Shown here: piece after piece, positions 1-64,000 of the stretch | How the letters are laid out: each line of letters starts with the position of its first letter | How positions within the stretch are numbered: the first letter of the stretch is position 1 | Assembly: GCF_000422565.1 (NCBI RefSeq) | Contig: NZ_KE383875.1 | Location: 131,742 to 195,741 of the forward strand | From: Desulfovibrio aminophilus DSM 12254 | Lineage (GTDB): Bacteria > Desulfobacterota > Desulfovibrionia > Desulfovibrionales > Desulfovibrionaceae | Reading direction: 5' to 3' | DNA: 64,000 bases | The notes under the pieces: generated by a model | Database searches by the model: none | Told to the model about the DNA's origin: nothing | The model's input: only the letters and a program-made list of their open reading frames with translations | Made by a program: the position numbers and the translations under genes

Positions 1-324
1 TCCTACGCCATCCGCAACAGCATGCTCGACGTCTGGGTCGTGCTCGGCTTCGGCCTCATCGCCTACTTCGGAGGCTTGGTCGGCCTGGACACCGGGGCCA
101 TGGCCCTGGGCATCATCCTCGGCCCCATGATCGAGGAGAACCTCGGCAAGTGCTTCCACCTCTCCAAGGCCGAGGGGTCGCTGTGGAGCGTCTTCTTCAC
201 CAGTCCCATCTCCATCATCCTCATCGTGTTCACGGCGCTCTCCGTGGCCACTCCCTACATCCTGGAAATGAAGCGCAAACGTTACGCCAATCAGAGTGAC
301 AGCGAAGGAGGTTCCCATGCGTAG
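1..324 (+). CDS. tctA: Tripartite tricarboxylate transporter, large permease TctA (C-terminal end, cut by window edge)
   Basis: Open from the first base in frame 1, with stop TAG at 322-324, so only about 107 C-terminal residues are visible. They contain hydrophobic membrane segments and, at the very start, the YAIRN...D pattern followed by a GLDTGAMALG-type segment and PMIEENL, which matches the conserved end of TctA, the twelve-helix permease that imports tricarboxylates or related acids with a periplasmic binding protein. The stop overlaps the start of the following tctB-like gene, as in TctCBA operons. The substrate cannot be told from this fragment. Confidence 0.85.
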   Translation, partial: SYAIRNSMLDVWVVLGFGLIAYFGGLVGLDTGAMALGIILGPMIEENLGKCFHLSKAEGSLWSVFFTSPISIILIVFTALSVATPYILEMKRKRYANQSDSEGGSHA

Positions 325-769
325 GTCTTTTTCCGACATCGTCTCCGGCCTGGGGTTCCTGGTCGTGGCCGCGGCCTTCTGGTTCGCCGGACGCGACCTC
401 ACGGGCATCAGCCGCGTGTTCCCCACCGGCCTGGAGGTCTTCCTCGGCCTCGGCGGTCTGGCCTTGGTTTTCAACGGCATCCGGCTGGCCCGCAAGGAGG
501 CCGCCTGCGAAAAGGAGTTCATCGCCTGGAACCGGGTGGTGCTCATCACTGCGGCCTCGGTGATCTACGTCCTGCTCATCCCCCTGGTCGGCTTCTATGT
601 GACCTCGGTGGTCTTCCTCTTCGTCCTGGCCATGATCCTGGCCGAAAAGGGCAAGGGCAGGAAGGGCATGGTCCAGGCCCTGGCCTTCTCCGGCGGACTG
701 GTCGGGCTCATCTGGCTGGTCTTCCTGCAGATCCTTCAGGTGCCCACGCCCTCGGGCGCCCTCTTCTAG
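317..769 (+). CDS. tctB: Tripartite tricarboxylate transporter, small membrane subunit TctB
   Basis: A 150-residue integral membrane protein with about four hydrophobic segments (near residues 8-25, 36-53, 75-105 and 120-140), the size and layout of TctB. It partners with the large permease encoded just upstream, whose last codons it overlaps by 8 bases. Start ATG 317 is chosen because AAGGAGG lies five bases upstream; an in-frame ATG further upstream (296) lies inside tctA and lacks such a site. TctB proteins are poorly conserved, so the call rests mostly on size, topology and position. Confidence 0.85.
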   Translation: MRRSFSDIVSGLGFLVVAAAFWFAGRDLTGISRVFPTGLEVFLGLGGLALVFNGIRLARKEAACEKEFIAWNRVVLITAASVIYVLLIPLVGFYVTSVVFLFVLAMILAEKGKGRKGMVQALAFSGGLVGLIWLVFLQILQVPTPSGALF

Positions 770-791
770 GATCACGGGGGAACAGAACCGC

Positions 792-1589
792 ATGCCGCGC
801 GCCAACGTCATGAGCCTGTTGGGCAAGCACCCTTCCGACGGCTGGGCCGTGGGCTGCTTCGCCGTCTACAACCTGGAGTTCATCCGGGCCGTGACGGACG
901 CGGCCGAAATCGAAGCCGCCCCGGCGATCCTTTCCCTGGACGCCGAGGACTCCTCCCGACGCGGGCTGGAGGCCCTGGCCGCTGCGGCGCTGCACGCCGC
1001 GGGCCGGGCCTCCGTGCCCATCGCCGTCCACCTGAATCACGCCAAACGGTTTGATTTCCTCCTCGCAGCTCTGGACGCGGGGCTCGACTCGCTCATGTTC
1101 GACGGGTCGGCCCTGCCTCTGGAGGAAAACATCGACCTGACCCAGAAGGCCGCCCATCTGGTCCACGAAGGAGGGGGGGTCATCGAGGGTGAGGTCGGTG
1201 TCCTGAACGGCCCGGAGGACATCGCGGTGTTCCGACGCTTCGTCCGGGAGACCGAGGTGGACAGCCTGGCCGTCACCCTGTCCCCGCGCGGACCGGCCTG
1301 GGAGCCGTTGGTGCGGGAGCTGGTCCGGGAGCTGCCCGTGCCCCTGGTTCTGCACAACGGCAGCGTCCTGGGCGAGGCCGGCCTGAAGCAGGCCGTGCGC
1401 GCGGGCATCCGCAAGGTCAATGTGCATACGGAGCTGTTTTCGGTCTTTACCCAGGCCGTGTGCCGGGATATGGACTCCGGGCAGGGGTGCAGCCTCGCCG
1501 CCCTGGAAAGCGGGGTGGATGCGCTCACCAGCTGTGTCCGCAACCGTCTGCGCCTGCTCGGCTCCTCCGGGCGGGCTGGAGCGTCCTGA
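792..1589 (+). CDS. Class II fructose/tagatose-bisphosphate aldolase-like protein with altered active site
   Basis: A 265-residue TIM-barrel protein of the class II (zinc) ketose-bisphosphate aldolase family (FbaA/GatY/KbaY). Family landmarks are visible: VHLNHA at 79-84, SLMFDGSALPLEENI near 97-111, EGEVG, LHNGS and KVNVHTEL. Key positions differ from active enzymes: the catalytic Asp before the zinc His (HLDH) is Asn82, the His expected in the GTAHG segment appears as SPRG, and the HGGSG phosphate loop is HNGSV. His83 is kept. It may therefore catalyse another reaction or be inactive. It sits between tctB and a methyltransferase in one transcription direction with short gaps. Confidence 0.75.
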   Translation: MPRANVMSLLGKHPSDGWAVGCFAVYNLEFIRAVTDAAEIEAAPAILSLDAEDSSRRGLEALAAAALHAAGRASVPIAVHLNHAKRFDFLLAALDAGLDSLMFDGSALPLEENIDLTQKAAHLVHEGGGVIEGEVGVLNGPEDIAVFRRFVRETEVDSLAVTLSPRGPAWEPLVRELVRELPVPLVLHNGSVLGEAGLKQAVRAGIRKVNVHTELFSVFTQAVCRDMDSGQGCSLAALESGVDALTSCVRNRLRLLGSSGRAGAS

Positions 1590-1597
1590 TCCCGGAA

Positions 1598-2428
1598 ATG
1601 CATACGATCACCGACCGACGCTGCGCCTGGGACCGCTGCCGCAGGGCCGGTCCGGCCGTCCTTTCCCTGCTTTCCGGGCTGCTGCGCCTGGGACGCCCCG
1701 ATTCCGTCGCCTCCCTGCTGGACGACGGCTGCGGCGCCGGCGCCCTGTTGCGGGAACTGGCGGCTTGGCCGTTCCTGGAGCTGGATCTGGCCGGGATCGA
1801 TCCATCCGCCTCCATGCTGCGCCGGGCCACGGCCGCCCTCTCCGGCCTGCCCGTGCCCCTCGCCCAGGCCGACATGGCCCACCTGCCCTTTCCCCCGGCC
1901 AGTTTCGACGCCGTGGTCTGCGTCCACTCCCTGCACCGCTGCCACGCCCTGGAACCCAGTCCGGCCCTGCGTCTGTCCGCGCGGCGGGCGGCCCTGGCCG
2001 AGGCTGCGCGAGTGTTGCGCAGGGGCGGCATCCTCGTGGTCATACAAAGCGACATCCGCCAGGAGGAGGCCGATCCGCTCTGGAGCCGTTATTTCCCGGC
2101 GGCCCTCAAGTACAAGCGCGCGATCCGGCCCCGCTCCCGCGACATCCAGCGCTGGATGGGCGAGGCCGGGGTGCCGTTGCAGGGGCTCAAGCCCTTCCAC
2201 GACCATCTGGCGCGGCCCCTGTTCCGGCCCGAGCTGGCCCTGGACGACGCCTTCCTGACCCTCTTCTCGGAATTCGCCTTCCTCGGCGAGGAGGCCATCG
2301 CCGAGGGCCGTGACCAGCTGCGCCGGGACCAGGAGAGTGGGCGGCTGGCCGCCGTTCTTGAGGAATCCCTGCGGCGCTATGAACGACTGGGCGGCAACCT
2401 CACGGCCCACTGGGGCCGCCGCCGCTGA
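1598..2428 (+). CDS. Class I SAM-dependent methyltransferase (UbiE/Methyltransf_11 type)
   Basis: A 276-residue protein. SAM-binding motif I is LDDGCGAGALL, followed by the acidic GIDPSASM strand and the DMAHLPFPPASFDAVVC segment typical of Methyltransf_11. Start ATG 1598 lies nine bases after the stop of the aldolase-like gene; upstream in-frame codons overlap that gene in another frame and are unlikely. The SD is weak (CCGGAA), suggesting translation coupled to the upstream gene. The substrate cannot be inferred from sequence. Confidence 0.75.
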   Translation: MHTITDRRCAWDRCRRAGPAVLSLLSGLLRLGRPDSVASLLDDGCGAGALLRELAAWPFLELDLAGIDPSASMLRRATAALSGLPVPLAQADMAHLPFPPASFDAVVCVHSLHRCHALEPSPALRLSARRAALAEAARVLRRGGILVVIQSDIRQEEADPLWSRYFPAALKYKRAIRPRSRDIQRWMGEAGVPLQGLKPFHDHLARPLFRPELALDDAFLTLFSEFAFLGEEAIAEGRDQLRRDQESGRLAAVLEESLRRYERLGGNLTAHWGRRR

Positions 2429-2438
2429 GTTCCGGGCC

Positions 2439-2468
2439 TGGACCACGACACCCCGCAGGCGGTATGCT
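2439..2468 (+). promoter_or_regulatory. Candidate promoter placing the photolyase ATG at +1
   Basis: TGGACC at 2439-2444 and TATGCT at 2463-2468 are separated by 18 bases. The -10 ends six bases before ATG 2475, so transcription would begin at or next to the start codon. No Shine-Dalgarno sequence precedes the ATG. This is a match by eye only. Confidence 0.4.
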
Positions 2469-2474
2469 CTGGGC

Positions 2475-3860
2475 ATGACCTCCTCCGACCGCCATACCCT
2501 CTCCGCTCCCATGAGCCGGGCCCGTCTCCTGCGCCGGGGATCTGACCGCCCGGGCCCCGTACTTTACTGGATGCACCGCGAGCACCGCGCCGAGGACAAC
2601 TGGGGTCTGCTCCTGGCCCAGGACCTGGCCGCCGAACGCGGCGAGGCCTTGGCCGCGGTCCACTGCCTGGACCCGGCCTATCCCTCGGCCACCCTGCGTT
2701 CCTTCGCCTTTCTGCTCAAAGGCCTGCGCGAAACCGAGGCCCGGCTGCGGGCGAAGAACATCCCCTTGCTCTCCCGCCTGGGCTCCCCGCCCGCCGAGAT
2801 CGTCCGCCTGGCCCGCGAGGCGGGCCTCTCGGCCCTGGTCACGGACTTCGACCCCCTGCGCCACAAACGGGCCTGGGTCGAAGCGGTGGCCCGCGACCTG
2901 GACGCCGACATCTGGGAAGTGGATTCGCGCAACGTGGCGCCCTGCCTGCTGGCCTCGGACAAGAAGGAATGGGCCGCGCGCACCCTGCGGCCAAAAATCC
3001 ACCGGCTCCTGCCCGATTTTCTGGAGGAGCCCCGGCCACTGGCCGCGCATCCCCGGCCCTGGCCCGGAGCCGCTCCGGCCGTGGATTGGGACACTACCCT
3101 GGCGGCGCTCAGGCCGGACGCCTCCGTGCCCGAGGCGGACTGGATCGTTCCGGGCGAGACCGCTGCGGCCGAGGCGCTCCGTTCCTTCCTGGCCGAACGG
3201 CTGGCCCGCTATCACAAGGAGAAGAACGACCCCAACAAGGGGGCCGTGTCCCTGCTCTCGCCCTACCTGCACTTCGGCCAGCTCTCATCCCTGCGCGCGG
3301 CCCTGGCCGTGTCGCGCGCGGCGGTTCCGGCCGAGGCCCGGGACGTGTTCCTGGAGGAATTGGTCGTGCGCCGGGAACTGGCGGACAATTTCTGCTTCCA
3401 CGAACCGCGCTACGATTCGGTGGAGGGGTTTCCTGCCTGGGCCCGCGCGACCCTGGACAAGCACCGCGCGGACACGCGCCCGGCGATCTATTCACCGACC
3501 GACTTGGAGGATGGGCGAACGAACGATCCGCTCTGGAACGCGGCCCAGCTCCAGATGGTCCGCTCCGGGCACATGCATGGCTGGCTGCGCATGTACTGGG
3601 CCAAGAAAATCCTGGAATGGTCGGCCTCGCCGGAGGCGGCCCTGGAGACGGCCATCCGGCTCAACGACCGTTGGCTCCTGGACGGCCGCGACCCCAACGG
3701 CTACACGGGCATCGCCTGGAGCCTGGGCGGGGTCCACGACCGACCCTGGGGCGAACGGCCGGTGTTCGGCACGGTGCGCTGCATGACCTTTCGGGGAGCG
3801 CGCGGAAAGTTCGACGTGCGGGCCTTCGCCCGAAGCATGGGCGCCTGGACCGGGGACTAG
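2475..3860 (+). CDS. phr: Class II CPD photolyase (deoxyribodipyrimidine photo-lyase)
   Basis: A 461-residue flavoprotein that repairs UV-induced cyclobutane pyrimidine dimers using light. Class II signatures are present: YWMHREHRAEDNWGLLLAQ near residues 34-52, VVRRELADNFCFHEP in the middle, and the FAD/DNA-binding C-terminal half with SPTDLEDGRTNDPLWNAAQ, GHMHGWLRMYWAKKI and RDPNGYTGIAWSLGGVHDRPWGERPVFG. ATG 2475 is preferred over upstream in-frame codons because the conserved part begins soon after it and because a -10-like hexamer sits just before it; ATG 2511 is an alternative. The stop TAG shares the palindrome CTAG with the stop of the convergent gene. Confidence 0.93.
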   Translation: MTSSDRHTLSAPMSRARLLRRGSDRPGPVLYWMHREHRAEDNWGLLLAQDLAAERGEALAAVHCLDPAYPSATLRSFAFLLKGLRETEARLRAKNIPLLSRLGSPPAEIVRLAREAGLSALVTDFDPLRHKRAWVEAVARDLDADIWEVDSRNVAPCLLASDKKEWAARTLRPKIHRLLPDFLEEPRPLAAHPRPWPGAAPAVDWDTTLAALRPDASVPEADWIVPGETAAAEALRSFLAERLARYHKEKNDPNKGAVSLLSPYLHFGQLSSLRAALAVSRAAVPAEARDVFLEELVVRRELADNFCFHEPRYDSVEGFPAWARATLDKHRADTRPAIYSPTDLEDGRTNDPLWNAAQLQMVRSGHMHGWLRMYWAKKILEWSASPEAALETAIRLNDRWLLDGRDPNGYTGIAWSLGGVHDRPWGERPVFGTVRCMTFRGARGKFDVRAFARSMGAWTGD

Positions 3861-5197
3861 CGGGAGCGGGTCCGGCAACGCTCCAGAAGCGCGACGGCCT
3901 CTGCGTGCTCCGGGTCCAGTTTGACGGCGTTTTCCAGATATTCCACTGCGGTGCGGGCGTCGCCGCACTCGCTGAAGACCTTGCCCAGGTTGAAGGAGAC
4001 GTTGGCGCTGCGCAAGTGAAAACGGGGGTTGATCTCCAGGGCCTTGCGCAGAGCCAGCATGGCCTCGCGCTTCTTCTCTCCGTCGAGGTAGGCCAGGGCG
4101 ATGTTGTAGTGCAAGCCCTCGTCGTCCGGGGCCACGGACTGGGCCTTTTCGTAGTTGGCGATGGCCTCCCGCCACTTGCCCTGGCGGCGCAGGGCGATGC
4201 CGAGCCGGTTGAAGTAGATCAGATCCTCGCGGGTCAGGTTCTTGCCCTTGGACTCGATCATCTTCGCCAGGTACTTTTCGGCCAGCTCGGGGGAGGTGTC
4301 GCCCACGGCGTTGGCGATGTTCTCGGCGATGACGCCGATGATGCTCATGGCCTCCTGGGTGGCGGCGTCGATGGCCTGGTCGAAGTACTTCTCGGCCGTG
4401 CTGAACTCGCCCTTGCCCGCGTGGACCTTGCCGATCTCGCACTTGCGCTCGGTGTGCAGGGGGGAAAGCCGATCCAGCTTCTTGAGGTACTCCAGGTACA
4501 GCTCCTGGTCATGGTCCTTGTAGACGTTGGCCAGGCGCTTGAGCGGCTCCAGGTAGAGCGTGGAACTCTTGTGGGCCTCCAGGTAGGCCTCGATGGCGTC
4601 CTCGCGGCGGCCCATCTCCAGATAGGCGTCGCCCTTGAGCATGAGTCCGGCCGGGCTGCCCGGCTTGAGCGCGAGGATCTTCTCGGCCAGTTTGAGCACC
4701 TGCTTGAGGTCGCCCTTGTTCAGGAAGTCCTTGCCCACGTCCATGAGTTCGGAGAGCTTGCCCTGGGGCTTGATGGTGAAGGCCAGCTTCTCGATGACGT
4801 TGTTCATGGAGGCGGGCTTGGCGATGACGTTGTTCACGCCCAGTTCGTAGAAGTAGGCGATGTTCTCCTTGCGCGTCTCGCTGACGAGCACGATGACTTT
4901 CTGGTCCGGGAAGAGATTCTTGACGTTGACGATGAATTCCGTGCTGGGACGGCCCTTGACCAGCCGCTCCACCAGGAGGATCGCCGGCACCTTGCGCGCG
5001 CCGTATTCCCGGATGGACTTGGAGGCCGCGGGCAGGTCGGAAAAGACATGTACGCAGTCGCGCTTCACGCCCACGGTCTTGTTGATGGCCATGCGCAGAA
5101 CCTTGACGAAGAGGGGATCCTCGGAGACCAGCAAGAGCACGTTCTCGGTCTTGTCCAAAAACTCAAAGACGATTCTGTCGTACACGCCGGTATTCAT
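3857..5197 (-). CDS. Receiver-like plus tetratricopeptide repeat protein
   Basis: A 446-residue cytoplasmic protein. Residues about 18-130 look like a response-regulator receiver: the acidic pair follows VLLLVS, and the conserved Lys is in VIAKPAS. The phospho-acceptor strand reads AILLVERL, so the usual Asp appears replaced by Glu, pointing to a phosphorylation-independent receiver. The rest (about 145-446) is a series of TPR helices with motifs such as AGLMLKGDAYLEMGRREDAI and WREAIANYEKAQSVAPDD, a protein-interaction scaffold. ATG 5197 is chosen for the G-rich stretch just upstream and because the fold begins there. The partner is unknown. Confidence 0.8.
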   Translation of the reverse strand: MNTGVYDRIVFEFLDKTENVLLLVSEDPLFVKVLRMAINKTVGVKRDCVHVFSDLPAASKSIREYGARKVPAILLVERLVKGRPSTEFIVNVKNLFPDQKVIVLVSETRKENIAYFYELGVNNVIAKPASMNNVIEKLAFTIKPQGKLSELMDVGKDFLNKGDLKQVLKLAEKILALKPGSPAGLMLKGDAYLEMGRREDAIEAYLEAHKSSTLYLEPLKRLANVYKDHDQELYLEYLKKLDRLSPLHTERKCEIGKVHAGKGEFSTAEKYFDQAIDAATQEAMSIIGVIAENIANAVGDTSPELAEKYLAKMIESKGKNLTREDLIYFNRLGIALRRQGKWREAIANYEKAQSVAPDDEGLHYNIALAYLDGEKKREAMLALRKALEINPRFHLRSANVSFNLGKVFSECGDARTAVEYLENAVKLDPEHAEAVALLERCRTRSR

Positions 5198-5253
5198 CGC
5201 GAGCCCCCCAAAAAAAGATATGGACGACAAGGGTCTCCCCCGCCGAGGACCGG

Positions 5254-5282
5254 ATCATATCCGAATTCGGATGTCTGGAAAA
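5254..5282 (-). promoter_or_regulatory. Candidate promoter with palindromic operator-like spacer
   Basis: On the minus strand TTTTCC (5282-5277) and TATGAT (5259-5254) are 17 bases apart, upstream of the TPR protein gene. A perfect 14-base palindrome, ATCCGAATTCGGAT at 5259-5272, lies within the spacer, where a regulator could block RNA polymerase. The -35 is weak, so this is tentative. Confidence 0.35.
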
Positions 5283-5303
5283 GACCGGCTTGACATGTAT
5301 CGT

Positions 5304-5606
5304 TCAGGCGATGACTCGCAGAAGCCAGACAAGGCCGACACCCGTGACCAGGGACAACGGCAAATTGGCGAAACGCGCGGCAACGGCCACGGTGGCCGCG
5401 GTGGCGACCCATTCCGGGAGTCCTCCGCCCAGGATCGACGGCGCGAGAATGGCCACCAGAACCGTCCCCGGAATGGCCTGGAGGAAGGCCCCGGCCCGGC
5501 CGGTGAGCCGCAGACGGTTGACGAGGAAGAGCCCGGCGGCGCGGGTCAGATAGGTGACCAGGGCCATTCCGGTCACGGCCAGGGCGGTCTGCCAGCCTTC
5601 AGGCAC
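5304..5606 (-). CDS. azlD: Branched-chain amino acid exporter small subunit AzlD family
   Basis: A 100-residue membrane protein with about three or four hydrophobic helices and the AzlD-type TYLTRAAGLFLV and IPGTVLVAILAP segments. With AzlC it forms a branched-chain amino acid exporter. Start GTG 5606 is proposed because it overlaps the end of azlC by eight bases, as usual for this pair; an ATG further upstream would add 13 residues unlike the family. Confidence 0.82.
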   Translation of the reverse strand: MPEGWQTALAVTGMALVTYLTRAAGLFLVNRLRLTGRAGAFLQAIPGTVLVAILAPSILGGGLPEWVATAATVAVAARFANLPLSLVTGVGLVWLLRVIA

Positions 5607-6315
5607 GGGAGCGGTCCCCGTCCCGCCGCATGAGCGCCGCGGCAAGACTCCCGGCCAGGGCCCCGGCCAGAATATGCCACTTGCCCGGCAGGGCCTTGGC
5701 CGCCAGTACCGAGACCAGGGCCGCCAAACCCCAGGGCAGGATGTCGCCCCGGCCCCGGCGCAGGCCGGTGAGCAGGGCCAGAAACACGGCCGTGAAGGCG
5801 AAGTCCAGGCCGTAGCGCGCCGGGTCGCCCAGTCCGGCCACGGCCACCCGGCCCAGCAGGGTCGCGGCCAGCCAAGCCGCGTACACGATCAGGCCGCTGC
5901 CCAGGAGATAGGCCCCGTTCACGGCTCCGCCCCGGGCATAGCGCGCCAGCGTCAGGGCCCAGGACTCGTCGCAGAGGAAGAACAGGGAGCCATAGGCCTG
6001 CAGCGGCGTCAGCCGGGAGAACCAGGGCCCCAGGGCCGCGCCCATGAGCACATGGCGCAGATTCACGGCCAGAGTGGTGATGAAGAGTCCGGCGAAAGGC
6101 AGATTCGGGCCCCAGAGGTCCAGGGCCACGAACTGGCTGGCCCCGGCGAAGACGAAGCCGCTCATGCACAAGGCCCCGGCGGCTCCCAGCCCGGCCTGCC
6201 GGGCCAGAGCCCCGAAGACCAGCCCATAGGTGAACACCCCCAGGGCCACGGGCCAGCTCGCGCGCGCGCCCTCCAGCAGTCCGGCTCGATCGAAGCGCAG
6301 GCCGCCCGCGCTCAC
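5599..6315 (-). CDS. azlC: Branched-chain amino acid permease AzlC family
   Basis: A 238-residue inner-membrane protein with about seven hydrophobic segments. AzlC landmarks are GFVFAGASQFVAL, FITTLAVNLRHVLMGAAL and FFLCDESWAL. It forms an amino acid exporter with AzlD. Its GTG start (6315) overlaps the TGA stop of fabD in the four bases GTGA, so translation is probably coupled to an unrelated fatty-acid gene. Confidence 0.88.
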   Translation of the reverse strand: MSAGGLRFDRAGLLEGARASWPVALGVFTYGLVFGALARQAGLGAAGALCMSGFVFAGASQFVALDLWGPNLPFAGLFITTLAVNLRHVLMGAALGPWFSRLTPLQAYGSLFFLCDESWALTLARYARGGAVNGAYLLGSGLIVYAAWLAATLLGRVAVAGLGDPARYGLDFAFTAVFLALLTGLRRGRGDILPWGLAALVSVLAAKALPGKWHILAGALAGSLAAALMRRDGDRSRA

Positions 6316-7241
6316 CCCGGAAGGGCCTCGACCTCGGCCAGGGTCGCCGCCGCGCCGATTTCCAGGCCCTCAACGCCCTCCAGGTTGGCCTTGGCCAGTT
6401 TGGAGAGCACGCCCTTGGGCCCCAGCTCCAGGAAACGGCGGCAGCCCGCGTCCTTGAGATTGTTCATGGTCTGGACCCAGAGCACGGAGGAGGTCATCTG
6501 GGCGGTCACGGCCTTCTTCGCGCCTGCGGCCGAGGGCTCGGGCCGGGCGGTGGCGTTGTGGTACACGGCCAACTCCGGCGCGCGCCAGTGGAGTTTGTCC
6601 AGAAGCTTGGCGAAGGCGGCGGCCGCCTCGGCCATGAGCGGACTGTGGAAGGCCCCGGACACGGCCAGGGGAATGGCCCGCCCCTTGCGCTCCTTGACCA
6701 GCTCGGCGGCGCGGTCCAGGGCGGGTTTCTCGCCGGAGAGCACGAACTGGGCCGGGGAATTGTAGTTGGCGATGCGCAACTCCCGTCCGGTGTCCGCCAG
6801 GGCCTGGGCCGTCACGGCCTCCACCTCGGCCTGGGGCAGCTTGACCACGGCGGCCATGCCGTGGCCCTCGGCCCCGGCCTGGGACATGAGCTTGCCGCGC
6901 AGGACCACGGCGCGCACCACGTCCTCCACGGAGAGTATCCCGGCGGCGGCCAGGGCCGCGAACTCGCCCAGGCTGTGCCCGGCGGCGGCGGCGGGACGCA
7001 GACGGCCGCGCGCGGCCAGCCAGATGCTCAGGTTGACCACTGTGAGCGCGGGCTGCAGGGCCGAGGTCTCGGCCATGTCGGCCTCCTCGCCGTCCCAGTA
7101 GATGCCGCGCAGGGGCAGGCCGGACTCTCTCTCGGCCAGGATCCAAAGGTCGCGGGCCTCGTCGCGGGCCTCAGCCAGGCCGCGGCCCATGCCTTTTTCC
7201 TGGGAGCCCTGGCCGGGGAACAGAACGCACAGATCACTCAT
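6312..7241 (-). CDS. fabD: Malonyl-CoA:ACP transacylase FabD
   Basis: A 309-residue cytosolic enzyme that moves malonyl from CoA to acyl carrier protein in fatty-acid synthesis. Motifs: FPGQGSQ at 8-14, nucleophile Ser90 in GHSLG, and catalytic His199 in GAFHS. Start ATG has GGAGGAG upstream. No other fab genes are adjacent; instead it leads into azlC-azlD. The 157-base gap upstream (7242-7398) carries a perfect 16-base palindrome, GCGTCCGCGCGGACGC, at 7279-7294, of unknown role. Confidence 0.93.
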   Translation of the reverse strand: MSDLCVLFPGQGSQEKGMGRGLAEARDEARDLWILAERESGLPLRGIYWDGEEADMAETSALQPALTVVNLSIWLAARGRLRPAAAAGHSLGEFAALAAAGILSVEDVVRAVVLRGKLMSQAGAEGHGMAAVVKLPQAEVEAVTAQALADTGRELRIANYNSPAQFVLSGEKPALDRAAELVKERKGRAIPLAVSGAFHSPLMAEAAAAFAKLLDKLHWRAPELAVYHNATARPEPSAAGAKKAVTAQMTSSVLWVQTMNNLKDAGCRRFLELGPKGVLSKLAKANLEGVEGLEIGAAATLAEVEALPG

Positions 7242-7398
7242 GCGGGATTCTCCTCCGCGCGCGGCGGGGGTTGATGCGGCGTCCGCGCGGACGCGGCCGC
7301 CTTTTCATCGAACAGTCGGAAGCACACGGACGGACGACACCGATCCGTACGCGGACTCCGGATTCTGGACATGCGGCCTGGCGGCCCGGACAGCCTCC

Positions 7399-8835
7399 TC
7401 AGCGGGCGGCGTCCTCCCCGATGAACTTCCTGGCGATGCTCCGGGCCGCGCGGCGTCCCGCGCCCATGGCCGAAATGACCGTGGCCGCGCCGGTGACGAT
7501 GTCGCCGCCCGCGTATACGCCGGGGATGGAGGTCTCGCCGGTCTCGGGATCCACCTCGATGTAGCCGCGCTTGGAGAGCTTCAGCTCCGGCGTGGACTCC
7601 AAGAGGATCGGGTTGGGCCGCGTGCCGATGGCGATGATCGCCGTGTCGATGGGCAGGTCGAAGGTCTCGCCCGTGGGCGCGGGGCTGCGGCGGCCCGAGG
7701 CGTCGGGTTCGCCGAGCTTCTGGCGCTCCAGGGTCACGCTCACCAGGCGGCGGTTCTCGTCGCCGTTGTAGCGCAGGGGATTGGCCAGGATCTCCAGCTT
7801 CACGCCCTCTTCCAGGGCGTGCTCCAGCTCCTCGCGTCGGGCGGGCATCTCGCCCTTGGTCCGGCGGTAGACGATATGCACGCTCTCCGCGCCCAGGCGC
7901 AGGGCCGTGCGCGCGGCGTCCATGGCCACGTTGCCGCCGCCGAACACCGCCACGTGCGCGCCCCGGGTCACCGGGGTGTCGTACTCGGGGAAGGCGTAGG
8001 CCCGTCCAAGGTTCACGCGGGTCAGGTATTCGTTGGCCGAGTAGACCCCGATGAGGCTCTCGCCGGGGATGTCCATGAACCGGGGCAGGCCAGCGCCCAC
8101 CCCGATGAACACCGCGTCGAAGCCCTGGTCCAGGAGTTCGCGCACCAGAATGGTCTTGCCGCCCACCCAGTTGGTCTTGAACTCCACGTCCAGCGCGCGC
8201 ATGGCGTCCACCTCGCGGCGCACCACGTCCTTGGGCAGCCGGAACTCCGGGATGCCGTAGATGAGCACGCCGCCCAGCTCGTGCAGGGCCTCGTAGACCG
8301 TGACCTTCACGCCCAGGGCGGAGAGATAGCCCGCCACGGTCAGGCTGGAGGGGCCGGAGCCGATGCAGGCCACGCGTATCTCCCGGGGCAGCGCGCAGGT
8401 GGTCTCGCCGGTGAGCTGCATGCAGCCGTTCTCGGCGGCGAAGGAGTCGGCCACGTAGCGCTCCAGGCGGCCGATGGCCACGGGCTCGCCCTTCTTGCCC
8501 AAAATGCAGGAACCCTCGCACTGGACTTCCTGGGGGCAGACGCGGCCGCAGACGGCTGGCAGGGAGTTAGTCTGGCGCAGAACCCGGTAGGCCCCGTCGC
8601 GATCGCCCGCCCGCAGCCGGGCGATGAAGCCCGGGATGTCGATCTCCACGGGGCAGCCCTTGCGGCAGAGCGGGGTCTTGCATTGCAGGCAGCGGGACGC
8701 CTCCAGGGCGGCCAGCTCGGCCGTGTAGCCCAGGGTCACTTCCAGAAAGTTCCGGGCCCGCACGAACGGCGGCTGCTCGGGCATGGGCGTGCGCGGGGTC
8801 TTGGGCTTCTTGGGGGTCTTGGTCTTCTCGTTCAT
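7399..8835 (-). CDS. nfnB: NADH-dependent reduced ferredoxin:NADP+ oxidoreductase subunit B (GltD-like) NfnB
   Basis: A 478-residue iron-sulfur flavoprotein related to the glutamate synthase small subunit. The N-terminal cysteine set CLQCKTPLCRKGC plus CGRVCPQEVQCEGSC would bind two [4Fe-4S] clusters. Next come a Rossmann FAD site (IGSGPSSL), an NADPH site (VFGGGNVAMDAART) and the C-terminal GDIVTGAATV FAD motif. With NfnA it couples NADPH/NADH and ferredoxin by flavin-based electron bifurcation, central in sulfate reducers. Start ATG 8835 overlaps the nfnA stop (ATGA). The frame is open further upstream inside nfnA, but that part is a shadow. GltD alone is the alternative, excluded by the nfnA neighbour. 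Confidence 0.92.
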   Translation of the reverse strand: MNEKTKTPKKPKTPRTPMPEQPPFVRARNFLEVTLGYTAELAALEASRCLQCKTPLCRKGCPVEIDIPGFIARLRAGDRDGAYRVLRQTNSLPAVCGRVCPQEVQCEGSCILGKKGEPVAIGRLERYVADSFAAENGCMQLTGETTCALPREIRVACIGSGPSSLTVAGYLSALGVKVTVYEALHELGGVLIYGIPEFRLPKDVVRREVDAMRALDVEFKTNWVGGKTILVRELLDQGFDAVFIGVGAGLPRFMDIPGESLIGVYSANEYLTRVNLGRAYAFPEYDTPVTRGAHVAVFGGGNVAMDAARTALRLGAESVHIVYRRTKGEMPARREELEHALEEGVKLEILANPLRYNGDENRRLVSVTLERQKLGEPDASGRRSPAPTGETFDLPIDTAIIAIGTRPNPILLESTPELKLSKRGYIEVDPETGETSIPGVYAGGDIVTGAATVISAMGAGRRAARSIARKFIGEDAAR

Positions 8836-9665
8836 GAGCGGGCCTTGAATTGGTCGAAGGACTGTTTCTCCTCGCAGCGGAACTGACCGAGGCGCATCCG
8901 CAGCTCCTGGAAGTCCACGGCGTGGCCGTCGAACTCCGGGCCGTCCACGCAGGCGAAGCGCACGTGGCCGTCCACCGTGCAGCGGCAGGCGCCGCACATG
9001 CCGATGCCGTCCACCATGATGGAGTTCAGGCTCACCGTGGTCTTGACCCCGAAGGGCTTGGTGACCTTGGCCACGGCCTCCATCATGGGCACCGGGCCGA
9101 TGGCCACGACCTCCTCGATGTCCTTGTCCTCCTCCAGGCGCTTCTGGAGAACCTCGGTGACGAAGCCCTTGTGGCCCCGGCTGCCGTCGTCCGTGGCGAT
9201 GAGCACCTCGGGGCAGAAGGAGCCGAGTTCGTCGCAGAACAGGAGCAGATCCTTGTTGCGGGCGCCGATGACCGCCACCACCCGGTTGCCCGCCTCGTGG
9301 TGGCCCTTGGCGATGTGGTGCATGGCCGCGATGCCCGTGCCGCCGCCCACGCAGATCACGGCCTTGCGCTTCTCGATGTGCGTGGGCCGTCCCAGGGGGC
9401 CGCAGACGTCCAGGATGTTCTGGCCTTCCTGAAGGGTGGCCAGCAGGGCCGTGGACTTGCCGACCACGAGAAAGACGATGGTGATGGTCCCGGCGGCCGG
9501 GTCGCGGTCCGCGATGGTCAGCGGAATCCGTTCGCCGTGGTCGTTGACGCGCAGGATGACGAAGTTTCCGGGCCGGGCCTTTGCGGCGATCATGGGCGCG
9601 TCCACGACCATGAGCACGGTCTGTCCCGGAATGAGATCCTTCCTCTTGACGATGCGGTAGGGCAT
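8832..9665 (-). CDS. nfnA: NADH-dependent reduced ferredoxin:NADP+ oxidoreductase subunit A NfnA
   Basis: A 277-residue protein of the ferredoxin-NADP reductase superfamily. It has an FAD-binding region around ERIPLTIAD (45-53), the NAD-binding VICVGGGTGIAAM (103-115) and a [2Fe-2S] cysteine set at C224, C227, C229 and C239 (GMCGACRCTVDG). ATG 9665 (MPYRIV) matches the family start; the upstream in-frame ATG at 9749 lies in the promoter region. It is the first gene of the nfnAB pair, preceded by a good minus-strand promoter at 9720-9749. Confidence 0.92.
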   Translation of the reverse strand: MPYRIVKRKDLIPGQTVLMVVDAPMIAAKARPGNFVILRVNDHGERIPLTIADRDPAAGTITIVFLVVGKSTALLATLQEGQNILDVCGPLGRPTHIEKRKAVICVGGGTGIAAMHHIAKGHHEAGNRVVAVIGARNKDLLLFCDELGSFCPEVLIATDDGSRGHKGFVTEVLQKRLEEDKDIEEVVAIGPVPMMEAVAKVTKPFGVKTTVSLNSIMVDGIGMCGACRCTVDGHVRFACVDGPEFDGHAVDFQELRMRLGQFRCEEKQSFDQFKARS

Positions 9666-9719
9666 GCGGCTCCCCTCGTTTGGCTGAACTGCCCGGCCGA
9701 ACGCGGCTCGGGGTGCGGA

Positions 9720-9749
9720 AAGATACTCCCGCCGCCGGGCTCTTGTCAA
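9720..9749 (-). promoter_or_regulatory. Sigma-70-type promoter of nfnAB
   Basis: A perfect TTGACA (9749-9744) is followed after 18 bases by TATCTT (9725-9720), about 55 bases before the nfnA ATG. Its -35 overlaps that of a promoter pointing the other way, so the two probably compete. Confidence 0.6.
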
Positions 9750-9771
9750 AAAGCCGAAAGGCCTTTATAAA
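9743..9771 (+). promoter_or_regulatory. Sigma-70-type promoter of the riboswitch-like leader
   Basis: TTGTCA (9743-9748), a 17-base spacer and TATAAA (9766-9771) give a five-of-six match at both hexamers. Transcription would start near 9778 and run into the structured leader. The -35 occupies the same bases as the nfnAB -35 on the other strand. Confidence 0.6.
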
Positions 9772-9782
9772 CAACAGGTACA

Positions 9783-9890
9783 GGATCGCCATGATCCCCG
9801 AAAAGCCAACTCCCACGGATGGGAGGCGGAAAACCACGGGTCCTTCAGGAATGAGCGCGACGGTTTCGTCGCGGGGACGGCCGGGCTGCC
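9783..9890 (+). promoter_or_regulatory. Riboswitch-like leader, possible c-di-GMP-I (GEMM) type
   Basis: The RNA can fold as hairpin CTCCC/GGGAG (9810-9825), a purine-rich joint with CCACGGGTC (9833-9842), a perfect seven-pair hairpin (9856-9873), a GTCC/GGAC helix (9840-9843 with 9875-9878) and a GGC-cgggct-GCC hairpin (9879-9890). The strings CCACGGGTC and GCCGGGCTGCCGA closely resemble the two conserved parts of GEMM c-di-GMP aptamers. The expected GGCAAA box and GNRA loop on the 5' side are not clearly present, so the ligand is uncertain. It precedes a small unknown gene. Confidence 0.45.
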
Positions 9891-9915
9891 GAGAGAGGCG
9901 CGTCCGGCCTTTTTT
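9879..9915 (+). terminator. Intrinsic terminator in the leader, overlapping the aptamer 3' end
   Basis: GGCCGG (9879-9884) pairs with CCGGCC (9904-9909), with an inner GCC/GGC pairing, and six T residues follow at 9910-9915. The 5' arm is also the aptamer's last hairpin, so the two folds exclude each other, which is the arrangement of a transcription-controlling riboswitch. Confidence 0.7.
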
Positions 9916-9946
9916 GCGTCCTGAGGCCAACGAGAAGGAGCAACCC

Positions 9947-10345
9947 GTGACCCCAGCAGTCGGCGGCGCCGCCGGCCAGGCCCTGCGTCAGTATCAGGCC
10001 GTCGAACGACGGGACTCCGTCCTGTCCGACGCCCTGCGCGGCGCCACGATCACGGCCCGTTCGCTGGGATTTTCCCTGGGTTCCCTGGGGGTTTCCTACG
10101 AGTCCGCCGACGTCTCCCTGCAGAGTGCCCCCGATCCGGGACAGACCCGTGCGCGACGCGCCTTCCAGGGAGCCATGGAGGCCGACGGACTGTACGAGGC
10201 CCTGCTCGTCCAAGGGGGAATCACGGAGACCACGCCCGGCAGCCGGAGCGGCCCCTCGCTCCGCCGCCAGGGCTTGGCCGCCTATGCCGCCCAGGCCTCC
10301 GACGGAACGTCGGCCGGTGTCTCCATGCTCAGCGTCGTGGTTTGA
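9947..10345 (+). CDS. Small hypothetical protein downstream of riboswitch-like leader
   Basis: A 132-residue protein not recognised. GTG 9947 is chosen because GAAGGAG sits about nine bases upstream and the frame further up is the structured leader. The N-terminus is Ala/Arg/Gln-rich and helical (GQALRQYQAVERRDSV), followed by a Ser/Gly-rich middle and a hydrophobic VSMLSVVV tail. There is no signal peptide or clear membrane helix. The next gene on the same strand encodes an EF-hand protein 234 bases on. Reality of the gene is supported by SD, leader and promoter rather than homology. Confidence 0.55.
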   Translation: MTPAVGGAAGQALRQYQAVERRDSVLSDALRGATITARSLGFSLGSLGVSYESADVSLQSAPDPGQTRARRAFQGAMEADGLYEALLVQGGITETTPGSRSGPSLRRQGLAAYAAQASDGTSAGVSMLSVVV

Positions 10346-10360
10346 GCGAGCGGTGTTTCC

Positions 10361-10378
10361 GAGGAGGAACACATGTAA
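10361..10378 (+). other. Shine-Dalgarno followed by a start-stop codon pair (ATGTAA)
   Basis: GAGGAGG (10361-10367) is followed after five bases by ATG immediately joined to TAA (10373-10378). This is a minimal one-codon ORF in the 234-base stretch between the small hypothetical gene and the EF-hand gene. It could stall ribosomes or simply be a relic; no longer reading frame begins here. The rest of the stretch (10379-10579) shows no gene. Confidence 0.4.
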
Positions 10379-10579
10379 TTTTCTTCATGCCGTCAGCGTC
10401 CCTGTGCCAGAAGGCCACCTTCGGATCCCTCGGGAGGGGAGACGATGGAGGCTGCCATGCATTGATCCCTTCCCGCGGCCAGGGGCCGCGCCCCCAACGT
10501 CCCTTTCGGCGATTCCTTGAATTGCATCCTGACGACCCTCCGCGCTCCTCCCGCGCGGGGGCAGCAGAAGGAAACGTGC

Positions 10580-11614
10580 ATGGCGCTCTCAAGCATCTGC
10601 GGCGGAAGCGAGATCACGAGCCTGCTCTCACTCGCCCAATCCGCCCACATGGACAAATCGGACGCCGACCAGGCGGGCCGGTTGTTCAAGGAAAAGGACA
10701 CGGACGGCAGCGGCGGCTTGTCCATCGACGAAATGCGTTGCAGCCAGGAGATGTTCGACCGCTTCGACACCAACAAGGACGGCGTGGTCTCTCCGGCGGA
10801 GTTCCAGGAGGGACTCAAGCAGCAGCGCAAGGAGGCCGCGGGGCAGGCCGCCGAGGGCGAGATGAACCGCAACGCCTTCCTGGGCCGCATCCAGAGCGGC
10901 ATGGGCCAGAACGGCGACGGCCCCGAGGCCCGGATGGCCTCCGACATGCTGGACCAGTACGACAGCGACGGCGACGCCTCCCTCTCCGCCGAAGAGACGG
11001 GCCTGAGCGCTGAAGAATTGGCGGCCTACGACACCGACGGCGACGGCCTGCTCTCCTCCAGCGAGATCCAGGCCGGACTCAAGGCCGACCACGAGACCAT
11101 GATGGAGCAGGGCGACAACGACCTGGCCCAGCGCATCATGGGCGAACTGGACGCCGACGACGACGGCTCCCTGAGCACCGGCGAACTGGGCTCCGACACC
11201 TCCATCTCGGCCTTCGACACCAACGGCGACGGCCAGGTGAGCGCGGAGGAGCTGGTGGCCGGGCTCAAGAGCCGGCGCGAGGAGATGGCCGCCCAGATGG
11301 GCGCGCCCACCCAGACCGCCGATTCCGGAGAAACCACCACGGCTTCGACCGACGCGGCATCCGGCTCCGGCGGCTCCGGCGGTTCGTCCTCCTCGTCCAC
11401 GGACGAGATGGACACCAACGGCGACGGAACGGTCAGCATGGAGGAGTTCCTGGCCTGGATGGAGAAGCACGGCAACGCCCAGGCGGGCGGGTCCGCCTCG
11501 CTGTCCGGCAACCTCTTCCTGAAGGCCCTCTCAGCCTACAAGGAGCAGGCCGACTCGACCATATACTCCATCTTCGGGGACACCATCGGCAGCGGGCTGG
11601 CAGCCACGGCCTGA
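10580..11614 (+). CDS. Multi-EF-hand calcium-binding protein
   Basis: A 344-residue acidic protein with seven EF-hand loops of the form DxDxDGxxSxxE: [72 protein letters not shown] and [13 protein letters not shown] Gly/Ser/Thr-rich linker (about residues 255-280) precedes the last loop. No signal peptide is seen, so it may be cytoplasmic or exported by a non-Sec route. ATG 10580 has AGAAGGA upstream; the earlier in-frame ATG (10517) lacks one. A strong terminator follows. Confidence 0.85.
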
Positions 11615-11631
11615 ACATCGCCGCGAAACAC

Positions 11632-11655
11632 GGGGGGCTTCGGCCCCCTTTTTTT
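11632..11655 (+). terminator. Intrinsic terminator after the EF-hand gene
   Basis: GGGGGC (11633-11638), a TTCG tetraloop and GCCCCC (11643-11648) form a stable hairpin followed by seven T residues. It separates the EF-hand gene from the copper operon. Confidence 0.9.
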
Positions 11656-11672
11656 CGTTCTCTATTGAGAGC

Positions 11673-11715
11673 GAAAATCGTTTTCATTGACACTTCCCGA
11701 ACCGAGTCTTATCCA
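11673..11715 (+). promoter_or_regulatory. Candidate copA promoter with upstream palindrome
   Basis: A perfect TTGACA (11687-11692) and a weak TATCCA (11710-11715) are 17 bases apart. The -10 ends six bases before ATG 11722, suggesting a leaderless start. Just upstream, GAAAATCGTTTTC (11673-11685) is a perfect inverted repeat resembling Fur-type boxes of Desulfovibrio; it does not look like a CueR site. Confidence 0.4.
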
Positions 11716-11721
11716 GACACG

Positions 11722-14199
11722 ATGGACACGACGCAAAAACAACACGCCCGCGTCACGGGAATGCATTGCGCGGCCTGCTCGGCCCGCGTGGAGCGGGGGG
11801 TCGCCGCCCTGCCCGGCGTGGCCTCGGCCCAGGTCAACCTGGCCGCCGAGAGCCTGGATGTGAGCTGGGATCCCGCCGCGCTTCGGCCCGAGGACATCAA
11901 GGCCGCCGTGGAGGACATGGGCTACGGGCTGGAATTCGCCCCGTCCGAGAGCCGCCTCGACCTGCGGGTCACGGGTATGCACTGCGCGGCCTGTTCGGCC
12001 CGCGTGGAGCGGACCGTGGCCGCCCTGCCGGGCGTGACCTCGGCCCAGGTCAATCTCGCAGCCGAAACCGCGGGCATCCTCTACGATCCGGCGTCCATCG
12101 GCCCTCGGGCCATCCGCGAGGCCATCCGCGAAGCGGGTTACGGCACGGAGGCCCTGGCCGGAACCTCGGACTTCGAGAAGCACCGCCAGGAAACCCTCGA
12201 ACGGGTGCGCGCCCAGGGCCGGGCCCTGATTCCGGCCTTCGCCCTGGCCCTGCCCGTGTTCCTCCTCTCCATGGGCCACATGATGGGCCTGACGCTGCCC
12301 GCCTTCCTGGCCCCGGACAGCGCGCCCCTGACCTTCGCCCTGGTCCAGGCCGCGCTCACCGCGCCGGTGCTCTGGATCGGCCGCAACTTCTACCGCTTCG
12401 GCATCCCGGCCCTGCTCCGCCGGGCCCCGAACATGGACTCCCTGGTGGCCCTGGGCACCGGGGCGGCCTTTCTCTACAGCCTCTGGAACACCCTGGAGAT
12501 CGCCCTGGGCCGCCACGAGCTGGCCCACGACCTCTATTTCGAGTCCGCGGCCGTGCTCGTCACGCTCATCTCCCTGGGCAAGTACCTGGAGGCCCGCTCC
12601 AAGCTGAAGACCACCGACGCGGTGCGCGCGCTCATGGACCTGGCCCCACGCACGGCCACCCTGCTGCGGGACGGCGCGCAGGTGGAAGTGCCGGTGGACG
12701 AGCTGGAGCCCGGCGACGAACTCGTGGTCAAGCCCGGCGAACGCATCCCCGTGGACGCCCGCATTCTCAAGGGCTCCACGCGCATCGACGAATCCATGCT
12801 CACCGGCGAGCCCCTGCCCGCGGCCCGGGCCGAGGGCGACGCCGTGGTGGGCGGCACCCTGAACACCACCGGCGCGCTCACCCTGCGCGCCGAGCGCGTG
12901 GGCCAGGACACCATGCTGGCCCGCATCGTGCGCCTCGTGCAGGAGGCCCAGGGCTCCAAGGCCCCCATCGCCAACCTGGCCGACCGCGTGTCCTACTATT
13001 TCGTGCCCGCGGTCATGGCCGTGGCCGCCCTGGCCTTCCTCGGCTGGCACCTCTCCGGGGCCGGATTCGATTTCTCCCTGCGCGTCTTCGTGGCCGTCAT
13101 GGTCATCGCCTGCCCCTGCGCCATGGGCCTGGCCGTGCCCACCTCGATCATGGTCGGCACGGGCCGGGGCGCGCAGCTCGGCGTGCTCATCAAGAGCGGC
13201 GGGGCCTTGCAGAAGGCCGGGGAGATCACGGCCGTGGTCTTCGACAAGACCGGCACCCTGACCCACGGCAAGCCCGAACTCACGGACCTGGAAGTCCTGC
13301 CCGAGGCCGGCATTTCCGAGGCCGAGGCCCTGACCCTGGCGGGCTCGGCCGAAAGCCTCTCCGAGCACCCCCTGGCCAAGGCCGTGACCGCCTCGGCCCA
13401 GACGCGCGGCGCGGCCCTCTCCGAGCCGGAGTCCTTCGAGTCGGTCACGGGCCGGGGCGTGCGCGCCCGGGTGATGGGCCGCAGCCTCCTGCTGGGCAAC
13501 CGCGCTCTGCTCACCGAGGCCGGGGTCGCTATCCCGCCGGAGATGGACTCTCTGTCAACGCGCTTTTCCGGGCAGGCCCGCACGGCCCTGCATCTGGCCG
13601 TGGATGGCCGGGCGGCCGCCGTGCTGGCCGTGGCCGACAAACTCAAGGACGAAGCCCCCGAGGTGGTGGCTCGGCTCAAGGCCCTGGGTTTCTCGGTGGT
13701 CATGCTCACCGGCGACGACGAAATCACGGCCCAAGCCGTGGCCCGCGAGGCCGGCATCGAAGAGGTGGTGGCCGGGGTCCTGCCCGACCGCAAGGCCGCC
13801 GAGATCGAGAAGCTGCAACAGCGGGGCCTGGTCACGGCCATGGCCGGAGACGGCATCAACGACGCCCCGGCCCTGGCCCGCGCGGATTTGGGAGTGGCCA
13901 TGGGCTCGGGCATTGACGTCGCCGTGGAATCCGGCGACATTGTGCTCATGACCGGCGATCTGCGCGGCGTGCTCACCGCCCTGGGCCTGAGCCGGGCGAC
14001 CCTGCGCAACATCCGCCAAAACCTGTTTTGGGCCTTCGCCTTCAACACCGTGGGCATCCCGGTGGCGGCCGGAGTCCTGCACGCCTTCGGCGGTCCCACG
14101 CTCTCGCCCATGATCGCGGGCACGGCCATGGCGCTCAGTTCGGTTTTCGTGGTCAGCAACGCCCTGCGGCTGCGGTTTTTCCGCCCCGGGGACCAATAG
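11722..14199 (+). CDS. copA: Copper-exporting P1B-type ATPase CopA
   Basis: An 825-residue inner-membrane ATPase that pumps Cu(I) out of the cytoplasm. It has two N-terminal HMA metal-binding domains (about 5-70 and 75-140), both with [13 protein letters not shown], so alike in DNA and protein that they look like an internal duplication. The membrane metal site is CPC at 464-466, the phosphorylated residue is Asp508 in DKTGT, and [11 protein letters not shown] forms the hinge. ATG 11722 starts at HMA1; no SD precedes it, and a -10-like hexamer ends six bases upstream. The copper chaperone copZ follows after 12 bases. Confidence 0.95.
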
Positions 14200-14211
14200 G
14201 AGGATGCACGC

Positions 14212-14418
14212 ATGGCAGAGAAGAAGATCGTGGTCAAAGGCATGAGCTGCGGCCATTGCGCCGGGGCCGTGACCAAAACCCTGGAAACCACCGAGGGCAT
14301 CAGGAATGTGAAGGTGAACCTGGCCACCGGTGAAGTGACCTACGAAGAGGTCAATCCCGTGGACGCGGCCACCATCAGCGCGAAGATCAAGAAGGCCGGG
14401 TACGAGGTCGCCGGCTGA
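14212..14418 (+). CDS. copZ: Copper chaperone CopZ (HMA domain)
   Basis: A 68-residue single HMA domain, the usual size for CopZ, with the Cu(I)-binding GMSCGHC motif at about 10-16. It delivers copper to CopA and sits right behind copA. AGGAGG lies about nine bases before the ATG, in contrast to copA, which lacks an SD. Confidence 0.93.
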   Translation: MAEKKIVVKGMSCGHCAGAVTKTLETTEGIRNVKVNLATGEVTYEEVNPVDAATISAKIKKAGYEVAG

Positions 14419-14447
14419 GCAAAGTCAACGGATATCAATGGACCATT

Positions 14448-14480
14448 GACGGGGGCGCCGAGGCGCCCCCGTCGCTTTTT
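14448..14480 (+). terminator. Intrinsic terminator after copA-copZ
   Basis: GACGGGGGCGCC (14448-14459) and GGCGCCCCCGTC (14462-14473) form a 12-pair hairpin, followed by five T residues at 14476-14480. Confidence 0.9.
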
Positions 14481-14502
14481 GTCGACCACGTTCCAGTTTT
14501 TG

Positions 14503-14532
14503 TTGCGTACAGTCGCCTGATCCCGCTATTCT
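14503..14532 (+). promoter_or_regulatory. Candidate leaderless promoter of the P-type ATPase
   Basis: TTGCGT (14503-14508), 18 bases, then TATTCT (14527-14532), ending seven bases before ATG 14540. There is no SD between. Transcription would start at the ATG. Confidence 0.45.
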
Positions 14533-14539
14533 CCATTTC

Positions 14540-17224
14540 ATGGAAAACTCATCCCCCCAGCGACTCTGGCACCGTCTTGAGGCCAATGAAACCCTCACGG
14601 CATTGGACAGTTCCATCGAGGGCCTGACCCCACAGGAAGCCGAGGCCCGGCTCGGCGCATACGGACCAAACATCCTCGCCGAGCAGGACGGAATCAACTA
14701 TGCCGCCATCCTGCTCGGACAAGTCGCGAATCCCCTCATCTTCATCCTGCTGATCGCCGCCGGAGTGACCGCCGCCATGGGGGAAGTCATCGATTCCGGC
14801 GTGATCATCGCCATCCTGGTCATCAACGGGCTCATCGGATTCTTCCAGGAGATCCGCGCGGAACAAAGCGTGCGGGCGTTGCGGCGCATGGTCAATCCCC
14901 GCGTGCATGTGGTCCGCGGGGGCCGTGAGATGGAGATCGACGGCTCCCTCCTCGTGCCTGGAGATGTAGTGCTCCTTGTTTCCGGGGTGCTCGTCCCGGC
15001 GGATCTTCGCCTGCTGCAGACCGTCGAGCTGCGCGTGGACGAATCCATGCTGACCGGGGAATCGCTCCCGGCGGAAAAGAACCCTGAACGGCTGGAGGAG
15101 GAGAACCTGCCTCCGGGCGATCAGCGGAACATGGCCTTCATGGGCACTATCGTCAGCGGGGGAAGGGCCCGAGGCCTCGTCGTGCGCACGGGAGCGTCGA
15201 CGGTTCTCGGAGGCATCGCGGGGGATATCCGCGGCATCGGCACCGTGCGGGCTCCCATCCAGGAGAAGATCGCGCGCTTCGGCCACCTCATCGGCTATGT
15301 GGTCATGGCGGCCTCGGCACTGCTGTTCATGCTGGGGATCGGCGTGGGCGAATCCCTGCGCGACATGTTCATGACCGCCGTCGCCGCGGCCGTGGCGGCC
15401 GTGCCCGAAGGCCTGCCCATCGTCGTCACCGTCGCCCTGGCCGTGGGCGTCGGACGCATGGCCCGGGCCAAGGCCATCGTGCGCAAGCTCCCCGCCGTCG
15501 AAACCCTCGGCAGCGCCACGGTGATCTGCACGGACAAGACCGGCACGCTCACTATGAACGAAATGACCGTCCGGAAAATATTCGACGGAAGCCGCCACTG
15601 GGTCGCGGAGGGCACCGGATACGATCCGGCGGGCGCGCTTCAATTTGAAAGCGGGCCGGACTCCGACCGGGAGGATCTCCTGCGCCTCCTGCGCGTCGGC
15701 CTGCTGTGCAACGAATCATCCCTGATCATGGAGGACGATCGCTACACGATCCGGGGCGACCCGACCGAAGGGGCGCTCATCGTCTCCGCGCTCAAGGCAG
15801 GCCTCTCCCTGGACGGCGAGCAGACGGCTCACCCCCAACTGGCGCTGCTGCCCTTCGAGTCCGAACGAGGATACATGGCGACCCTGCATCTGCAGGGGAA
15901 CCGGAAGACGCTTTTCGTCAAAGGCGGGCTCGACCGACTCATGGACCTTTGTCCGGAATGCTCACGGGCGGGCTCGCTCCGCGGGACGCTGACGCGCATC
16001 GCCGGGGAGTTCGCCCGGGAAGGATTGCGCGTTTTGGCCTTCGCCGTGAAGGACATGCCCCCGGAGACCCTGACGGTGACGGAGAAGGATGTCACCGGCG
16101 GCATGACCTTTCTCGGGCTCCAGGGCATGATCGATCCGCCCCGCCCCGAAGCCCTGGAGGCTGTTTCCGGCTGCCTGCGTTCGGGCATACGCGTCCTGAT
16201 GATCACCGGCGACCACGCGGACACGGCCCTGGCCGTGGCCCGGCAGCTGGGCATCGCCCGCGAGGGGGACCAGGCGCTCACGGGCCGGGAGCTGGCGGTC
16301 ATGGCCGACGACGAACTGATCCTCCGCCTGAACGATACGGCGGTATTCGCCCGCATCGCTCCGGAACACAAGCTCCGGATAGTGGAACGACTCAAGGCCA
16401 GGGGCGAGATCGTCGCCGTGACCGGAGACGGAGTCAACGACGCCCCGGCCCTCAAGGCCGCCCACATCGGCATCGCCATGGGACGGACGGGAACGGACGT
16501 GGCCAAGGAGGCCGCCGACATGATCCTGGCCGACGACAACTTCGCCTCCATCTACCGCGCCGTGGGCGAGGGACGGGTAGTCTTCGACAATCTGCGCAAG
16601 GCCGTCTTCTTCCTGATACCGACGGGCATCGCGGCCATATGGTCGATCCTGGTCACGGTGCTGCTCGGCATCCCGATGCCCTACCTCCCGGCCCAGATTC
16701 TCTGGATCAACCTGGTGACGAACGGCCTGCAGGATGTTTCCCTGGCCTTCGAGCCCGGCGACCCCGACGCGCTGAACCGCCCCCCGAGACCTCCCAGGGA
16801 GCCGGTGATGAGTTCCCTGCTCTGGCAACGCACCGTGCTGGTGAGCATCGTCATCTCGGTGGGCGTGATCCTCGTCTATCTCGGCGCTCGGGCCGCCGGA
16901 GCGGAACTGGACAGGGCCAGGACCCTGGCCATGACCACCATGGTCTTCTTCCAGTTCTTCCAGGCGTGGAACTCGCGTTCCGAGACCCGTTCGGTATTCT
17001 CCATTCCGGCCTTCTCCAATCCACTGCTCTTCGGCAGCATGGTTCTCGCGACCCTGGCCCAGATCGCCGCGGTATACGCCCCGCCGCTGCAATGGGTCTT
17101 CCGGACCACTCCTCTCTCGCTGCCGGACTGGATGCTTGTCCTGGCAGTCAGCGCCAGCGTGATATTCGTGGTGGAAATCGACAAGGCGCTTCGGCGCAGA
17201 TACGGCATCATGAAAAGCAGTTAG
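14540..17224 (+). CDS. Calcium-type (P2) cation-transporting P-type ATPase
   Basis: An 894-residue membrane ATPase. It has an N-terminal cation-ATPase domain, the actuator TGES ([14 protein letters not shown]), a membrane PEGLP motif (P289) with VVTVALAVGVGRMA, phosphorylated Asp332 in CTDKTGTLT, TGDGVNDAPALK and a ten-helix layout. Helix 6 reads NLVTNGLQD where SERCA has NLVTDGLP, so the ion could be Ca2+, Na+ or another cation. No SD precedes the ATG; a promoter-like pair ends seven bases upstream. It follows the copA terminator, so it is its own unit. Confidence 0.88.
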   Translation: MENSSPQRLWHRLEANETLTALDSSIEGLTPQEAEARLGAYGPNILAEQDGINYAAILLGQVANPLIFILLIAAGVTAAMGEVIDSGVIIAILVINGLIGFFQEIRAEQSVRALRRMVNPRVHVVRGGREMEIDGSLLVPGDVVLLVSGVLVPADLRLLQTVELRVDESMLTGESLPAEKNPERLEEENLPPGDQRNMAFMGTIVSGGRARGLVVRTGASTVLGGIAGDIRGIGTVRAPIQEKIARFGHLIGYVVMAASALLFMLGIGVGESLRDMFMTAVAAAVAAVPEGLPIVVTVALAVGVGRMARAKAIVRKLPAVETLGSATVICTDKTGTLTMNEMTVRKIFDGSRHWVAEGTGYDPAGALQFESGPDSDREDLLRLLRVGLLCNESSLIMEDDRYTIRGDPTEGALIVSALKAGLSLDGEQTAHPQLALLPFESERGYMATLHLQGNRKTLFVKGGLDRLMDLCPECSRAGSLRGTLTRIAGEFAREGLRVLAFAVKDMPPETLTVTEKDVTGGMTFLGLQGMIDPPRPEALEAVSGCLRSGIRVLMITGDHADTALAVARQLGIAREGDQALTGRELAVMADDELILRLNDTAVFARIAPEHKLRIVERLKARGEIVAVTGDGVNDAPALKAAHIGIAMGRTGTDVAKEAADMILADDNFASIYRAVGEGRVVFDNLRKAVFFLIPTGIAAIWSILVTVLLGIPMPYLPAQILWINLVTNGLQDVSLAFEPGDPDALNRPPRPPREPVMSSLLWQRTVLVSIVISVGVILVYLGARAAGAELDRARTLAMTTMVFFQFFQAWNSRSETRSVFSIPAFSNPLLFGSMVLATLAQIAAVYAPPLQWVFRTTPLSLPDWMLVLAVSASVIFVVEIDKALRRRYGIMKSS

Positions 17225-17481
17225 GGGGAGGTGGTTCGGATGCGCTCTGCGCGACCCGGCAACCGCGACCGGCGGCGCCAGAGCCGTATCGCCCGTTCAA
17301 GACGCAGACGGCCATACGGCAGAGAGCGAGGCCTCGGTTCCGGCGTTTTTCCAACCGAAATCCGGTCCGCCAGGTCGCCTCACACCCCTACCGATCCCCG
17401 CAAAAAAACTATAAGGTGGCTGCGGATTGCATCGCCGTCCGCCCTTGCAGCCCGGAAACCATGCACAAAAAAGGAACCCCG

Positions 17482-18531
17482 ATGCCCAGGTACGATCTGG
17501 TCCGCAGCGTCCGCGCGGCGGGTTGAGCCGCCAAGATTCCTCCCGGGGATCTGGAGGAAGCGCTCGCCGGGCTGTCCAAGAGCCCTGACCCACGCATCCT
17601 CGCCGGAGCAGGAGGAGAGCATGAGGACGCCTGCGTCCTTTCGTTCCCGCCGGGCAAGGCCCTGGTCCAGACCGTGGACTTCCTCACGCCCCTGGTGAAC
17701 GATCCCTACGAATTCGGCCGCATCGCGGCGGCCAACTCCCTCTCCGACGTCTACGCCATGGGCGGCGAACCATGGTCGGCCATGAACATCGTCTGCTTCC
17801 CCCAGGGCAAGATGCCCTCCTGGGTGCTCCAGGACATCCTGCGCGGCGGCCGCGACGCGGTGCTGGAGGCCGGGGCGGCCCCGGCCGGAGGCCACAGCGT
17901 GACCGACGACGAACTGAAATTCGGTCTGGCCGTGTCCGGCGTCGTGGATCCCGGGCGTGTGGCGGTCAAGGGCGGCCTGCGGCCCGGCGACCTGCTCGTC
18001 CTGACAAAGCCCCTGGGCATCGGCGTGCTGGCCACGGCGGTCAAGGCCGACTGGCAGGGCTGCGCCGAATTCGAACGGACCATCGTGCGCTGGTGCTCCC
18101 GGCTGAACGCGGCCGGGGCCCGGGTCATCCGAGAGCTGGGGCTCGTCGCGGCCACGGACGTCACCGGCTTCGGCCTGGGCGGGCACGCCCTGGAGATGGC
18201 CCGCTCCTCGCGCCTAGCCGTGGAGTTGCGCGTGGCCGACGCCCCCTTCCTGGACCACGTGCGGGAACTGGCGGGCATGGGCCTCATGCCCGCGGGCAGC
18301 CTCTGCAACCGCAGGCACTACGCCCCGTTCACCGAGGTCGCGTCGGACCTGGACTCCCTGTCGGCGGACCTGATCTTCGACGCCCAGACCTCGGGCGGCC
18401 TGCTCCTGGGCGTGCCCGAGGACCGGCTGGAACGGGCGCGGACCATGCTTCTGGATGCCGGGGATCTGGCCGTGGTCGTCGGCCGCGCCGTGCCCGCCGA
18501 GGCAGGTCGTCCGTCCCTGCGCCTCGTCTGA
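17482..18531 (+). CDS. selD: Selenide, water dikinase SelD, a selenoprotein (UGA-encoded Sec at residue 15)
   Basis: A 349-residue enzyme making selenophosphate from selenide and ATP. The reading frame from ATG 17482 meets TGA at 17524-17526 and stays open after it to 18531. The TGA falls in RAAG-U-AAKIPPGDL, exactly where SelD enzymes carry the catalytic Cys/Sec before the ATP-binding Lys. Downstream SelD motifs are present: DFLTPLVNDPYEFGRIAAANSLSDVYAMGG, GGHSVTDDELKFGL and TDVTGFGLGGHALEMA. Total length fits the family (about 347). ATG 17482 is eight bases after AAGGA; ATG 17461 is an in-frame alternative. The 257-base gap upstream (17225-17481) shows no gene, only a possible TATAAG -10 at 17410. 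Conventional gene calling would truncate this to start near 17674. Confidence 0.93.
17527..17554 (+). promoter_or_regulatory. Candidate bacterial SECIS hairpin in selD
   Basis: Beginning four bases after the UGA, CC-A-AGATTCC (17531-17540) can pair with GGGGATCTGG (17545-17554), with one bulged A and a loop of about five bases. A hairpin this close to the UGA is what bacterial SelB needs to insert selenocysteine. Confidence 0.6.
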
Positions 18532-18544
18532 GTTCCGAAAAGGC

Positions 18545-18573
18545 TTGCCGTAAACCCCGCTTCGACGCATTAT
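18545..18573 (+). promoter_or_regulatory. Candidate leaderless promoter of nhaA
   Basis: TTGCCG (18545-18550), 17 bases, CATTAT (18568-18573), ending six bases before ATG 18580. No SD is visible. Confidence 0.45.
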
Positions 18574-18579
18574 TCCAGC

Positions 18580-19926
18580 ATGCGTCCCCTGTTCCGCGAG
18601 CCCATCGACACCATCCTCTCCCCATTCCAGAGGTTCTTCCACACCTCCGCGTCCAGCGGCCTGCTCCTGGTGACGGCCACGATCGCGGCGCTCGTCTGGG
18701 CCAACTCGCCCTGGGCCGGGGACTACCACGCGCTCTGGGCCATGCCTCTGAGCGTCGGCCTGGGCGGCGCACTGCTGGCCAAGCCGCTGCTGCTTTGGAT
18801 CAACGACGGGATCATGGCCATGTTCTTCTTCGTGGTGGGCCTGGAAATCAAGCGCGAGTTCCTGGTGGGTGAACTGGCCTCGCCCCGGCAGGCCCTCCTG
18901 CCCATCGCCTCGGCCGTGGGCGGCATGCTCGTCCCGGCGGCGCTCTTCTGGGTCTGCAACCAGGGCTCCCCGCACGCGGACGGATGGGGCGTACCCATGG
19001 CCACGGACATCGCCTTCGCCCTCGGCGTGCTCTCCCTGCTCGGTCGCCGCGTCCCGGCGACGCTCAAGATATTCCTCACGGCCGTGGCCATCGTGGACGA
19101 CATCGGCGCGGTGCTGGTCATAGCCCTGTTCTACACCGGAACCATCCACTGGACCTTCCTTGGCCTGGGCCTGCTCCTGCTCGGCTGCATGGCCGGAGCC
19201 AACGCCCTGGGGGTGCGCGCCAGCGGGATATACCTCGTCCTGGGTTGCGCCCTCTGGCTGGCCTTCCTCAAGTCCGGGGTGCACGCCACCGTGGCCGGAG
19301 TTCTGGCGGCCATGACCATCCCGGCGCGTCCCCGTCTGGGCGGCGGAGCCTACGTCGGCAGGGTACGCGATCTGATTGAAGATTTCCGCCAAGCCAACCG
19401 CAACGGCCAGGGCATGCTGGCCAATCCTCGGCGGCACAGAATCCTTCTGGCCCTGCGCCGGGCCGGACGCGACGCCGAGACGCCCCTGCAACGTCTGGAG
19501 GCCCGCCTGCATCCCTGGATGGCTCTGGCGGTCATGCCCCTCTTCGCCCTGGCCAACGCGGGCGTGGACCTCTCCGGCGACATGGGCCGCACCCTGGCCC
19601 AGCCCCTGTCCCTGGGCATCCTGGCCGGACTGCTCCTGGGCAAGCCAGTGGGCGTGGCGCTCACGGCCCTGGTTCTGACGCGCACGGGTCTCGCGGCGGC
19701 CCCCGCCGGAACGACGGCCCGCCATCTGCTCGGCGCGGGCTGTCTGGCGGGCATCGGCTTCACCATGTCCATCTTCATCGCCGGGTTGGCCTTCAACGAC
19801 CCCGGGGCCGAAACCCTGGCCAAAACCGCCGTGCTGGCCGCGTCCCTGGCCGCCGGGCTTCTGGGTTGGCTCGTGCTGCGGGGCCTGCCGGAGGGTCCGG
19901 CCGAACCGACTGAAAACACGCACTGA
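18580..19926 (+). CDS. nhaA: Na+/H+ antiporter NhaA
   Basis: A 448-residue inner-membrane antiporter exchanging Na+ for H+ for pH and salt balance. Family residues are Asp143 in ATDIAFALG and the pair Asp173-Asp174 in IVDDIGAV; FFFVVGLEIKREF and GFTMSIFIAGLAF are also typical. About twelve hydrophobic helices are seen, with a somewhat longer cytoplasmic loop near residues 255-300. The start lacks an SD but has a promoter-like pair just upstream. An MscS-type channel gene follows after about 18 bases. Confidence 0.95.
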   Translation: MRPLFREPIDTILSPFQRFFHTSASSGLLLVTATIAALVWANSPWAGDYHALWAMPLSVGLGGALLAKPLLLWINDGIMAMFFFVVGLEIKREFLVGELASPRQALLPIASAVGGMLVPAALFWVCNQGSPHADGWGVPMATDIAFALGVLSLLGRRVPATLKIFLTAVAIVDDIGAVLVIALFYTGTIHWTFLGLGLLLLGCMAGANALGVRASGIYLVLGCALWLAFLKSGVHATVAGVLAAMTIPARPRLGGGAYVGRVRDLIEDFRQANRNGQGMLANPRRHRILLALRRAGRDAETPLQRLEARLHPWMALAVMPLFALANAGVDLSGDMGRTLAQPLSLGILAGLLLGKPVGVALTALVLTRTGLAAAPAGTTARHLLGAGCLAGIGFTMSIFIAGLAFNDPGAETLAKTAVLAASLAAGLLGWLVLRGLPEGPAEPTENTH

Positions 19927-19944
19927 ACGCGCAAGGAGGAGATG

Positions 19945-20454
19945 ATGGACATTCCCATGGGCTTCATGAGCGGCGCGCCCGCCTGGATCCGGGCGGCGGT
20001 CATCCTCGTGGCGGGCTGGCTGGCCGTGCGCCTGGCCGGAGCCGCCCTGTCCCGGGCCATGGCCAGGGCCGATCTCGACCCAACGCTGACGGCCTTCGCC
20101 CGGCGGGCCCTCTCGGCCGCGCTCTGGCTCATGCTCCTGGCCGTGGTCCTGGGCACCCTGGGATTCGACGTGGCCGGATTCATCGCCGGTCTGTCGGTCA
20201 CCGGCTTCGTGCTCGGCTTCGCGGCCAAGGATGCCCTGGGCAATCTGGCCGCCGGCGTCCTGCTCATGGTCTATCGGCCCTTCGGCGTGGGCGACACGGT
20301 CTCGGCCGGGGGCGTGGACGGCGTGGTGCGGGAGATCACCGTGACCATGACCGTGATTCTCACCGAGGCCGAGGTGGTCACGGTGCCGAACTCCAAGATC
20401 TGGGGCGGGCCCATCAAAAACAAGACCCGCCGGGAGAGTTACTCCGCGTCCTGA
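19945..20454 (+). CDS. Short MscS-family mechanosensitive channel
   Basis: A 169-residue membrane protein. After two N-terminal hydrophobic helices comes the MscS pore helix (VLGFAAKDALGNLAAGVLLMVYRPF) and the beta domain (VGDTVSAGG...VTVPNSKIWG). It stops there: the C-terminal alpha/beta domain of full MscS (about 286 residues) is missing. ATG 19945 is preferred over ATG 19942 because GGAGG at 19935-19939 is then at proper spacing. It probably acts with NhaA in ion or osmotic stress. Confidence 0.85.
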   Translation: MDIPMGFMSGAPAWIRAAVILVAGWLAVRLAGAALSRAMARADLDPTLTAFARRALSAALWLMLLAVVLGTLGFDVAGFIAGLSVTGFVLGFAAKDALGNLAAGVLLMVYRPFGVGDTVSAGGVDGVVREITVTMTVILTEAEVVTVPNSKIWGGPIKNKTRRESYSAS

Positions 20455-20461
20455 GCGAGTG

Positions 20462-21211
20462 CTACGGGTGAATCCAGATGATCCCGGCCTGACGGCCGGT
20501 GGTCGGATTGCGGCGGTAGGAAAAGAACTCGTCGCGCATCGTCCGGGTGCACATCTCCAGGCCGAAGACGTTCTCCGGCGACAGCCCGGCGCCGACGAGC
20601 TGGTCACGGGTCAGACGCCAGAGGTCCACCGTCCGCGCGGCGTGGTCGTAATACTCCTCGAACTCCGGCCCGAACTCCTCGTGGAAATTGGTGAACTCGG
20701 CGGACGCCGGGCCCAGGCTCGGGCCGCGCACGGCCAGCACGTCCAGCGGATCAAGGCCGTAGGCCTCGCAGAAGCGGCGCGCGGCGGAACCCGGCAGGTT
20801 CATCCGGTTGCCGCGCCAGCCCGCGTGCACGGCGGCGATGTACTGCCCGCTCTTGTGCGCGAAGAGGATCGGCTGGCAGTCGGCCGTCTTGATCACCAGA
20901 GCCTGGCCCGGTCGGGCCGTGGCCATGGCGTCGGCCTGACGGGTTCCCGGTTCCTCCAGCGACCCCGGCTCGGGATCCAGAAGCAGGGTTTCGCCATGCA
21001 CCTGACGGCATTCGGTCCAGGTCTCGAAGCCCAGCCGTTCGCGCAGCTCCCGGCGGTTGGCCAGGACGGTCGAGGGCTCGTCGCCCACGTCGAAGGAGAG
21101 GTTGGAGGCGGCGAAGGGGCCCCGGCTGGCCCCGCCCAGGCGGGAGGTGAAGACCGCGCTCACCGAGATCACGCCGGGGAAGGCGAAGGGAACGAACGCT
21201 ACTTGAACCAC
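20462..21211 (-). CDS. Laccase-domain (YfiH/PgeF) family protein
   Basis: A 249-residue protein of the multicopper-oxidase-like family now assigned to purine nucleoside phosphorylase/adenosine deaminase or peptidoglycan-editing roles. The zinc-binding residues lie in KTADCQPILF and AVHAGWRGN, and there is a late NVFGLEMCT segment. Start GTG 21211 overlaps the 3' end of the 5-FCL gene, making a coupled pair; no ATG fits. It converges with the MscS gene with 7 bases between stops. Confidence 0.88.
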   Translation of the reverse strand: MVQVAFVPFAFPGVISVSAVFTSRLGGASRGPFAASNLSFDVGDEPSTVLANRRELRERLGFETWTECRQVHGETLLLDPEPGSLEEPGTRQADAMATARPGQALVIKTADCQPILFAHKSGQYIAAVHAGWRGNRMNLPGSAARRFCEAYGLDPLDVLAVRGPSLGPASAEFTNFHEEFGPEFEEYYDHAARTVDLWRLTRDQLVGAGLSPENVFGLEMCTRTMRDEFFSYRRNPTTGRQAGIIWIHP

Positions 21212-21786
21212 AATGTTTCCTCGTCCGTGCAGAGGACGTCCACGGGCCGGTCCCAGGGGTCCGCGGGCAGCTCCGGTTGCAGTTGGAATCCGTGGGCCAG
21301 GCCCACCACCAGGGCCTCGGCCAGCGCGGGCCGGGCCAGAATCCTGTCGTAGTAGCCCCCGCCGAAGCCCAGACGGCGCCCCCGGCGGTCGAAAGCCAAG
21401 CCGGGGACAAGCACAAGGTCCGGCGTGGCGTCGGAAGCCAGGGCGCAGGCCGGGCCCGGCTCCAGGAGGGAAAACGCGCCCGGGACCAGGTCGGCCTCGC
21501 GGGTCACGCAGGCCAGGTCGGCCACCCCGGCTTCGCCCCGGCGGCAGCGCGGCAGGAGCACCCGCACTCCCCGGCCCCATGATTCGGCCACCAGGGGCCG
21601 GGTGTCGATCTCGTTCTTCGTGGGCCAGTAGGCCAAAATCTCGACGGCGTCACGCCAGCGGCGCAGCTCGCGAACCCGCGCGGCCACGGCCAGGGAGGCC
21701 CGGATCACCTCCGTGTCGGCCAGGGCCGCCCGCCGGGCGAGCATCTCCCGCCGCAGGGCCGCCTTGTCCGCCAGGGGGCGGATCAC
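21199..21786 (-). CDS. 5-formyltetrahydrofolate cyclo-ligase
   Basis: A 195-residue enzyme converting 5-formyl-THF to methenyl-THF with ATP. The N-terminal KAALRREMLARR and the C-terminal LGFGGGYYDRIL phosphate loop are diagnostic. Start GTG 21786 overlaps the upstream gene's stop in GTGA. It lies between a membrane protein and the laccase-domain gene in one minus-strand unit. Confidence 0.9.
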   Translation of the reverse strand: MIRPLADKAALRREMLARRAALADTEVIRASLAVAARVRELRRWRDAVEILAYWPTKNEIDTRPLVAESWGRGVRVLLPRCRRGEAGVADLACVTREADLVPGAFSLLEPGPACALASDATPDLVLVPGLAFDRRGRRLGFGGGYYDRILARPALAEALVVGLAHGFQLQPELPADPWDRPVDVLCTDEETLWFK

Positions 21787-22259
21787 GCCGCCTCCGCGTC
21801 CTTCGGCCTGGCCAGCAGCCAGGAGAGCCGCACCAGAAGAATCGCGCCGCCCACGTTGAGCACGGTGGCGCCGATCAGCAGGGCAGGGTCGAAATCCACC
21901 GTGTTCAGGTCCGGCATGCGGATGAGGAACACGAGCACCTCCATGAACAAACCCACGAGGAGAATGCTCAGGCCGTGGTAGTGGCACTGCTCATCCACGA
22001 AATGCTCCTGGGGCGTGAAGCGGGCCGGATACAGGCCCAGGAAGCGCATGAGCCCCTCGCGTTCCTCCAGGGCCACGCCGAAGGCCACGAAGATGGTGCC
22101 CAGGCCGTCCAGGCCGAGTTCGATGGCCTCCTGGTGCGTTTCGAGGAACTTGAAATGCCCGATGATGTCCCAGGTGCCCTGCAGGGCCATGAGCACGACG
22201 ACCACGTTGGCGGCGGCGATGGCCCAGCGGTGGGTGAGCACGATGAGCAGCTTGCGCAT
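21783..22259 (-). CDS. Integral membrane protein of unknown function
   Basis: A 158-residue protein with about four hydrophobic segments (near 2-22, 45-65, 95-115, 125-148) and an ETHQEAIELGLDGLGTI stretch between. Not recognised. ATG 22259 has a strong AGGAGGA site; it is the first gene of the three-gene unit with 5-FCL and the laccase-domain protein. It contains the histidine-rich EHFVDEQCHYHG, which might bind metal. Confidence 0.65.
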   Translation of the reverse strand: MRKLLIVLTHRWAIAAANVVVVLMALQGTWDIIGHFKFLETHQEAIELGLDGLGTIFVAFGVALEEREGLMRFLGLYPARFTPQEHFVDEQCHYHGLSILLVGLFMEVLVFLIRMPDLNTVDFDPALLIGATVLNVGGAILLVRLSWLLARPKDAEAA

Positions 22260-22366
22260 GGTTCTCCTCCTTTCTCTCCGGTGGCCGTTGTAGTGCATCG
22301 CCCCGGCGCTGTCCACGGCATTGCGGAGGAAGCTCCGGCCGGTGTAGGGTGGCCCCGGAGGCACCC

Positions 22367-23347
22367 ATGCGACGCTTTCCCCTGTTGCTCATCCTGGCGG
22401 CCGGTCTGCTCCTTTGCGCCTGCGCGCCCAAGTTCAAACTCTTTCCGGACGGCGGCGATCCGCTCAGGGAATACGTGCTCGACGGCACCGACTCCTCGGG
22501 CAAGGTTCTGCTCCTGCCTCTGCGCGGAGTCATCAGCGACGAACCCCGCGAGGGAATGTTCTCGTCGCGGCCGAGCATGGTCCAGGACGTGGTCAGCCAG
22601 CTCCGCCTGGCCGAGAAGGACAAAACCGTCAAGGCCGTGGTCCTGGCCATCGACTCGCCCGGCGGCGGGGTCACGGCCAGCGACATGCTCTACCACGAGA
22701 TCACGGCCTACCGGGAGCGGACCAAGGCCAAGATCCTGGCCTCGCTGCTCGACCTGGCGGCCTCGGGCGGCTACTACGCGGCCCTGCCCGCCGACCGCAT
22801 CCTGGCCCACCCCACCACGGTCACGGGCTCGGTGGGCGCGGTCTTCTACCGGCCCAAGGTCCACGATCTGCTGGACAAGATCGGCGTGGGCATGGAGGTT
22901 TCCAAGTCCGGGGCCAACAAGGACATGGCCTCGCCCTTCCGCGCGGACACCGGCGCCGAGCGGGCCCAGCTCCAGGCCATCGTCCAGGACATGGGCGACC
23001 GCTTCCTCTCCCTGGTGCGCGAGCGCCGCAATCTTTCGGACGAGGCCGCCCGCGAGGTGGCCGGGGCCTCGGTCTACACCGCCGGGCAGGCCGAGAAGCT
23101 GGGTCTGGTGGATGGCATCGCCTATCTGCCCGAGGCCTTGGACCAGGCCCGGGAGATGGCCGGTCTGCCCAAGGAGGCCGAGGTGGTGGTCTACCGCCGC
23201 GCCGAGCAGCCCGACGACAATCCCTACAACCTGACCACCGGCCCCTTCGCGGCCAAGGCGGCCCTGGTGAGCATCGAGGCCCCCTGGGTTCTGCCGCCCA
23301 AGGCCGGGTTCTACTACCTCTGGCTCTCGGGCCAGGGCCTGGATTAG
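22367..23347 (+). CDS. sppA: Signal peptide peptidase SppA-type protease, lipoprotein
   Basis: A 326-residue S49 protease. The N-terminus is a lipoprotein signal with lipid-attachment Cys at about 19 (LLLCAC). Catalytic Ser133 lies in LAASGGYYAAL and the general-base Lys185 in SGANKDMASP, both as in SppA; VLAIDSPGGG is the substrate-strand motif. This is the short, single-domain form. It would be membrane-anchored facing the periplasm and degrade leftover signal peptides. GGAGG precedes ATG 22367. Confidence 0.88.
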   Translation: MRRFPLLLILAAGLLLCACAPKFKLFPDGGDPLREYVLDGTDSSGKVLLLPLRGVISDEPREGMFSSRPSMVQDVVSQLRLAEKDKTVKAVVLAIDSPGGGVTASDMLYHEITAYRERTKAKILASLLDLAASGGYYAALPADRILAHPTTVTGSVGAVFYRPKVHDLLDKIGVGMEVSKSGANKDMASPFRADTGAERAQLQAIVQDMGDRFLSLVRERRNLSDEAAREVAGASVYTAGQAEKLGLVDGIAYLPEALDQAREMAGLPKEAEVVVYRRAEQPDDNPYNLTTGPFAAKAALVSIEAPWVLPPKAGFYYLWLSGQGLD

Positions 23348-23355
23348 AAACAAAC

Positions 23356-23378
23356 GGGGGAGGCGCTTCGCCTCCCCC
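23356..23378 (-). terminator. Intergenic hairpin between convergent genes
   Basis: GGGGGAGGCG (23356-23365) and CGCCTCCCCC (23369-23378) form a ten-pair hairpin. Read on the minus strand it is followed by GTTTGTTTC, so it best terminates the amidohydrolase transcript. Confidence 0.75.
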
Positions 23379-23406
23379 GCCTCATTCCGTCCGGCGCGCG
23401 GCCGCC

Positions 23407-24939
23407 TCACCCGCCGCGTTCCTCCCCGCCCACGAAGACCCGCCGCACCGCGATCCCCGGAACCTCCTCCGGCCTGACGGCCAGGATGTCGCGGTCCAGG
23501 ACCACGAAGTCCGCCAGCCGGCCCGCGGCCAGGATGCCCAGGTCGTTCTCCCGGAACACGCTCCGGGCGGCCTGGACCGTGAACATCTCCACGGCCTCGC
23601 GCAGGCTCGCGGACTGCTCCGGGAAGCCGTGGGCCGCCGCCGAGCGGATGCCGAAGAGCGGGTTGTAGCCCGTCACCGGGCTGTCCGAGCCGCCGCAGAC
23701 CCGCACCCCGGCGTCCAGGCTGGCCCGGTAGGGGTGCAGCCGCCGGACCCGCTCCGGCCCGAAGAGCCCCAGGCTGTGCTCCAAACGGCCGTCCTCCAGG
23801 AACTCCGGCAGAAAGGCGGGCTGCATGGAGGCCGTGACTCCGGCCCGGGCCATGCGCTCGATCTGGCCCCAGGCGGGCAGTTCGAAATGCTCGATGCGAT
23901 GGCGGTGGTCGGCCCGGGGCTCGTCGGCCAGGGCCTTTTCCAGGGCTGCGAGAACCTGCTCGATGGAGCGCTCGGACTCGCAATGCACGGCGATCTGCAG
24001 GCCCCGGCGATGGGCCTCGCGCACGAAACCCTCCATGCGTTCATCGCTGTAGAGCAGCGCGCCCCGGTTGCCGGGATCGTCGGAATAGGGCTCGAAGAGC
24101 GCGGCCGTGCGGGCGTCCAGTTCGCCGTCGGCGCAGATGCAGCCGCCGATGCGCGGCAGGCCCAGGGCCACGGTCTCGCTGAAGTCCATGCTCTGGTTCC
24201 AGCAGGTCACGCGCAGGGGCAGCCGAGCCGCGTTCTCCAGGAGCACGGGCGCGCAGCCCGGGGTCAGCTCACCGCCCTCCATGCTCTGCACCGAGGTGAG
24301 CCCCACGGCCAAGGCCCGGCGCGCGGCCTCGGCGCAGGCCGCGTCCAGGTGGGCGCGACTCATGGAGCGCATCATGGCCGGGAACACGTGGGTCAGCACA
24401 CCCGGGTCGCGGACCACGCCCGTGGGCGCGCCGTTCTCCATATCCAGGCCCGGCAGATCCGGCGGCAGGCCCAGGGCCGCCACCGCCGCCGTGTTCAGGA
24501 AGGCCCGATGGCAGGTGGGATGAATGATGAGCACGGGGTTGCGCGGGGCGGCCGCGTCCAGGTCGGCGCGCAGGGGCGGACGGCCGTCGCGCAGGTTGAG
24601 ATCCTCCAGGAGGAAGCCGCGCACGAACTCCCCGGGGGACAGGGCCCGGGCCGCGTCGCGCACACGGTCGCGCACTTCCTCCAGGCTCCGGGCGGCCGAA
24701 AGATCCAGGCCCAGGGTCATGATCCCGGTGAGGATCAGGTGCGAGTGGCAGTCGTGGAAACCCGGCAGGGCGAAGCCGCCGCCCAGGTCCACGGAGACGA
24801 AACCCCGGTCCTTCAGGGGAGCCAGTTCGGCGGGCGAGCCCAGGGCCGTGATCCGCCCGTCCTCCACGGCCATGCAGCCGTGGCGGGAGTCGCCTTCCAG
24901 CGTGATGAAGACGGCGTTGGTGAAGAGTGTCGGACGCAT
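23407..24939 (-). CDS. Amidohydrolase family protein (YtcJ/Amidohydro_3 type)
   Basis: A 510-residue metal-dependent hydrolase. GFHDCHSHL near residue 59 gives the first metal His pair, IAVHCESERSI and HRIEHFE carry later ones, and GGSDSPVTGYNP holds the catalytic Asp. The composite beta domain at both ends is typical of imidazolonepropionase/YtcJ-like enzymes; the substrate is unknown. No SD precedes ATG 24939. Instead TAGTCT (24951-24946) ends six bases upstream, with TGGACT (24974-24969) 17 bases further, so it may be leaderless even though it lies just after a glycosyltransferase gene. Confidence 0.82.
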   Translation of the reverse strand: MRPTLFTNAVFITLEGDSRHGCMAVEDGRITALGSPAELAPLKDRGFVSVDLGGGFALPGFHDCHSHLILTGIMTLGLDLSAARSLEEVRDRVRDAARALSPGEFVRGFLLEDLNLRDGRPPLRADLDAAAPRNPVLIIHPTCHRAFLNTAAVAALGLPPDLPGLDMENGAPTGVVRDPGVLTHVFPAMMRSMSRAHLDAACAEAARRALAVGLTSVQSMEGGELTPGCAPVLLENAARLPLRVTCWNQSMDFSETVALGLPRIGGCICADGELDARTAALFEPYSDDPGNRGALLYSDERMEGFVREAHRRGLQIAVHCESERSIEQVLAALEKALADEPRADHRHRIEHFELPAWGQIERMARAGVTASMQPAFLPEFLEDGRLEHSLGLFGPERVRRLHPYRASLDAGVRVCGGSDSPVTGYNPLFGIRSAAAHGFPEQSASLREAVEMFTVQAARSVFRENDLGILAAGRLADFVVLDRDILAVRPEEVPGIAVRRVFVGGEERGG

Positions 24940-24948
24940 GCGCCCAGA

Positions 24949-26049
24949 CTAGCGGGCCGTGGCCGGGGAGTCCAGCAGGCGGGCGTAGTCCCGGGCCATG
25001 CGCCCGGCGTCGAAACGCCGCGCGCCCTGGATGAAGGCCGCCAGGCCCAGGTCGCGGGCCCGCGAGGGATGCGCCAGGACACCCGCCGCGCGCTCAAGCA
25101 TGGCCTCGTCGTCGCCCGGCGGGACGAGCAGCCCGGTCTCGCCGTCGCGGACCTGCTCCGGCAGGCCGCCCACGGCGAAGGCCGCGCACGGCGTGGCCCG
25201 GCTCATGGCCTCCAGCACGATGAGCGGATGATTGTCGGCCAGGGTCGGATAGAAGAGCAGGTCGGCGGCCGTGAGCAGGATGTCCATGCGCGGGCGGTCC
25301 AGGTAGGGCCAGAACGCGAGATCGCCCTCGCGGCGCGTCTCCGTGCCGCCCACGGCGAAACCCAGGGTCGAAGGCACGCGGCGCTTGAGTTCCCGCCAGT
25401 ATTCCGGCCAGCGCGGGCCGGACTTGTAGGCCGCGCCCGTGCCGCCGTGGGCCGCGAAGACCACCACCCGGGCCTGGGGCGCGATGCCCAAGGCTCGACG
25501 GGCCTCCCGCTTGGAACCCGGATCGCTGGGCCAGGGCACGCCGTTGGGGATCACGTGCGTGCGCAACTCGGGCAGGGCCGCCCGGGCCAGACCCGCCAGC
25601 CAGGCCGAGGGCGCGATGAGCGAGGGCTTCAGGCGGCGCAGCAGGCCGAGTTGGACCTCCCGGCGCTCCCGGGCCCCGGCGAAACCGCGCGGACAGGGCT
25701 CGGTGCAGTCCTCCACGACGCCGGGACAATCCAGGGGATAGGCGCAGCCGCCGGTGAGCAGGCCCGCGTCGTGCAGGGTCAGGGCCAGGGGCCGGTCCCC
25801 GGGCAGGGCCGCCAGAAGTGCGGGCCAGTCCAGACTGGAATGGAGCAGGAGCAGGGTTTCCGGCGACAGGTTCCGGCCGGCCAGGGGCCCGGGCGTGGCC
25901 TCGGCTCCGGGCTCCTCGGCGGTCTCGAAACTCAGGGACGAAGGCAGGCCCAGGCCGGGCAATCGCTCGTGCAGCAGCAGGGCCACGCCCGCCGCGCCGC
26001 CGCGCCGTTGCAAGGCGGTATGCTGGCGGATGGCGCGGCCCGGAGTCAT
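24949..26049 (-). CDS. Glycosyltransferase family 4-like protein
   Basis: A 366-residue protein. The C-terminal half has the GT4 signatures DLLFYPTLADNHPLIVLEAMSRATP and GGLPEQVRDGETGLLVPPGD. A Cys-rich stretch (TGGCAYPLDCPGVVEDCTEPCPRG, near 95-120) may bind metal, as in some polysaccharide GTs. ATG 26049 overlaps the upstream gene's stop (ATGA), so the two glycosyltransferases are translated together. Acceptor and donor are unknown. Confidence 0.82.
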   Translation of the reverse strand: MTPGRAIRQHTALQRRGGAAGVALLLHERLPGLGLPSSLSFETAEEPGAEATPGPLAGRNLSPETLLLLHSSLDWPALLAALPGDRPLALTLHDAGLLTGGCAYPLDCPGVVEDCTEPCPRGFAGARERREVQLGLLRRLKPSLIAPSAWLAGLARAALPELRTHVIPNGVPWPSDPGSKREARRALGIAPQARVVVFAAHGGTGAAYKSGPRWPEYWRELKRRVPSTLGFAVGGTETRREGDLAFWPYLDRPRMDILLTAADLLFYPTLADNHPLIVLEAMSRATPCAAFAVGGLPEQVRDGETGLLVPPGDDEAMLERAAGVLAHPSRARDLGLAAFIQGARRFDAGRMARDYARLLDSPATAR

Positions 26050-27695
26050 GCGGCGTTTTCCAACAGGTCGTGCTTGAGGGCCCAGACCAGGAGAAAGCGG
26101 GCCCGGTCCGACGAAAGCCCGGCGTTCTCGCCCAGGCGGCGTTCCAGTTCTCCAGCGGTCACCGGCTTGCGGGCCAGAAAGACGAGGGTCTTCAACGCGG
26201 CCTCCTCCACGAGATTCTCGAGCCCGGCGTAGATCAGCGGGAAGTCCTGGCCCCGGTAGAAGGCCTGCCCGGTGCGCCCGGCGGTGAGGAGCGTACCAGG
26301 CTCCAGGGTCCGCGTGGGATAGTGGCCGAACAGCCCGCCGAACTCCGGGTGCAGGGGGTGGCGCGCGGCGCGGGCCCGCTCCTCGTCCACGGGCAGGGCG
26401 TTCAGTTCGTCCCAGAGGGCCACGTGGCGACGGATCACCTCGGTCCAGGAGAACTGTTCCAAAACCCGCTTGCGTCCGGCCCGGCCCATATCCAGGCGCA
26501 GCCGGGGCTGGGCCGTGAGCCCACCGATGGCCTCGGCCAGGCCCCCCGTATCCACGGCCAGCCCCTGGGACAGGAGCAGGTGGTACTGATTGTCAGGCAG
26601 GAGCGGGGCCAGGAGATCGGCCTCGGGCGTGGCCGCAAGCCCGGTGGTGGGCACGAGCCAGCCGGTGGTCCCGTGCTCCACGAGATCCTTGTAGCCGTCG
26701 TAGTCCGAGGCCACCACCGGCAGGCCGGCGGCGGCGGCCTCCAGAAGCGTCAGACCGAAGGTCTCCTGGGGGTTGTCCGCGATGGAGGCGAAAATGTCGC
26801 AGGCCTCGAAGAGCGCGGCCTTTCGCTCGGGGTCGGGCCGCTCGAAAAGGAAGAGGGACAGGCCGATGTTGGCGGCCAGACGGCGCAGGGTCTGGGGGAA
26901 GTCGTCGTCTTCGTCCACCCAGCCCGCCAGGACCAGCCCCATGCCGTTGCGATCCGCCCCCTGGCCGAAGATGCGCTGGAAGGCCCGCAGCAGGGGCAGC
27001 AGGTCCATCTTGGAGTAGTGCGCGATGCGCCCGAAGACCAGGGTGAGCACCGATCCCTGGGGCAGCCCCAGGGCCAGCCGGGCCTCCTCCCGGCCCTGGC
27101 GCGAGGGCTCGACGAACTCGTCCGGGTCCAGGCCGAGAGGAATGCGTTCCAGGCGTGGGGCCGGGAAACGCTCCTTGTCCAGGCCGAAGCCGTCGCGCAG
27201 GGCCTCGAACTGGCGCGACACGGCCTCCAGGCCGCAGCGAGACGTGCAGATGATGCAGTCCCGGGCCGTGGTTCCCGGCCAGAGGTGGCTCAGGAAACGA
27301 GCGGGATAGTCGGCGTAGGACAGGGAATGGGTCGTGCCGGTGATGGGAAATATCCGACGCGAAACCGCGTTGCGCAGCCGGGCGAGGCTCGGCTGGCGCA
27401 GGATGCAGTCGGACTGGTGGAAGCAGTGGAAGTCCGAGGCGGCCACGGCCTCGGGGAGGCGGCGGCGGTCGGAGAGGACCAGTCGTCCCGCGCCCCAGAG
27501 GTCCGGGAAGAGGCGCTCCAGCTGCGCCGCCAAGCCCTCGCGCAGACCCCGGTCGGCCAGGAAGAAATGGTACTCGTCGTAGGGATCGGCTTCCAGAAGG
27601 AAACGCAGGAACTGGGCGTTGGCCACTCGTCGGCCGAGAATCGGCCCGGGCTCCAGGAAGGGGTCGAGCGTGCCCCAGAGACGTTTGGTTTTCAT
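26046..27695 (-). CDS. Glycosyltransferase with C-terminal GT4 domain
   Basis: A 549-residue protein. The GT4 core shows LVFGRIAHYSKMDLLPLLRAF and DNPQETFGLTLLEAAAAGLPVVASDYDG around residues 240-360. An extra C-terminal region of about 120 residues (from about 430) is helical and of unknown role. Start ATG 27695 lacks an SD; TTGACA and a -10-like TTTGAA sit just upstream at 27702-27730. It is the first gene of a two-GT operon. Confidence 0.82.
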   Translation of the reverse strand: MKTKRLWGTLDPFLEPGPILGRRVANAQFLRFLLEADPYDEYHFFLADRGLREGLAAQLERLFPDLWGAGRLVLSDRRRLPEAVAASDFHCFHQSDCILRQPSLARLRNAVSRRIFPITGTTHSLSYADYPARFLSHLWPGTTARDCIICTSRCGLEAVSRQFEALRDGFGLDKERFPAPRLERIPLGLDPDEFVEPSRQGREEARLALGLPQGSVLTLVFGRIAHYSKMDLLPLLRAFQRIFGQGADRNGMGLVLAGWVDEDDDFPQTLRRLAANIGLSLFLFERPDPERKAALFEACDIFASIADNPQETFGLTLLEAAAAGLPVVASDYDGYKDLVEHGTTGWLVPTTGLAATPEADLLAPLLPDNQYHLLLSQGLAVDTGGLAEAIGGLTAQPRLRLDMGRAGRKRVLEQFSWTEVIRRHVALWDELNALPVDEERARAARHPLHPEFGGLFGHYPTRTLEPGTLLTAGRTGQAFYRGQDFPLIYAGLENLVEEAALKTLVFLARKPVTAGELERRLGENAGLSSDRARFLLVWALKHDLLENAA

Positions 27696-27701
27696 GCCCG
27701 G

Positions 27702-27730
27702 TTCAAATCCTACTTGAGAGTCTTTGTCAA
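27702..27730 (-). promoter_or_regulatory. Candidate leaderless promoter of the glycosyltransferase operon
   Basis: A perfect TTGACA (27730-27725), a 17-base spacer and TTTGAA (27707-27702), ending six bases before ATG 27695. The -10 is weak. Confidence 0.4.
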
Positions 27731-27818
27731 AGGGTTTCCCCGTCGCGCCGGACTCAATTTTCCGACGCCCGCGCCGGTGACGTCCCATGATATTCAAGGA
27801 TGGCGGCGCCTTTCATTG

Positions 27819-27835
27819 CTGGCTTTCTTCTTGCA
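27819..27835 (+). promoter_or_regulatory. Sigma-54-type promoter of the GGDEF gene
   Basis: CTGGC-N7-TTGCA has GG (27821-27822) and GC (27833-27834) separated by exactly ten bases, the -24/-12 spacing of RpoN promoters. Transcription would start near 27846, giving a 42-base leader with AAGGAG before ATG 27888. An RpoN activator site is not obvious upstream. Confidence 0.6.
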
Positions 27836-27887
27836 AGGACCGCGTAGCGGATATGGATCGGCAGCTTTTTCCGCAAGGAGAACAGTC

Positions 27888-29363
27888 ATGAAGCGAGGCA
27901 AGAGGCCGGAACTCATGTGGGGCTTCGGGCTCAACGAGACCGAACGCGCCCAGATTCAGGAAGCCACGGGACCGGGCTTCTTCCTGCGGAATTACACCCC
28001 AAAGGCCCTGCCCCGCGCCGGGACGCTGAAGGAAGGGGAGAAGCCTTCGGCCGCGTGGATTCCCTGGCGCGTCTGGAACAGCATCCCGGAGCACAGCCGG
28101 GAGGGGTTCCGGGGGCTGGAGGACACCCAGCGCATCCTCATCCAGGAGGAGTCAGAGACGCCGGTGGAGCTGGAGGCCGTGCTGGAAGAGGGCTTCCTCA
28201 CCGTGGTCCGCAGCCCGCTGACCCGCGCCAAGGTCCAGGACGCCCTGTTCCGGGCCAAGGAGGTCACCAGCCTCTATTCCGACATCTACCGCATGACCGA
28301 GGAGATCTTCCTGGAGCGCGAGCTGCTGGCCCGCAAGACCGACCAGCTCCTGTTCCTGAACAAGATTCTGACCAGCGCCACCGAGACGCTGGAGCCCTCC
28401 GCCCTGCTCCTCTCGGCCCGCAGGGACTTCCGCATGCTCCTGCCGGTGCGTCTGCTGAACGCCGTGTTCTGGATGCGCGACGCCGAGAACGGCAAGGTCT
28501 CGGCCGAAATATTCCTTTCCTGCCGCATGGACGGACCGGCCGAGACGGCCTGGGCTGAGTTCATGCTGGAGAGCACCTCGCGCATGGGCGGCAAGGTGGA
28601 TTCCTACACCGTGCAGCATGTCTGCGGCCCCGAGGGCGCGATTTCCGAGGCCCCGGCCCAGGGCCGGGTGGTGGCCCTGCCGCTCAAGGCGGGCAACCAG
28701 TACTACGGTTGCCTCGCCCTCCAGAGCGACCAGCCCGTGAGCCTGGGCAAGGACCAGATCCAGACCCTGCACGCGGCCGTGAACCACCTGGGGCTGGCCC
28801 TGCGCAACGCCCTGGCCTTCCGTGAGATTAAGCTGCGCGCGGACCACGACGGCCTGACCCGCATCCACAACCGCCGCAGCCTGGACGAGCGGCTCGTGCA
28901 GGAACTCAAGCGCCATCAACGCTACCGCCTGCCGTTGTCGCTGCTCATGCTCGACGTGGACCACTTCAAGCAGGTCAACGACACCCACGGCCACCTGGCC
29001 GGAGACGAAGTCCTGCGCCGCATCGGCGCGGTTCTCCAGGAGAGCCTGCGTTCCACGGACTTCGCGGCCCGTTACGGCGGCGAGGAGTTCGCCGTCCTTC
29101 TGCCGCACACCCCCCAGAAGGACGCCCGCAAGTTGGCCGAACGCATCCGGACCCGCATCGCGGAGGCGGATTTCGAGTCCGCGAAGGGCTCCTTCCGCGT
29201 CACCGCGAGCATCGGCGTGGCCTCCCTGGGCGTGGGCAGCCTGCAGAAGGAGAAGGAGCTTCTGCTCCAGGCCGACCAGGCCCTCTACACGGCCAAGAAC
29301 AACGGCCGGAACATGGTCGTGGTCTCGGGCGGCAAGTCCCGGGCCCGCATCGTGGGCGAATAA
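27888..29363 (+). CDS. Diguanylate cyclase (GGDEF) with N-terminal sensor region
   Basis: A 491-residue cytoplasmic protein. Residues about 1-130 are of unknown type, a coiled stretch near 125-160 (ELLARKTDQLLFLNKIL) leads into a GAF-like region (about 160-320), and a GGDEF domain ends the protein. The active-site loop is GGEEF at 397-401, compatible with activity. The inhibitory I-site RSTD is at 388-391, five residues before, so c-di-GMP feedback is expected. ATG 27888 has AAGGAG upstream and a sigma-54 promoter about 60 bases away. A strong terminator follows. Confidence 0.9.
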   Translation: MKRGKRPELMWGFGLNETERAQIQEATGPGFFLRNYTPKALPRAGTLKEGEKPSAAWIPWRVWNSIPEHSREGFRGLEDTQRILIQEESETPVELEAVLEEGFLTVVRSPLTRAKVQDALFRAKEVTSLYSDIYRMTEEIFLERELLARKTDQLLFLNKILTSATETLEPSALLLSARRDFRMLLPVRLLNAVFWMRDAENGKVSAEIFLSCRMDGPAETAWAEFMLESTSRMGGKVDSYTVQHVCGPEGAISEAPAQGRVVALPLKAGNQYYGCLALQSDQPVSLGKDQIQTLHAAVNHLGLALRNALAFREIKLRADHDGLTRIHNRRSLDERLVQELKRHQRYRLPLSLLMLDVDHFKQVNDTHGHLAGDEVLRRIGAVLQESLRSTDFAARYGGEEFAVLLPHTPQKDARKLAERIRTRIAEADFESAKGSFRVTASIGVASLGVGSLQKEKELLLQADQALYTAKNNGRNMVVVSGGKSRARIVGE

Positions 29364-29380
29364 TCGAATCAGACGAAAAA

Positions 29381-29416
29381 AAGCCGGGGAGGAGCCGAAC
29401 GGCTCCTCCCCGGCTT
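29381..29416. terminator. Bidirectional terminator
   Basis: AAGCCGGGGAGGAGCC (29381-29396) and its complement (29401-29416) form a 16-pair hairpin flanked by A-run and T-run, serving both the GGDEF gene and the minus-strand gene on the other side. Confidence 0.9.
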
Positions 29417-29435
29417 TTTCCGTCCGGACGCGAAA

Positions 29436-29684
29436 CTAGCGGTGGGCCATGCGCCGGAGCTGCTCGGGCTCCAGCTGGAGGCGCTCGATGCGCGACAGGC
29501 CCACGCCGGTCTTCCCGGCCAGGGTCCAGTTGTGCCCGCTCTTCCACCCCTCGTGGGAGAGGCACATGGCGACCCAGATCGGCAGCCAGAGGCCGAGGCT
29601 CAAAAGGGTCAGGGCGGCGTGCAACCCATGGTTCAAGTTGCTGCGGCGAAAAATCAGGCTGCGCGCGGCGGCGACGGCGTTCAT
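29436..29684 (-). CDS. Small membrane-anchored hypothetical protein
   Basis: An 82-residue basic protein with one hydrophobic segment (HAALTLLSLGLWLPIWVAMCL, about 22-42) and a charged C-terminal tail. Not recognised. A GGAGG-type site lies about nine bases before ATG 29684. The 100 bases upstream (29685-29784) contain no gene. Confidence 0.6.
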   Translation of the reverse strand: MNAVAAARSLIFRRSNLNHGLHAALTLLSLGLWLPIWVAMCLSHEGWKSGHNWTLAGKTGVGLSRIERLQLEPEQLRRMAHR

Positions 29685-29784
29685 CGAAACATCCTCCGAA
29701 ATGATATGAAAAGGCCCTTCCCATGGCGGGGGAACGGCAAATAGTCCTTTGAAGAGGGGATGTCAACCTCAAAAACGACGAAAA

Positions 29785-30528
29785 TCACAACACCAGGGCC
29801 AGCCCCAGCCCGGCGGCCAGTTCGCCCAAGACCACGGCCGCGCCGAGGAAGTCCCCGTTGGCCCCGTCCACCAGCCGCGCCAGGCGGTACAGGGGATACA
29901 CGCTCAAGGGCGGCAGCAGGAGAGCCGCCGTCAACCCCCAGGTCGGGGTCAGGATCAGCCCGGCGGCCACGGTGACGACCACCGCCGCCAGGCAGTTCTC
30001 CAGGGTGGCCCCGCTCATGAACAGGGCTCCCAGGCCAGGGCGGGCCAGATCCTTGACGGCGTAGGCCAGACCCACGGCCGCGCAACGTCCGGCGCAGAAT
30101 ATCCAGGCCGCGGCCAGGGGTCGCCCGGCGGCGAACAGGGTCTCCAGCAGCACCACCTGTCCCACGAGGGCCAGCACCAGGGCCATGGCTCCGAAAGCTC
30201 CGCTGCGGCTGTCCTTGACCACCCGCCAGAATTTCTCCCGGTCCATGTGGGCCGTGACCCCGTCGGAGACGTCGGCCAGCCCGTCCAGATGCAGGCCCCG
30301 GGTCAGCAGCAGAGAAAGCGCGGCGGCCAGCCAGGCCTGAATCCAGGGCTTGCCCGCGAACAGCCCGAGACCGAAGGGCAGACAGACCACCAGTCCGAGG
30401 ACCAGCCCCACCAACGGCAGAAACGGCAGACAGCCGGCCATGTCCTCGGGCTCGGCCGGAGCCTTGGGCGCGGGCCAGAGCCGGGTGAGGAAGGACAGCG
30501 CCAGGAGAAAACGTCGCGCCACGTGCAT
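29785..30528 (-). CDS. cobS: Adenosylcobinamide-GDP ribazoletransferase CobS
   Basis: A 247-residue membrane enzyme that joins alpha-ribazole to adenosylcobinamide-GDP in the last steps of vitamin B12 assembly. TRGLHLDGLADVSDG and VKDSRSGAFGAMAL are diagnostic, with about six hydrophobic helices. It starts two bases after the stop of the DUF62 gene upstream, so they are co-transcribed. Confidence 0.93.
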   Translation of the reverse strand: MHVARRFLLALSFLTRLWPAPKAPAEPEDMAGCLPFLPLVGLVLGLVVCLPFGLGLFAGKPWIQAWLAAALSLLLTRGLHLDGLADVSDGVTAHMDREKFWRVVKDSRSGAFGAMALVLALVGQVVLLETLFAAGRPLAAAWIFCAGRCAAVGLAYAVKDLARPGLGALFMSGATLENCLAAVVVTVAAGLILTPTWGLTAALLLPPLSVYPLYRLARLVDGANGDFLGAAVVLGELAAGLGLALVL

Positions 30529-30530
30529 GG

Positions 30531-31337
30531 TCAGTCCCAGGCCAGGGTCAGTTCCGCGCCCGGGTTGATGCCCAGGGAGCGCGCGGCCGAGCCCATATAC
30601 AAGGCCAATTCCAGGAAACCCTGGCTGCCGGAGAGCAGGCCGATCTCGCCCTGATCCAGGTCGGCGTAGGTCCGCACCCGGCGCAAGGGCTTGGGGGCGG
30701 GCAGGAGGAGCCGCAACCCCTGGGCCGGGACTGCGGCGTTCTCGCGCAGATTCAGGGCGCAGTTGCCGAAGCGGTCCACGTGCAGGACATGGGCCATGAC
30801 CCGGTTCTGACCGGGAGCCGGGGAACTCCAGGAGCCGCGCTCCAGGCCGGAGGGGTCCATGGCCAGGCCCAGAACGGCGGGGGTCTCGCCCAGGGCCAAG
30901 CGGGCGGCCAACGGCGCCATGAGATCACGCCCCTGGAAGGTGGCCGAGGAACGGCCCAGGGCCAGGGCGTCCGGAGTCAGGTCGAAGGCCCGCACCGGTT
31001 CCGGACCGGTGAGGATCAGCCCGAGCAGGCCGTTGTCCGGAGCCAGGAATATTTGCCCGCGCCGCTCCAGGGCCACGATGCGCCGATCCGTGCCCACGCC
31101 GGGGTCCACCACGGCCACGAAGACCGTGTCCTCCGGGAAGTGCGGCGCGCTGGCGGCGAGAAAATAGGCCGCCTGCGGCAGATTGAAGGGGGCCACCCCA
31201 TGCGTCAGATCGAGCACCTGGGCGGCCGGGGCCAGCCGGGCCAGCACGCCGCGCATCTGGCCCACGTAGGGATCGGAAAGTCCGAAGTCCGTCAGCAGCG
31301 CCACGGGTCTGACCGCACGGGCTTGCCTGGAGTCCAT
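30531..31337 (-). CDS. SAM hydroxide adenosyltransferase (DUF62) family protein, altered triad
   Basis: A 268-residue protein of the SAM hydrolase/halogenase family. LTDFGLSDPYVG, VVDPGVGTDR (Asp78, Arg85) and HVDRFGNCALNL are present. In the hydrolases a third residue, His in FHGRD, completes a water-activating Asp-Arg-His triad; here that motif reads FQGRD (Gln135). The enzyme may use another nucleophile or be slow. It precedes cobS by two bases. Confidence 0.85.
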   Translation of the reverse strand: MDSRQARAVRPVALLTDFGLSDPYVGQMRGVLARLAPAAQVLDLTHGVAPFNLPQAAYFLAASAPHFPEDTVFVAVVDPGVGTDRRIVALERRGQIFLAPDNGLLGLILTGPEPVRAFDLTPDALALGRSSATFQGRDLMAPLAARLALGETPAVLGLAMDPSGLERGSWSSPAPGQNRVMAHVLHVDRFGNCALNLRENAAVPAQGLRLLLPAPKPLRRVRTYADLDQGEIGLLSGSQGFLELALYMGSAARSLGINPGAELTLAWD

Positions 31338-31347
31338 GACGTCCTCC

Positions 31348-32229
31348 TCAGTAGACCTTGCGCGGCGAGAAGCCCTCGCCGAGCACGTGGAACCCCGAGC
31401 CCATGATGGTGAAGGCCCTGGGGTCGATGGAGTAGACCAGTTCCTCCAGCCGCTTGAGCTGAATGCCGTTGATCATGGTCAGGACCACTTCCTTGCCCTG
31501 CCCGGTGTAGCCGCCCCGGCCGGAAAGCACGGTGGCCCCTCGGTCCAGCTGGCCCAAAACCACGTCGAGCACCTCCCGGGGCTTTTCCGAGATGATCAAG
31601 ACCATGACCCGGTTGGCGAAGACGCGCAGACAGTAGTCCGTGACCATGGAGATGATCAGGGTCATGGCCAGGGAATAGAGCATCACGTGCAGGTCGAGGA
31701 AGGAGAACCCGGCCGCGAACACGGCGATGTTGAACCAGAAGTCGAAGGTGCCGATGGAGATGTTGTAGCGCTCCTTGCACATCACGGCCAGGATGTCCAC
31801 GCCGCCGGTGGAGCCCAGGGAACGCATGGCCATGCCGATGCCCAGGCCCATGCAGGCGCCGCAGGCGATGACCGCCAGCCAGATGTCCCGGATGGGGGCC
31901 ACGTAGTCGATGGCCTCGATGAACACGGTCACGGCGGCCATGCCGTAGAGGCTGTAAAGGATGAAGCGGCGGCTCACCGAGACCCAGCCCAGGACGAAGA
32001 CGGGCACGTTGAGCAGGAAGTACCAAATGCCCGCCGAGAACTTGGGAAACAGATAGAAGCAGAGGAGCCCGAGGCCGGACATGCCGCCGGTGAGCAGGCC
32101 GAAGGGCGCGGCCAGCGACTTCACCGCGAAGGCCACGAAAAATGATCCGGCGGTGATGAGGAAGAGGTTCCAGGGCGCGCCGAAGCTGAAGCGGCGGAAG
32201 CGCTGGTGCAGGGTCTGGAGCAGAGGCAT
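31348..32229 (-). CDS. YitT family membrane protein (DUF161/DUF2179)
   Basis: A 293-residue protein with about five or six hydrophobic helices (APFGLLTGGMSGLGLLCF, GLGIGMAMRSLGSTGGVDILA) and a soluble C-terminal DUF2179 domain of about 80 residues (AFTIMGSGFHVLGEGF at the end). Function of the family is unsettled. ATG 32229 with AAGGAA is chosen over an ATG 75 bases upstream. It precedes the DUF62-cobS pair by about ten bases. Confidence 0.88.
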   Translation of the reverse strand: MPLLQTLHQRFRRFSFGAPWNLFLITAGSFFVAFAVKSLAAPFGLLTGGMSGLGLLCFYLFPKFSAGIWYFLLNVPVFVLGWVSVSRRFILYSLYGMAAVTVFIEAIDYVAPIRDIWLAVIACGACMGLGIGMAMRSLGSTGGVDILAVMCKERYNISIGTFDFWFNIAVFAAGFSFLDLHVMLYSLAMTLIISMVTDYCLRVFANRVMVLIISEKPREVLDVVLGQLDRGATVLSGRGGYTGQGKEVVLTMINGIQLKRLEELVYSIDPRAFTIMGSGFHVLGEGFSPRKVY

Positions 32230-32378
32230 GGTTTCCTTGATTGGTCGGCTCCGGCGGGCGAAACCGGCTTGCCTCCGGCTTCGGGCCGGGTTAGGGTCGC
32301 TCACGGCCAGGCAACGGATCTATTCTACTCCGAGAAGAGACCGTCGACAAGGCCCAGAGGGGAATCAAGGGGGGAGCC

Positions 32379-32867
32379 ATGCTGAAGATCATGAGCATGG
32401 ACCAATGGCTGGAGGTGGGGAGGGAGATCCACGCCCGCTACGGGCTGAATCCGTCCATCAATGACGCCCAGGGGCACCCGGTTGTCCCCAACACGGTCTG
32501 GGCCAACGAACTGTGTCCCGCCATTCGCGGCGGAGACGGGGCCGACGAGGTGTGCCGCCAGGCGGGCGAACACTTCGCCCGGGTTCTGCGCGAGACCGGC
32601 AAGCCGGTGATCGAGGAATGCGGCGCGGGAATGCTGCGCATCGCCGTTCCAGTGGTCGTGGACGATCTCTTCATGGGCAGCCTTGGCGGCTGCGGCAAGG
32701 TCTGCGACGGCGGCGAGGTGGATGAGTTCATGATCCGCAAGGCCACGGGCCTGGCCATGGACGAAATCCGCAACCGCGCGGAAAGCGTGGCCTCCATCAC
32801 CTGGGGCGACGCGGACGAGATCGTGGAATACCTGGAAGAGCGCCTGCGCGTCCTGGCCGTGGGCTAG
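32379..32867 (+). CDS. PocR-domain sensory protein
   Basis: A 162-residue stand-alone PocR domain, a PAS-like ligand-binding domain often carrying cysteines for hydrocarbon-derivative or metal sensing. Conserved Cys are in NELCPAIR, EVCRQAG, EECGAGMLR and GGCGKVCDGG, the last set typical of the family. There is no output domain, so it would act on a partner. GGGGGAG precedes the ATG. It diverges from the YitT gene with about 150 bases between them. Confidence 0.82.
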   Translation: MLKIMSMDQWLEVGREIHARYGLNPSINDAQGHPVVPNTVWANELCPAIRGGDGADEVCRQAGEHFARVLRETGKPVIEECGAGMLRIAVPVVVDDLFMGSLGGCGKVCDGGEVDEFMIRKATGLAMDEIRNRAESVASITWGDADEIVEYLEERLRVLAVG

Positions 32868-32883
32868 GCCGCACCTCCCGGGG

Positions 32884-32915
32884 AAAAAAGAGGCGCCCCC
32901 CAGCGGGACGCCTCT
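32884..32915 (-). terminator. Intrinsic terminator of the 3D-domain gene
   Basis: On the minus strand AGAGGCG (32915-32909) pairs with CGCCTCT (32895-32889), with an inner CCC/GGG pairing, followed by six T residues. It ends the 3D-domain transcript running towards the PocR gene. Confidence 0.8.
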
Positions 32916-32937
32916 TCGGTCATGCGGTCCGCACGCC

Positions 32938-33432
32938 CTAGATGTGCAGCAGGGCCACCTTGACGCGCTTCTTGCCGAAGGCCTGCGCCTCCTTCTCGTC
33001 CCACATGAACACGTCCACCCGCTTGGTGTGGCGGGGATTCATGAGGTCGTTGATCTCGAAAATGCCCAATCCCTCGATGCGGACCTTCTTGCCGAAGACC
33101 CAGCCCTGGTCGAACAGATCCCGGGACACGGCCACGGTGCCGGGCCGAACCTTGCGCATACTGGCCGCGATGAGCGGATCGCCGTCGGTCTGATCGTGGG
33201 TGGGGTTGTAGGCGGTTACGGTCACCTGCTGCACCTCGCGAGTTCCGGAGCCAGGATTCACCGGCACATTGGCCAGGAACTGGCGGGCCTCGCCCTTGTA
33301 TTCATAATCCACCAATTTCTCCTCGAGCATGGAGATCTCGGCGTTCTTCCGATGCAGGGTCCAACCCATGCTGACGACCATGATCGCCAGAAACGGCAGC
33401 AGGGTGAAATTCAGAATGGCTCGTACGTTCAA
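32938..33432 (-). CDS. Membrane-anchored 3D (Asp-Asp-Asp) domain protein
   Basis: A 164-residue protein with one N-terminal membrane helix (about 5-24), a short coiled linker and a double-psi beta-barrel 3D domain. The domain shows VTVTAYNPTHDQTDGDP, GTVAVSRDL, GKKVRIEGLG, and the closing NDLMNPRHTKRVDVFM. Such domains act on peptidoglycan (lytic transglycosylase-like). Start TTG 33432 is proposed because AGGAGA lies six bases upstream and the helix begins there; no ATG fits. Confidence 0.82.
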   Translation of the reverse strand: MNVRAILNFTLLPFLAIMVVSMGWTLHRKNAEISMLEEKLVDYEYKGEARQFLANVPVNPGSGTREVQQVTVTAYNPTHDQTDGDPLIAASMRKVRPGTVAVSRDLFDQGWVFGKKVRIEGLGIFEINDLMNPRHTKRVDVFMWDEKEAQAFGKKRVKVALLHI

Positions 33433-33562
33433 AACAATTCTCCTGTTGCATGTGAGCGGCGCGGTGCGCCGATACGTCCTGAACCAGGGAGCAAGTTCAA
33501 TGCCGATTTCGGTGTGTGGGGATGGGTGCCCGGTTCGGGCGGGGTTCAGGTGCTTGAGTGCC

Positions 33563-33591
33563 TTTATAGCAGGGCCTGAAAATCCTGTAAA
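33563..33591 (-). promoter_or_regulatory. Sigma-70-type promoter of the 3D-domain gene
   Basis: TTTACA (33591-33586), a 17-base spacer and TATAAA (33568-33563) give five-of-six matches at both hexamers. Transcription would start near 33556, leaving a leader of about 125 bases. Confidence 0.7.
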
Positions 33592-33820
33592 CCCATACTG
33601 GCCGTAGTGATTCCGGGCGATTACGAGAGCGTATCCGACTTCTCCCGGAAAAGTCGCGGAATGCCGGGCGACTAGCCGGCCCGGATCGGCGTCTCCGCGC
33701 GCAGCCATTGCGGGGCCATGATTTCAGCGGTTCCAGCCGGGCGGCGGAAAGCCGACGGCGGCCCTCTCGAACGGGGCCGCCCACGTCATGAATCCGCGCA
33801 TCACGCCGCGGCATGTGCAG
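33592..33820. other. Intergenic stretch with no gene seen
   Basis: Between the 3D-domain promoter and the terminator after hisG. It is GC-rich, contains only short frames without SD sites, and shows no tRNA or repeat. Several short inverted repeats occur but none with a T-run. Confidence 0.6.
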
Positions 33821-33858
33821 AAAAAAGCCCACCCCGATGCATCGGGGTGGGCTTTTTT
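33821..33858. terminator. Bidirectional terminator after hisG
   Basis: A perfect 38-base inverted repeat: AAAAAAGCCCACCCCGATG and its complement, giving a long GC hairpin with T-runs on both strands. Confidence 0.95.
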
Positions 33859-33887
33859 GCGCAAAAAGTCCGACGCGCGGCAGGGCC

Positions 33888-34769
33888 CTAGATGACCTTG
33901 TTCAGGGGGTACTCGATGATGCCCTCGGCGCCCAGGCCCTTGAGCTGGGGGATGAGGTCGCGGACGACGGCTTCGTCCACCACGATCTCCACGGAGAGCC
34001 AGTCGGTGTCCGCCAGCTCGGCCACGGTGGGCGAGGTCAGGCTGGGCAGGATGCTCTTGGCTTCGGCCATCTTGGCCTTGGGCATGTTCATCTTCAGGCC
34101 CACGAGCTTCTCGGCCCGCAACGCGCCCTGCAGAAGCAGATCGAGATGCTCGATCTTGCGGCGCTTCCAGGGATCGTCCCAGGCCTTCTTGTTGGCGATG
34201 AGCCGGGTGTTGGTCTGCATGAGTTCGGCGATGATCCGCAGGCCGTTGGCCCGGATGGTCGTGCCGGTCTCGGTGACCTCCACGATGGCGTCGCACAGCC
34301 CCTCGACCACCTTGGCCTCGGTGGCTCCCCAGGAGAAGGCGACGTCCACGGGCACGTTGATGGACTCGAAGTAGCCCTTGGTGAAATTCACGAGTTCAGT
34401 GGCGATCTTCTTGCCCGCCAAATCCTCGGGCCGCTTGTAGGGCGAGGCGCCGTTGACCGCCAGAACCCAGCGGGCCGGACGGCTGGAGACCTTGGAATAG
34501 ACCAGGTCCGAGACCACGACCACGTCGGAGTTGTTCTCCAGGATCCAGTCCTTGCCGGTGAGGCCCGCGTCCAGCACGCCGGACTCGACGTACACGGACA
34601 TTTCCTGGGCCCGGCACATGCTGCACTTGATCTCCCGGTCATTGATCTCCGGGAAGTAGTTCCGGGCGTGCATGCGGATCTTCCAGCCGGACTTCTCGAA
34701 CAGATTGATGGTGGCGTCCTGAAGGGAGCCCTTGGGAATGCCGAGCTTGAGCAAGTTTTCGCTGGACAC
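33888..34769 (-). CDS. hisG: ATP phosphoribosyltransferase HisG (long form)
   Basis: A 293-residue enzyme for the first step of histidine synthesis. [10 protein letters not shown] opens it, and [13 protein letters not shown] and [24 protein letters not shown]-like segments follow. The length includes the C-terminal regulatory domain (about 215-293), so feedback by histidine is likely. Start GTG 34769 shares one base with the hisI stop (TAGTG); AAGGAGG lies nine bases upstream within hisI. No ATG is available in a sensible place. Confidence 0.93.
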
Positions 34770-35143
34770 TATTTGTAGACCTCCTTGGGATCGAAGACCT
34801 TGGGACAGCATTCGGCGACGACGCCGTCCTTGAGTTCACGGAAGAAGCAGCTGCGGAAGCCGGTATGGCAGGCCGCGCCGCCCACCTGCTCGACGAGCAG
34901 GAGAATGGTGTCGTTGTCGCAGTCCAGGCGGATGGAGCGGACCTTCTGCACGTGCCCCGAGGTGCCGCCCTTGTGCCAGAGTTCCTTGCGGCTGCGGCTC
35001 CAGTAATGGACCTCGCCGGTCTCCAGGGTCTTTCTCCAGGAATCCTCGTTCATGTAGGCCATCATGAGCACCTCGCCGCTGGCGGCGTCCTGGGCGATGG
35101 CCGGCACCAGGCCGTTCATCTTGGCGAAATCGGGAGTGAACAT
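34769..35143 (-). CDS. hisI: Phosphoribosyl-AMP cyclohydrolase HisI
   Basis: A 124-residue enzyme opening the ring of phosphoribosyl-AMP in histidine synthesis. Landmarks are [30 protein letters not shown], the DCDND metal site and [13 protein letters not shown]. It is the stand-alone form without the HisE domain. It lies five bases after a short NAD-binding protein and overlaps hisG by one base. Confidence 0.95.
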
Positions 35144-35148
35144 GGGGA

Positions 35149-35523
35149 TCAGAATCCTTTGTCGGGGTGTACGTCGGGAAGGCCGCCCTCGCCCAGGAGC
35201 ACGGACATGAAATGGGCCACGGCCTCGGGCACCACGATGGTGTGGTGGTTCCCGGCCAGGGCCAGATCGCTCTTGAGCTGGGCGCGCACGTTCAGGCTTC
35301 CGGTCAATTCGAACACGAGATGCAGGTCGTCGCTGTTGTCCGCCAGATCATCCAGGGAGAGCACCGGAATGCCCTCGTCCTGGGCCAGAACCTTGCCGGG
35401 CGTGTCGCGCATCTCCACCACCGCGGCGATGCGCACGCCGTTCTTGCGGTGTTTGAGCAGCCGTTCCAGAAAGAACGTCCCCACACGACCCAGACCCACA
35501 ATGGCCACGTTGTACTGTCCCAT
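35149..35523 (-). CDS. Short Rossmann-fold NAD-binding protein in the his operon
   Basis: A 124-residue protein that is little more than a nucleotide-binding fold: [17 protein letters not shown] gives GxGxxG near residues 9-14. The strand and helix pattern resembles the N-terminal domain of homoserine or glyceraldehyde-3-phosphate dehydrogenases, but no catalytic domain follows. ATG 35523 has GGAGG upstream. It is the first gene of a tight unit with hisI and hisG. No known his enzyme has this form, so its role is unclear. Confidence 0.7.
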
Positions 35524-35606
35524 CCGACCCCCTCCGGCCGCACCCCTCGCGACCGGACCTTGATCCATAAACGCTTCGTTCCGGGTTGTCCATGCCGCCG
35601 GAACGT

Positions 35607-36650
35607 CTAGCCGCGAACGCTTCCGGCCTTCAGCTGGCCGCAGGCGGCCTTGATGTCCGTGCCCATGCTCCGCCGGATGGTGGCGGTCATGCCCTTGTCC
35701 CAGAGGATCTTCTCGAAGGCCAGCACGGCGTCCGGGTCCGGCGCTTGATAGGGCGAGTCCTCGGTGGCGTTATAGGCGATGAGGTTGACCTTGCAGCGCC
35801 GGTTGCAGAGGAGCTTGTGCAGCTGCCGGGCGTGGGCCGGGCTGTCGTTGATCCCGCGCAGCAGAAGATATTCGAAGGTGATCCGCTCACGCGGCTTCAT
35901 GGGGTAGCGGTCCAGGGCGGCCAGCAGTTCGTCCAGGGGCACCTGGGCGGCCTTGGGCATGATCCTGGCGCGCAGTTCCTGGGTCGGAGCGTGCAGGGAG
36001 ATGGCCGGCAGGGCCAGCCCGGAAGCGCCGAGGACATCCAACCCCTTGGGCAGGCCCACGCTGGAGACCGTGGTGCGCCGCCAGGAGATGTTCAGGCCCG
36101 TGTCGCTGTTCAGGGTGGCCAGGGACTTGAGCAGCCAGTCCAGGTTGAGCAGCGGCTCGCCCATGCCCATGAACACGAGATTGGTCAGGGGCGCCAGCCC
36201 CGAGGCGGCCAGATGCGCCCGGCCCACCAGTATCTGCCCCAGAATCTCGCCCTGGGTCAGGTTGCGCTCAAAGCCCATGAGCCCGGTGTTGCAGAAGGTG
36301 CAGGCCATGGCGCAGCCCACCTGGGTGGACAGGCACTGGGTGTAGCGGGCCAGCTTGTCGTTGGGGATGAGCACGGACTCGATGAGCTTGCCGTCGCCCA
36401 GGCGCAGGAGGAACTTGATCGTTCCGTCCCTGCTCGCGCGGACGTCGGCCACCTCGGGCCAGGCCACCGCCGCCCGGGCCGCCAGCTTGTCACGGAGGAT
36501 CTTGGAGAGGTTGGTCATGGCCGCGAAGTCGCGGGCGTCCTTCTGCCAGAGCCATTGCCAGACCTGGGCCGCGCGGAATCGCGGTTCCTTGACGTCCTCG
36601 ACGAAAAAGGACTCCAGTTCGGAGAAGGTCAGGTCCAGCAGGTTCAGCAT
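35607..36650 (-). CDS. rlmN: 23S rRNA/tRNA adenine-C2 methyltransferase RlmN
   Basis: A 347-residue radical SAM enzyme methylating A2503 of 23S rRNA and A37 of some tRNAs. The [4Fe-4S] motif is CAMACTFC, preceded by CLSTQVG, with GEPLLNLD and the late Cys in KAACGQLKAG needed for catalysis. ATG 36650 has GAGG upstream; two upstream ATGs lack a good site. Confidence 0.95.
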   Translation of the reverse strand: MLNLLDLTFSELESFFVEDVKEPRFRAAQVWQWLWQKDARDFAAMTNLSKILRDKLAARAAVAWPEVADVRASRDGTIKFLLRLGDGKLIESVLIPNDKLARYTQCLSTQVGCAMACTFCNTGLMGFERNLTQGEILGQILVGRAHLAASGLAPLTNLVFMGMGEPLLNLDWLLKSLATLNSDTGLNISWRRTTVSSVGLPKGLDVLGASGLALPAISLHAPTQELRARIMPKAAQVPLDELLAALDRYPMKPRERITFEYLLLRGINDSPAHARQLHKLLCNRRCKVNLIAYNATEDSPYQAPDPDAVLAFEKILWDKGMTATIRRSMGTDIKAACGQLKAGSVRG

Positions 36651-36705
36651 GAAATACGGCCTCTTCGACGCCTCGCGGCGCATGGCGGGACAGGGAGCCC
36701 GCCGC

Positions 36706-36735
36706 TTGATCCCGGGACGCGTCCGCCCTAGACTG
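36706..36735 (+). promoter_or_regulatory. Sigma-70-type promoter of the hydroxyacid dehydrogenase gene
   Basis: TTGATC (36706-36711), 18 bases, TAGACT (36730-36735). The start would fall near 36742, giving a very short leader that still holds GGGAGGA before ATG 36755. Confidence 0.5.
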
Positions 36736-36754
36736 CGAACGGGAGGACTGCCCC

Positions 36755-37741
36755 ATGCCCGAAATCCGTCCGAAAGTCTACGTCACCCGCCGCCTCCCCC
36801 AGGAGGGCCTGGACCTCCTGGCCGCCTCCTGCGACGTGGAGGTGAACCCCGAGGATCGACCGCTCACCCGGGCCGAGCTGCTGGCCGCCGTGGCCGACGC
36901 CGAGGGCGTCATCGGCCTGCTCACCGAGCGCATCGACGCGGCCTTCCTCGACGCGGCCCCGAAACTGCGCGGCTACGCCAACTACGCCGTGGGCTTCGAC
37001 AACATCGACGTGGCCGAGGCAACCCGCCGGGGCATCCCGGTGTCCAACACCCCGGACGTGCTCACCACGGCCACGGCCGAACTGGCCTGGACCCTGCTCC
37101 TGGCCGCCGCCCGCCGGGTGGTGGAGACGGACGCGGTCATGCGCTCCGGCTCCTGGACCGGCTGGGGCCCGTTGCAGTTCCTCGGCGCGGACGTCACCGG
37201 CCGGACGCTCGGCCTCGTCGGCGCGGGTCGCATCGGCACGGCCATGGCCCGCATGTCCCGGGGCTTCGACATGCCCGTACTCTACACCAGTTCCTCGGGC
37301 AGGCGGAACGAAATCCTGGAACGCGAGCTGAAGGCCGAGCTGGTTCCCTTCGAAGAGTTGCTGGCCCGCTCGGACTTCGTCAGCGTGCACACCCCGCTGA
37401 CCCCCTCCACGCGCCACCTCTTCCGGGCCGAAACCCTGCGGCTCATGAAACCCACGGCCATCCTGGTGAACACGGCGCGCGGTCCGGTGGTCAAGGAGGA
37501 CGACCTCGCGGCCGCGTTGCGCCAGGGGGTCATCGCCGGGGCCGGGCTGGACGTCTACGAGAACGAGCCGCGTCTGGCCCAAGGCCTGGCTGAGCTGAAG
37601 AACGTGGTCCTGCTGCCGCACGTGGGCTCGGCCACCTTCGCCGCCCGCCGGGACATGGCCCTGCTGGCGGCGAGGAATCTCCTGGCCATGCTCCTGGGCG
37701 GCACGCCGCCCACCTGCCTCAATCCGGACGTACTGCGCTAG
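36755..37741 (+). CDS. D-2-hydroxyacid dehydrogenase (glyoxylate/hydroxypyruvate reductase type)
   Basis: A 328-residue NAD(P)H-dependent reductase. The cofactor motif is GLVGAGRIGTAMA; the catalytic Arg is in NTARGPVV, Glu in DVYENEP and His in LLPHVGSAT. The pattern GYANYAVGFDNIDV is typical of GyaR-type glyoxylate reductases. It is monocistronic. Its stop codon overlaps that of galE on the other strand through the palindrome CTAG. Confidence 0.9.
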   Translation: MPEIRPKVYVTRRLPQEGLDLLAASCDVEVNPEDRPLTRAELLAAVADAEGVIGLLTERIDAAFLDAAPKLRGYANYAVGFDNIDVAEATRRGIPVSNTPDVLTTATAELAWTLLLAAARRVVETDAVMRSGSWTGWGPLQFLGADVTGRTLGLVGAGRIGTAMARMSRGFDMPVLYTSSSGRRNEILERELKAELVPFEELLARSDFVSVHTPLTPSTRHLFRAETLRLMKPTAILVNTARGPVVKEDDLAAALRQGVIAGAGLDVYENEPRLAQGLAELKNVVLLPHVGSATFAARRDMALLAARNLLAMLLGGTPPTCLNPDVLR

Positions 37742-38700
37742 CGGTTCATCCAGGCCCAGGCGTGGGCGATCATGTCCTCCAGGCCGTACTCCGGCTCCCA
37801 GTCCAGGGCTCGTCTGGCGGCCGTGGGCTCGGCCAGGAGCGCGGCCGGGTCGCCCTCGCGGCGCGGAGCGTCCTCCCGGGGGATGCTCCGGCCCGTGACC
37901 CGCTCCGCCGTGTCCAGAACCTCGCGCACGCTGAAACCCTCGCCCACGCCCAGGTTGAGGGCCTGTGAGCCGCCCCGCTCCAGAAGATTCAGGGCCGAGA
38001 CGTGGGCCCGGGCCAGGTCCGTGACGTGGATGTAGTCGCGCAGGCAGGTGCCGTCGGGCGTGTCGTAGTCCCGCCCGAACACCTTGATGACCCCCCGCCC
38101 GGCCGCCGCGCGCAGGACCAGGGGGATGAGGTGCGTCTCGGGATCGTGCTCCTCTCCCAGTTCGGCGTCCGGGTCGGCCCCGGCGGCGTTGAAGTAGCGC
38201 AGCCGCAGGTTGGCGATGCCGTGGGCCCGATGGAAGTCCTCCAACATGCGCTCCACGGTGAACTTGCTCCAGCCATAGGTGTTCACCGGCCACTGCGGGT
38301 GGTCCTCGGTCAGGGGCAGACGTTGCGGCGCGCCGTAGACCGCGCAGGTGCTGGAGAAGACGATGCGGCGGCAGCCGTGGTCGCGCATGGCCTCCAGCAG
38401 GCGCAGGCTGGCCACGCAGTTGTTGCCGTAATACTTGCCCGGGTCGCGCATGGACTCGCCCACCTCGATGCGGGCCGCGAAATGCAGCACGCCCTCGGGG
38501 CGGTGCTCCCGGAACACGGCGTCCAGGGCCGCGCGGTCGGCCACGTCGGCGCGCACGAGCGGCCCCCACTTCACGGCCCACTCGTGCCCGGCCGAGAGAT
38601 CGTCCAGGGTGACCGGCAGGTATCCGGCGCGGGCCAGGGCCTTGCAGGCGTGCCCGCCGATGTACCCGGCTCCGCCGGTGACCAGGACCGCGCGCGGCAT
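37738..38700 (-). CDS. galE: UDP-glucose 4-epimerase GalE
   Basis: A 320-residue extended SDR enzyme interconverting UDP-glucose and UDP-galactose for glycan synthesis. Motifs: VTGGAGYIG at the N-terminus, SSTCAVYG, catalytic YGWSK, and RYFNAAGADPDAELGEEHDPETHLIP. It starts one base inside the stop of the HD gene (TGATG). It ends the minus-strand unit that begins with the lipoprotein. Confidence 0.94.
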   Translation of the reverse strand: MPRAVLVTGGAGYIGGHACKALARAGYLPVTLDDLSAGHEWAVKWGPLVRADVADRAALDAVFREHRPEGVLHFAARIEVGESMRDPGKYYGNNCVASLRLLEAMRDHGCRRIVFSSTCAVYGAPQRLPLTEDHPQWPVNTYGWSKFTVERMLEDFHRAHGIANLRLRYFNAAGADPDAELGEEHDPETHLIPLVLRAAAGRGVIKVFGRDYDTPDGTCLRDYIHVTDLARAHVSALNLLERGGSQALNLGVGEGFSVREVLDTAERVTGRSIPREDAPRREGDPAALLAEPTAARRALDWEPEYGLEDMIAHAWAWMNR

Positions 38701-40031
38701 CAGTGCAGCTTCTCGCTTTCCTTGTAGGCCTTCACGAACTGCTTGGCCTCGTCCACGTTGGTCACGTCGCCCGCGATCTGGGCCTTGAGCAGGGCCTCGC
38801 GGATGACGCCCACGGCCGGGCCGGGTTTCAGGCCGGTGGCCTTCATGATGTCGTTGCCGTTGAGGAACGGCTCCAGGGCCTCCTCGGGCACGTCGGCGCG
38901 CTCCAGCATCTTCAAGTTGTGGTTGAATTCACGATAGGAGCCGTTGCGGGCCTTGATGTCCGCGCGAACCATCTCGATGACCCGGGGATACTCGTCGAAG
39001 GCCTTGAAGCGGCGGATGCCCTTGTCCGTGAGCATGAAGTGCGGACGCATGTGGTTGCGCACGAGATCGCAGATGAGGTCGATCTCCTCCACCGGGAAGC
39101 GCAGACGCATGAGGATCTTGCGGGTGATGTTCGCGCCCACGTGGTGGTGCTGGAGGAAGTACCACTGGCCGTCGTAGTATTCGGCGGTGTAGAGCTTGCC
39201 CACGTCGTGGAACATGCAGGCCACGGTGCCGTACCAGTCGTAGGGCAGCTCCTCGGGATAGCGGCGCATGACCTCGATGACGTGCGAGAGCACGTCCTCC
39301 TCGCCCGCGTCCGGGTTCTTGATCTGCTTGACCCGGGACAGGGCCGCCAGCTCGGGAATGAGCCCGTGCAGAATCTGGCTGTCGAAGAGCAACTGCACGA
39401 AGAGCCACATGTTCTCGGGCTCGACCTTGCGCCACTCGTCGGTCAGGTCCGTGACCGTGACGTAGTCCAGCACCCGGCGCGCGCCGCGCAGGATGGCCAT
39501 CCAGGTGTTGGCCTCGATCTTGAGATTGTAGTTGGCGGCCAGGCGCAGGGCGCGCACGGAGAGGAGGTAGTCGCGCTTGAGCGTCTCGTCCGGGATGCCC
39601 TTGAAGCGCAGTTCGCCCTCGCCGAACTCGGCGAAGTCCTCCAGGGCGTCCTTGGCCGAGGGGATGTAGGGACAGAGCGAGGACAGCGGGGCCTCGCCGC
39701 GCTTCTCCAGGGCCTTGAGCAGGCGCGGAGTCAGCTTGGCCACGCATTCCTCGGGATGGGCTCCGGTGTTCACGTCGGCGTGGTAGAAGCGGAAGGACGT
39801 CCCGCCCTCCTTGAGCACGCCCGCGACGCCCTCCTCCGAGGACTCCTTGATCTTGGGGAAGAGGCGTCGCAGTTCGTCCAGCGCCGCCTCGGTGCAGATG
39901 TCGATCTCGTGCTCACGGGGGTCCGCGTCCAGGACCATCTTCTGGAGCTTGGCGTTGATGATGTATGCGTCATGGCCATTGCGCATGATGGCCTTGCAGT
40001 ATCCGACGGCGTCCTTGAACGGCTGGATCAT
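38700..40031 (-). CDS. HD-domain protein with degenerate tRNA nucleotidyltransferase-like N-terminus
   Basis: A 443-residue protein related to poly(A) polymerase/CCA-adding enzymes with an HD domain. At the N-terminus the expected GGxVRD loop reads INAKLQ, and the catalytic DxDxxT reads EIDICT, so nucleotidyl transfer looks lost. The middle aligns with the head/neck region (LSVRALRLAANYNLKIE). The HD domain is intact: MFHDVGKL, then HHHVGA and VRNHMRPHF. It may be a phosphohydrolase. GGAGGAAGG precedes the ATG. It lies between pyrC and galE. Confidence 0.78.
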   Translation of the reverse strand: MIQPFKDAVGYCKAIMRNGHDAYIINAKLQKMVLDADPREHEIDICTEAALDELRRLFPKIKESSEEGVAGVLKEGGTSFRFYHADVNTGAHPEECVAKLTPRLLKALEKRGEAPLSSLCPYIPSAKDALEDFAEFGEGELRFKGIPDETLKRDYLLSVRALRLAANYNLKIEANTWMAILRGARRVLDYVTVTDLTDEWRKVEPENMWLFVQLLFDSQILHGLIPELAALSRVKQIKNPDAGEEDVLSHVIEVMRRYPEELPYDWYGTVACMFHDVGKLYTAEYYDGQWYFLQHHHVGANITRKILMRLRFPVEEIDLICDLVRNHMRPHFMLTDKGIRRFKAFDEYPRVIEMVRADIKARNGSYREFNHNLKMLERADVPEEALEPFLNGNDIMKATGLKPGPAVGVIREALLKAQIAGDVTNVDEAKQFVKAYKESEKLH

Positions 40032-40085
40032 TCCTTCCTCCGGCCCCGGGCGGGGTCGTTCATCGGTTGTTCGGCTGGGTCTGGG

Positions 40086-41357
40086 TCATACAACTTTTTT
40101 CCCGCCAAGAAAATGCGCCGCCACCCTCCCCCGCAGCCGGGTTCCCAGAAGCGGCGTGTTCTTGCCCTTGGAACGCATGGTCTCGGGCGTGACCTCCCAC
40201 TGGGCGGCGGGATCGAAGAGCAGAAAATCGGCCGGATCACCGGCCTGAAAGCGATTCACGGGCAGGCCGAAGACGCGGCAGGGAGCCTCGCTCCAGGCGC
40301 GCACCAGGTCGTCGAGAGTCAGGAGCTTCTTCTCCACCAGCCCCCAGGTCACGGAAAGGGCCGTGTCCAGGCCGGAGATGCCGCAGGGCGCGAGGTCGAA
40401 CTCCACTTCCTTCTCGTGGGCCGCGTGGGGTGCGTGGTCCGTGGCCAGGATGTCGATGACGCCCGAGCGCAGGGCCTGGAGCATGGCCTCCACGTCGTCG
40501 CGGGTGCGCAGCGGCGGGTTGACCTTGGCGGCGGAGTCGTAACCCTCCACCCGTTCCTCGGTCAGGGTCAGGTAGTGCGGGCAGGTCTCGGCCGTCACCT
40601 GGACCCCGCGCTCCTTGGCCCAGGCGATGAGCTCCACCGAACGGCGGCAGGAGATGTGCGCCAGATGGATGGGGATCTTCAGGTAGTCGGCCAGAAGGAT
40701 GTCGCGGGCCACCTGTGCGGCCTCGGCCACGTCCGGCTGGGCCGGAATGCCGAGGCGGCCGGAAACAGCGCCCTCGTTCATGCCCGCGCCCCGGGCCATG
40801 CTCGGCTCCTCGCAGTGGTCGATGACCACCTTGCCCTGGTCCCAGGCGTATTCCATGGCCCGCCGGAAGAACTCCGCCCTGGGCACGGGCAGGCCGTCGT
40901 TGGAGAAGGCCACGCAGCCGGCGTCCGCCAGCTCGGCCATGGGCGCCAGCTCCTCGGCCTTCAGGCCCCGGGAGAGCGCGCCGATGGGGTACAGGCGCGG
41001 CCCGTGGGGCCAGGCGGCCCGGGCCCGATCGAGCATGCGCTCGGTGACGGTGGCGTTGTCGTTCACCGGATTCGTGTTGGCCATGCAGAGCACGTTGCCG
41101 AAGCCGCCGTGGGCCGCGGCGTCCAGGCCGGAGGCGATGTCCTCCTTGTACTCGAAGCCCGGCTCGCGCAGATGCGTGTGGCAGTCGGTGAGGCTCGGCA
41201 GAAGCAGCAGGCCCGAGGCGTCCAGCTCCTGGGCGGCCTCGACCCGGGTCTTGCGGGCCGAGGGGATGAGCGAGGCCACGCGGCCCCTGGCCACCAGAAG
41301 ATCGACCTTCTTTTTCTTCCAGAGCGCGTTGCGGACCACCAGACTGACGGTTGACAT
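40086..41357 (-). CDS. pyrC: Dihydroorotase PyrC (type I)
   Basis: A 423-residue zinc amidohydrolase closing the dihydroorotate ring in pyrimidine synthesis. DCHTHLREPG gives the first metal site, followed by GFGNVLCMANTNPVND, HLAHISCRRSVELI and ILATDHAPHA. It directly follows pyrB (10-base gap), as in many bacteria. A good GTAGGAGG site precedes the ATG. Confidence 0.95.
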   Translation of the reverse strand: MSTVSLVVRNALWKKKKVDLLVARGRVASLIPSARKTRVEAAQELDASGLLLLPSLTDCHTHLREPGFEYKEDIASGLDAAAHGGFGNVLCMANTNPVNDNATVTERMLDRARAAWPHGPRLYPIGALSRGLKAEELAPMAELADAGCVAFSNDGLPVPRAEFFRRAMEYAWDQGKVVIDHCEEPSMARGAGMNEGAVSGRLGIPAQPDVAEAAQVARDILLADYLKIPIHLAHISCRRSVELIAWAKERGVQVTAETCPHYLTLTEERVEGYDSAAKVNPPLRTRDDVEAMLQALRSGVIDILATDHAPHAAHEKEVEFDLAPCGISGLDTALSVTWGLVEKKLLTLDDLVRAWSEAPCRVFGLPVNRFQAGDPADFLLFDPAAQWEVTPETMRSKGKNTPLLGTRLRGRVAAHFLGGKKVV

Positions 41358-41366
41358 GAACGCCTC

Positions 41367-42296
41367 CTACTCGGCCGACTTGCGGGTCATATAGAGGAAC
41401 AGCAGGGCCATGCGCACGGCCACGCCCGAGGCCACCTGGTCGAGGATCACGCTGCGGCCCGAGTCGGCCAGGTCCGAGGCGATCTCCACGCCCCGGTTGA
41501 TGGGCCCGGGGTGCAGGACCAAGGCGTCCGGCGCGGCCTGGGCCATGTGCCGTTCGCAGAGCCCGAAGGTGCGGGAATATTCCCGCAGGTCCGGCAGCAG
41601 TCCGGCCTGCATGCGCTCCAGCTGGAGCCGCAGGCACATGACCGCGTCCGCGCCGCGCACGGCCTCGCCCAGGTCGGAAAAGACCTCGGCCTCCCAGGTG
41701 TCCACGCCCGGGGGCAGGAGGGTGCGCGGCCCGCAGAGCCGCACCCGCGCGCCCAGGAGGTTGAGCAGCAGGACGTTGGAGCGGGCGACACGGCTGTGCG
41801 CGACGTCGCCCAGGATGAGCACGGTGCGGCCCTTGAGGTCGCCCCAGCGCCCGACGAGGGTGAAGGCGTCCAGCAGGGCCTGCGTGGGATGGGCGTGGCG
41901 GCCGTCGCCGGCGTTGATCACGCTGCATTCCAGGCGCTCAGCCATGAACTGGGCCGCGCCGCTCACGGAGTGGCGCAGGACGATGGCGTCCGGGTTCATG
42001 GCCTGAAGCGTGAGCGCCGTGTCCTTAAGGCTCTCGCCCTTGGACAGGCTGGAGCCGCTCTTGGCCAGGGAGAAGGTGTCCGCCGAAAGCCGTTTTCCGG
42101 CCACGTCGAAGGAGGTCTTGGTGCGCGTGCTCGGCTCGGCGAAGAAGAGCACCACGCTGCGGCCCTTGAGGGTCGGCACCTTCTTCACCGGACGGGAGTT
42201 TATCTCCCGGAAATAGCGGGCCGTGTCCAGGACGTGCCGGGCCTCGTCGGCCGAGAGCTGGGACACGTCCAGGAGATCCTTGTGCCGCCACTGCAT
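41367..42296 (-). CDS. pyrB: Aspartate carbamoyltransferase catalytic subunit PyrB
   Basis: A 309-residue enzyme making carbamoyl-aspartate. The carbamoyl-phosphate site is [12 protein letters not shown] near 53-64; [14 protein letters not shown] and [12 protein letters not shown] are also present. No pyrI regulatory gene is nearby. It starts three bases after the stop of the amidohydrolase gene. Confidence 0.95.
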
Positions 42297-42299
42297 GGG

Positions 42300-43445
42300 C
42301 TACACCCCCTTTTCCCGGCGGACCAGGGGCCCGGCCAGGGTTTCGATGTCGCTCGGCACCACGCTGAAGCGGGCGGCCTTGCCCGGCTCCAGGCTGCCCA
42401 GGACGCCCTCCATGCCCAGAACCCGCGCCGGGTTGCGCGTGAGCATGGCCAGAAGATCCATGAGCCCCAGCTCCTCCCGGAAGCGGGCCAGGAGATAGCG
42501 GGCCTCGTTCCAGGGATTCAGGTCGCGGTTGGAGGCCAGACTGTCCGTGCCGAAGCAGAGCGGCACGCCCGCGCGGAACAACTCTTCCCAAGGGGCTCGG
42601 CCCGAGCCGATGTAGGCGTTGGAGCGCGGACAGAGGCAGACCGTGGCCCCGGACGCGGCCAGGACGCGGATGTCCTCTCCGTCCAGGTGGGCGCAGTGCA
42701 CGGCCAGGGTGTCCGGTCCCAGGAGCCCGAGGTCCGCGGCGTGCGCCACCGGGCTCACCCCGGGCGGGGTGAAGCCGCGCAGGCGGCCACGCTCGCGCAG
42801 ACGGTTCGCGAAGGAATGCGGCAGTCCCCGGACCACGGCATTCTCCTCCTCGTGCTCGGCCAGATGCAGGGAGAAAGGCAGGTTCAGCTCCCGGGCGGCT
42901 TCGCGGGCCGCGCGCAGGACGCTGTCCTGGGTGGTGTACAGGCTGTGCCCGGCCAGGGACTCCAGGCCACGTTCCCGGGAGCCGGCCGGGGGCGGGGGGG
43001 GCGTGTCGCCGATGGCCTCATGGAAGGAGACGAAAAAAAGGCCGGAATCTTCGAGAATCCCGGCCATCCTGGCTGCGTTGCGGGTGGAGATGTCCGCCAC
43101 GAGCCCCACGCCGAGGCCTTTGAGGGCCTCCAGCTCGGCCTTGATGCGGCCGTCGTCGGGTTCGTAGAGGGGCAAGGAGAGCAGGTGCTCCACCCAGGTC
43201 TCGAAGCCGTGCCCCTCGCGGGTGCGCCCGTGGAGGTGGCAGAGTTCCAGGTGGGTGTGGGCGTTGACCACGGCCGGGGCCAGGGTGGCTCCGCCCAGGT
43301 CGCGCACCGGGCCGTCGAAGTCCCGGCCCAACTCGAAAAAGGCCCCCACGGCGAGGATCGTCCCGCCGTCGTGGATCACGGCCGCGTCCTCGATGACCGG
43401 CCCGTTCATGGTGGCGGCCCGCGCCGCCCGGATCAGTTCGCGCAC
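42300..43445 (-). CDS. Amidohydrolase, aminodeoxyfutalosine/SAH deaminase-like
   Basis: A 381-residue metal hydrolase. NAHTHLELCHLHG near residue 62 gives the HxH pair, FSLHLAEHEEE and VHCAHLDGEDI carry further ligands, and CFGTDSLASN the catalytic Asp. The HTHLEL pattern and overall form resemble the deaminase of the futalosine menaquinone pathway (MqnX), which fits a sulfate reducer, but MTA/SAH deaminase is possible. It lies between a lipoprotein gene and pyrB with 3-base gaps. Confidence 0.75.
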   Translation of the reverse strand: MRELIRAARAATMNGPVIEDAAVIHDGGTILAVGAFFELGRDFDGPVRDLGGATLAPAVVNAHTHLELCHLHGRTREGHGFETWVEHLLSLPLYEPDDGRIKAELEALKGLGVGLVADISTRNAARMAGILEDSGLFFVSFHEAIGDTPPPPPAGSRERGLESLAGHSLYTTQDSVLRAAREAARELNLPFSLHLAEHEEENAVVRGLPHSFANRLRERGRLRGFTPPGVSPVAHAADLGLLGPDTLAVHCAHLDGEDIRVLAASGATVCLCPRSNAYIGSGRAPWEELFRAGVPLCFGTDSLASNRDLNPWNEARYLLARFREELGLMDLLAMLTRNPARVLGMEGVLGSLEPGKAARFSVVPSDIETLAGPLVRREKGV

Positions 43446-43448
43446 GAC

Positions 43449-43802
43449 CTACTTGGAGGGGTTGGGGTTCTCGTAGAAGACATAGGTGGCGAACTCGCTC
43501 ACCTCGAAATAGACCTTCTTCTCGTCCGGGTCGGGCAGGCCGTTCAGGTTCGCGTCCAGCACGCCGTAGCCGTAGCGGTAAGCGCGGGCGTCGACGGACT
43601 TGCCCGTGGCCTCGGCCGTGGAGAGCTTCTCGATCTTGAGGAAACGCTTGGCCACGGCGTTGCCCGCGTAGACCTCCAGCACGCCGTCCACGCCGGTCCA
43701 GTTCTGGATGCCTCGGCTGAGCTTGTTCTGGGTTTCCTGGGTGCAGGCGGACAGCGCGACGAGAAGAACCAACAGTCCGGCAAGGCTGAAAAATCGCTTC
43801 AT
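43449..43802 (-). CDS. Small lipoprotein of unknown function
   Basis: A 117-residue protein with a lipoprotein signal peptide ending at Cys20 (VALSAC). The mature part contains YRYGYGVLDANLNGLPDPDEKKVYFEVSEF and seems a compact beta-rich domain. It heads the minus-strand unit running through pyrB-pyrC to galE. Not recognised beyond the lipoprotein class. Confidence 0.75.
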   Translation of the reverse strand: MKRFFSLAGLLVLLVALSACTQETQNKLSRGIQNWTGVDGVLEVYAGNAVAKRFLKIEKLSTAEATGKSVDARAYRYGYGVLDANLNGLPDPDEKKVYFEVSEFATYVFYENPNPSK

Positions 43803-43887
43803 TCGGAGGTCTCCCGGCGCTACACGCCGTGTTTTGCCGACGTTACCCCTTTTCGACGCGGTTGAAAAGGCGGACGAGGGGCGGGTT

Positions 43888-44913
43888 TCACTCCAGACGA
43901 AAAAGCTCCGCCTCGACGAAGACGATCCGTTCACGCGGCAGGCCCAGACGGGCGTAGGCCCGCTCCAGGCAGCCGCCCTGCCCCCAGAACTCGCCGGAGA
44001 ACCGTTGGGGAACGGCCAGAACCCGCGGCGCGCGGCCCAGGCGGGCGACCTGCCCGCGCACCAGGTCCAGCAGGGCCAGGGAGCGGGCCTGCTGGCCCAG
44101 GGCCGGATGGACCGAACCGGCCAGGACGCGGGCCGCGAGCCCGGGTTCCGGGGCCAGGCCCATGCGGATGACCGTCACCCCGGCGCGCCAGAGTCGGGGC
44201 AGGGCCAGGGAGAGTTCAGTACGGGTCCGACCGGGGCTCCAAGGCGTGTATTCCCCGGCGCGCCAGCGCGCGGCCAGGGCCGTGCCCTCCAGAACCAGAC
44301 AGGGATAGAGCCGGGCGAAGCGCGGGCGCAGGCGGGCGGCGGTCTCCACGTCCCGCCGGAACAAACCGGGGCGGTCGCCCTGCAGGCCGGGCAGAAGCTG
44401 CACCCCCAGGTTCAGCCCGGCCTGCAGGACCGCGCGGCAGCCCGCCCGGGCGGTCTCGCCGTCATAGCCCCGGCCCGAGGCGGCCAAAGCCCCGGTGTCA
44501 AAACTTTGAATCCCCAGTTCCACGGTCTCCAGACCCCGGGTCGCGAGCCGCGCCAGCCGCCCGGGCTCCAGCGCGTCCGGCCGGGTGGAGCAGCGTACGC
44601 GCCGGACCAGCCCGGCGTCGCGGAAACGGGCCGCCAAATCCAGGAATCGCTCGGGCCAGTCCCCGGGCAGGGCCGTGAAGGTGCCGCCGTAGAATCCGAT
44701 CTCGAACGGCGCGTCGCCGCGCTCCAACGCCAGGGACAGCTCGCGCTCCAGGGTCGCGTGAATCTCCTCCAGAGGCGCGGGCGCGGTTCCGGTCTGGCTC
44801 TTCTGGTCGCAGAACAGACAGCGGTGGGGACAGCCCGCGAAGGGCAGGAACACCGGCCGCAGGGGGATTCTCTCCCTGGGCGGTTCAGGGTGGGCGAAGG
44901 TCAGAACGTTCAT
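43888..44913 (-). CDS. Radical SAM protein (Elp3-like/oxygen-independent coproporphyrinogen-type)
   Basis: A 341-residue protein. The [4Fe-4S] motif is CPHRCLFC near residues 29-36, followed by FYGGTFTALPG and ELGIQSFDTGALAASGRGYDGETA, the Elp3/HemN-like core. The acetyltransferase domain of Elp3 is absent. Substrate unknown. ATG 44913 is chosen; upstream in-frame ATGs lie over the promoter of the divergent gene. Confidence 0.82.
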   Translation of the reverse strand: MNVLTFAHPEPPRERIPLRPVFLPFAGCPHRCLFCDQKSQTGTAPAPLEEIHATLERELSLALERGDAPFEIGFYGGTFTALPGDWPERFLDLAARFRDAGLVRRVRCSTRPDALEPGRLARLATRGLETVELGIQSFDTGALAASGRGYDGETARAGCRAVLQAGLNLGVQLLPGLQGDRPGLFRRDVETAARLRPRFARLYPCLVLEGTALAARWRAGEYTPWSPGRTRTELSLALPRLWRAGVTVIRMGLAPEPGLAARVLAGSVHPALGQQARSLALLDLVRGQVARLGRAPRVLAVPQRFSGEFWGQGGCLERAYARLGLPRERIVFVEAELFRLE

Positions 44914-44953
44914 GGCGCGCCCCCGGCGGCGGATTTCCATGCCGGGTGAGCCC

Positions 44954-44983
44954 TTGTGGCATGAAGATGGCATGGAGTACAAG
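44954..44983 (+). promoter_or_regulatory. Sigma-70-type promoter of the gmd-fcl operon
   Basis: TTGTGG (44954-44959), 18 bases, TACAAG (44978-44983). The start would be near 44990, which leaves ATG 44972 upstream of the transcript and supports ATG 45017 as the true start of the first gene. Confidence 0.5.
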
Positions 44984-45016
44984 ACTGACGGACAACTTCC
45001 AACCCGAGGATCGGAC

Positions 45017-45694
45017 ATGAGCGGCTACAGCCTCGAGACCCTGCTCAAGGAAAAACCCCAGCTCCACCGCCACGGCGACGGCGGCAAGGCCAGCTGGGGC
45101 GCCGGAGAATCCGTGCTGCGCTTCATCACCGAACACGCCGGGCCCGGCTCGAAGACCATCGAGACCGGCGGCGGGCACAGCACAGTGGCCTTCGCCCTGA
45201 CCGGGGCCGAACATCACGTGGTCTTCCCCGAGCCTTACCTCCAGGAAACCATCACCGAATACCTGACCTCCAAGGGCCTGCCCACGGACCAACTGCACTT
45301 CCACCTGGGCGGCTCCCAGGACGTCCTGCCCGGCCTGGACGTCAGCGGCTTCGACCTGGCCCTCATCGACGGCGAGCACGCCTTTCCGATGCCCTTCCTG
45401 GACTGGTACTACCTGGGCAAGCGCATGAAGGCCGGAGGCCATCTCATCATCGACGACACCCAGATATGGACCGGCCAGGTTCTGCGCAACTTCCTCAACG
45501 TGGAGCCGGAATGGCGGCTGGTCAAGGAAGTCTACGGCACGGTCTTCTTCCAGATGGTCAAGCCCTGGGTCGAGAAGTGGTGGGGCAAGCAGAACTACAC
45601 CGTGCTCCACAGCATTCTGCTGCCGGACTACCTGCGCTATCTGCCCGAGGGAGCCCTGGCGGTCATGACCCCGATCTTCGACAAAAAGGAGTAG
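45017..45694 (+). CDS. Class I SAM methyltransferase (Methyltransf_24/TylF type)
   Basis: A 225-residue protein. SAM motif [14 protein letters not shown] is followed by [34 protein letters not shown], the layout of sugar or small-molecule O-methyltransferases found in glycan clusters. ATG 45017 has GAGGA seven bases upstream and lies downstream of the predicted promoter. It leads the gmd-fcl operon. Confidence 0.8.
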
Positions 45695-45702
45695 CCCCCC
45701 GC

Positions 45703-46860
45703 ATGGGCATCACGGATTCCGCCCCGCGCCGGGCGGCCGACGACACCGAAACCTCAGGGAGGCCCTTCGTGGCAGCCACAGCGAAACGCGCGCTCATCAC
45801 CGGCATCACCGGCCAGGACGGATCCTATCTGGCCGAATTCCTGCTGGAAAAGGGCTATGAGGTCCACGGCGTCATCCGCCGGGCCAGCGACTTCAACACC
45901 CGGCGCATCGACCATCTCATCCGCGACCACCACGAGGAGAACGTCCGCCTCTTCCTGCACTACGGCGACGTCTCCGACTCCACCAACCTGATCCGCGTGC
46001 TCTCCCAGGTGGCTCCGGACGAGATCTACAATCTGGCGGCGCAAAGCCACGTGCGGGTCTCCTTCGAGACCCCGGACTACACGGCCATGACCGACGCCAT
46101 GGGCGCGCTGCGCATCCTGGAGGCCATGCGCATCCTTGGTCTGGAAAAGACCACCCGCTTCTATCAGGCATCCACCAGCGAACTCTACGGCAAGGCCGCC
46201 GAGGCCCCCCAGAACGAGGCCACGCCCTTCCATCCGCGCAGCCCCTACGCGGCGGCCAAGCTCTACGCCTACTGGATCGTGGTCAACTATCGCGAGGCTT
46301 ACGATCTCTTCGCCTGCAACGGCATTCTCTTCAACCACGAGTCGCCGCGCCGGGGCGAGACCTTCGTGACCCGCAAGATCACCCGGGCCGCCTCGCGCAT
46401 CGCCCTGGGCCTGCAGAAGAAGCTCTACCTGGGCAACCTGGACGCCAAGCGCGACTGGGGCTACGCCCCGGACTTCGTGCGGGCCATGTGGCTCATGCTC
46501 CAGCAGGACGCCCCCGACGACTTCGTCATCGCCACGGGCGAGACGCACACGGTGCGCGAATTCGCCGAAAAGGCCTTCGCCCGGGCCGGGCTGGACCTGG
46601 ACTGGACGGGCCGGGGCGTGGAGGAGAAGGGCGTCTGCCGCCAGAGCGGCGAGGTGGTGGTGGAGATCGACCCGAACTACTTCCGGCCCACCGAGGTGGA
46701 TCTGCTTCTGGGCGACGCCTCCAAGGCCGCGAAGCTGCTCGGCTGGCGGCCCGAGGTGACTTTCGAACGGCTCCTGGAGATCATGCTGGACCACGACCTG
46801 GAACGGGCCCGCTACGAACTCTACAAGAACGGGTACCAGACCAATGGATGCAAAGGCTAG
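45703..46860 (+). CDS. gmd: GDP-mannose 4,6-dehydratase
   Basis: A 385-residue extended SDR enzyme that makes GDP-4-keto-6-deoxy-mannose. [15 protein letters not shown] is the NADP site, STSELYG and [10 protein letters not shown] the active site, and [16 protein letters not shown] the substrate loop. The first 25 residues are extra to the family, so an internal start is possible. The gene overlaps fcl by 17 bases. Confidence 0.94.
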
Positions 46861-47779
46861 GATCTACGTCGCCGGGCATACCGGCATGGTTGGTTCGGCC
46901 ATCCTGCGGAGGCTCCAGGCCGAGGGATTCCAGACCCTCCTGACCCGCGACCGCGCGGCCCTGGATCTACGCGAGCAGGTCGCCGTGCGGGCCTTCTTCG
47001 CGGCCGAGCGGCCGGAATACGTCTTCGTGGCCGCGGCCAAGGTCGGCGGCATCCGGGCCAACGACACCTTCGGGGCCGACTTCATCCACGACAACCTGCT
47101 CATCGCGGCCAACGTCGTCGCCGCGGCCCACGAGACCGGGGTGAAGAAGCTCCTCTTCCTGGGCAGCTCCTGCATCTACCCCAAGTTCGCGCCCCAGCCC
47201 ATGCGCGAGGAATCCTTCCTGGACGGCAAGTTGGAACCCACCAACGAGCCTTACGCCGTGGCCAAGATCGCGGGCATCACCATGTGCCGGGCCTACCGCC
47301 GTCAATACGGCGACGACTTCATCAGCGCCATGCCGACCAACCTCTACGGCCCCTGGGACAACTTCGACCTGGAGAACTCCCACGTCCTGCCCGCGCTCAT
47401 GCGCCGCTTCCACGAGGCCAAGCAGGCCGGGCTGCCCGAGGTGACCCTCTGGGGCACGGGCTCCCCGCGCCGGGAATTCCTGCACGTGGACGACCTGGCC
47501 GACGCCTGCGTCCGGCTCATGGAGCGCTACAGCGGGGATCTCTGCCTGAACGTGGGCACGGGCGAGGATCTGACCATCGCCGAGGCCGCCGAGGCCGTGC
47601 GCCGGGTGGTGGGCTACCAGGGAGCCGTCCGCTGGGACTCGTCCAAGCCCGACGGCGCGCCGCGCAAGCTCCTGGACGTGACCCGGCTGCATGAGCTGGG
47701 CTGGCGGCACCGCATCGGCCTGGAAGAAGGCCTGCGCTCCCTGTATGAGGCCTTTCTCGACGGCCGCCGTCGCGGCTGA
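46844..47779 (+). CDS. fcl: GDP-L-fucose synthase
   Basis: A 311-residue epimerase-reductase completing GDP-L-fucose. [12 protein letters not shown] is the NADP motif; [22 protein letters not shown] (catalytic Tyr-Lys) and [12 protein letters not shown] are diagnostic. It overlaps gmd and ends three bases from a convergent gene. Confidence 0.95.
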
Positions 47780-47782
47780 ACC

Positions 47783-48769
47783 TCAGTAGGCGTTGACGAA
47801 GATCTTCGGCAGCCCGGCCAGAAAGGCCGCGGTGCGCTCCCCACGATAGAGGGCGAAGAAGACCTTGGCCCCGAAGCCGTCGGTGTCGCTCTTGAAGAAG
47901 ACGGCCTCCAGGCCGACCCGCCGGGCCGCCTCGCGCATGCTCGACCAGGTCCAGGCCGTCACGTGGGTCACGTGCTTCCAGTAGGTCGGGTCCGCGCTGG
48001 GGTGGTCCAGGAGGCTGCCTCCGTGCCAGAAGTCCGTGCAGCCGAAGACGAGCCCCTCGTCCTTGAGACGCCGGGCCAGGAAGCCCACGTCCTCCAGCGG
48101 ATTCTGGAAGTGCTCGAAGACCTCGAAGGCGGAGATGAGGTCGAAGCGGGTTTCGGGCAATTCATCGCGGTGATGGAAGGCCTCCGGGCCGAACTCCCGA
48201 CGCCGGGCCTCCACCAGCGGCCGCCAGAGGTCGCAGCCCACGGCCGCCACCCCGCGCTCCCGCAGGGTCTTGAGGACCAGACTCCAGCCGATGCCGTAGA
48301 GCAGCACATCGCGAAAGCCCAGCCCGTTGAGAAACAGGTCGCAGAAATACTGCTCGCGGCGATGCACCAGACTGTCCGGCGGCTGGTCCGCCCCTCCCGA
48401 CTCGCCCCGGTCCAGGCGTTCGGCCAAGGCCGGATCGCGTTCGTACTGAAGCAGCCCGCAGCCGTCGCACAGCACCCAGTCCTTGTCCAAGGCCCGCTCG
48501 AAGGCCCGGCGCGGCGCGGCGCAGACCGGGCAGGGGCCCGGCGCGGACGCGGACGGCCCGGGAACGGGCGGACGGACGGGACGGTCCAGGCGTTCCCGGC
48601 AGAAGGCCAGGCGCTCCGGCAGATCCGGGAAGGCGTCGACCTGCCCGGGAAATTCCCGTTCCAGCCCCCCCAGAAAGGCCAGGGCCCCAAAAAAATCCCC
48701 CCGCCCCAGGCAGGCCAGCCCGTGGTCCCACAGGGTCCGGGCCTGCTGCGTCGCATCCGGCGCGTCCAT
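47783..48769 (-). CDS. Methyltransferase with N-terminal zinc-ribbon-like cysteines
   Basis: A 328-residue protein. Near 75-110 lie CPVCAAP and LCDGCGLLQYE, a zinc-binding pair typical of sugar C-methyltransferases. The Methyltransf_23 core follows (VLLYGIGWSLVLKTL, FDLISAFEVFEHFQNP). ATG 48769 is preferred over upstream ATGs because it follows the cupin stop by four bases with GAGG before it. It is last in the ten-gene minus-strand glycan operon. Confidence 0.78.
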   Translation of the reverse strand: MDAPDATQQARTLWDHGLACLGRGDFFGALAFLGGLEREFPGQVDAFPDLPERLAFCRERLDRPVRPPVPGPSASAPGPCPVCAAPRRAFERALDKDWVLCDGCGLLQYERDPALAERLDRGESGGADQPPDSLVHRREQYFCDLFLNGLGFRDVLLYGIGWSLVLKTLRERGVAAVGCDLWRPLVEARRREFGPEAFHHRDELPETRFDLISAFEVFEHFQNPLEDVGFLARRLKDEGLVFGCTDFWHGGSLLDHPSADPTYWKHVTHVTAWTWSSMREAARRVGLEAVFFKSDTDGFGAKVFFALYRGERTAAFLAGLPKIFVNAY

Positions 48770-48773
48770 ATCC

Positions 48774-49175
48774 TCAGCCCAGCCTGCGGCGGTCCGCATC
48801 GGGACCGGCATAGGGACCGTTCTTGACCTCGACCACCACGGTGCCCTCCTCCAGGATTTCATAGCCGTGCCCCCCCGCCAGGAGTACCAGCACCTCGCCG
48901 GGACCGACCTCCAGTTCCCCGGCCGGAGCGTCGTCCTCGCCGTGGAACCGGGCCAGCACCCGTCCCTTGAGCACCACCAGAACCTCCTGGGTCCGGGTCA
49001 CGGCCCGTTCGAGGTGGTTGTGATTGTGGGCCGCCAGAACCTTGCCCGCCCCGTAGTTCCAGGTTCCGACCTGGACGAAGTCCGAGGGGTCGGAGAAAAA
49101 ACTCAACCCAGGGGCCATGTCCTCGGCCCGCAGATGCACGGCCAGCCTCAGGCCCCTGTCCACGATCTCGCGCAT
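48774..49175 (-). CDS. Small cupin-fold protein
   Basis: A 133-residue single-domain cupin. VLAAHNHNHLERAVTRTQEVLVVLKGRVLARF holds the first metal motif and LELEVGPGEVLVLLAGGHGYEI the second. Such cupins in glycan clusters serve as sugar isomerases or metal-binding helpers. ATG 49175 has GAGGAGA upstream. A long open frame extends upstream, but it is a shadow of the neighbouring GT. Confidence 0.75.
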   Translation of the reverse strand: MREIVDRGLRLAVHLRAEDMAPGLSFFSDPSDFVQVGTWNYGAGKVLAAHNHNHLERAVTRTQEVLVVLKGRVLARFHGEDDAPAGELEVGPGEVLVLLAGGHGYEILEEGTVVVEVKNGPYAGPDADRRRLG

Positions 49176-49189
49176 GAATGTCTCCTCGT

Positions 49190-50308
49190 TCAATCCGTCT
49201 GGCCGTAGAGCGGCCGGGCCCGCTCCTCCACGGCCCGCTCCAGGGCCGCCGAAGACAAGGCCTCCAACTCGGCGGACTCGGGCCACGGTCCGGACAGCCG
49301 CCGGACCCAGGCTCCGCGTTCCGGCACCCCCGCACAGCCGCTCCGAAGCAGGGTGTCCAGGGAATACCACACGCGGGTCAGGTAAAAACGCTCCAGTTCG
49401 TCCAGGGGTCCGGAAGCGGCGGCTCCGGCCAATCCCAGGCTTTCCCAGGCCAGGGCGGCCAACCGCGCGGCCTCCCCGGGATTCCCGCCCGCCAGGCGCG
49501 CGGCGGTCAGCAGGGGCCCTGCGGCGGCGGCCAGCAGGGCGGCCCGGCGGCGGCCCGGCGGGAAGTCCGGCCGATCGCGCAGCAAGCCGCCGATGCGCAC
49601 GTGCATGATCGCGTCGTGGCGGCGCTGGCGTCCCAGGTTCGCGGACATGCTCCCGGCATGACGGCGGTAAAAGACCACGGCCTCGGGGTTGGCCGCGACG
49701 CCCCGGCCGGAGGCGGCCAGACCCAGCCAGAAGGCATGGTCCTCGCAGGCCGAGAGCCCGGGGTCGAAACGCAACCCGGCCAAGGCCGCGCGGCGGACCA
49801 GGAAGGCGTGCGGCGGGGCCACGTTGAAATGGCAGAGATGCACCGCCAGATCCCGGTGAAAGAGCCGCCATTCTCCGTTGGGGACGGGCCGCCCCCCCTG
49901 GTCCAGGTTGGAAAAGAACAGGCTGCGACAGACGGCGGCGTCGGCCTCGGGATGCCGGGCCAGAAAACGGAGCTGGGAGGCCAGGGTTCCGGGAGCCAGC
50001 AGGTCGTCGGCGTCCAGGAAAGCCAAAAACTCGCCCGTGGCCAAGTCCAGCCCGGCGTTGCGGGCCGAGGGCAACCCGGCGTTGGCCTGGCGGAAGGAAC
50101 GCACGGTCGCGCCGTAGCGCGCGACGACTTCCGGAGTCTCGTCCGTGGAGCCATCGTCCACGAGCACGATCTCCAGGTCGTCCAGTCCCTGGGCCAGGGC
50201 GCTGTCCAGGCAGCCGGGCAGGTAGGCGGCGTAGTTGTAAGCCGGGATCACGAGGCTGACGCGGCCCGGGACCATCGCGGCCGGAAGCGGGCGATCCGGG
50301 GCGGCCAC
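49190..50308 (-). CDS. Glycosyltransferase family 2
   Basis: A 372-residue protein. SLVIPAYNYAAYLPGCLDSALAQGLDDLEIVLVDDGSTDET is the GT-A nucleotide-sugar site, split here by position 18-58, with DADD as the metal motif near 100 and a late ACEDHAFWLGLA motif carrying the catalytic acid. Start GTG 50308 lies four bases after the SDR stop. Sugar and acceptor unknown. Confidence 0.83.
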   Translation of the reverse strand: MAAPDRPLPAAMVPGRVSLVIPAYNYAAYLPGCLDSALAQGLDDLEIVLVDDGSTDETPEVVARYGATVRSFRQANAGLPSARNAGLDLATGEFLAFLDADDLLAPGTLASQLRFLARHPEADAAVCRSLFFSNLDQGGRPVPNGEWRLFHRDLAVHLCHFNVAPPHAFLVRRAALAGLRFDPGLSACEDHAFWLGLAASGRGVAANPEAVVFYRRHAGSMSANLGRQRRHDAIMHVRIGGLLRDRPDFPPGRRRAALLAAAAGPLLTAARLAGGNPGEAARLAALAWESLGLAGAAASGPLDELERFYLTRVWYSLDTLLRSGCAGVPERGAWVRRLSGPWPESAELEALSSAALERAVEERARPLYGQTD

Positions 50309-50312
50309 GGCG

Positions 50313-51062
50313 CTACTCCGTGCTCAGGCGGCAGAGGGCTCCGCCGTCCACGGTCAGGCAGTGCCCGGTGACGAAGGAGGACTGTTCCGAATCGGCCAGG
50401 AAGAGCACGGCCCGGGCGATCTCCTCGGGACGGGCGATGCGGCCCAGGGGGTGGCGTGCGCCCAGGTCGGCCAGCAGGGCCTCCTCGTCCGCGCCGTCCA
50501 GGTGCCCCCGGCGCAGACCGTCGCGGAGCATCTCCGTGTCCACGGCCCCGGGCAGGACGGCGTTGGCCCGAACCCCGTCGGCGGCGAACTCCAGGGCCAT
50601 GGTCCGGGTCAGCGCGGCCAGCCCGCCCTTGCTCACGGCGTAGGCCGCGATGCTGCGCGAGGTGGCCGCGGCATGCACCGAAGACATGTTCACCACGGAC
50701 CCGCGCGCGGCCTTGAGCAGCGGATAGGCGGCCTGGGCGCAGAGCAGGGCTCCGCGCAGGTTCACGGCCAGGACGCGGTCCCAGACCTCCGGCGGAGTCT
50801 CCAGCAGGGGCAGGGCCACCTGGAGCGCGGCGTTGTTGACCAGGACGTCCAGACGCCCGGAACCCTCGGCCAGCGTCGCCACGGCCCGGCGCACCTGCTC
50901 CGGTTCGGCCACGTCGGCGGTCAGGAAGCCCCGGAACGGAGAACCGTCCCCGGGCTCATGCAGATCCAGGCCCCAGACCTCCCAACCGGCCCCGGCGAAC
51001 GTCCGGGCCACGGCCAGGCCGATGCCCCGGGCCGCGCCGGTGACCAGGGCCGCGCGCTTCAC
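50313..51062 (-). CDS. Short-chain dehydrogenase/reductase
   Basis: A 249-residue classical SDR. TGAARGIGLAV binds the cofactor, NNA and the SSVH...YAVSKGG active site (Ser-Tyr-Lys) are intact. Start GTG 51062 overlaps the dehydrogenase stop in GTGA. Located next to a cytidylyltransferase and a hydroxyacid dehydrogenase, it probably reduces or oxidises a sugar-acid precursor. Exact substrate unknown. Confidence 0.85.
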   Translation of the reverse strand: MKRAALVTGAARGIGLAVARTFAGAGWEVWGLDLHEPGDGSPFRGFLTADVAEPEQVRRAVATLAEGSGRLDVLVNNAALQVALPLLETPPEVWDRVLAVNLRGALLCAQAAYPLLKAARGSVVNMSSVHAAATSRSIAAYAVSKGGLAALTRTMALEFAADGVRANAVLPGAVDTEMLRDGLRRGHLDGADEEALLADLGARHPLGRIARPEEIARAVLFLADSEQSSFVTGHCLTVDGGALCRLSTE

Positions 51063-52003
51063 GCGCCCCTCCGTTCCAGCTCCTCCATGAGGTGCTCGAT
51101 GGTGCTGCGGTGGATGTTCTCCCAGGCCCGGGGGCTGCTGTTGGCGTTGTGCGGGGCCAGAAAAACGTTGTCCATGCCCTTGAGCGGGCTGTCGGCGGGC
51201 AGGGGTTCGTCCTCGAAGACGTCCATGGCCGCGCCCGCGATCTTCCCGGATTGCAGGGCCCGGACCAGGGCCCGCTCGTCCACCACCGGCCCGCGCGAGG
51301 CGTTGACGAGCACGGCCGTGGGCTTCATCAAGGCGAAACGCTCCTCGTTCATGAGGTGGCGGCTGGTGGGGTTCAGGTCCGTGTTCAGGCTGACGAAGTC
51401 GGCCTCGGCCAGAAGCTCCTCCTTGGAGACCATGCGCGCACCGTGGGCGGCCACGAAGGCCGGGTCCACGTCCTTGATGTCGTTGCCGAGGATCGTCATG
51501 CCCAGGGCCTTGGCCCGGCGGATGACGGCCTTGCCGCAATCGCCCACGCCGATGACCCCGAGGGTGCATTCGGCCAGGGTCCGGCCGGGAATCTTCTTCC
51601 ACTCCCCGCCCTTCATGGCCCGGTCCATGGCGACCAGGTTGCGGGCGAAGCAGAGCATGTAGCCCAGGACCGTGTCGGCCACGGGCTCGCTGAAGGCGTT
51701 GGGAGTGCGGCGCACGGCGATGCCCAGGCGCGCGGCGGCCTCGGAATCGATGGAGTCGATGCCCGTGCCCCACTTGGAGATGACCTTGAGCTTGGGCGCG
51801 GCCTTGAGCACCCGCTCGGTGAAACGGTCGTCGCCGGAGATGACCCCGTCCATGTCCCCGATCCACTGGAGCAGGTCGTCCTCCTCCATGCGCTCGCGCA
51901 CGGGGGGCACCACGACCTCCACGCCCCGGGAGGCCAGTTCGGGGCGGAAGCGGTCGATGACCGGCTGCATGTACGGCGCGCTGACGAGAACCTTCCATTT
52001 CAT
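51059..52003 (-). CDS. D-2-hydroxyacid dehydrogenase (phosphoglycerate dehydrogenase-like)
   Basis: A 314-residue NAD-dependent dehydrogenase. GVIGVGDCGKAV is the cofactor motif; Arg in NASRGPVVDE, Glu in DVFEDEP and His in LAPHNANSS form the active site. There is no ACT regulatory domain, so it is unlikely to be the housekeeping SerA. ATG 52003 overlaps the cytidylyltransferase stop (ATGA). The pairing suggests it acts on the acid that is later CMP-activated. Confidence 0.85.
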   Translation of the reverse strand: MKWKVLVSAPYMQPVIDRFRPELASRGVEVVVPPVRERMEEDDLLQWIGDMDGVISGDDRFTERVLKAAPKLKVISKWGTGIDSIDSEAAARLGIAVRRTPNAFSEPVADTVLGYMLCFARNLVAMDRAMKGGEWKKIPGRTLAECTLGVIGVGDCGKAVIRRAKALGMTILGNDIKDVDPAFVAAHGARMVSKEELLAEADFVSLNTDLNPTSRHLMNEERFALMKPTAVLVNASRGPVVDERALVRALQSGKIAGAAMDVFEDEPLPADSPLKGMDNVFLAPHNANSSPRAWENIHRSTIEHLMEELERRGA

Positions 52004-52689
52004 GGGGTATGCACTCCTTTCTGTCGGTTGAGATAGAGGAACTCGGCCACGGAGAAGTCCAGCTCCTCGTCGATGTCCCAGGCTTCCTCCCGGGGAATCT
52101 CGAAGAGCATGGGCCGTTCGCCCAGGCGGTTGCGCCGCCGGCGAAGGCCCTCTCCGGAGAAGATGTACAGGTTGGAATTCTCTTCATAGATCGGCGGCAG
52201 ATCCTGGGTCCGCAGAAGCACCGCCGGATCGTGGTTCACCGGCCGCCCCGCCCCGTCCCAGAGCCGAGTGAAGAGCCGGGTCACGCTGAACAGCGAATCG
52301 CGCTCCGGCCAAGCGGCCAGGAAGGCCTCCACGGCGCGGCCGATGGTGTCCGGGGTCAAGAGCGGATTCGTGCTGTGGGTCTGGAGATAGAAATCCGCCG
52401 GAACCTGGGCCGTGGTGTTCAGGAGCACGTCGTTCATGGGCGTGGCCCCGTCGCGCAGGTGCTCCGGACGGACCAGCAGCGTCACCGAGGGGAAGGCGCG
52501 GGCCGCGTCCTCCAGGATGGCCGGGCTGTCGGTGTCGATGACCACCTCGGACACGGCCGGGCAGGCCAGCAGGCTCTCCACGATGCGGTGGTACAGGGGC
52601 CGACCGGCGAAGGCCCGCCAGTTCTTGCCCACGACGCGCTCGCTGTCGTGGCGCATGGGCACCAGGGCCGCCAGGCGCGGTTCAGTCAT
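52000..52689 (-). CDS. CMP-sugar cytidylyltransferase, acylneuraminate-type, divergent nucleotide loop
   Basis: A 229-residue GT-A-fold cytidylyltransferase. Instead of the usual PARGGSK loop it has VPMRHDSERVVGKNWRAFAG, known from a subgroup of these enzymes. EVVIDTDSPAI, THSTNPLLTPDTI and the acidic WDIDEELDF near the end fit the family. It would activate a keto-acid sugar or related acid with CMP. It sits between a cyclase-family hydrolase and a hydroxyacid dehydrogenase. Confidence 0.82.
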   Translation of the reverse strand: MTEPRLAALVPMRHDSERVVGKNWRAFAGRPLYHRIVESLLACPAVSEVVIDTDSPAILEDAARAFPSVTLLVRPEHLRDGATPMNDVLLNTTAQVPADFYLQTHSTNPLLTPDTIGRAVEAFLAAWPERDSLFSVTRLFTRLWDGAGRPVNHDPAVLLRTQDLPPIYEENSNLYIFSGEGLRRRRNRLGERPMLFEIPREEAWDIDEELDFSVAEFLYLNRQKGVHTP

Positions 52690-53359
52690 GGGCCTCCTCC
52701 CGGGGCGCGGGGCCGGGCAGCGGCCGCAGCACCGCGCGCACGGGCACGGCCTCGGCTCCGGCCACCTTCATGGGCAGACAGAGAAGTTCGTGGATGCCGG
52801 GCTCGGCCCGGCGCAGGTCCAGGCCCTCCAGGACCGCCACGCCCGCGCCCAGCAGGACGGCATGGGTGGCGTCACGGCTGCCGAAACGCTGCACCGAAAG
52901 ATAGTCCACGCCCACCAGTCGGACCCCCGCGCGCACCAGGAGTTCGGCGGCGTCCTGGGTCAGGGCCGTGAAATCCGTGGCGAAGGGACGCGGCGGGCCG
53001 TCCCAGAGACGCGAGTTGTCGGTCTTCACGAGCAGGCGGCGGACGCCCGGAGCCAGCAGGGGTTCCAGGTCGCGGGCCGCCACCTCGCGCAGTCCCGGCA
53101 GGTGGACCACCTGGGCTGGTCCCAGGAAGGCGTCCAGGTCCACGACCTCGGCCGAGAGACCGCCGGGCAGGACGTGCAGGGGCGCGTCCAGGTGCGTGCC
53201 CATATGCGAGCCCAGACTGAGGCGGGAGTCGTTGGAGGAGTCCCCGCGCCCCAGACGCTTGGTCCACTCCAGGGAAAATCCCGGCGTACCGGGCCACACC
53301 GGCAGGTCCGGCCCCAGGGCCAGGGTCAGGTCGATGAGTCCGGCGTCCTCAGATTTCAT
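52682..53359 (-). CDS. Cyclase/kynurenine formamidase-like metal hydrolase
   Basis: A 225-residue protein of the cyclase family. SLGSHMGTHLDAPLHVLPGG is the HxGTHxDxxxH metal site; the conserved early LALGPDLPVWPG and the late AEPGIHELLCLP fit. Such enzymes open lactams, amides or lactones. Finding one between a cytidylyltransferase and a GT is unusual. ATG 53359 is chosen; GTG 53368 would add three residues. It overlaps the upstream GT by 11 bases. Confidence 0.82.
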   Translation of the reverse strand: MKSEDAGLIDLTLALGPDLPVWPGTPGFSLEWTKRLGRGDSSNDSRLSLGSHMGTHLDAPLHVLPGGLSAEVVDLDAFLGPAQVVHLPGLREVAARDLEPLLAPGVRRLLVKTDNSRLWDGPPRPFATDFTALTQDAAELLVRAGVRLVGVDYLSVQRFGSRDATHAVLLGAGVAVLEGLDLRRAEPGIHELLCLPMKVAGAEAVPVRAVLRPLPGPAPREEAHD

Positions 53360-54311
53360 GGGAAACACCGTCGGAATAGATCACCCGGCGCTGTTCCCGG
53401 GCGCGGGCCTCCTCCGGGCGTGGCCGGTGACTCCAACCGTTGGGGTAGAAGAAGCGGCGTTTGAGGGCCTCGTCCAATTCGCCCCGGCGGGAGAAGCCCC
53501 GGTAGGTTCCCCAGAACTGCATGAGCCGGAAGCCGAAGACGCCCCAGGTGTTGCCGAACAGCCGCCGTTCGTGCAGGGCGTGGTAGCAGTCGTTCAAGGC
53601 GTTGCCCAGGAACAGGCGCAGGAAATCGATGAAGCGGAAGCGCTCCTGGGGAAAGATGCGGCTGTAGGCCACGGCCTCGCGCTGGTAGCGGTTGCGGATT
53701 CCGGCCCAGGTCTCGTCGTGGGAGTGGATCACCTCGGCCCCGGCGGCGTAGGCCACCTGATGTCCCACGCTCTGGGCCCGGCGGGCCCACTCGATGTCCT
53801 CCAGGCCGGTGAGCGTCTCGTCGTAGGGCTGGGACTCCCAGACCGAACGGCGGACGGCCGCGTTGGCGTTGTTGCAGAAGGGCGTCGTCTGACGCGGCTG
53901 GCTCTCGTCGCCGAACCACTTGGCGAAGACCTGGTGTTCCGAATACTTGGTCCGGCCGTTGCCGCGCTGTTTGCCGTAGACCAGGGCCACCCGTTCGTCC
54001 TCGAAGGGGGCCAGCAGGCGTTCCAGCCAGTCGCCGTAGACCGGATAGGTATGGGCGCTGGCGAAGACCACGAATTCGCCCCTGGCGACGCGGCAGCCCA
54101 CGTTGCAGGCCCGGCCGAAGGTGAAGGTTCCCGGCTCCAGGCGCACCACCTTCACCGGGTAGCGGGCCAGCACGGCCAGGGTGTCGTCCGTCGAGCCCGA
54201 GTCCACGGCCACGATCTCCAGATCCTTGAGGCCCTGCTGAAGAATGCCCTCAAGGAGCCTGCCGATGTGGCGGCCCTCGTTGTAGCAGCGGATGACCACG
54301 GAACACTTCAC
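53349..54311 (-). CDS. Glycosyltransferase family 2 (rhamnosyltransferase-like)
   Basis: A 320-residue protein. SVVIRCYNEGRHIGRLL and VAVDSGSTDDTL form the GT-A site, PFCNNANAAVRRSVW and TGLEDIEWARRA the catalytic region. The C-terminal part is helical with an aromatic stretch (WGVFGFRLMQFWGTYRGF) that may sit on the membrane. It belongs to the minus-strand glycan operon. Confidence 0.83.
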   Translation of the reverse strand: MKCSVVIRCYNEGRHIGRLLEGILQQGLKDLEIVAVDSGSTDDTLAVLARYPVKVVRLEPGTFTFGRACNVGCRVARGEFVVFASAHTYPVYGDWLERLLAPFEDERVALVYGKQRGNGRTKYSEHQVFAKWFGDESQPRQTTPFCNNANAAVRRSVWESQPYDETLTGLEDIEWARRAQSVGHQVAYAAGAEVIHSHDETWAGIRNRYQREAVAYSRIFPQERFRFIDFLRLFLGNALNDCYHALHERRLFGNTWGVFGFRLMQFWGTYRGFSRRGELDEALKRRFFYPNGWSHRPRPEEARAREQRRVIYSDGVSHEI

Positions 54312-54324
54312 GCGCGTCTCTCCT

Positions 54325-55026
54325 CTAGCCTTCCCGCAGCACGTCCCGGTAGTCCGCGCGAGGGAAGAACTCCAGCTTGCCGCCCACTCCCGCGTTGATC
54401 AGGCTGCGGCCCCGGGCGTCGAAGAACTCCCGGGCCAGGCGGTAGGACGGCTCCACCCGGTCCAGGCGCGGATGGTGCCAGCGCTTGCCGGGGCCGAAAT
54501 AGGCCGGGTGGAAATGGTTCACGTCGTCCTCCCGCGAGGTGATCTCCTCCTGGTTCTCGGCCCAGCCGGGAACCTTGTAGTCGAAGTCCACCCCGATGAG
54601 ATAGATGGGGTCGCAGCCCATGTAGTAGGCCAGCTGCAGGGCCAGATACGTGACCGTGGACCCCCAGTAGACCTTATCGGCGCAATCCTCGGAAAACTGA
54701 GGATAGGGCTTGTAATGGCGCACGAAATTGACCCAGCAGGTGTTCTCGTCGTCGGCGATGGCGTGGGCCAGATCCGTGGGGATGAACTTGACCAGCCCGC
54801 CCAGGCCGCTGATGGCCTCGCGGTTGTCCTCGGCCACGAAGACGTCCTCCACCGTGTAGTAGGTGGGGCGGAAGCCGAATTTCTCGAAACCGAGGTAGAT
54901 GCAGTTCATGCCGAAGGAGACCTCCCCGGCGAGGAACCGCAGGTCCATCTTGTTCAGGCTCGGGCCGTTGCCCACGACCCAGCCTCGGCGGCCCTTGTGG
55001 CGGTCCTTGAAGTCGCTGAGAAGCAT
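54325..55026 (-). CDS. DUF115/Maf-like protein (6-hydroxymethylpterin pyrophosphokinase MptE-like fold)
   Basis: A 233-residue protein. WVVGNGPSLNKMDLRFLAGEVSFGMNCIYLGF and YLIGVDFDYKV are typical of the DUF115 domain found in Maf flagellin glycosyltransferases. Maf proteins attach nonulosonic acids to flagellin Ser/Thr, which suits the cytidylyltransferases nearby; this one is the short, single-domain form. ATG 55026 is chosen because GGAGG lies ten bases upstream; ATG 55035 would leave only one base between SD and start. Confidence 0.78.
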   Translation of the reverse strand: MLLSDFKDRHKGRRGWVVGNGPSLNKMDLRFLAGEVSFGMNCIYLGFEKFGFRPTYYTVEDVFVAEDNREAISGLGGLVKFIPTDLAHAIADDENTCWVNFVRHYKPYPQFSEDCADKVYWGSTVTYLALQLAYYMGCDPIYLIGVDFDYKVPGWAENQEEITSREDDVNHFHPAYFGPGKRWHHPRLDRVEPSYRLAREFFDARGRSLINAGVGGKLEFFPRADYRDVLREG

Positions 55027-55031
55027 CGCGT

Positions 55032-55928
55032 TCATCCTCCGGGACTGATGCAGCGCTTGCAGATGAAGGTTTCGGACGAGGGCGCGCGGCCCTCCACGCG
55101 GTCCCGCAGATTCGCGTAGACCGGGCCGGAGAGGATGGACTCCAGGCTGTCCCGGGAAAGGTCGCCGAAAACCTCCTCGCGGTGGTAGTCCATGCAGCAG
55201 ATGATGAGTTCGCCGGTGTAGAGGATGTGCAGCCACTCCCCCACGCGCGGACAGCGGAACCCCTTGAGGTCCGGCCGCGCGGGCCGGGGCAGGCGGACGC
55301 CGTTGCGGCGGATGGTCCCGGCCCGGTCGTGGTACTTGATGAAGTTGATGCCCGGCCGCTTGCGGATGCCGTGCAGCGCCAGCTGGCCCTCCCAGAAGCG
55401 GATGTACTCCTCCTCGGTGAAGGCGAAGCCGGTGGCCAATTCCTGGGATTGTGGCAGGCCCGCGCCGCGGATGATGACCCGCAGGGGCAGCCGGTCGGAA
55501 AGCTTGAGCAGGCCGACCACGTTGGCCAGGCAGCGCTCGAAGCCCAGGCCCATGATCCCGTCGTGGGTCCGGGCGTCCACGCCGTGGAAGCTGACCCATA
55601 TCTCATGGGGTACGTCGGCCAGCAGCGAGCCCAGGCGACGGGCCTTGTCCTCGTCCAGGGCCAGGGCGTTGGTGGAGACCTCCAGCCTGTCGAACGTCAG
55701 GCGGCGCTTGATGGCCCCGATGCGCTCGAAGATGAGCGGGTCCATGAGCGGCTCGTTCTCCAGGTAGGGGCAGACCTTCGCGAGCCGCAACGGGGCCAGC
55801 TCGTCCAGAACCCGGTTGAACAGGGCCTCGCCCATGACCCCGGGGTGGGCCTTGTGCCAGCTGTCCGGGTAGGGGCAGATGGTGCAGCGGCCGTTGCAGA
55901 TCGATGTGGTTTGTATCTGGATGTTCAC
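55032..55928 (-). CDS. Radical SAM/SPASM-type protein
   Basis: A 298-residue protein. The N-terminal VNIQIQTTSICNGRCTICPYP holds the CxxxCxxC cluster motif. Near the C-terminus CCMDYHREEVFGDLSRDSL and FICKRCISPGG form an auxiliary-cluster set of the SPASM kind. GTG 55928 is proposed because the fold starts there; an ATG at 56012 would add 28 basic residues. It is the first gene of the minus-strand glycan operon. Such enzymes modify peptides or sugars. Confidence 0.82.
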   Translation of the reverse strand: MNIQIQTTSICNGRCTICPYPDSWHKAHPGVMGEALFNRVLDELAPLRLAKVCPYLENEPLMDPLIFERIGAIKRRLTFDRLEVSTNALALDEDKARRLGSLLADVPHEIWVSFHGVDARTHDGIMGLGFERCLANVVGLLKLSDRLPLRVIIRGAGLPQSQELATGFAFTEEEYIRFWEGQLALHGIRKRPGINFIKYHDRAGTIRRNGVRLPRPARPDLKGFRCPRVGEWLHILYTGELIICCMDYHREEVFGDLSRDSLESILSGPVYANLRDRVEGRAPSSETFICKRCISPGG

Positions 55929-56338
55929 TCTTCGCCGTCTTCTCGTTACCGGTTGTTCGCCGAGGCCCGCGCCGAAGAAGGCGCGACGCGGACGGAGAGA
56001 AGCAATGTTCATACCAACGCGCAGCGACCGGGAAATGGCGCCCAGTATCGACGACGCGCCCGGGACGTGACAACGTTTTTTTACGGCGGGTGAACATTTT
56101 TCCGACGCCATCTCCGGAATGCTTCAGGCCGCCCTGTTTTCCGCTCCCGTGGATGGCTTTCCATATCCCATCCGAATCAAAAAATAAAACCTCCGGCAAA
56201 ACGGAATTTTTTCCCCTTTTCCGGGAGTTGGCATCCAAGTTGCTGAACTCAAGATACACCGCCGCACCCGGAAAAATATTCACCGGCCGAGCAAATTCCC
56301 GGCGAAATTTTCCGGCATCGACGAAGGAGCCCATGAAC
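55929..56338. other. Divergent regulatory region, AT-richer than its surroundings
   Basis: This 410-base gap lies between the two divergent glycan operons. It has clear A/T runs (for example AAAAAATAAAA near 56180 and T-runs near 56070 and 56205) and no convincing gene. It contains a sigma-54 promoter for the plus strand at 56228-56244. The lower GC compared with neighbours may mark a regulatory or transferred segment. Confidence 0.6.
56228..56244 (+). promoter_or_regulatory. Sigma-54-type promoter of the NeuA-module operon
   Basis: TTGGCAT-CCAAG-TTGCT matches the RpoN consensus (TGGCAC-N5-TTGCW), with GG (56230-56231) and GC (56242-56243) ten bases apart. The start would be near 56255, about 84 bases before the first ATG. 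Confidence 0.7.
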
Positions 56339-57040
56339 ATGGCTGAAAAAACACCCCTGTTTTACAGGAAATTCGACTACGACCGCCGCCTGGTGCCCAA
56401 CGCCTACGTGGCCTCCCGCGACCAGGCCGCCACGAACGTGGCCCAGGCCGAGGCGGCCACGGGGCTGACCGTGGGCTATCCCGGCTGGAACATCCTCTAC
56501 TATGTGACCCTGGCCTCCCTGAAGCCCGGAGACCACAACGTGATCCTGGAGACCGGCACCAACTGGGGCTTCTCCACCATCATGCTGGCCCAAGCCTTGC
56601 GCGACAGCGGCCTGGACGGCGAGGTGCACAGTTCCGAGCTGGACCCCGAAAACCATCGCCGGGCCCAGGACAACCTGGCCCGCTCCGGCGTCGGCGACCT
56701 CGTCCGGCTCCACCTCGGCGACTCCCTGGCCTTTCTCCGGGAGTTCGCGGCCGCCCGTCCCGTCGTGCGCGTGGCCTTTCTCGACAGCGGCCACGACCAG
56801 GAACACGTGCTCGAGGAGTTCCGCCTCCTCCGGCCGCTTCTGGACGAGGCCGGCACGGTGATCTTCGACAACACCTTCAAGCTGCGCACCGACGACGACC
56901 CGGAGCAGAAGGTCAACGGCGGACTGCGGCGCATCATGAGCGAGTTCGGCGGCAATCTCGTGAACTTCCCCCACTGCTCGTGGTACACCCCGGGCATGGC
57001 CGTCTGGCAGGCGGCTCCCTTCGCCCGGGACTGGGCCTGA
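56339..57040 (+). CDS. Class I SAM methyltransferase (cephalosporin hydroxylase/TylF-like)
   Basis: A 233-residue protein. ILETGTNWGFSTIMLAQAL is the SAM site, SSELDPENHRRAQDNLARSG the second strand, and VAFLDSGHDQEHVLEEFRLLRPLLDEAGTVIFDNT the metal/substrate region, split over residues 135-180. ATG 56339 gives a nine-base spacing to GGAG; ATG 56333 would be only three bases away. It is the first gene after the sigma-54 promoter. Confidence 0.8.
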   Translation: MAEKTPLFYRKFDYDRRLVPNAYVASRDQAATNVAQAEAATGLTVGYPGWNILYYVTLASLKPGDHNVILETGTNWGFSTIMLAQALRDSGLDGEVHSSELDPENHRRAQDNLARSGVGDLVRLHLGDSLAFLREFAAARPVVRVAFLDSGHDQEHVLEEFRLLRPLLDEAGTVIFDNTFKLRTDDDPEQKVNGGLRRIMSEFGGNLVNFPHCSWYTPGMAVWQAAPFARDWA

Positions 57041-57044
57041 GACG

Positions 57045-57671
57045 ATGGCGCGCACGCCCGAACTGCTCGCCATCATCCCGGCCCGGGGCGGCTCCAAGGG
57101 AATCCCGCGCAAGAATCTGGCCGACCTCGGCGGGCTCCCGCTGCTGGCCTGGAGCATCCGCACGGCCCTGGCCTGCCGCGACGTGACCCGGGTGGTGGTC
57201 AGCACGGACGACCGCGAGATCGCCGAGGTCGCCCGGACATACGGAGCCGAAACACCCAGCCTGCGCCCGGCGGAGATCGCCGACGACCGCGCCCCGCTCC
57301 AACCCGTGGTCCAGGATCTGCTGAGCCGCCTGAGAGTCCAGGGATACGCCCCGGACGCCTACTGCCTGTTCCTGCCCACCTCGCCGTTCCGCGACCCCGG
57401 CGTCTGCTCCAGGCTCCTGGAAAAGATTCTGGACGGCCTGGACGCGGTGATCAGCGTCAAGCGCGCGAATGTCTCGGGCCTCGGCGCCGGGCCGTTTTCC
57501 CTACGCCCCATCGGCTATCTTTCGGCCCACAGCCTCTGGCCGAGGACCGGCGAGTCCTACGCCCACGTGGTCAGCGATCCCCGCGAACTGCTGGACATCG
57601 ACGAACCCGCCGACCTGGAGCTGGCCCGGGCCCTGGTCCGAAAGGACGCAAGGAACGCCCGCCGTGGCTAG
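57045..57671 (+). CDS. NeuA-type cytidylyltransferase, shortened form (module 1)
   Basis: A 208-residue CMP-sugar synthetase of the acylneuraminate type. IIPARGGSKGIPRKNLADL is the CTP loop, VVVSTDDREIAEVA, LFLPTSPFRDP and LLDIDEPADLELA are also conserved. Compared with the paralog at 61446 it lacks about 25 residues between VISVKRANVS and SLRPIGYLS, the region that normally forms the dimer/substrate lid. The stop lies inside the next gene's start (GTGGCTAG). No NeuB synthase is nearby, so the acid substrate is unknown. Confidence 0.85.
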   Translation: MARTPELLAIIPARGGSKGIPRKNLADLGGLPLLAWSIRTALACRDVTRVVVSTDDREIAEVARTYGAETPSLRPAEIADDRAPLQPVVQDLLSRLRVQGYAPDAYCLFLPTSPFRDPGVCSRLLEKILDGLDAVISVKRANVSGLGAGPFSLRPIGYLSAHSLWPRTGESYAHVVSDPRELLDIDEPADLELARALVRKDARNARRG

Positions 57672-58935
57672 GGTTCTGCTGCTCTGCGCCCGGGAATGGG
57701 TTCCTCCGCTGCACGCCGCGCACCTGCTCGGCCTGTGCGGCCGGCTGGCTCCGCACTCGGCCACGCTGGTCACCGACCATCCGGCCCTGGCCCGCGAGCT
57801 GGCCCGCCGGGGCGCGAACGTGACGCTCCTGGAGCGTCTGGACCCCGCCCAGCCCACCCTGAACCTGGAAGCGTTCGCTCTTTCCCGCGACGACGCCGAC
57901 CCCGTCGCCGTGGTCGACGCCCGCAACCTCCTCCTGGAGGCCGCGACTCTGGACCGGGCCTTTGAACTTCACGCCTCCGACGGACGGGTGGTGGCCGGGG
58001 CCGCGGTCTCCCGCGACATTCCCCTGCAGGCCATGAACCACTACCGGCTTTCGGCCATGGGCGTGCTCACGCCCCTGGAACCCGACCCGGACCCCGTGTG
58101 GCGTGGTCCCCGCACGCGGCCCTTCCTCTTCAACTGGCCGCAACACGGCGTCCGACGCCGCCCGGAGCCTCCCTATGTCCGCCGGGAGGACGGCCGCATG
58201 AGCCCCCTGCCGCCGGACGGGACACCATTTCCCGGCGAAGGGGATTCCCTTTATGAGGTGCTTTCGGAAAACCAGACCCGGCGTGTGCTGTCCCCGGCCC
58301 TGGCCGAACGGCTCTCGGGACTGGCCGCCGTCACTGCGGTCGGGACGCTGGGTTTCGAGGCCGTGCTGACCAGCGCGGCGGGCCGCCTCGCCCTATTCCC
58401 CCCCCTGGCCTTGGAGGGCTGCGAAATCCGCGCCCTGCCCGTGGTCGGCGGACGGATCAGGGAGGACTTGGCCCGACGCGCTCCGGTTCTGGCCCAGTCG
58501 GCCACGGCCTCCCCCGCGACGCTCGGCGGCGTGGCCCTGAGCGGCCCCGCGCTCGAACTCTCGGACGTCCCGGACCTGGAAGCCCTGGTCGTCCTGCTGC
58601 TGCGTCCCTGTGAAGAGGGCATCTACCAATACCGGGAACCGGCCCTGCGCGATCTTGGCGAATGGTGTTTCGATTTCAACCGCGACGGCTTCGTGAGCAG
58701 GACCACGGGCCGGGAATTCTCCTGCCGCCAGGACACCGGGGCGTTGTTGCGGCCCGACGGCTCCCTGTTCGTGGGACGCCCCGCCCAGTTGGCCGCGCCC
58801 CTGGACGAGCGCGACCTCGCCCTGTTCCCTCTGGAGCCGTCGGCGGCCCTGCGGGCCGTGGACGAGGTCGAACTCCTGCGCCTGGAGCTTCTGACCGAAC
58901 GCCTCCTGTCCAGGGAGGTCCGCCATGCGGGCTGA
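57664..58935 (+). CDS. Unrecognised protein following NeuA (module 1, family X)
   Basis: A 423-residue protein with no family I recognise. It is clearly homologous to the protein at 62135: both have RPF-x-W followed by GV (RPFLFNWPQHGV), a WCF segment followed by GRQ/CRQ, and LRPDGSLFVGR near the end. The first 120 residues (TLVTDHPALARELARRGANV, VAVVDARNLLLEAATLDRAF) run parallel to NeuA strands (STDDREIAEVARTYGAE, LFLPTSPFRDPGVC), suggesting a nucleotidyltransferase-like fold that has lost the CTP loop. Start GTG 57664 overlaps the neuA stop. Confidence 0.7.
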   Translation: MARVLLLCAREWVPPLHAAHLLGLCGRLAPHSATLVTDHPALARELARRGANVTLLERLDPAQPTLNLEAFALSRDDADPVAVVDARNLLLEAATLDRAFELHASDGRVVAGAAVSRDIPLQAMNHYRLSAMGVLTPLEPDPDPVWRGPRTRPFLFNWPQHGVRRRPEPPYVRREDGRMSPLPPDGTPFPGEGDSLYEVLSENQTRRVLSPALAERLSGLAAVTAVGTLGFEAVLTSAAGRLALFPPLALEGCEIRALPVVGGRIREDLARRAPVLAQSATASPATLGGVALSGPALELSDVPDLEALVVLLLRPCEEGIYQYREPALRDLGEWCFDFNRDGFVSRTTGREFSCRQDTGALLRPDGSLFVGRPAQLAAPLDERDLALFPLEPSAALRAVDEVELLRLELLTERLLSREVRHAG

Positions 58936-60196
58936 GGAATCCGCCCTGAACGCCTCCGTACGCGCCTTCCGGCGGGCCTGCCTGGAGGGCGCTCCGGGCC
59001 TGGACGCGGCGGCCGAAGCCGACCGCCTGCTGCAACAGGCCGCGACCATGCCTGAGTTGGAGCAGGCCTTCGAACAGGCCCGCGAAACCTGGCTGCTGGC
59101 CACCTCCTACCAGGGCATACGGAATTGCGAGGTCGGCCCCATCGCCGACCTGCACGTGGAACAGGCGAAATTTACGGCTCCCGCCTTCCTGCGTCGTTTT
59201 CTGGACGCCTGCCTCGTCCGCCGCCTGGAACGGGAGCTGGCCGAAGGCGCTGCCGGGGCCCGTGAGCCTCTGCTGCGCCTGGACCCCCTGAATGAGACCG
59301 CCGGGGCCTTCCCGGAACCGTCCGGAGAAGCTTCGGGGACTCCCCGCCTGCGCCACCGGCGGCTGGGCGCGCCCGCCCCGGTGCGGCCCATGGACATCTG
59401 CTTCCTGGACGGCCGCATCTACGCCCTGGACGGACAGGGCCCCCACGTGGCCCGCCTGGACCCGGACGGAGCGGGCCGCGTCGCCGACGCGGGCCTCCAG
59501 GACGCCACCTGCATCTTTCCCGACCCCGAGGGGACGCTCTGGGTCTGCGAACGCGGCCCCGCACGGATCACCTGCCTGGACGCCGAGCTTAAAACGCTCT
59601 GGCGGCGAAGCGTGGCCGAGCTTCTCGGGCAGCCCGATCCCCTGCTTCCGGTTTTCGGGACCAGCCACAAGGGATTCCTCTATCTTTCTGCCCAGGAGGA
59701 AATCGCGGGGTTCCGGCGCTACGCCCTGTTCCGCTTGTCGCCAGACGGCTCCCGCCCGGCCCGGAGGCTCACGCCGAACCTGGAGGAATTCCAGCAGGTG
59801 GCTGAGGTCGGAGGAGAGTTGTTGCTGGGCGACGTGATCTCAAGCCGCATCTTCCGGCTTTCCCCGGGCGGAGAAATTCTTGAAGCCCTCACCCTGGAGA
59901 CGGACGAGCCGTTCATCCGCTTCCACGGAGGGCCTTACGGCCTCTTCCTGTCCACCTACTATTCCCTCAACGCCTTCGACCGGCGCGGGAAACGCCTCTG
60001 GCGACTGCGTCGCCGCCCGGGCCTGAGCGCCTTCGGCGGCATTGTCGAACACCACGCGGCGGATGTCCGCCGCATCTTCGTCGCGGGCCCTTCCGACGGC
60101 TGCGTCCACGCCCTGGAATGGTCGCCGGACGCCTCGGCCGACGCGGAGACGGAATCCCCCGCCCCGACCCCAACCCTCCGGCGGTACCTGAAATGA
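58925..60196 (+). CDS. Helical N-terminus plus beta-propeller protein (module 1, family Y)
   Basis: A 423-residue protein. Residues about 1-110 are predicted helical. From about 155 on are repeating blade-like units with NHL/SMP-30-like character: DICFLDGRIYALDGQGPHVARLDPDG, CIFPDPEGTLWVCERG, and later SRIFRLSPGGEIL and LNAFDRRGKRLWRL. No signal peptide is seen. It overlaps the upstream gene by 11 bases and the next by four. Function unknown; a binding scaffold or sugar-recognising propeller is possible. Confidence 0.7.
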   Translation: MRAEESALNASVRAFRRACLEGAPGLDAAAEADRLLQQAATMPELEQAFEQARETWLLATSYQGIRNCEVGPIADLHVEQAKFTAPAFLRRFLDACLVRRLERELAEGAAGAREPLLRLDPLNETAGAFPEPSGEASGTPRLRHRRLGAPAPVRPMDICFLDGRIYALDGQGPHVARLDPDGAGRVADAGLQDATCIFPDPEGTLWVCERGPARITCLDAELKTLWRRSVAELLGQPDPLLPVFGTSHKGFLYLSAQEEIAGFRRYALFRLSPDGSRPARRLTPNLEEFQQVAEVGGELLLGDVISSRIFRLSPGGEILEALTLETDEPFIRFHGGPYGLFLSTYYSLNAFDRRGKRLWRLRRRPGLSAFGGIVEHHAADVRRIFVAGPSDGCVHALEWSPDASADAETESPAPTPTLRRYLK

Positions 60197-61056
60197 AACA
60201 CGGACACTCCCTGGCCCGCGCCCTCAACCGCGACATGCGCGACATGTCGGTTCGGCTGGAGGCCCAGCGCAAGGAGCTGGGCGCGCGCACGCTGTTGTTC
60301 CGCATGAACAACGCCAGCAATTCACAGAAATACCAGCTCTTCCAACGCCAACTCACCGATGATGCCGCCACGGGCATCCAGGCCCGCTGGCTGCCCAACC
60401 TGGGCCTGCCCTGGGACATCTACTCCCTGGCCTACCGTGCCCACAGGATATGCTTGGTGGAAGACCGCTGCCTGGGCAGGCTGGCGACGCGCATCGAGGC
60501 CGCCCTGCTGCGCGCCTTGGTGGCCGAGAGCCTGGGTCGCCGGTTCTCCGAACTGCGTATTCTGGAGATCGGCACCCTCTTCGGCATCAGCGTGGTCGCC
60601 ATCCACGAATGCTGTTTCGGGGCCTTCGAACGCATCCGGGTCACGGTGATCGACCCCCTGAACGGTTACTACGATCAGCCCCAGCGCGACGAGCTGACCA
60701 AGGCCGTGGTCTCACGCCGGGTCTTCGAGGAAAACATGCGCCGCAACGGCATCCCCCAGCGGGACGTGCGCGTCATCCAGAAGCTCAGCTTCGATGACGA
60801 GGCCGAAGCCCTGGCCGCCGAGGAGCGCTACAACCTGCTCATCATCGACGGCGACCACAGCCGCGCGGGCGTGGAGAACGACTGGCGGCGCTTCGGCCCC
60901 CTGCTGGAGCCCGGCGGCTGCGTGATCTTCGACGACTACGGGGCCAAGGACTGGCCGGACGTCCAGCAGTACGTGGACGCCCAGGTCATGAACCGGCCGG
61001 ACCTGGAGCTGATCGGCGCCGAATGGCGCACCGCGGCCTTCCGGGTTCGCGGCTAG
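60193..61056 (+). CDS. Class I SAM methyltransferase
   Basis: A 287-residue protein. ILEIGTLFGISVVAIHECC is the SAM site; VTVIDPLNGYYDQPQRDE and LLIIDGDHSRAGVENDWRRFGPLLEPGGCVIFDDYG follow, as in Methyltransf_24 enzymes. The first 90 residues are extra and helical. ATG 60193 overlaps the propeller gene's stop (ATGA). It closes module 1. Confidence 0.78.
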   Translation: MKHGHSLARALNRDMRDMSVRLEAQRKELGARTLLFRMNNASNSQKYQLFQRQLTDDAATGIQARWLPNLGLPWDIYSLAYRAHRICLVEDRCLGRLATRIEAALLRALVAESLGRRFSELRILEIGTLFGISVVAIHECCFGAFERIRVTVIDPLNGYYDQPQRDELTKAVVSRRVFEENMRRNGIPQRDVRVIQKLSFDDEAEALAAEERYNLLIIDGDHSRAGVENDWRRFGPLLEPGGCVIFDDYGAKDWPDVQQYVDAQVMNRPDLELIGAEWRTAAFRVRG

Positions 61057-61445
61057 GGGAACGCCGGGAGCATGCCGCTCCGCCGCTTCGAGACGGCGCG
61101 GAAAGAAAACGCCGGAATTCCGGCGTCGGACGCGGCGCGGATGTACGCGTGTGGACTTTTTCATACGGGAATGGCAATACTCTTCACTCAGTGAATGATC
61201 GGTATGCCCACGACCCCTCCGCCGACATCTTGACGCTTCCCCGTTTGAAAAGGCGGCGTCCCGCGACGCGCGTCCGTTCCCGGGCATCGACCGGAAGCGC
61301 CGACACCCCGGACCTTCTCCCCGGGACGGGACGGAAAAATTCTCCTTTGGAACGATTATTGAATGAATGCTCCGTGAAAACGCCGGGCCGGATGACCGTC
61401 CATCGCCTCGGAATCCCGGCGTTCAAGCAACAAACGGACGCATTC
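61057..61445. other. Intergenic region between the two NeuA modules
   Basis: This 389-base gap has no convincing gene. It contains an 18-base perfect palindrome (61109-61126), a 13-base inverted repeat TTCACTCAGTGAA (61183-61195), and several copies of ACGCCGG (near 61061, 61109, 61379, and inverted near 61420). A degenerate sigma-54-like TTGGAACGATTATTGAAT lies near 61347 but has GA instead of GC at -12. It may hold a promoter for module 2. Confidence 0.5.
61109..61126. repeat. Perfect 18-base palindrome
   Basis: ACGCCGGAA followed by its exact reverse complement. It has no T-run, so an operator or recombination site is as likely as a terminator. The ACGCCGG half-site recurs on both sides of the gap. 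Confidence 0.6.
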
Positions 61446-62156
61446 ATGAAAGGATACGAAGCCCTCGCCATCATTCCCGCCCGGGGCGGCTCCAAGGGCA
61501 TCCCGCGAAAAAACCTGGCGGATCTTTGCGGCAGGCCCCTGCTGGCCTACTCCATCGAGGCGGCCAGGCGGAGCGCCTGGATCACGCGCGTGGTGGTCTC
61601 CACCGACGACCCGGAGATCGCCGAGGCAGCCCGGCGCCACGGAGCGGAAGCGCCCTTCCTCCGGCCCCGCGAGATCTCCGGCGACAAAGCCGCCATCGGC
61701 GATGTGGTCCGCCATGTCCTGGACACCCTGCGCCTGCGCGAGGGCTATCGCCCCGACTGCCACTGCCTGCTCTTCCCCACCAGCCCCTTCCGCAGCCCCG
61801 AACTGGTGGACGAACTGGTGCGCATGGTGGCCCGGGGCTACCGCAGCGCGATCACGGTCAAGCGCATCGATGTGACCCGGCAGGCCTATTTCGCCGTGGA
61901 CGAAGACGGCCGTCCGACGCGCGTCCTGGAAAACCGGCTTCTGTCCCCGGGGCGGACCCTGCCCGCCTACCGGCCTTACGGCGTCTGCTCGGCGCACAAC
62001 AACAGTCCGCACCACAACGGCCGCGAATACCACCTGGAGATCACCGACCCGACCGCCCTCGTGGACATCGACAGCCCCGGCGACCTGGAGCTGGCGCGGC
62101 GGGTGATCGAAAACAATCTTTTCAGGTGCCCGCCATGCACATCCTCCTGCCCATAG
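61446..62156 (+). CDS. NeuA-type cytidylyltransferase (module 2)
   Basis: A 236-residue acylneuraminate-type cytidylyltransferase of normal length. IIPARGGSKGIPRKNLADL is the CTP loop; VVVSTDDPEIAEAARRHGAE, LLFPTSPFRSPELVDEL, the lid region FAVDEDGRPTRVLENRLLSP and VDIDSPGDLELARRVIENN complete the family pattern. ATG 61446 begins at the fold; the SD is weak. It overlaps the next gene by 22 bases. Confidence 0.88.
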   Translation: MKGYEALAIIPARGGSKGIPRKNLADLCGRPLLAYSIEAARRSAWITRVVVSTDDPEIAEAARRHGAEAPFLRPREISGDKAAIGDVVRHVLDTLRLREGYRPDCHCLLFPTSPFRSPELVDELVRMVARGYRSAITVKRIDVTRQAYFAVDEDGRPTRVLENRLLSPGRTLPAYRPYGVCSAHNNSPHHNGREYHLEITDPTALVDIDSPGDLELARRVIENNLFRCPPCTSSCP

Positions 62157-63478
62157 CCCTGGAACCGACTCAGCGGACCGCCCAGGCCGCCGCTCCCGCG
62201 GACCCGGGACCGGTGCTGGAGTTGGCGGAACGGCTGGCCGCGACTCCCGGCTGGCGTCTGCACACCGCCACCAACAACCTGGCCGTACGCAACGGACTGG
62301 CTCGTCTGGGTCTCCCGGCGCGCCCCCTGCCTCCCGCGGACGGAACCCCGCATCTGGCCCCCTGCGCCGCGCCGCTGCTGCGCCGGCTCCTGGACGACGG
62401 CGCGCTCGGCCCGGAAGAAACCGTCTGCGTCCTGGACCCACGCAACGTCCTGCTCTCTCCGGACACGATCCGGCGGGCCCTGGAACGCCACGCCCAGACC
62501 GGCCTGTCCGTGCTCTCGGGCCACGAACCGGCGGACCACCCGGTCCAACTGCGCCTGTTCCACGACATGCTCGATTGCGATCTGCTCTGCCTCGCGGGAC
62601 GCGCCCCCCGGAATGGAGCCATGCTCACCGGCCGCCCCTTCCCCCTGGACTGGAGCGCCCTGGGCGTCCAGAACCCCGAATCCGGCAGGGTCTACCTGCG
62701 CCGGGGACGCCAGACCGAGCCGCTGAAGGAGTTTCCGCCCGCCGGGGGCTGCCCGCCCTTGGGGGTGCTCCTGCTCTGCGAGGGACGGCACAGGGCCCGT
62801 CGGCTCCTGGACGCCGAGGACGCCTCCCCCGCCCTGGGCGAGCTGACGGGATTCTCGGCCCTTCGCCCGCCCCACGCCTCGGCGGCCTTCCTGCTCCAAG
62901 GCGAGAACGACCGGCGGCCGCGTCTCTTCATCCGCCAGGATCTCCACACGGAACACGCCGTGTGCCTGCTGACCCCCTATACCGAGAACGGCCCGGATTC
63001 CCGCCGCGCCCTGGAGTTCCCCCTGGCCGGTGAAGCCTGGGCCGAAATCCTGCGCCTGGGCGGCACGGCCTTCCTCGCCGCCCCCCTGGCCCCGGAGCCC
63101 GGCCCGGACGATCTGGGTTTCCTCCTCGCCGTCAGCTCCCTGGGACGGGCCGGAGGACGCGACTTCAGCGAACCACTGGACCGGGCCAACTTCCTCTGGT
63201 GTTTCTCCCCCGACGGCCGGGCCATGCTCGACCGCGCGACCGGAGAACCCATCCACGGCCGACAGTGCTTCCCGCCGGTGCTGGCCCTGGACGGCGCGCT
63301 CTTCGTGGGTCGTGCCGAAGACTGCCTGGACCTGGAAAACGTCCTGGAGCGGACCCGCTTCCGGCTCCAGCCCCTGGCCGAGCCCGAGAATTTCAAGGTC
63401 CGCAACGCCGTGGACGCCCTGCGCATCCCCCTCTTGCGCGACGAACGCCGCCAGACGCGGCGGGAGGCCTGCTCATGA
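62135..63478 (+). CDS. Unrecognised protein following NeuA (module 2, family X)
   Basis: A 447-residue paralog of the protein at 57664. Shared landmarks are RPFPLDWSALGV, LWCFSPDGRAMLDRATGEPIHGRQ and LALDGALFVGRAEDC. Near the N-terminus VCVLDPRNVLLSPDTIRRALERH parallels a NeuA strand, but the PARGGSK loop is missing. The C-terminal 250 residues match no family I know. ATG 62135 overlaps neuA by 22 bases, indicating coupled synthesis with the cytidylyltransferase. Confidence 0.72.
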   Translation: MHILLPIALEPTQRTAQAAAPADPGPVLELAERLAATPGWRLHTATNNLAVRNGLARLGLPARPLPPADGTPHLAPCAAPLLRRLLDDGALGPEETVCVLDPRNVLLSPDTIRRALERHAQTGLSVLSGHEPADHPVQLRLFHDMLDCDLLCLAGRAPRNGAMLTGRPFPLDWSALGVQNPESGRVYLRRGRQTEPLKEFPPAGGCPPLGVLLLCEGRHRARRLLDAEDASPALGELTGFSALRPPHASAAFLLQGENDRRPRLFIRQDLHTEHAVCLLTPYTENGPDSRRALEFPLAGEAWAEILRLGGTAFLAAPLAPEPGPDDLGFLLAVSSLGRAGGRDFSEPLDRANFLWCFSPDGRAMLDRATGEPIHGRQCFPPVLALDGALFVGRAEDCLDLENVLERTRFRLQPLAEPENFKVRNAVDALRIPLLRDERRQTRREACS

Positions 63479-64000
63479 ACGCTCTCGCCCTGGCCAGAGC
63501 GATGGACGAAAAGCTCGGGGATCTGCGTGAGCGCGCGGTCCGGGAGCACGCCGCCGGATTCGCCGATTCCATGGAACGCTTCCGCAGGGACCGGGCGCTC
63601 ATGGAGGACGAGTTCCAGCAAGACTACCTGGACCTTTTCAATCTGCTCAAGTTCGCCCAGGCCAAGTCCGGCGGGGCGAGTCCCGACCTTCTGCGCCGCT
63701 TGAACCGGGCCTGCGAACTGATGACCCCGCTCTTGCCCCAGCGGCTGGAAGGGGCCTTGGACGAAACCCGGGCCCACCGGTTCCTGGGCCGGGCCTCGAC
63801 CCTCCTGGAGGCCGGGGACCCTCGCGGGGCACTGGAGGCCCTGCTGCCGGCTGCGGACGCCATTCCCGACAGGATGGACGCGCCCCTGCTGCTCGGCCGC
63901 ATCCTGGACGCCGACCCCGGCCTGGAGGATCTGGCCCGGGAACGCCTGGCTCCGCGCACCCTGTTCCACGCCGGGCGCATCCGCCACGACTTTCTCGCCC
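63475..64000 (+). CDS. Helical protein following family X (module 2, family Y?), cut by window edge
   Basis: Open to the window end; 175 residues are visible. ATG 63475 overlaps the upstream stop (ATGA). The visible part is helical, with TPR-like segments (AHRFLGRASTLLEAGDPRGALEALLPAADAIPD). QAKSGGASPDLLRRLNRAC faintly resembles a stretch of the propeller protein's N-terminus (QAKFTAPAFLRRFLDAC), so it may be its counterpart. Whether a propeller follows cannot be seen. Confidence 0.65.
   Translation, partial: MNALALARAMDEKLGDLRERAVREHAAGFADSMERFRRDRALMEDEFQQDYLDLFNLLKFAQAKSGGASPDLLRRLNRACELMTPLLPQRLEGALDETRAHRFLGRASTLLEAGDPRGALEALLPAADAIPDRMDAPLLLGRILDADPGLEDLARERLAPRTLFHAGRIRHDFLA

Follow-up and report, generated by a model that had tools for sequence, protein, structure and literature searches.

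The selD gene, encoding selenide, water dikinase (SelD, selenophosphate synthetase), lies on the forward strand of a 64,000-nt stretch of the Desulfovibrio aminophilus DSM 12254 genome (referred to here as the window), and an in-frame UGA near its 5' end is almost certainly read as selenocysteine (Sec). The frame 17461-18531 contains a single internal TGA at 17524-17526 and is then open up to the TGA at 18529-18531, as the initial annotation of this DNA had described. The product passes the curated cut-off of NCBIfam TIGR00476 in a profile search (323.3 bits, cut-off 125) and thus belongs to the SelD family; both the AIRS and the AIRS_C domain were detected, and solved SelD chains match it with E-values of 3e-60 (best) and 4.9e-57. 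In alignments with these chains and with relatives the UGA falls on the catalytic Cys/Sec position, as had been proposed, which in the solved chains is the Cys within GCGCK / GCAAK, and the N-terminal G-(C/U)-x-x-K motif that characterizes SelD reads GUAAK here. The gene therefore has an in-frame UGA flanked on either side by conserved coding sequence, and its homologs carry Cys or Sec at that position, the combination by which a selenoprotein is recognized.

The gene most likely spans 17482-18531 (349 codons, UGA at codon 15). The start was assigned to ATG 17482 because AAGGAA (17471-17476, forward strand), a likely ribosome-binding site, precedes it, because both congeners have a Met and an upstream purine-rich stretch at the same position, and because the residues of the seven codons from 17461 up to 17482 are not conserved in these two congeners. 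The UGA had previously been called codon 15 of a frame starting at 17461; the codon number stands when counted from 17482, and the start does not, since 17461 would make it codon 22. Downstream of the UGA the same frame holds an ORF from GTG 17674 (285 aa), and the earlier figure of about 64 residues lost in an automatic annotation fits the difference between 349 and 285. By eye, selD is flanked by two P-type ATPase-like genes (11665-14199 and 14540-17224) and an NhaA-like antiporter gene (18580-19926). When the whole window was screened for Sec codons by codon-position GC, a coarse measure, seven TGAs were returned, 17524 included; the other six were rejected as each has a possible start codon 2-19 codons downstream.

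The initial annotation had predicted that selA, selB, and tRNA-Sec would be found elsewhere in the genome, and had named the absence of selB and selC as evidence against its reading. All three components by which a selenoprotein gene is judged are present in this assembly (3.42 Mb, 25 contigs, 99.98% complete): selA at C1:279508-280878 (603.3 bits), selB at C1:282330-284222 (two matched pieces in one frame, 365.9 bits together), and tRNA-Sec (selC) at C1:370286-370374 (79.5 bits versus a gathering score of 47), called tRNA-SeC with anticodon tca by ARAGORN. By eye, selD lies on a different contig from these three genes. Three FdhA proteins scored above cut-off, two with an in-frame TGA at the U-H-S motif and the third with C-H-S; because two FdhA carry an in-frame TGA, the genome very likely decodes Sec beyond selD as well. 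Two formate dehydrogenase alpha genes (L080 and L081) are located on the same strand about 1 kb apart at G000:C10:11492-18534, one with Sec and the other with Cys at the active site, possibly a selenium-dependent pair of isoforms.

A SelD protein search gave a match in 55 of 59 related genomes, the D. aminophilus genome included. After exclusion of two loci in which the gene is cut at a contig end (L071 and L072), the site was readable in 53 genomes, of which 52 have TGA and one, G010, has TGC; both congeners have TGA at the same codon. SelB scored over its cut-off in 53/59 genomes and tRNA-Sec in 54/59. Among the 52 genomes with a UGA-containing selD, 50 have SelB (none above cut-off in G020 and G024) and 50 have tRNA-Sec (none above cut-off in G024 and G049), the assemblies of G020, G024, and G049 being 67-84% complete. 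Two further genomes (G012 and G050) have SelB and tRNA-Sec over the cut-offs and no SelD over its own; as the two assemblies are split into 330 and 490 contigs, a gap is likely. In a further set of 149 genomes from the class, which shares members with the first 59, SelD was found in 139, with one TGA in the matched stretch in 134 and none in five; these counts refer to a TGA anywhere in the matched stretch, the codon itself being read only in the fetched loci. One of the five (G019) has a match that begins after the site and TGA is present there, and the other four (G077, G101, G114, and G142) have TGC or TGT at the Sec site. Outside the order, UGA was found in 14 of 16 readable SelD genes; the 16 were obtained from 21 loci (L086-L106) by dropping L099, the same record as L020 of G001, and L087, L088, L090, and L097, in which the motif was unreadable. 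Most of the sampled genomes of related sulfate reducers keep UGA in selD, and two lineages appear to have changed to Cys.

A putative SECIS-like hairpin follows the UGA at 17537-17559 (forward strand). The stem found in the window pairs 17537-17543 with 17553-17559, beginning eleven bases past the UGA; when 47 nt are folded, the pairing probability is 0.90-0.93 for its first five pairs. In the register shared by the family, 17540-17546 pairs with 17550-17556 around the loop 17547-17549, with one C-U mismatch (17544/17552) in the window. A gap-free alignment of 42 bases from each of 52 UGA genes (51 distinct rows) yielded a seven-pair stem, columns 20-26 with 30-36, in which 95.8% of the cells of the 51 distinct rows are paired. 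For four of the seven pairs, at least one sequence has both bases changed in a compensatory way; six pairs were picked independently by RNAalifold, and slides of one to three columns either way were worse; the observed values were reached by 0/500 shuffles, a control in which shared descent and codon constraint remain. All 52 UGA genes have G at the first position of the three-base loop, and a figure legend in PMC1794560 describes the apical-loop G as conserved in bacterial SECIS elements. Three extra pairs beneath the stem are weakly kept, one of them pairing in only 12 of the 51 rows, and some outer pairs in the 47-nt fold start directly after the UGA. The initial annotation had placed a hairpin four bases after the UGA; the compensatory changes argue for the hairpin, and its position was misjudged, the stem starting about ten bases further on, at 17537 or 17540.

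Folding of the window hairpin as a single sequence revealed no excess stability over shuffles (z -0.11, -0.08, and -0.67; -1.21), and the preferred fold depends on length, 39 nt giving another hairpin and 47 nt the conserved one. An Rfam search of 17000-19000 returned nothing up to E 1, and the hairpin was therefore judged by comparison; by comparison only, it has what a bacterial SECIS would require, i.e., a stem a short distance past the UGA with G in its loop. Among the UGA-containing selD genes outside the order, 13 of 14 reach six or seven of the seven pairs at offset 0 or -3; unlike in the Desulfovibrio relatives, the stems of several from other phyla pair best three bases nearer the UGA. 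The two outside-order Cys selD genes reach at most five pairs at any offset tried.

Five Cys-SelD genomes were found in all, four of them without SelB over the cut-off. In a tree of 57 SelDs, the bootstrap of which had not settled, the five Cys proteins fall in two places, and well-supported branches would force at least two changes between Sec and Cys; a change from Sec to Cys is more parsimonious than the reverse because each Cys group adjoins UGA genes inside the UGA family. G010 (95% complete) has neither SelB nor tRNA-Sec over the cut-offs, and the hairpin after its TGC keeps 7/7 pairs in the family register and folds so well that only 2/200 shuffles were at least as good (z -2.58), possibly a remnant of a SECIS. 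The near copies G114 and G142 keep 6/7 pairs, and on the same tree, with its unsettled bootstrap, they would represent the second Sec-to-Cys change; G077 and G101 keep 2/7. G114 and G142 (L139 and L140) are genomes of about 1.4 Mb, with TGT in selD and no SelB over the cut-off. In G077 (L137 and L142), SelB is over the cut-off and yet SelD has Cys; the ORF following its selD (L142:51-773) is YedF-like by eye only.

The surroundings of the G010 selD (L078:4655-5737) resemble the orphan SelD and selenium-dependent molybdenum hydroxylase loci described in PMC2276186. Its neighbours (L078:1183-10980) over the cut-offs are a selenium-dependent xanthine dehydrogenase, YedF, ModA, ModC, and diaminopropionate ammonia-lyase. 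In the five genomes searched for YqeB (TIGR03309), only G010 has it over the cut-off (L062), about 16 kb from selD. The selenouridine synthase model TIGR03167 found nothing in G010; its sole match in the five genomes was one of 25 positions in the D. aminophilus genome, far below the cut-off.

Three other explanations of the TGA were weighed against Sec insertion. A sequencing or assembly error, with TGC or TGT as the true codon and a Cys-SelD as the product, would agree with the five genomes in the family that have Cys at this site; such an error, also named beforehand as a possible flaw of the Sec reading, is practically excluded because the TGA recurs in both congeners and in all but one of the readable genomes, and the presence of selA, selB, and tRNA-Sec speaks against it as well. 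Equally negligible is a true stop, with either a functional product from GTG 17674 or a pseudogene. The 285-aa ORF is what such a reading could draw on, but the codons flanking the UGA match SelD and are conserved over the family, the remainder of the frame is open, and the truncated form would miss the active-site motif.

Near-cognate readthrough of stop codons is known in general, and the UGA could be read mostly with Cys, Ser, or Trp in the absence of specific Sec insertion; Cys does occur at this site in other SelDs, and readthrough may matter under selenium shortage. As the main route it is nevertheless very improbable, since the UGA tracks SelB (50/52 UGA genomes have it and 4/5 Cys genomes do not) and the hairpin has been kept by compensatory change. 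We therefore regard the gene, with high confidence, as an ordinary bacterial selD with an active-site Sec at UGA codon 15, and the possible annotation error as settled for the selD of this genome.

The Sec-SelD of D. aminophilus is of a kind already known and reported for Desulfovibrio. In Table 3 of PMC1794560 (2006), SelD is one of the selenoproteins given for both Desulfovibrio vulgaris and D. desulfuricans, and the present gene is therefore an ortholog of a known selenoprotein: the same enzyme with the same recoding in related organisms, differing in no essential way as far as the table shows. The nearest named relative record is Desulfovibrio sp. UBA4079 (82% identical). The same paper counts 38 Sec-SelDs in the SelD family and three conversions from Sec to Cys; in the reference set of PMC4561486, 19% of the SelD genes encode Sec, invariably at one position, with which the Sec at the N-terminal motif here agrees, and PMC12013277 describes SelD as a selenoprotein in many organisms. 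The Cys-SelD structures 3u0o and 2yye are alike in fold family and motif position, but they have Cys where Sec is predicted here. Remnant SECIS-like structures after Cys codons are also illustrated in PMC1794560, the legend of which names FdhA and a HesB-like protein, whereas the G010 case lies in selD, in a genome with neither SelB nor tRNA-Sec over the cut-offs. The mildly interesting part of the comparison is the two apparently separate Sec-to-Cys conversions, one of which left the hairpin in place in G010, where selD adjoins genes of selenium-dependent molybdenum hydroxylases.

Sec insertion, SelB binding, and the enzyme activity are inferred from what is established about the selABCD system. 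Ribosomes that start at 17482 would meet the UGA at codon 15. Loaded with Sec-tRNA-Sec, SelB would bind the hairpin just downstream, and Sec would be inserted and the stop avoided. The full 349-residue enzyme would convert selenide and ATP to selenophosphate, which SelA would use to make Sec-tRNA-Sec, so that SelD would contribute to the synthesis of its own active-site amino acid. SelD also seems to need its own product, because only one SelD was found in the genome by protein search at E 0.001 or better. A more speculative proposal, which we consider rather doubtful, is that selenium use is self-sustaining and bistable: cells with Sec-SelD would keep making Sec-SelD and so carry a memory of selenium supply, for which the Sec and Cys formate dehydrogenases on C10 could serve as a readout. 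If so, cells that lose SelD in selenium starvation would restart only by the rare insertion of another residue, e.g. Cys, at the UGA.

The known picture of Sec insertion is unchanged by the selD of D. aminophilus, an organism that has what the use of Sec requires. Its relatives among the sulfate reducers offer a natural comparison between lineages that keep the UGA and lineages with Cys, four of the five genomes of the latter having no SelB over the cut-off, and G077, with SelB and a Cys-SelD, makes the order of events in such a change open to study.
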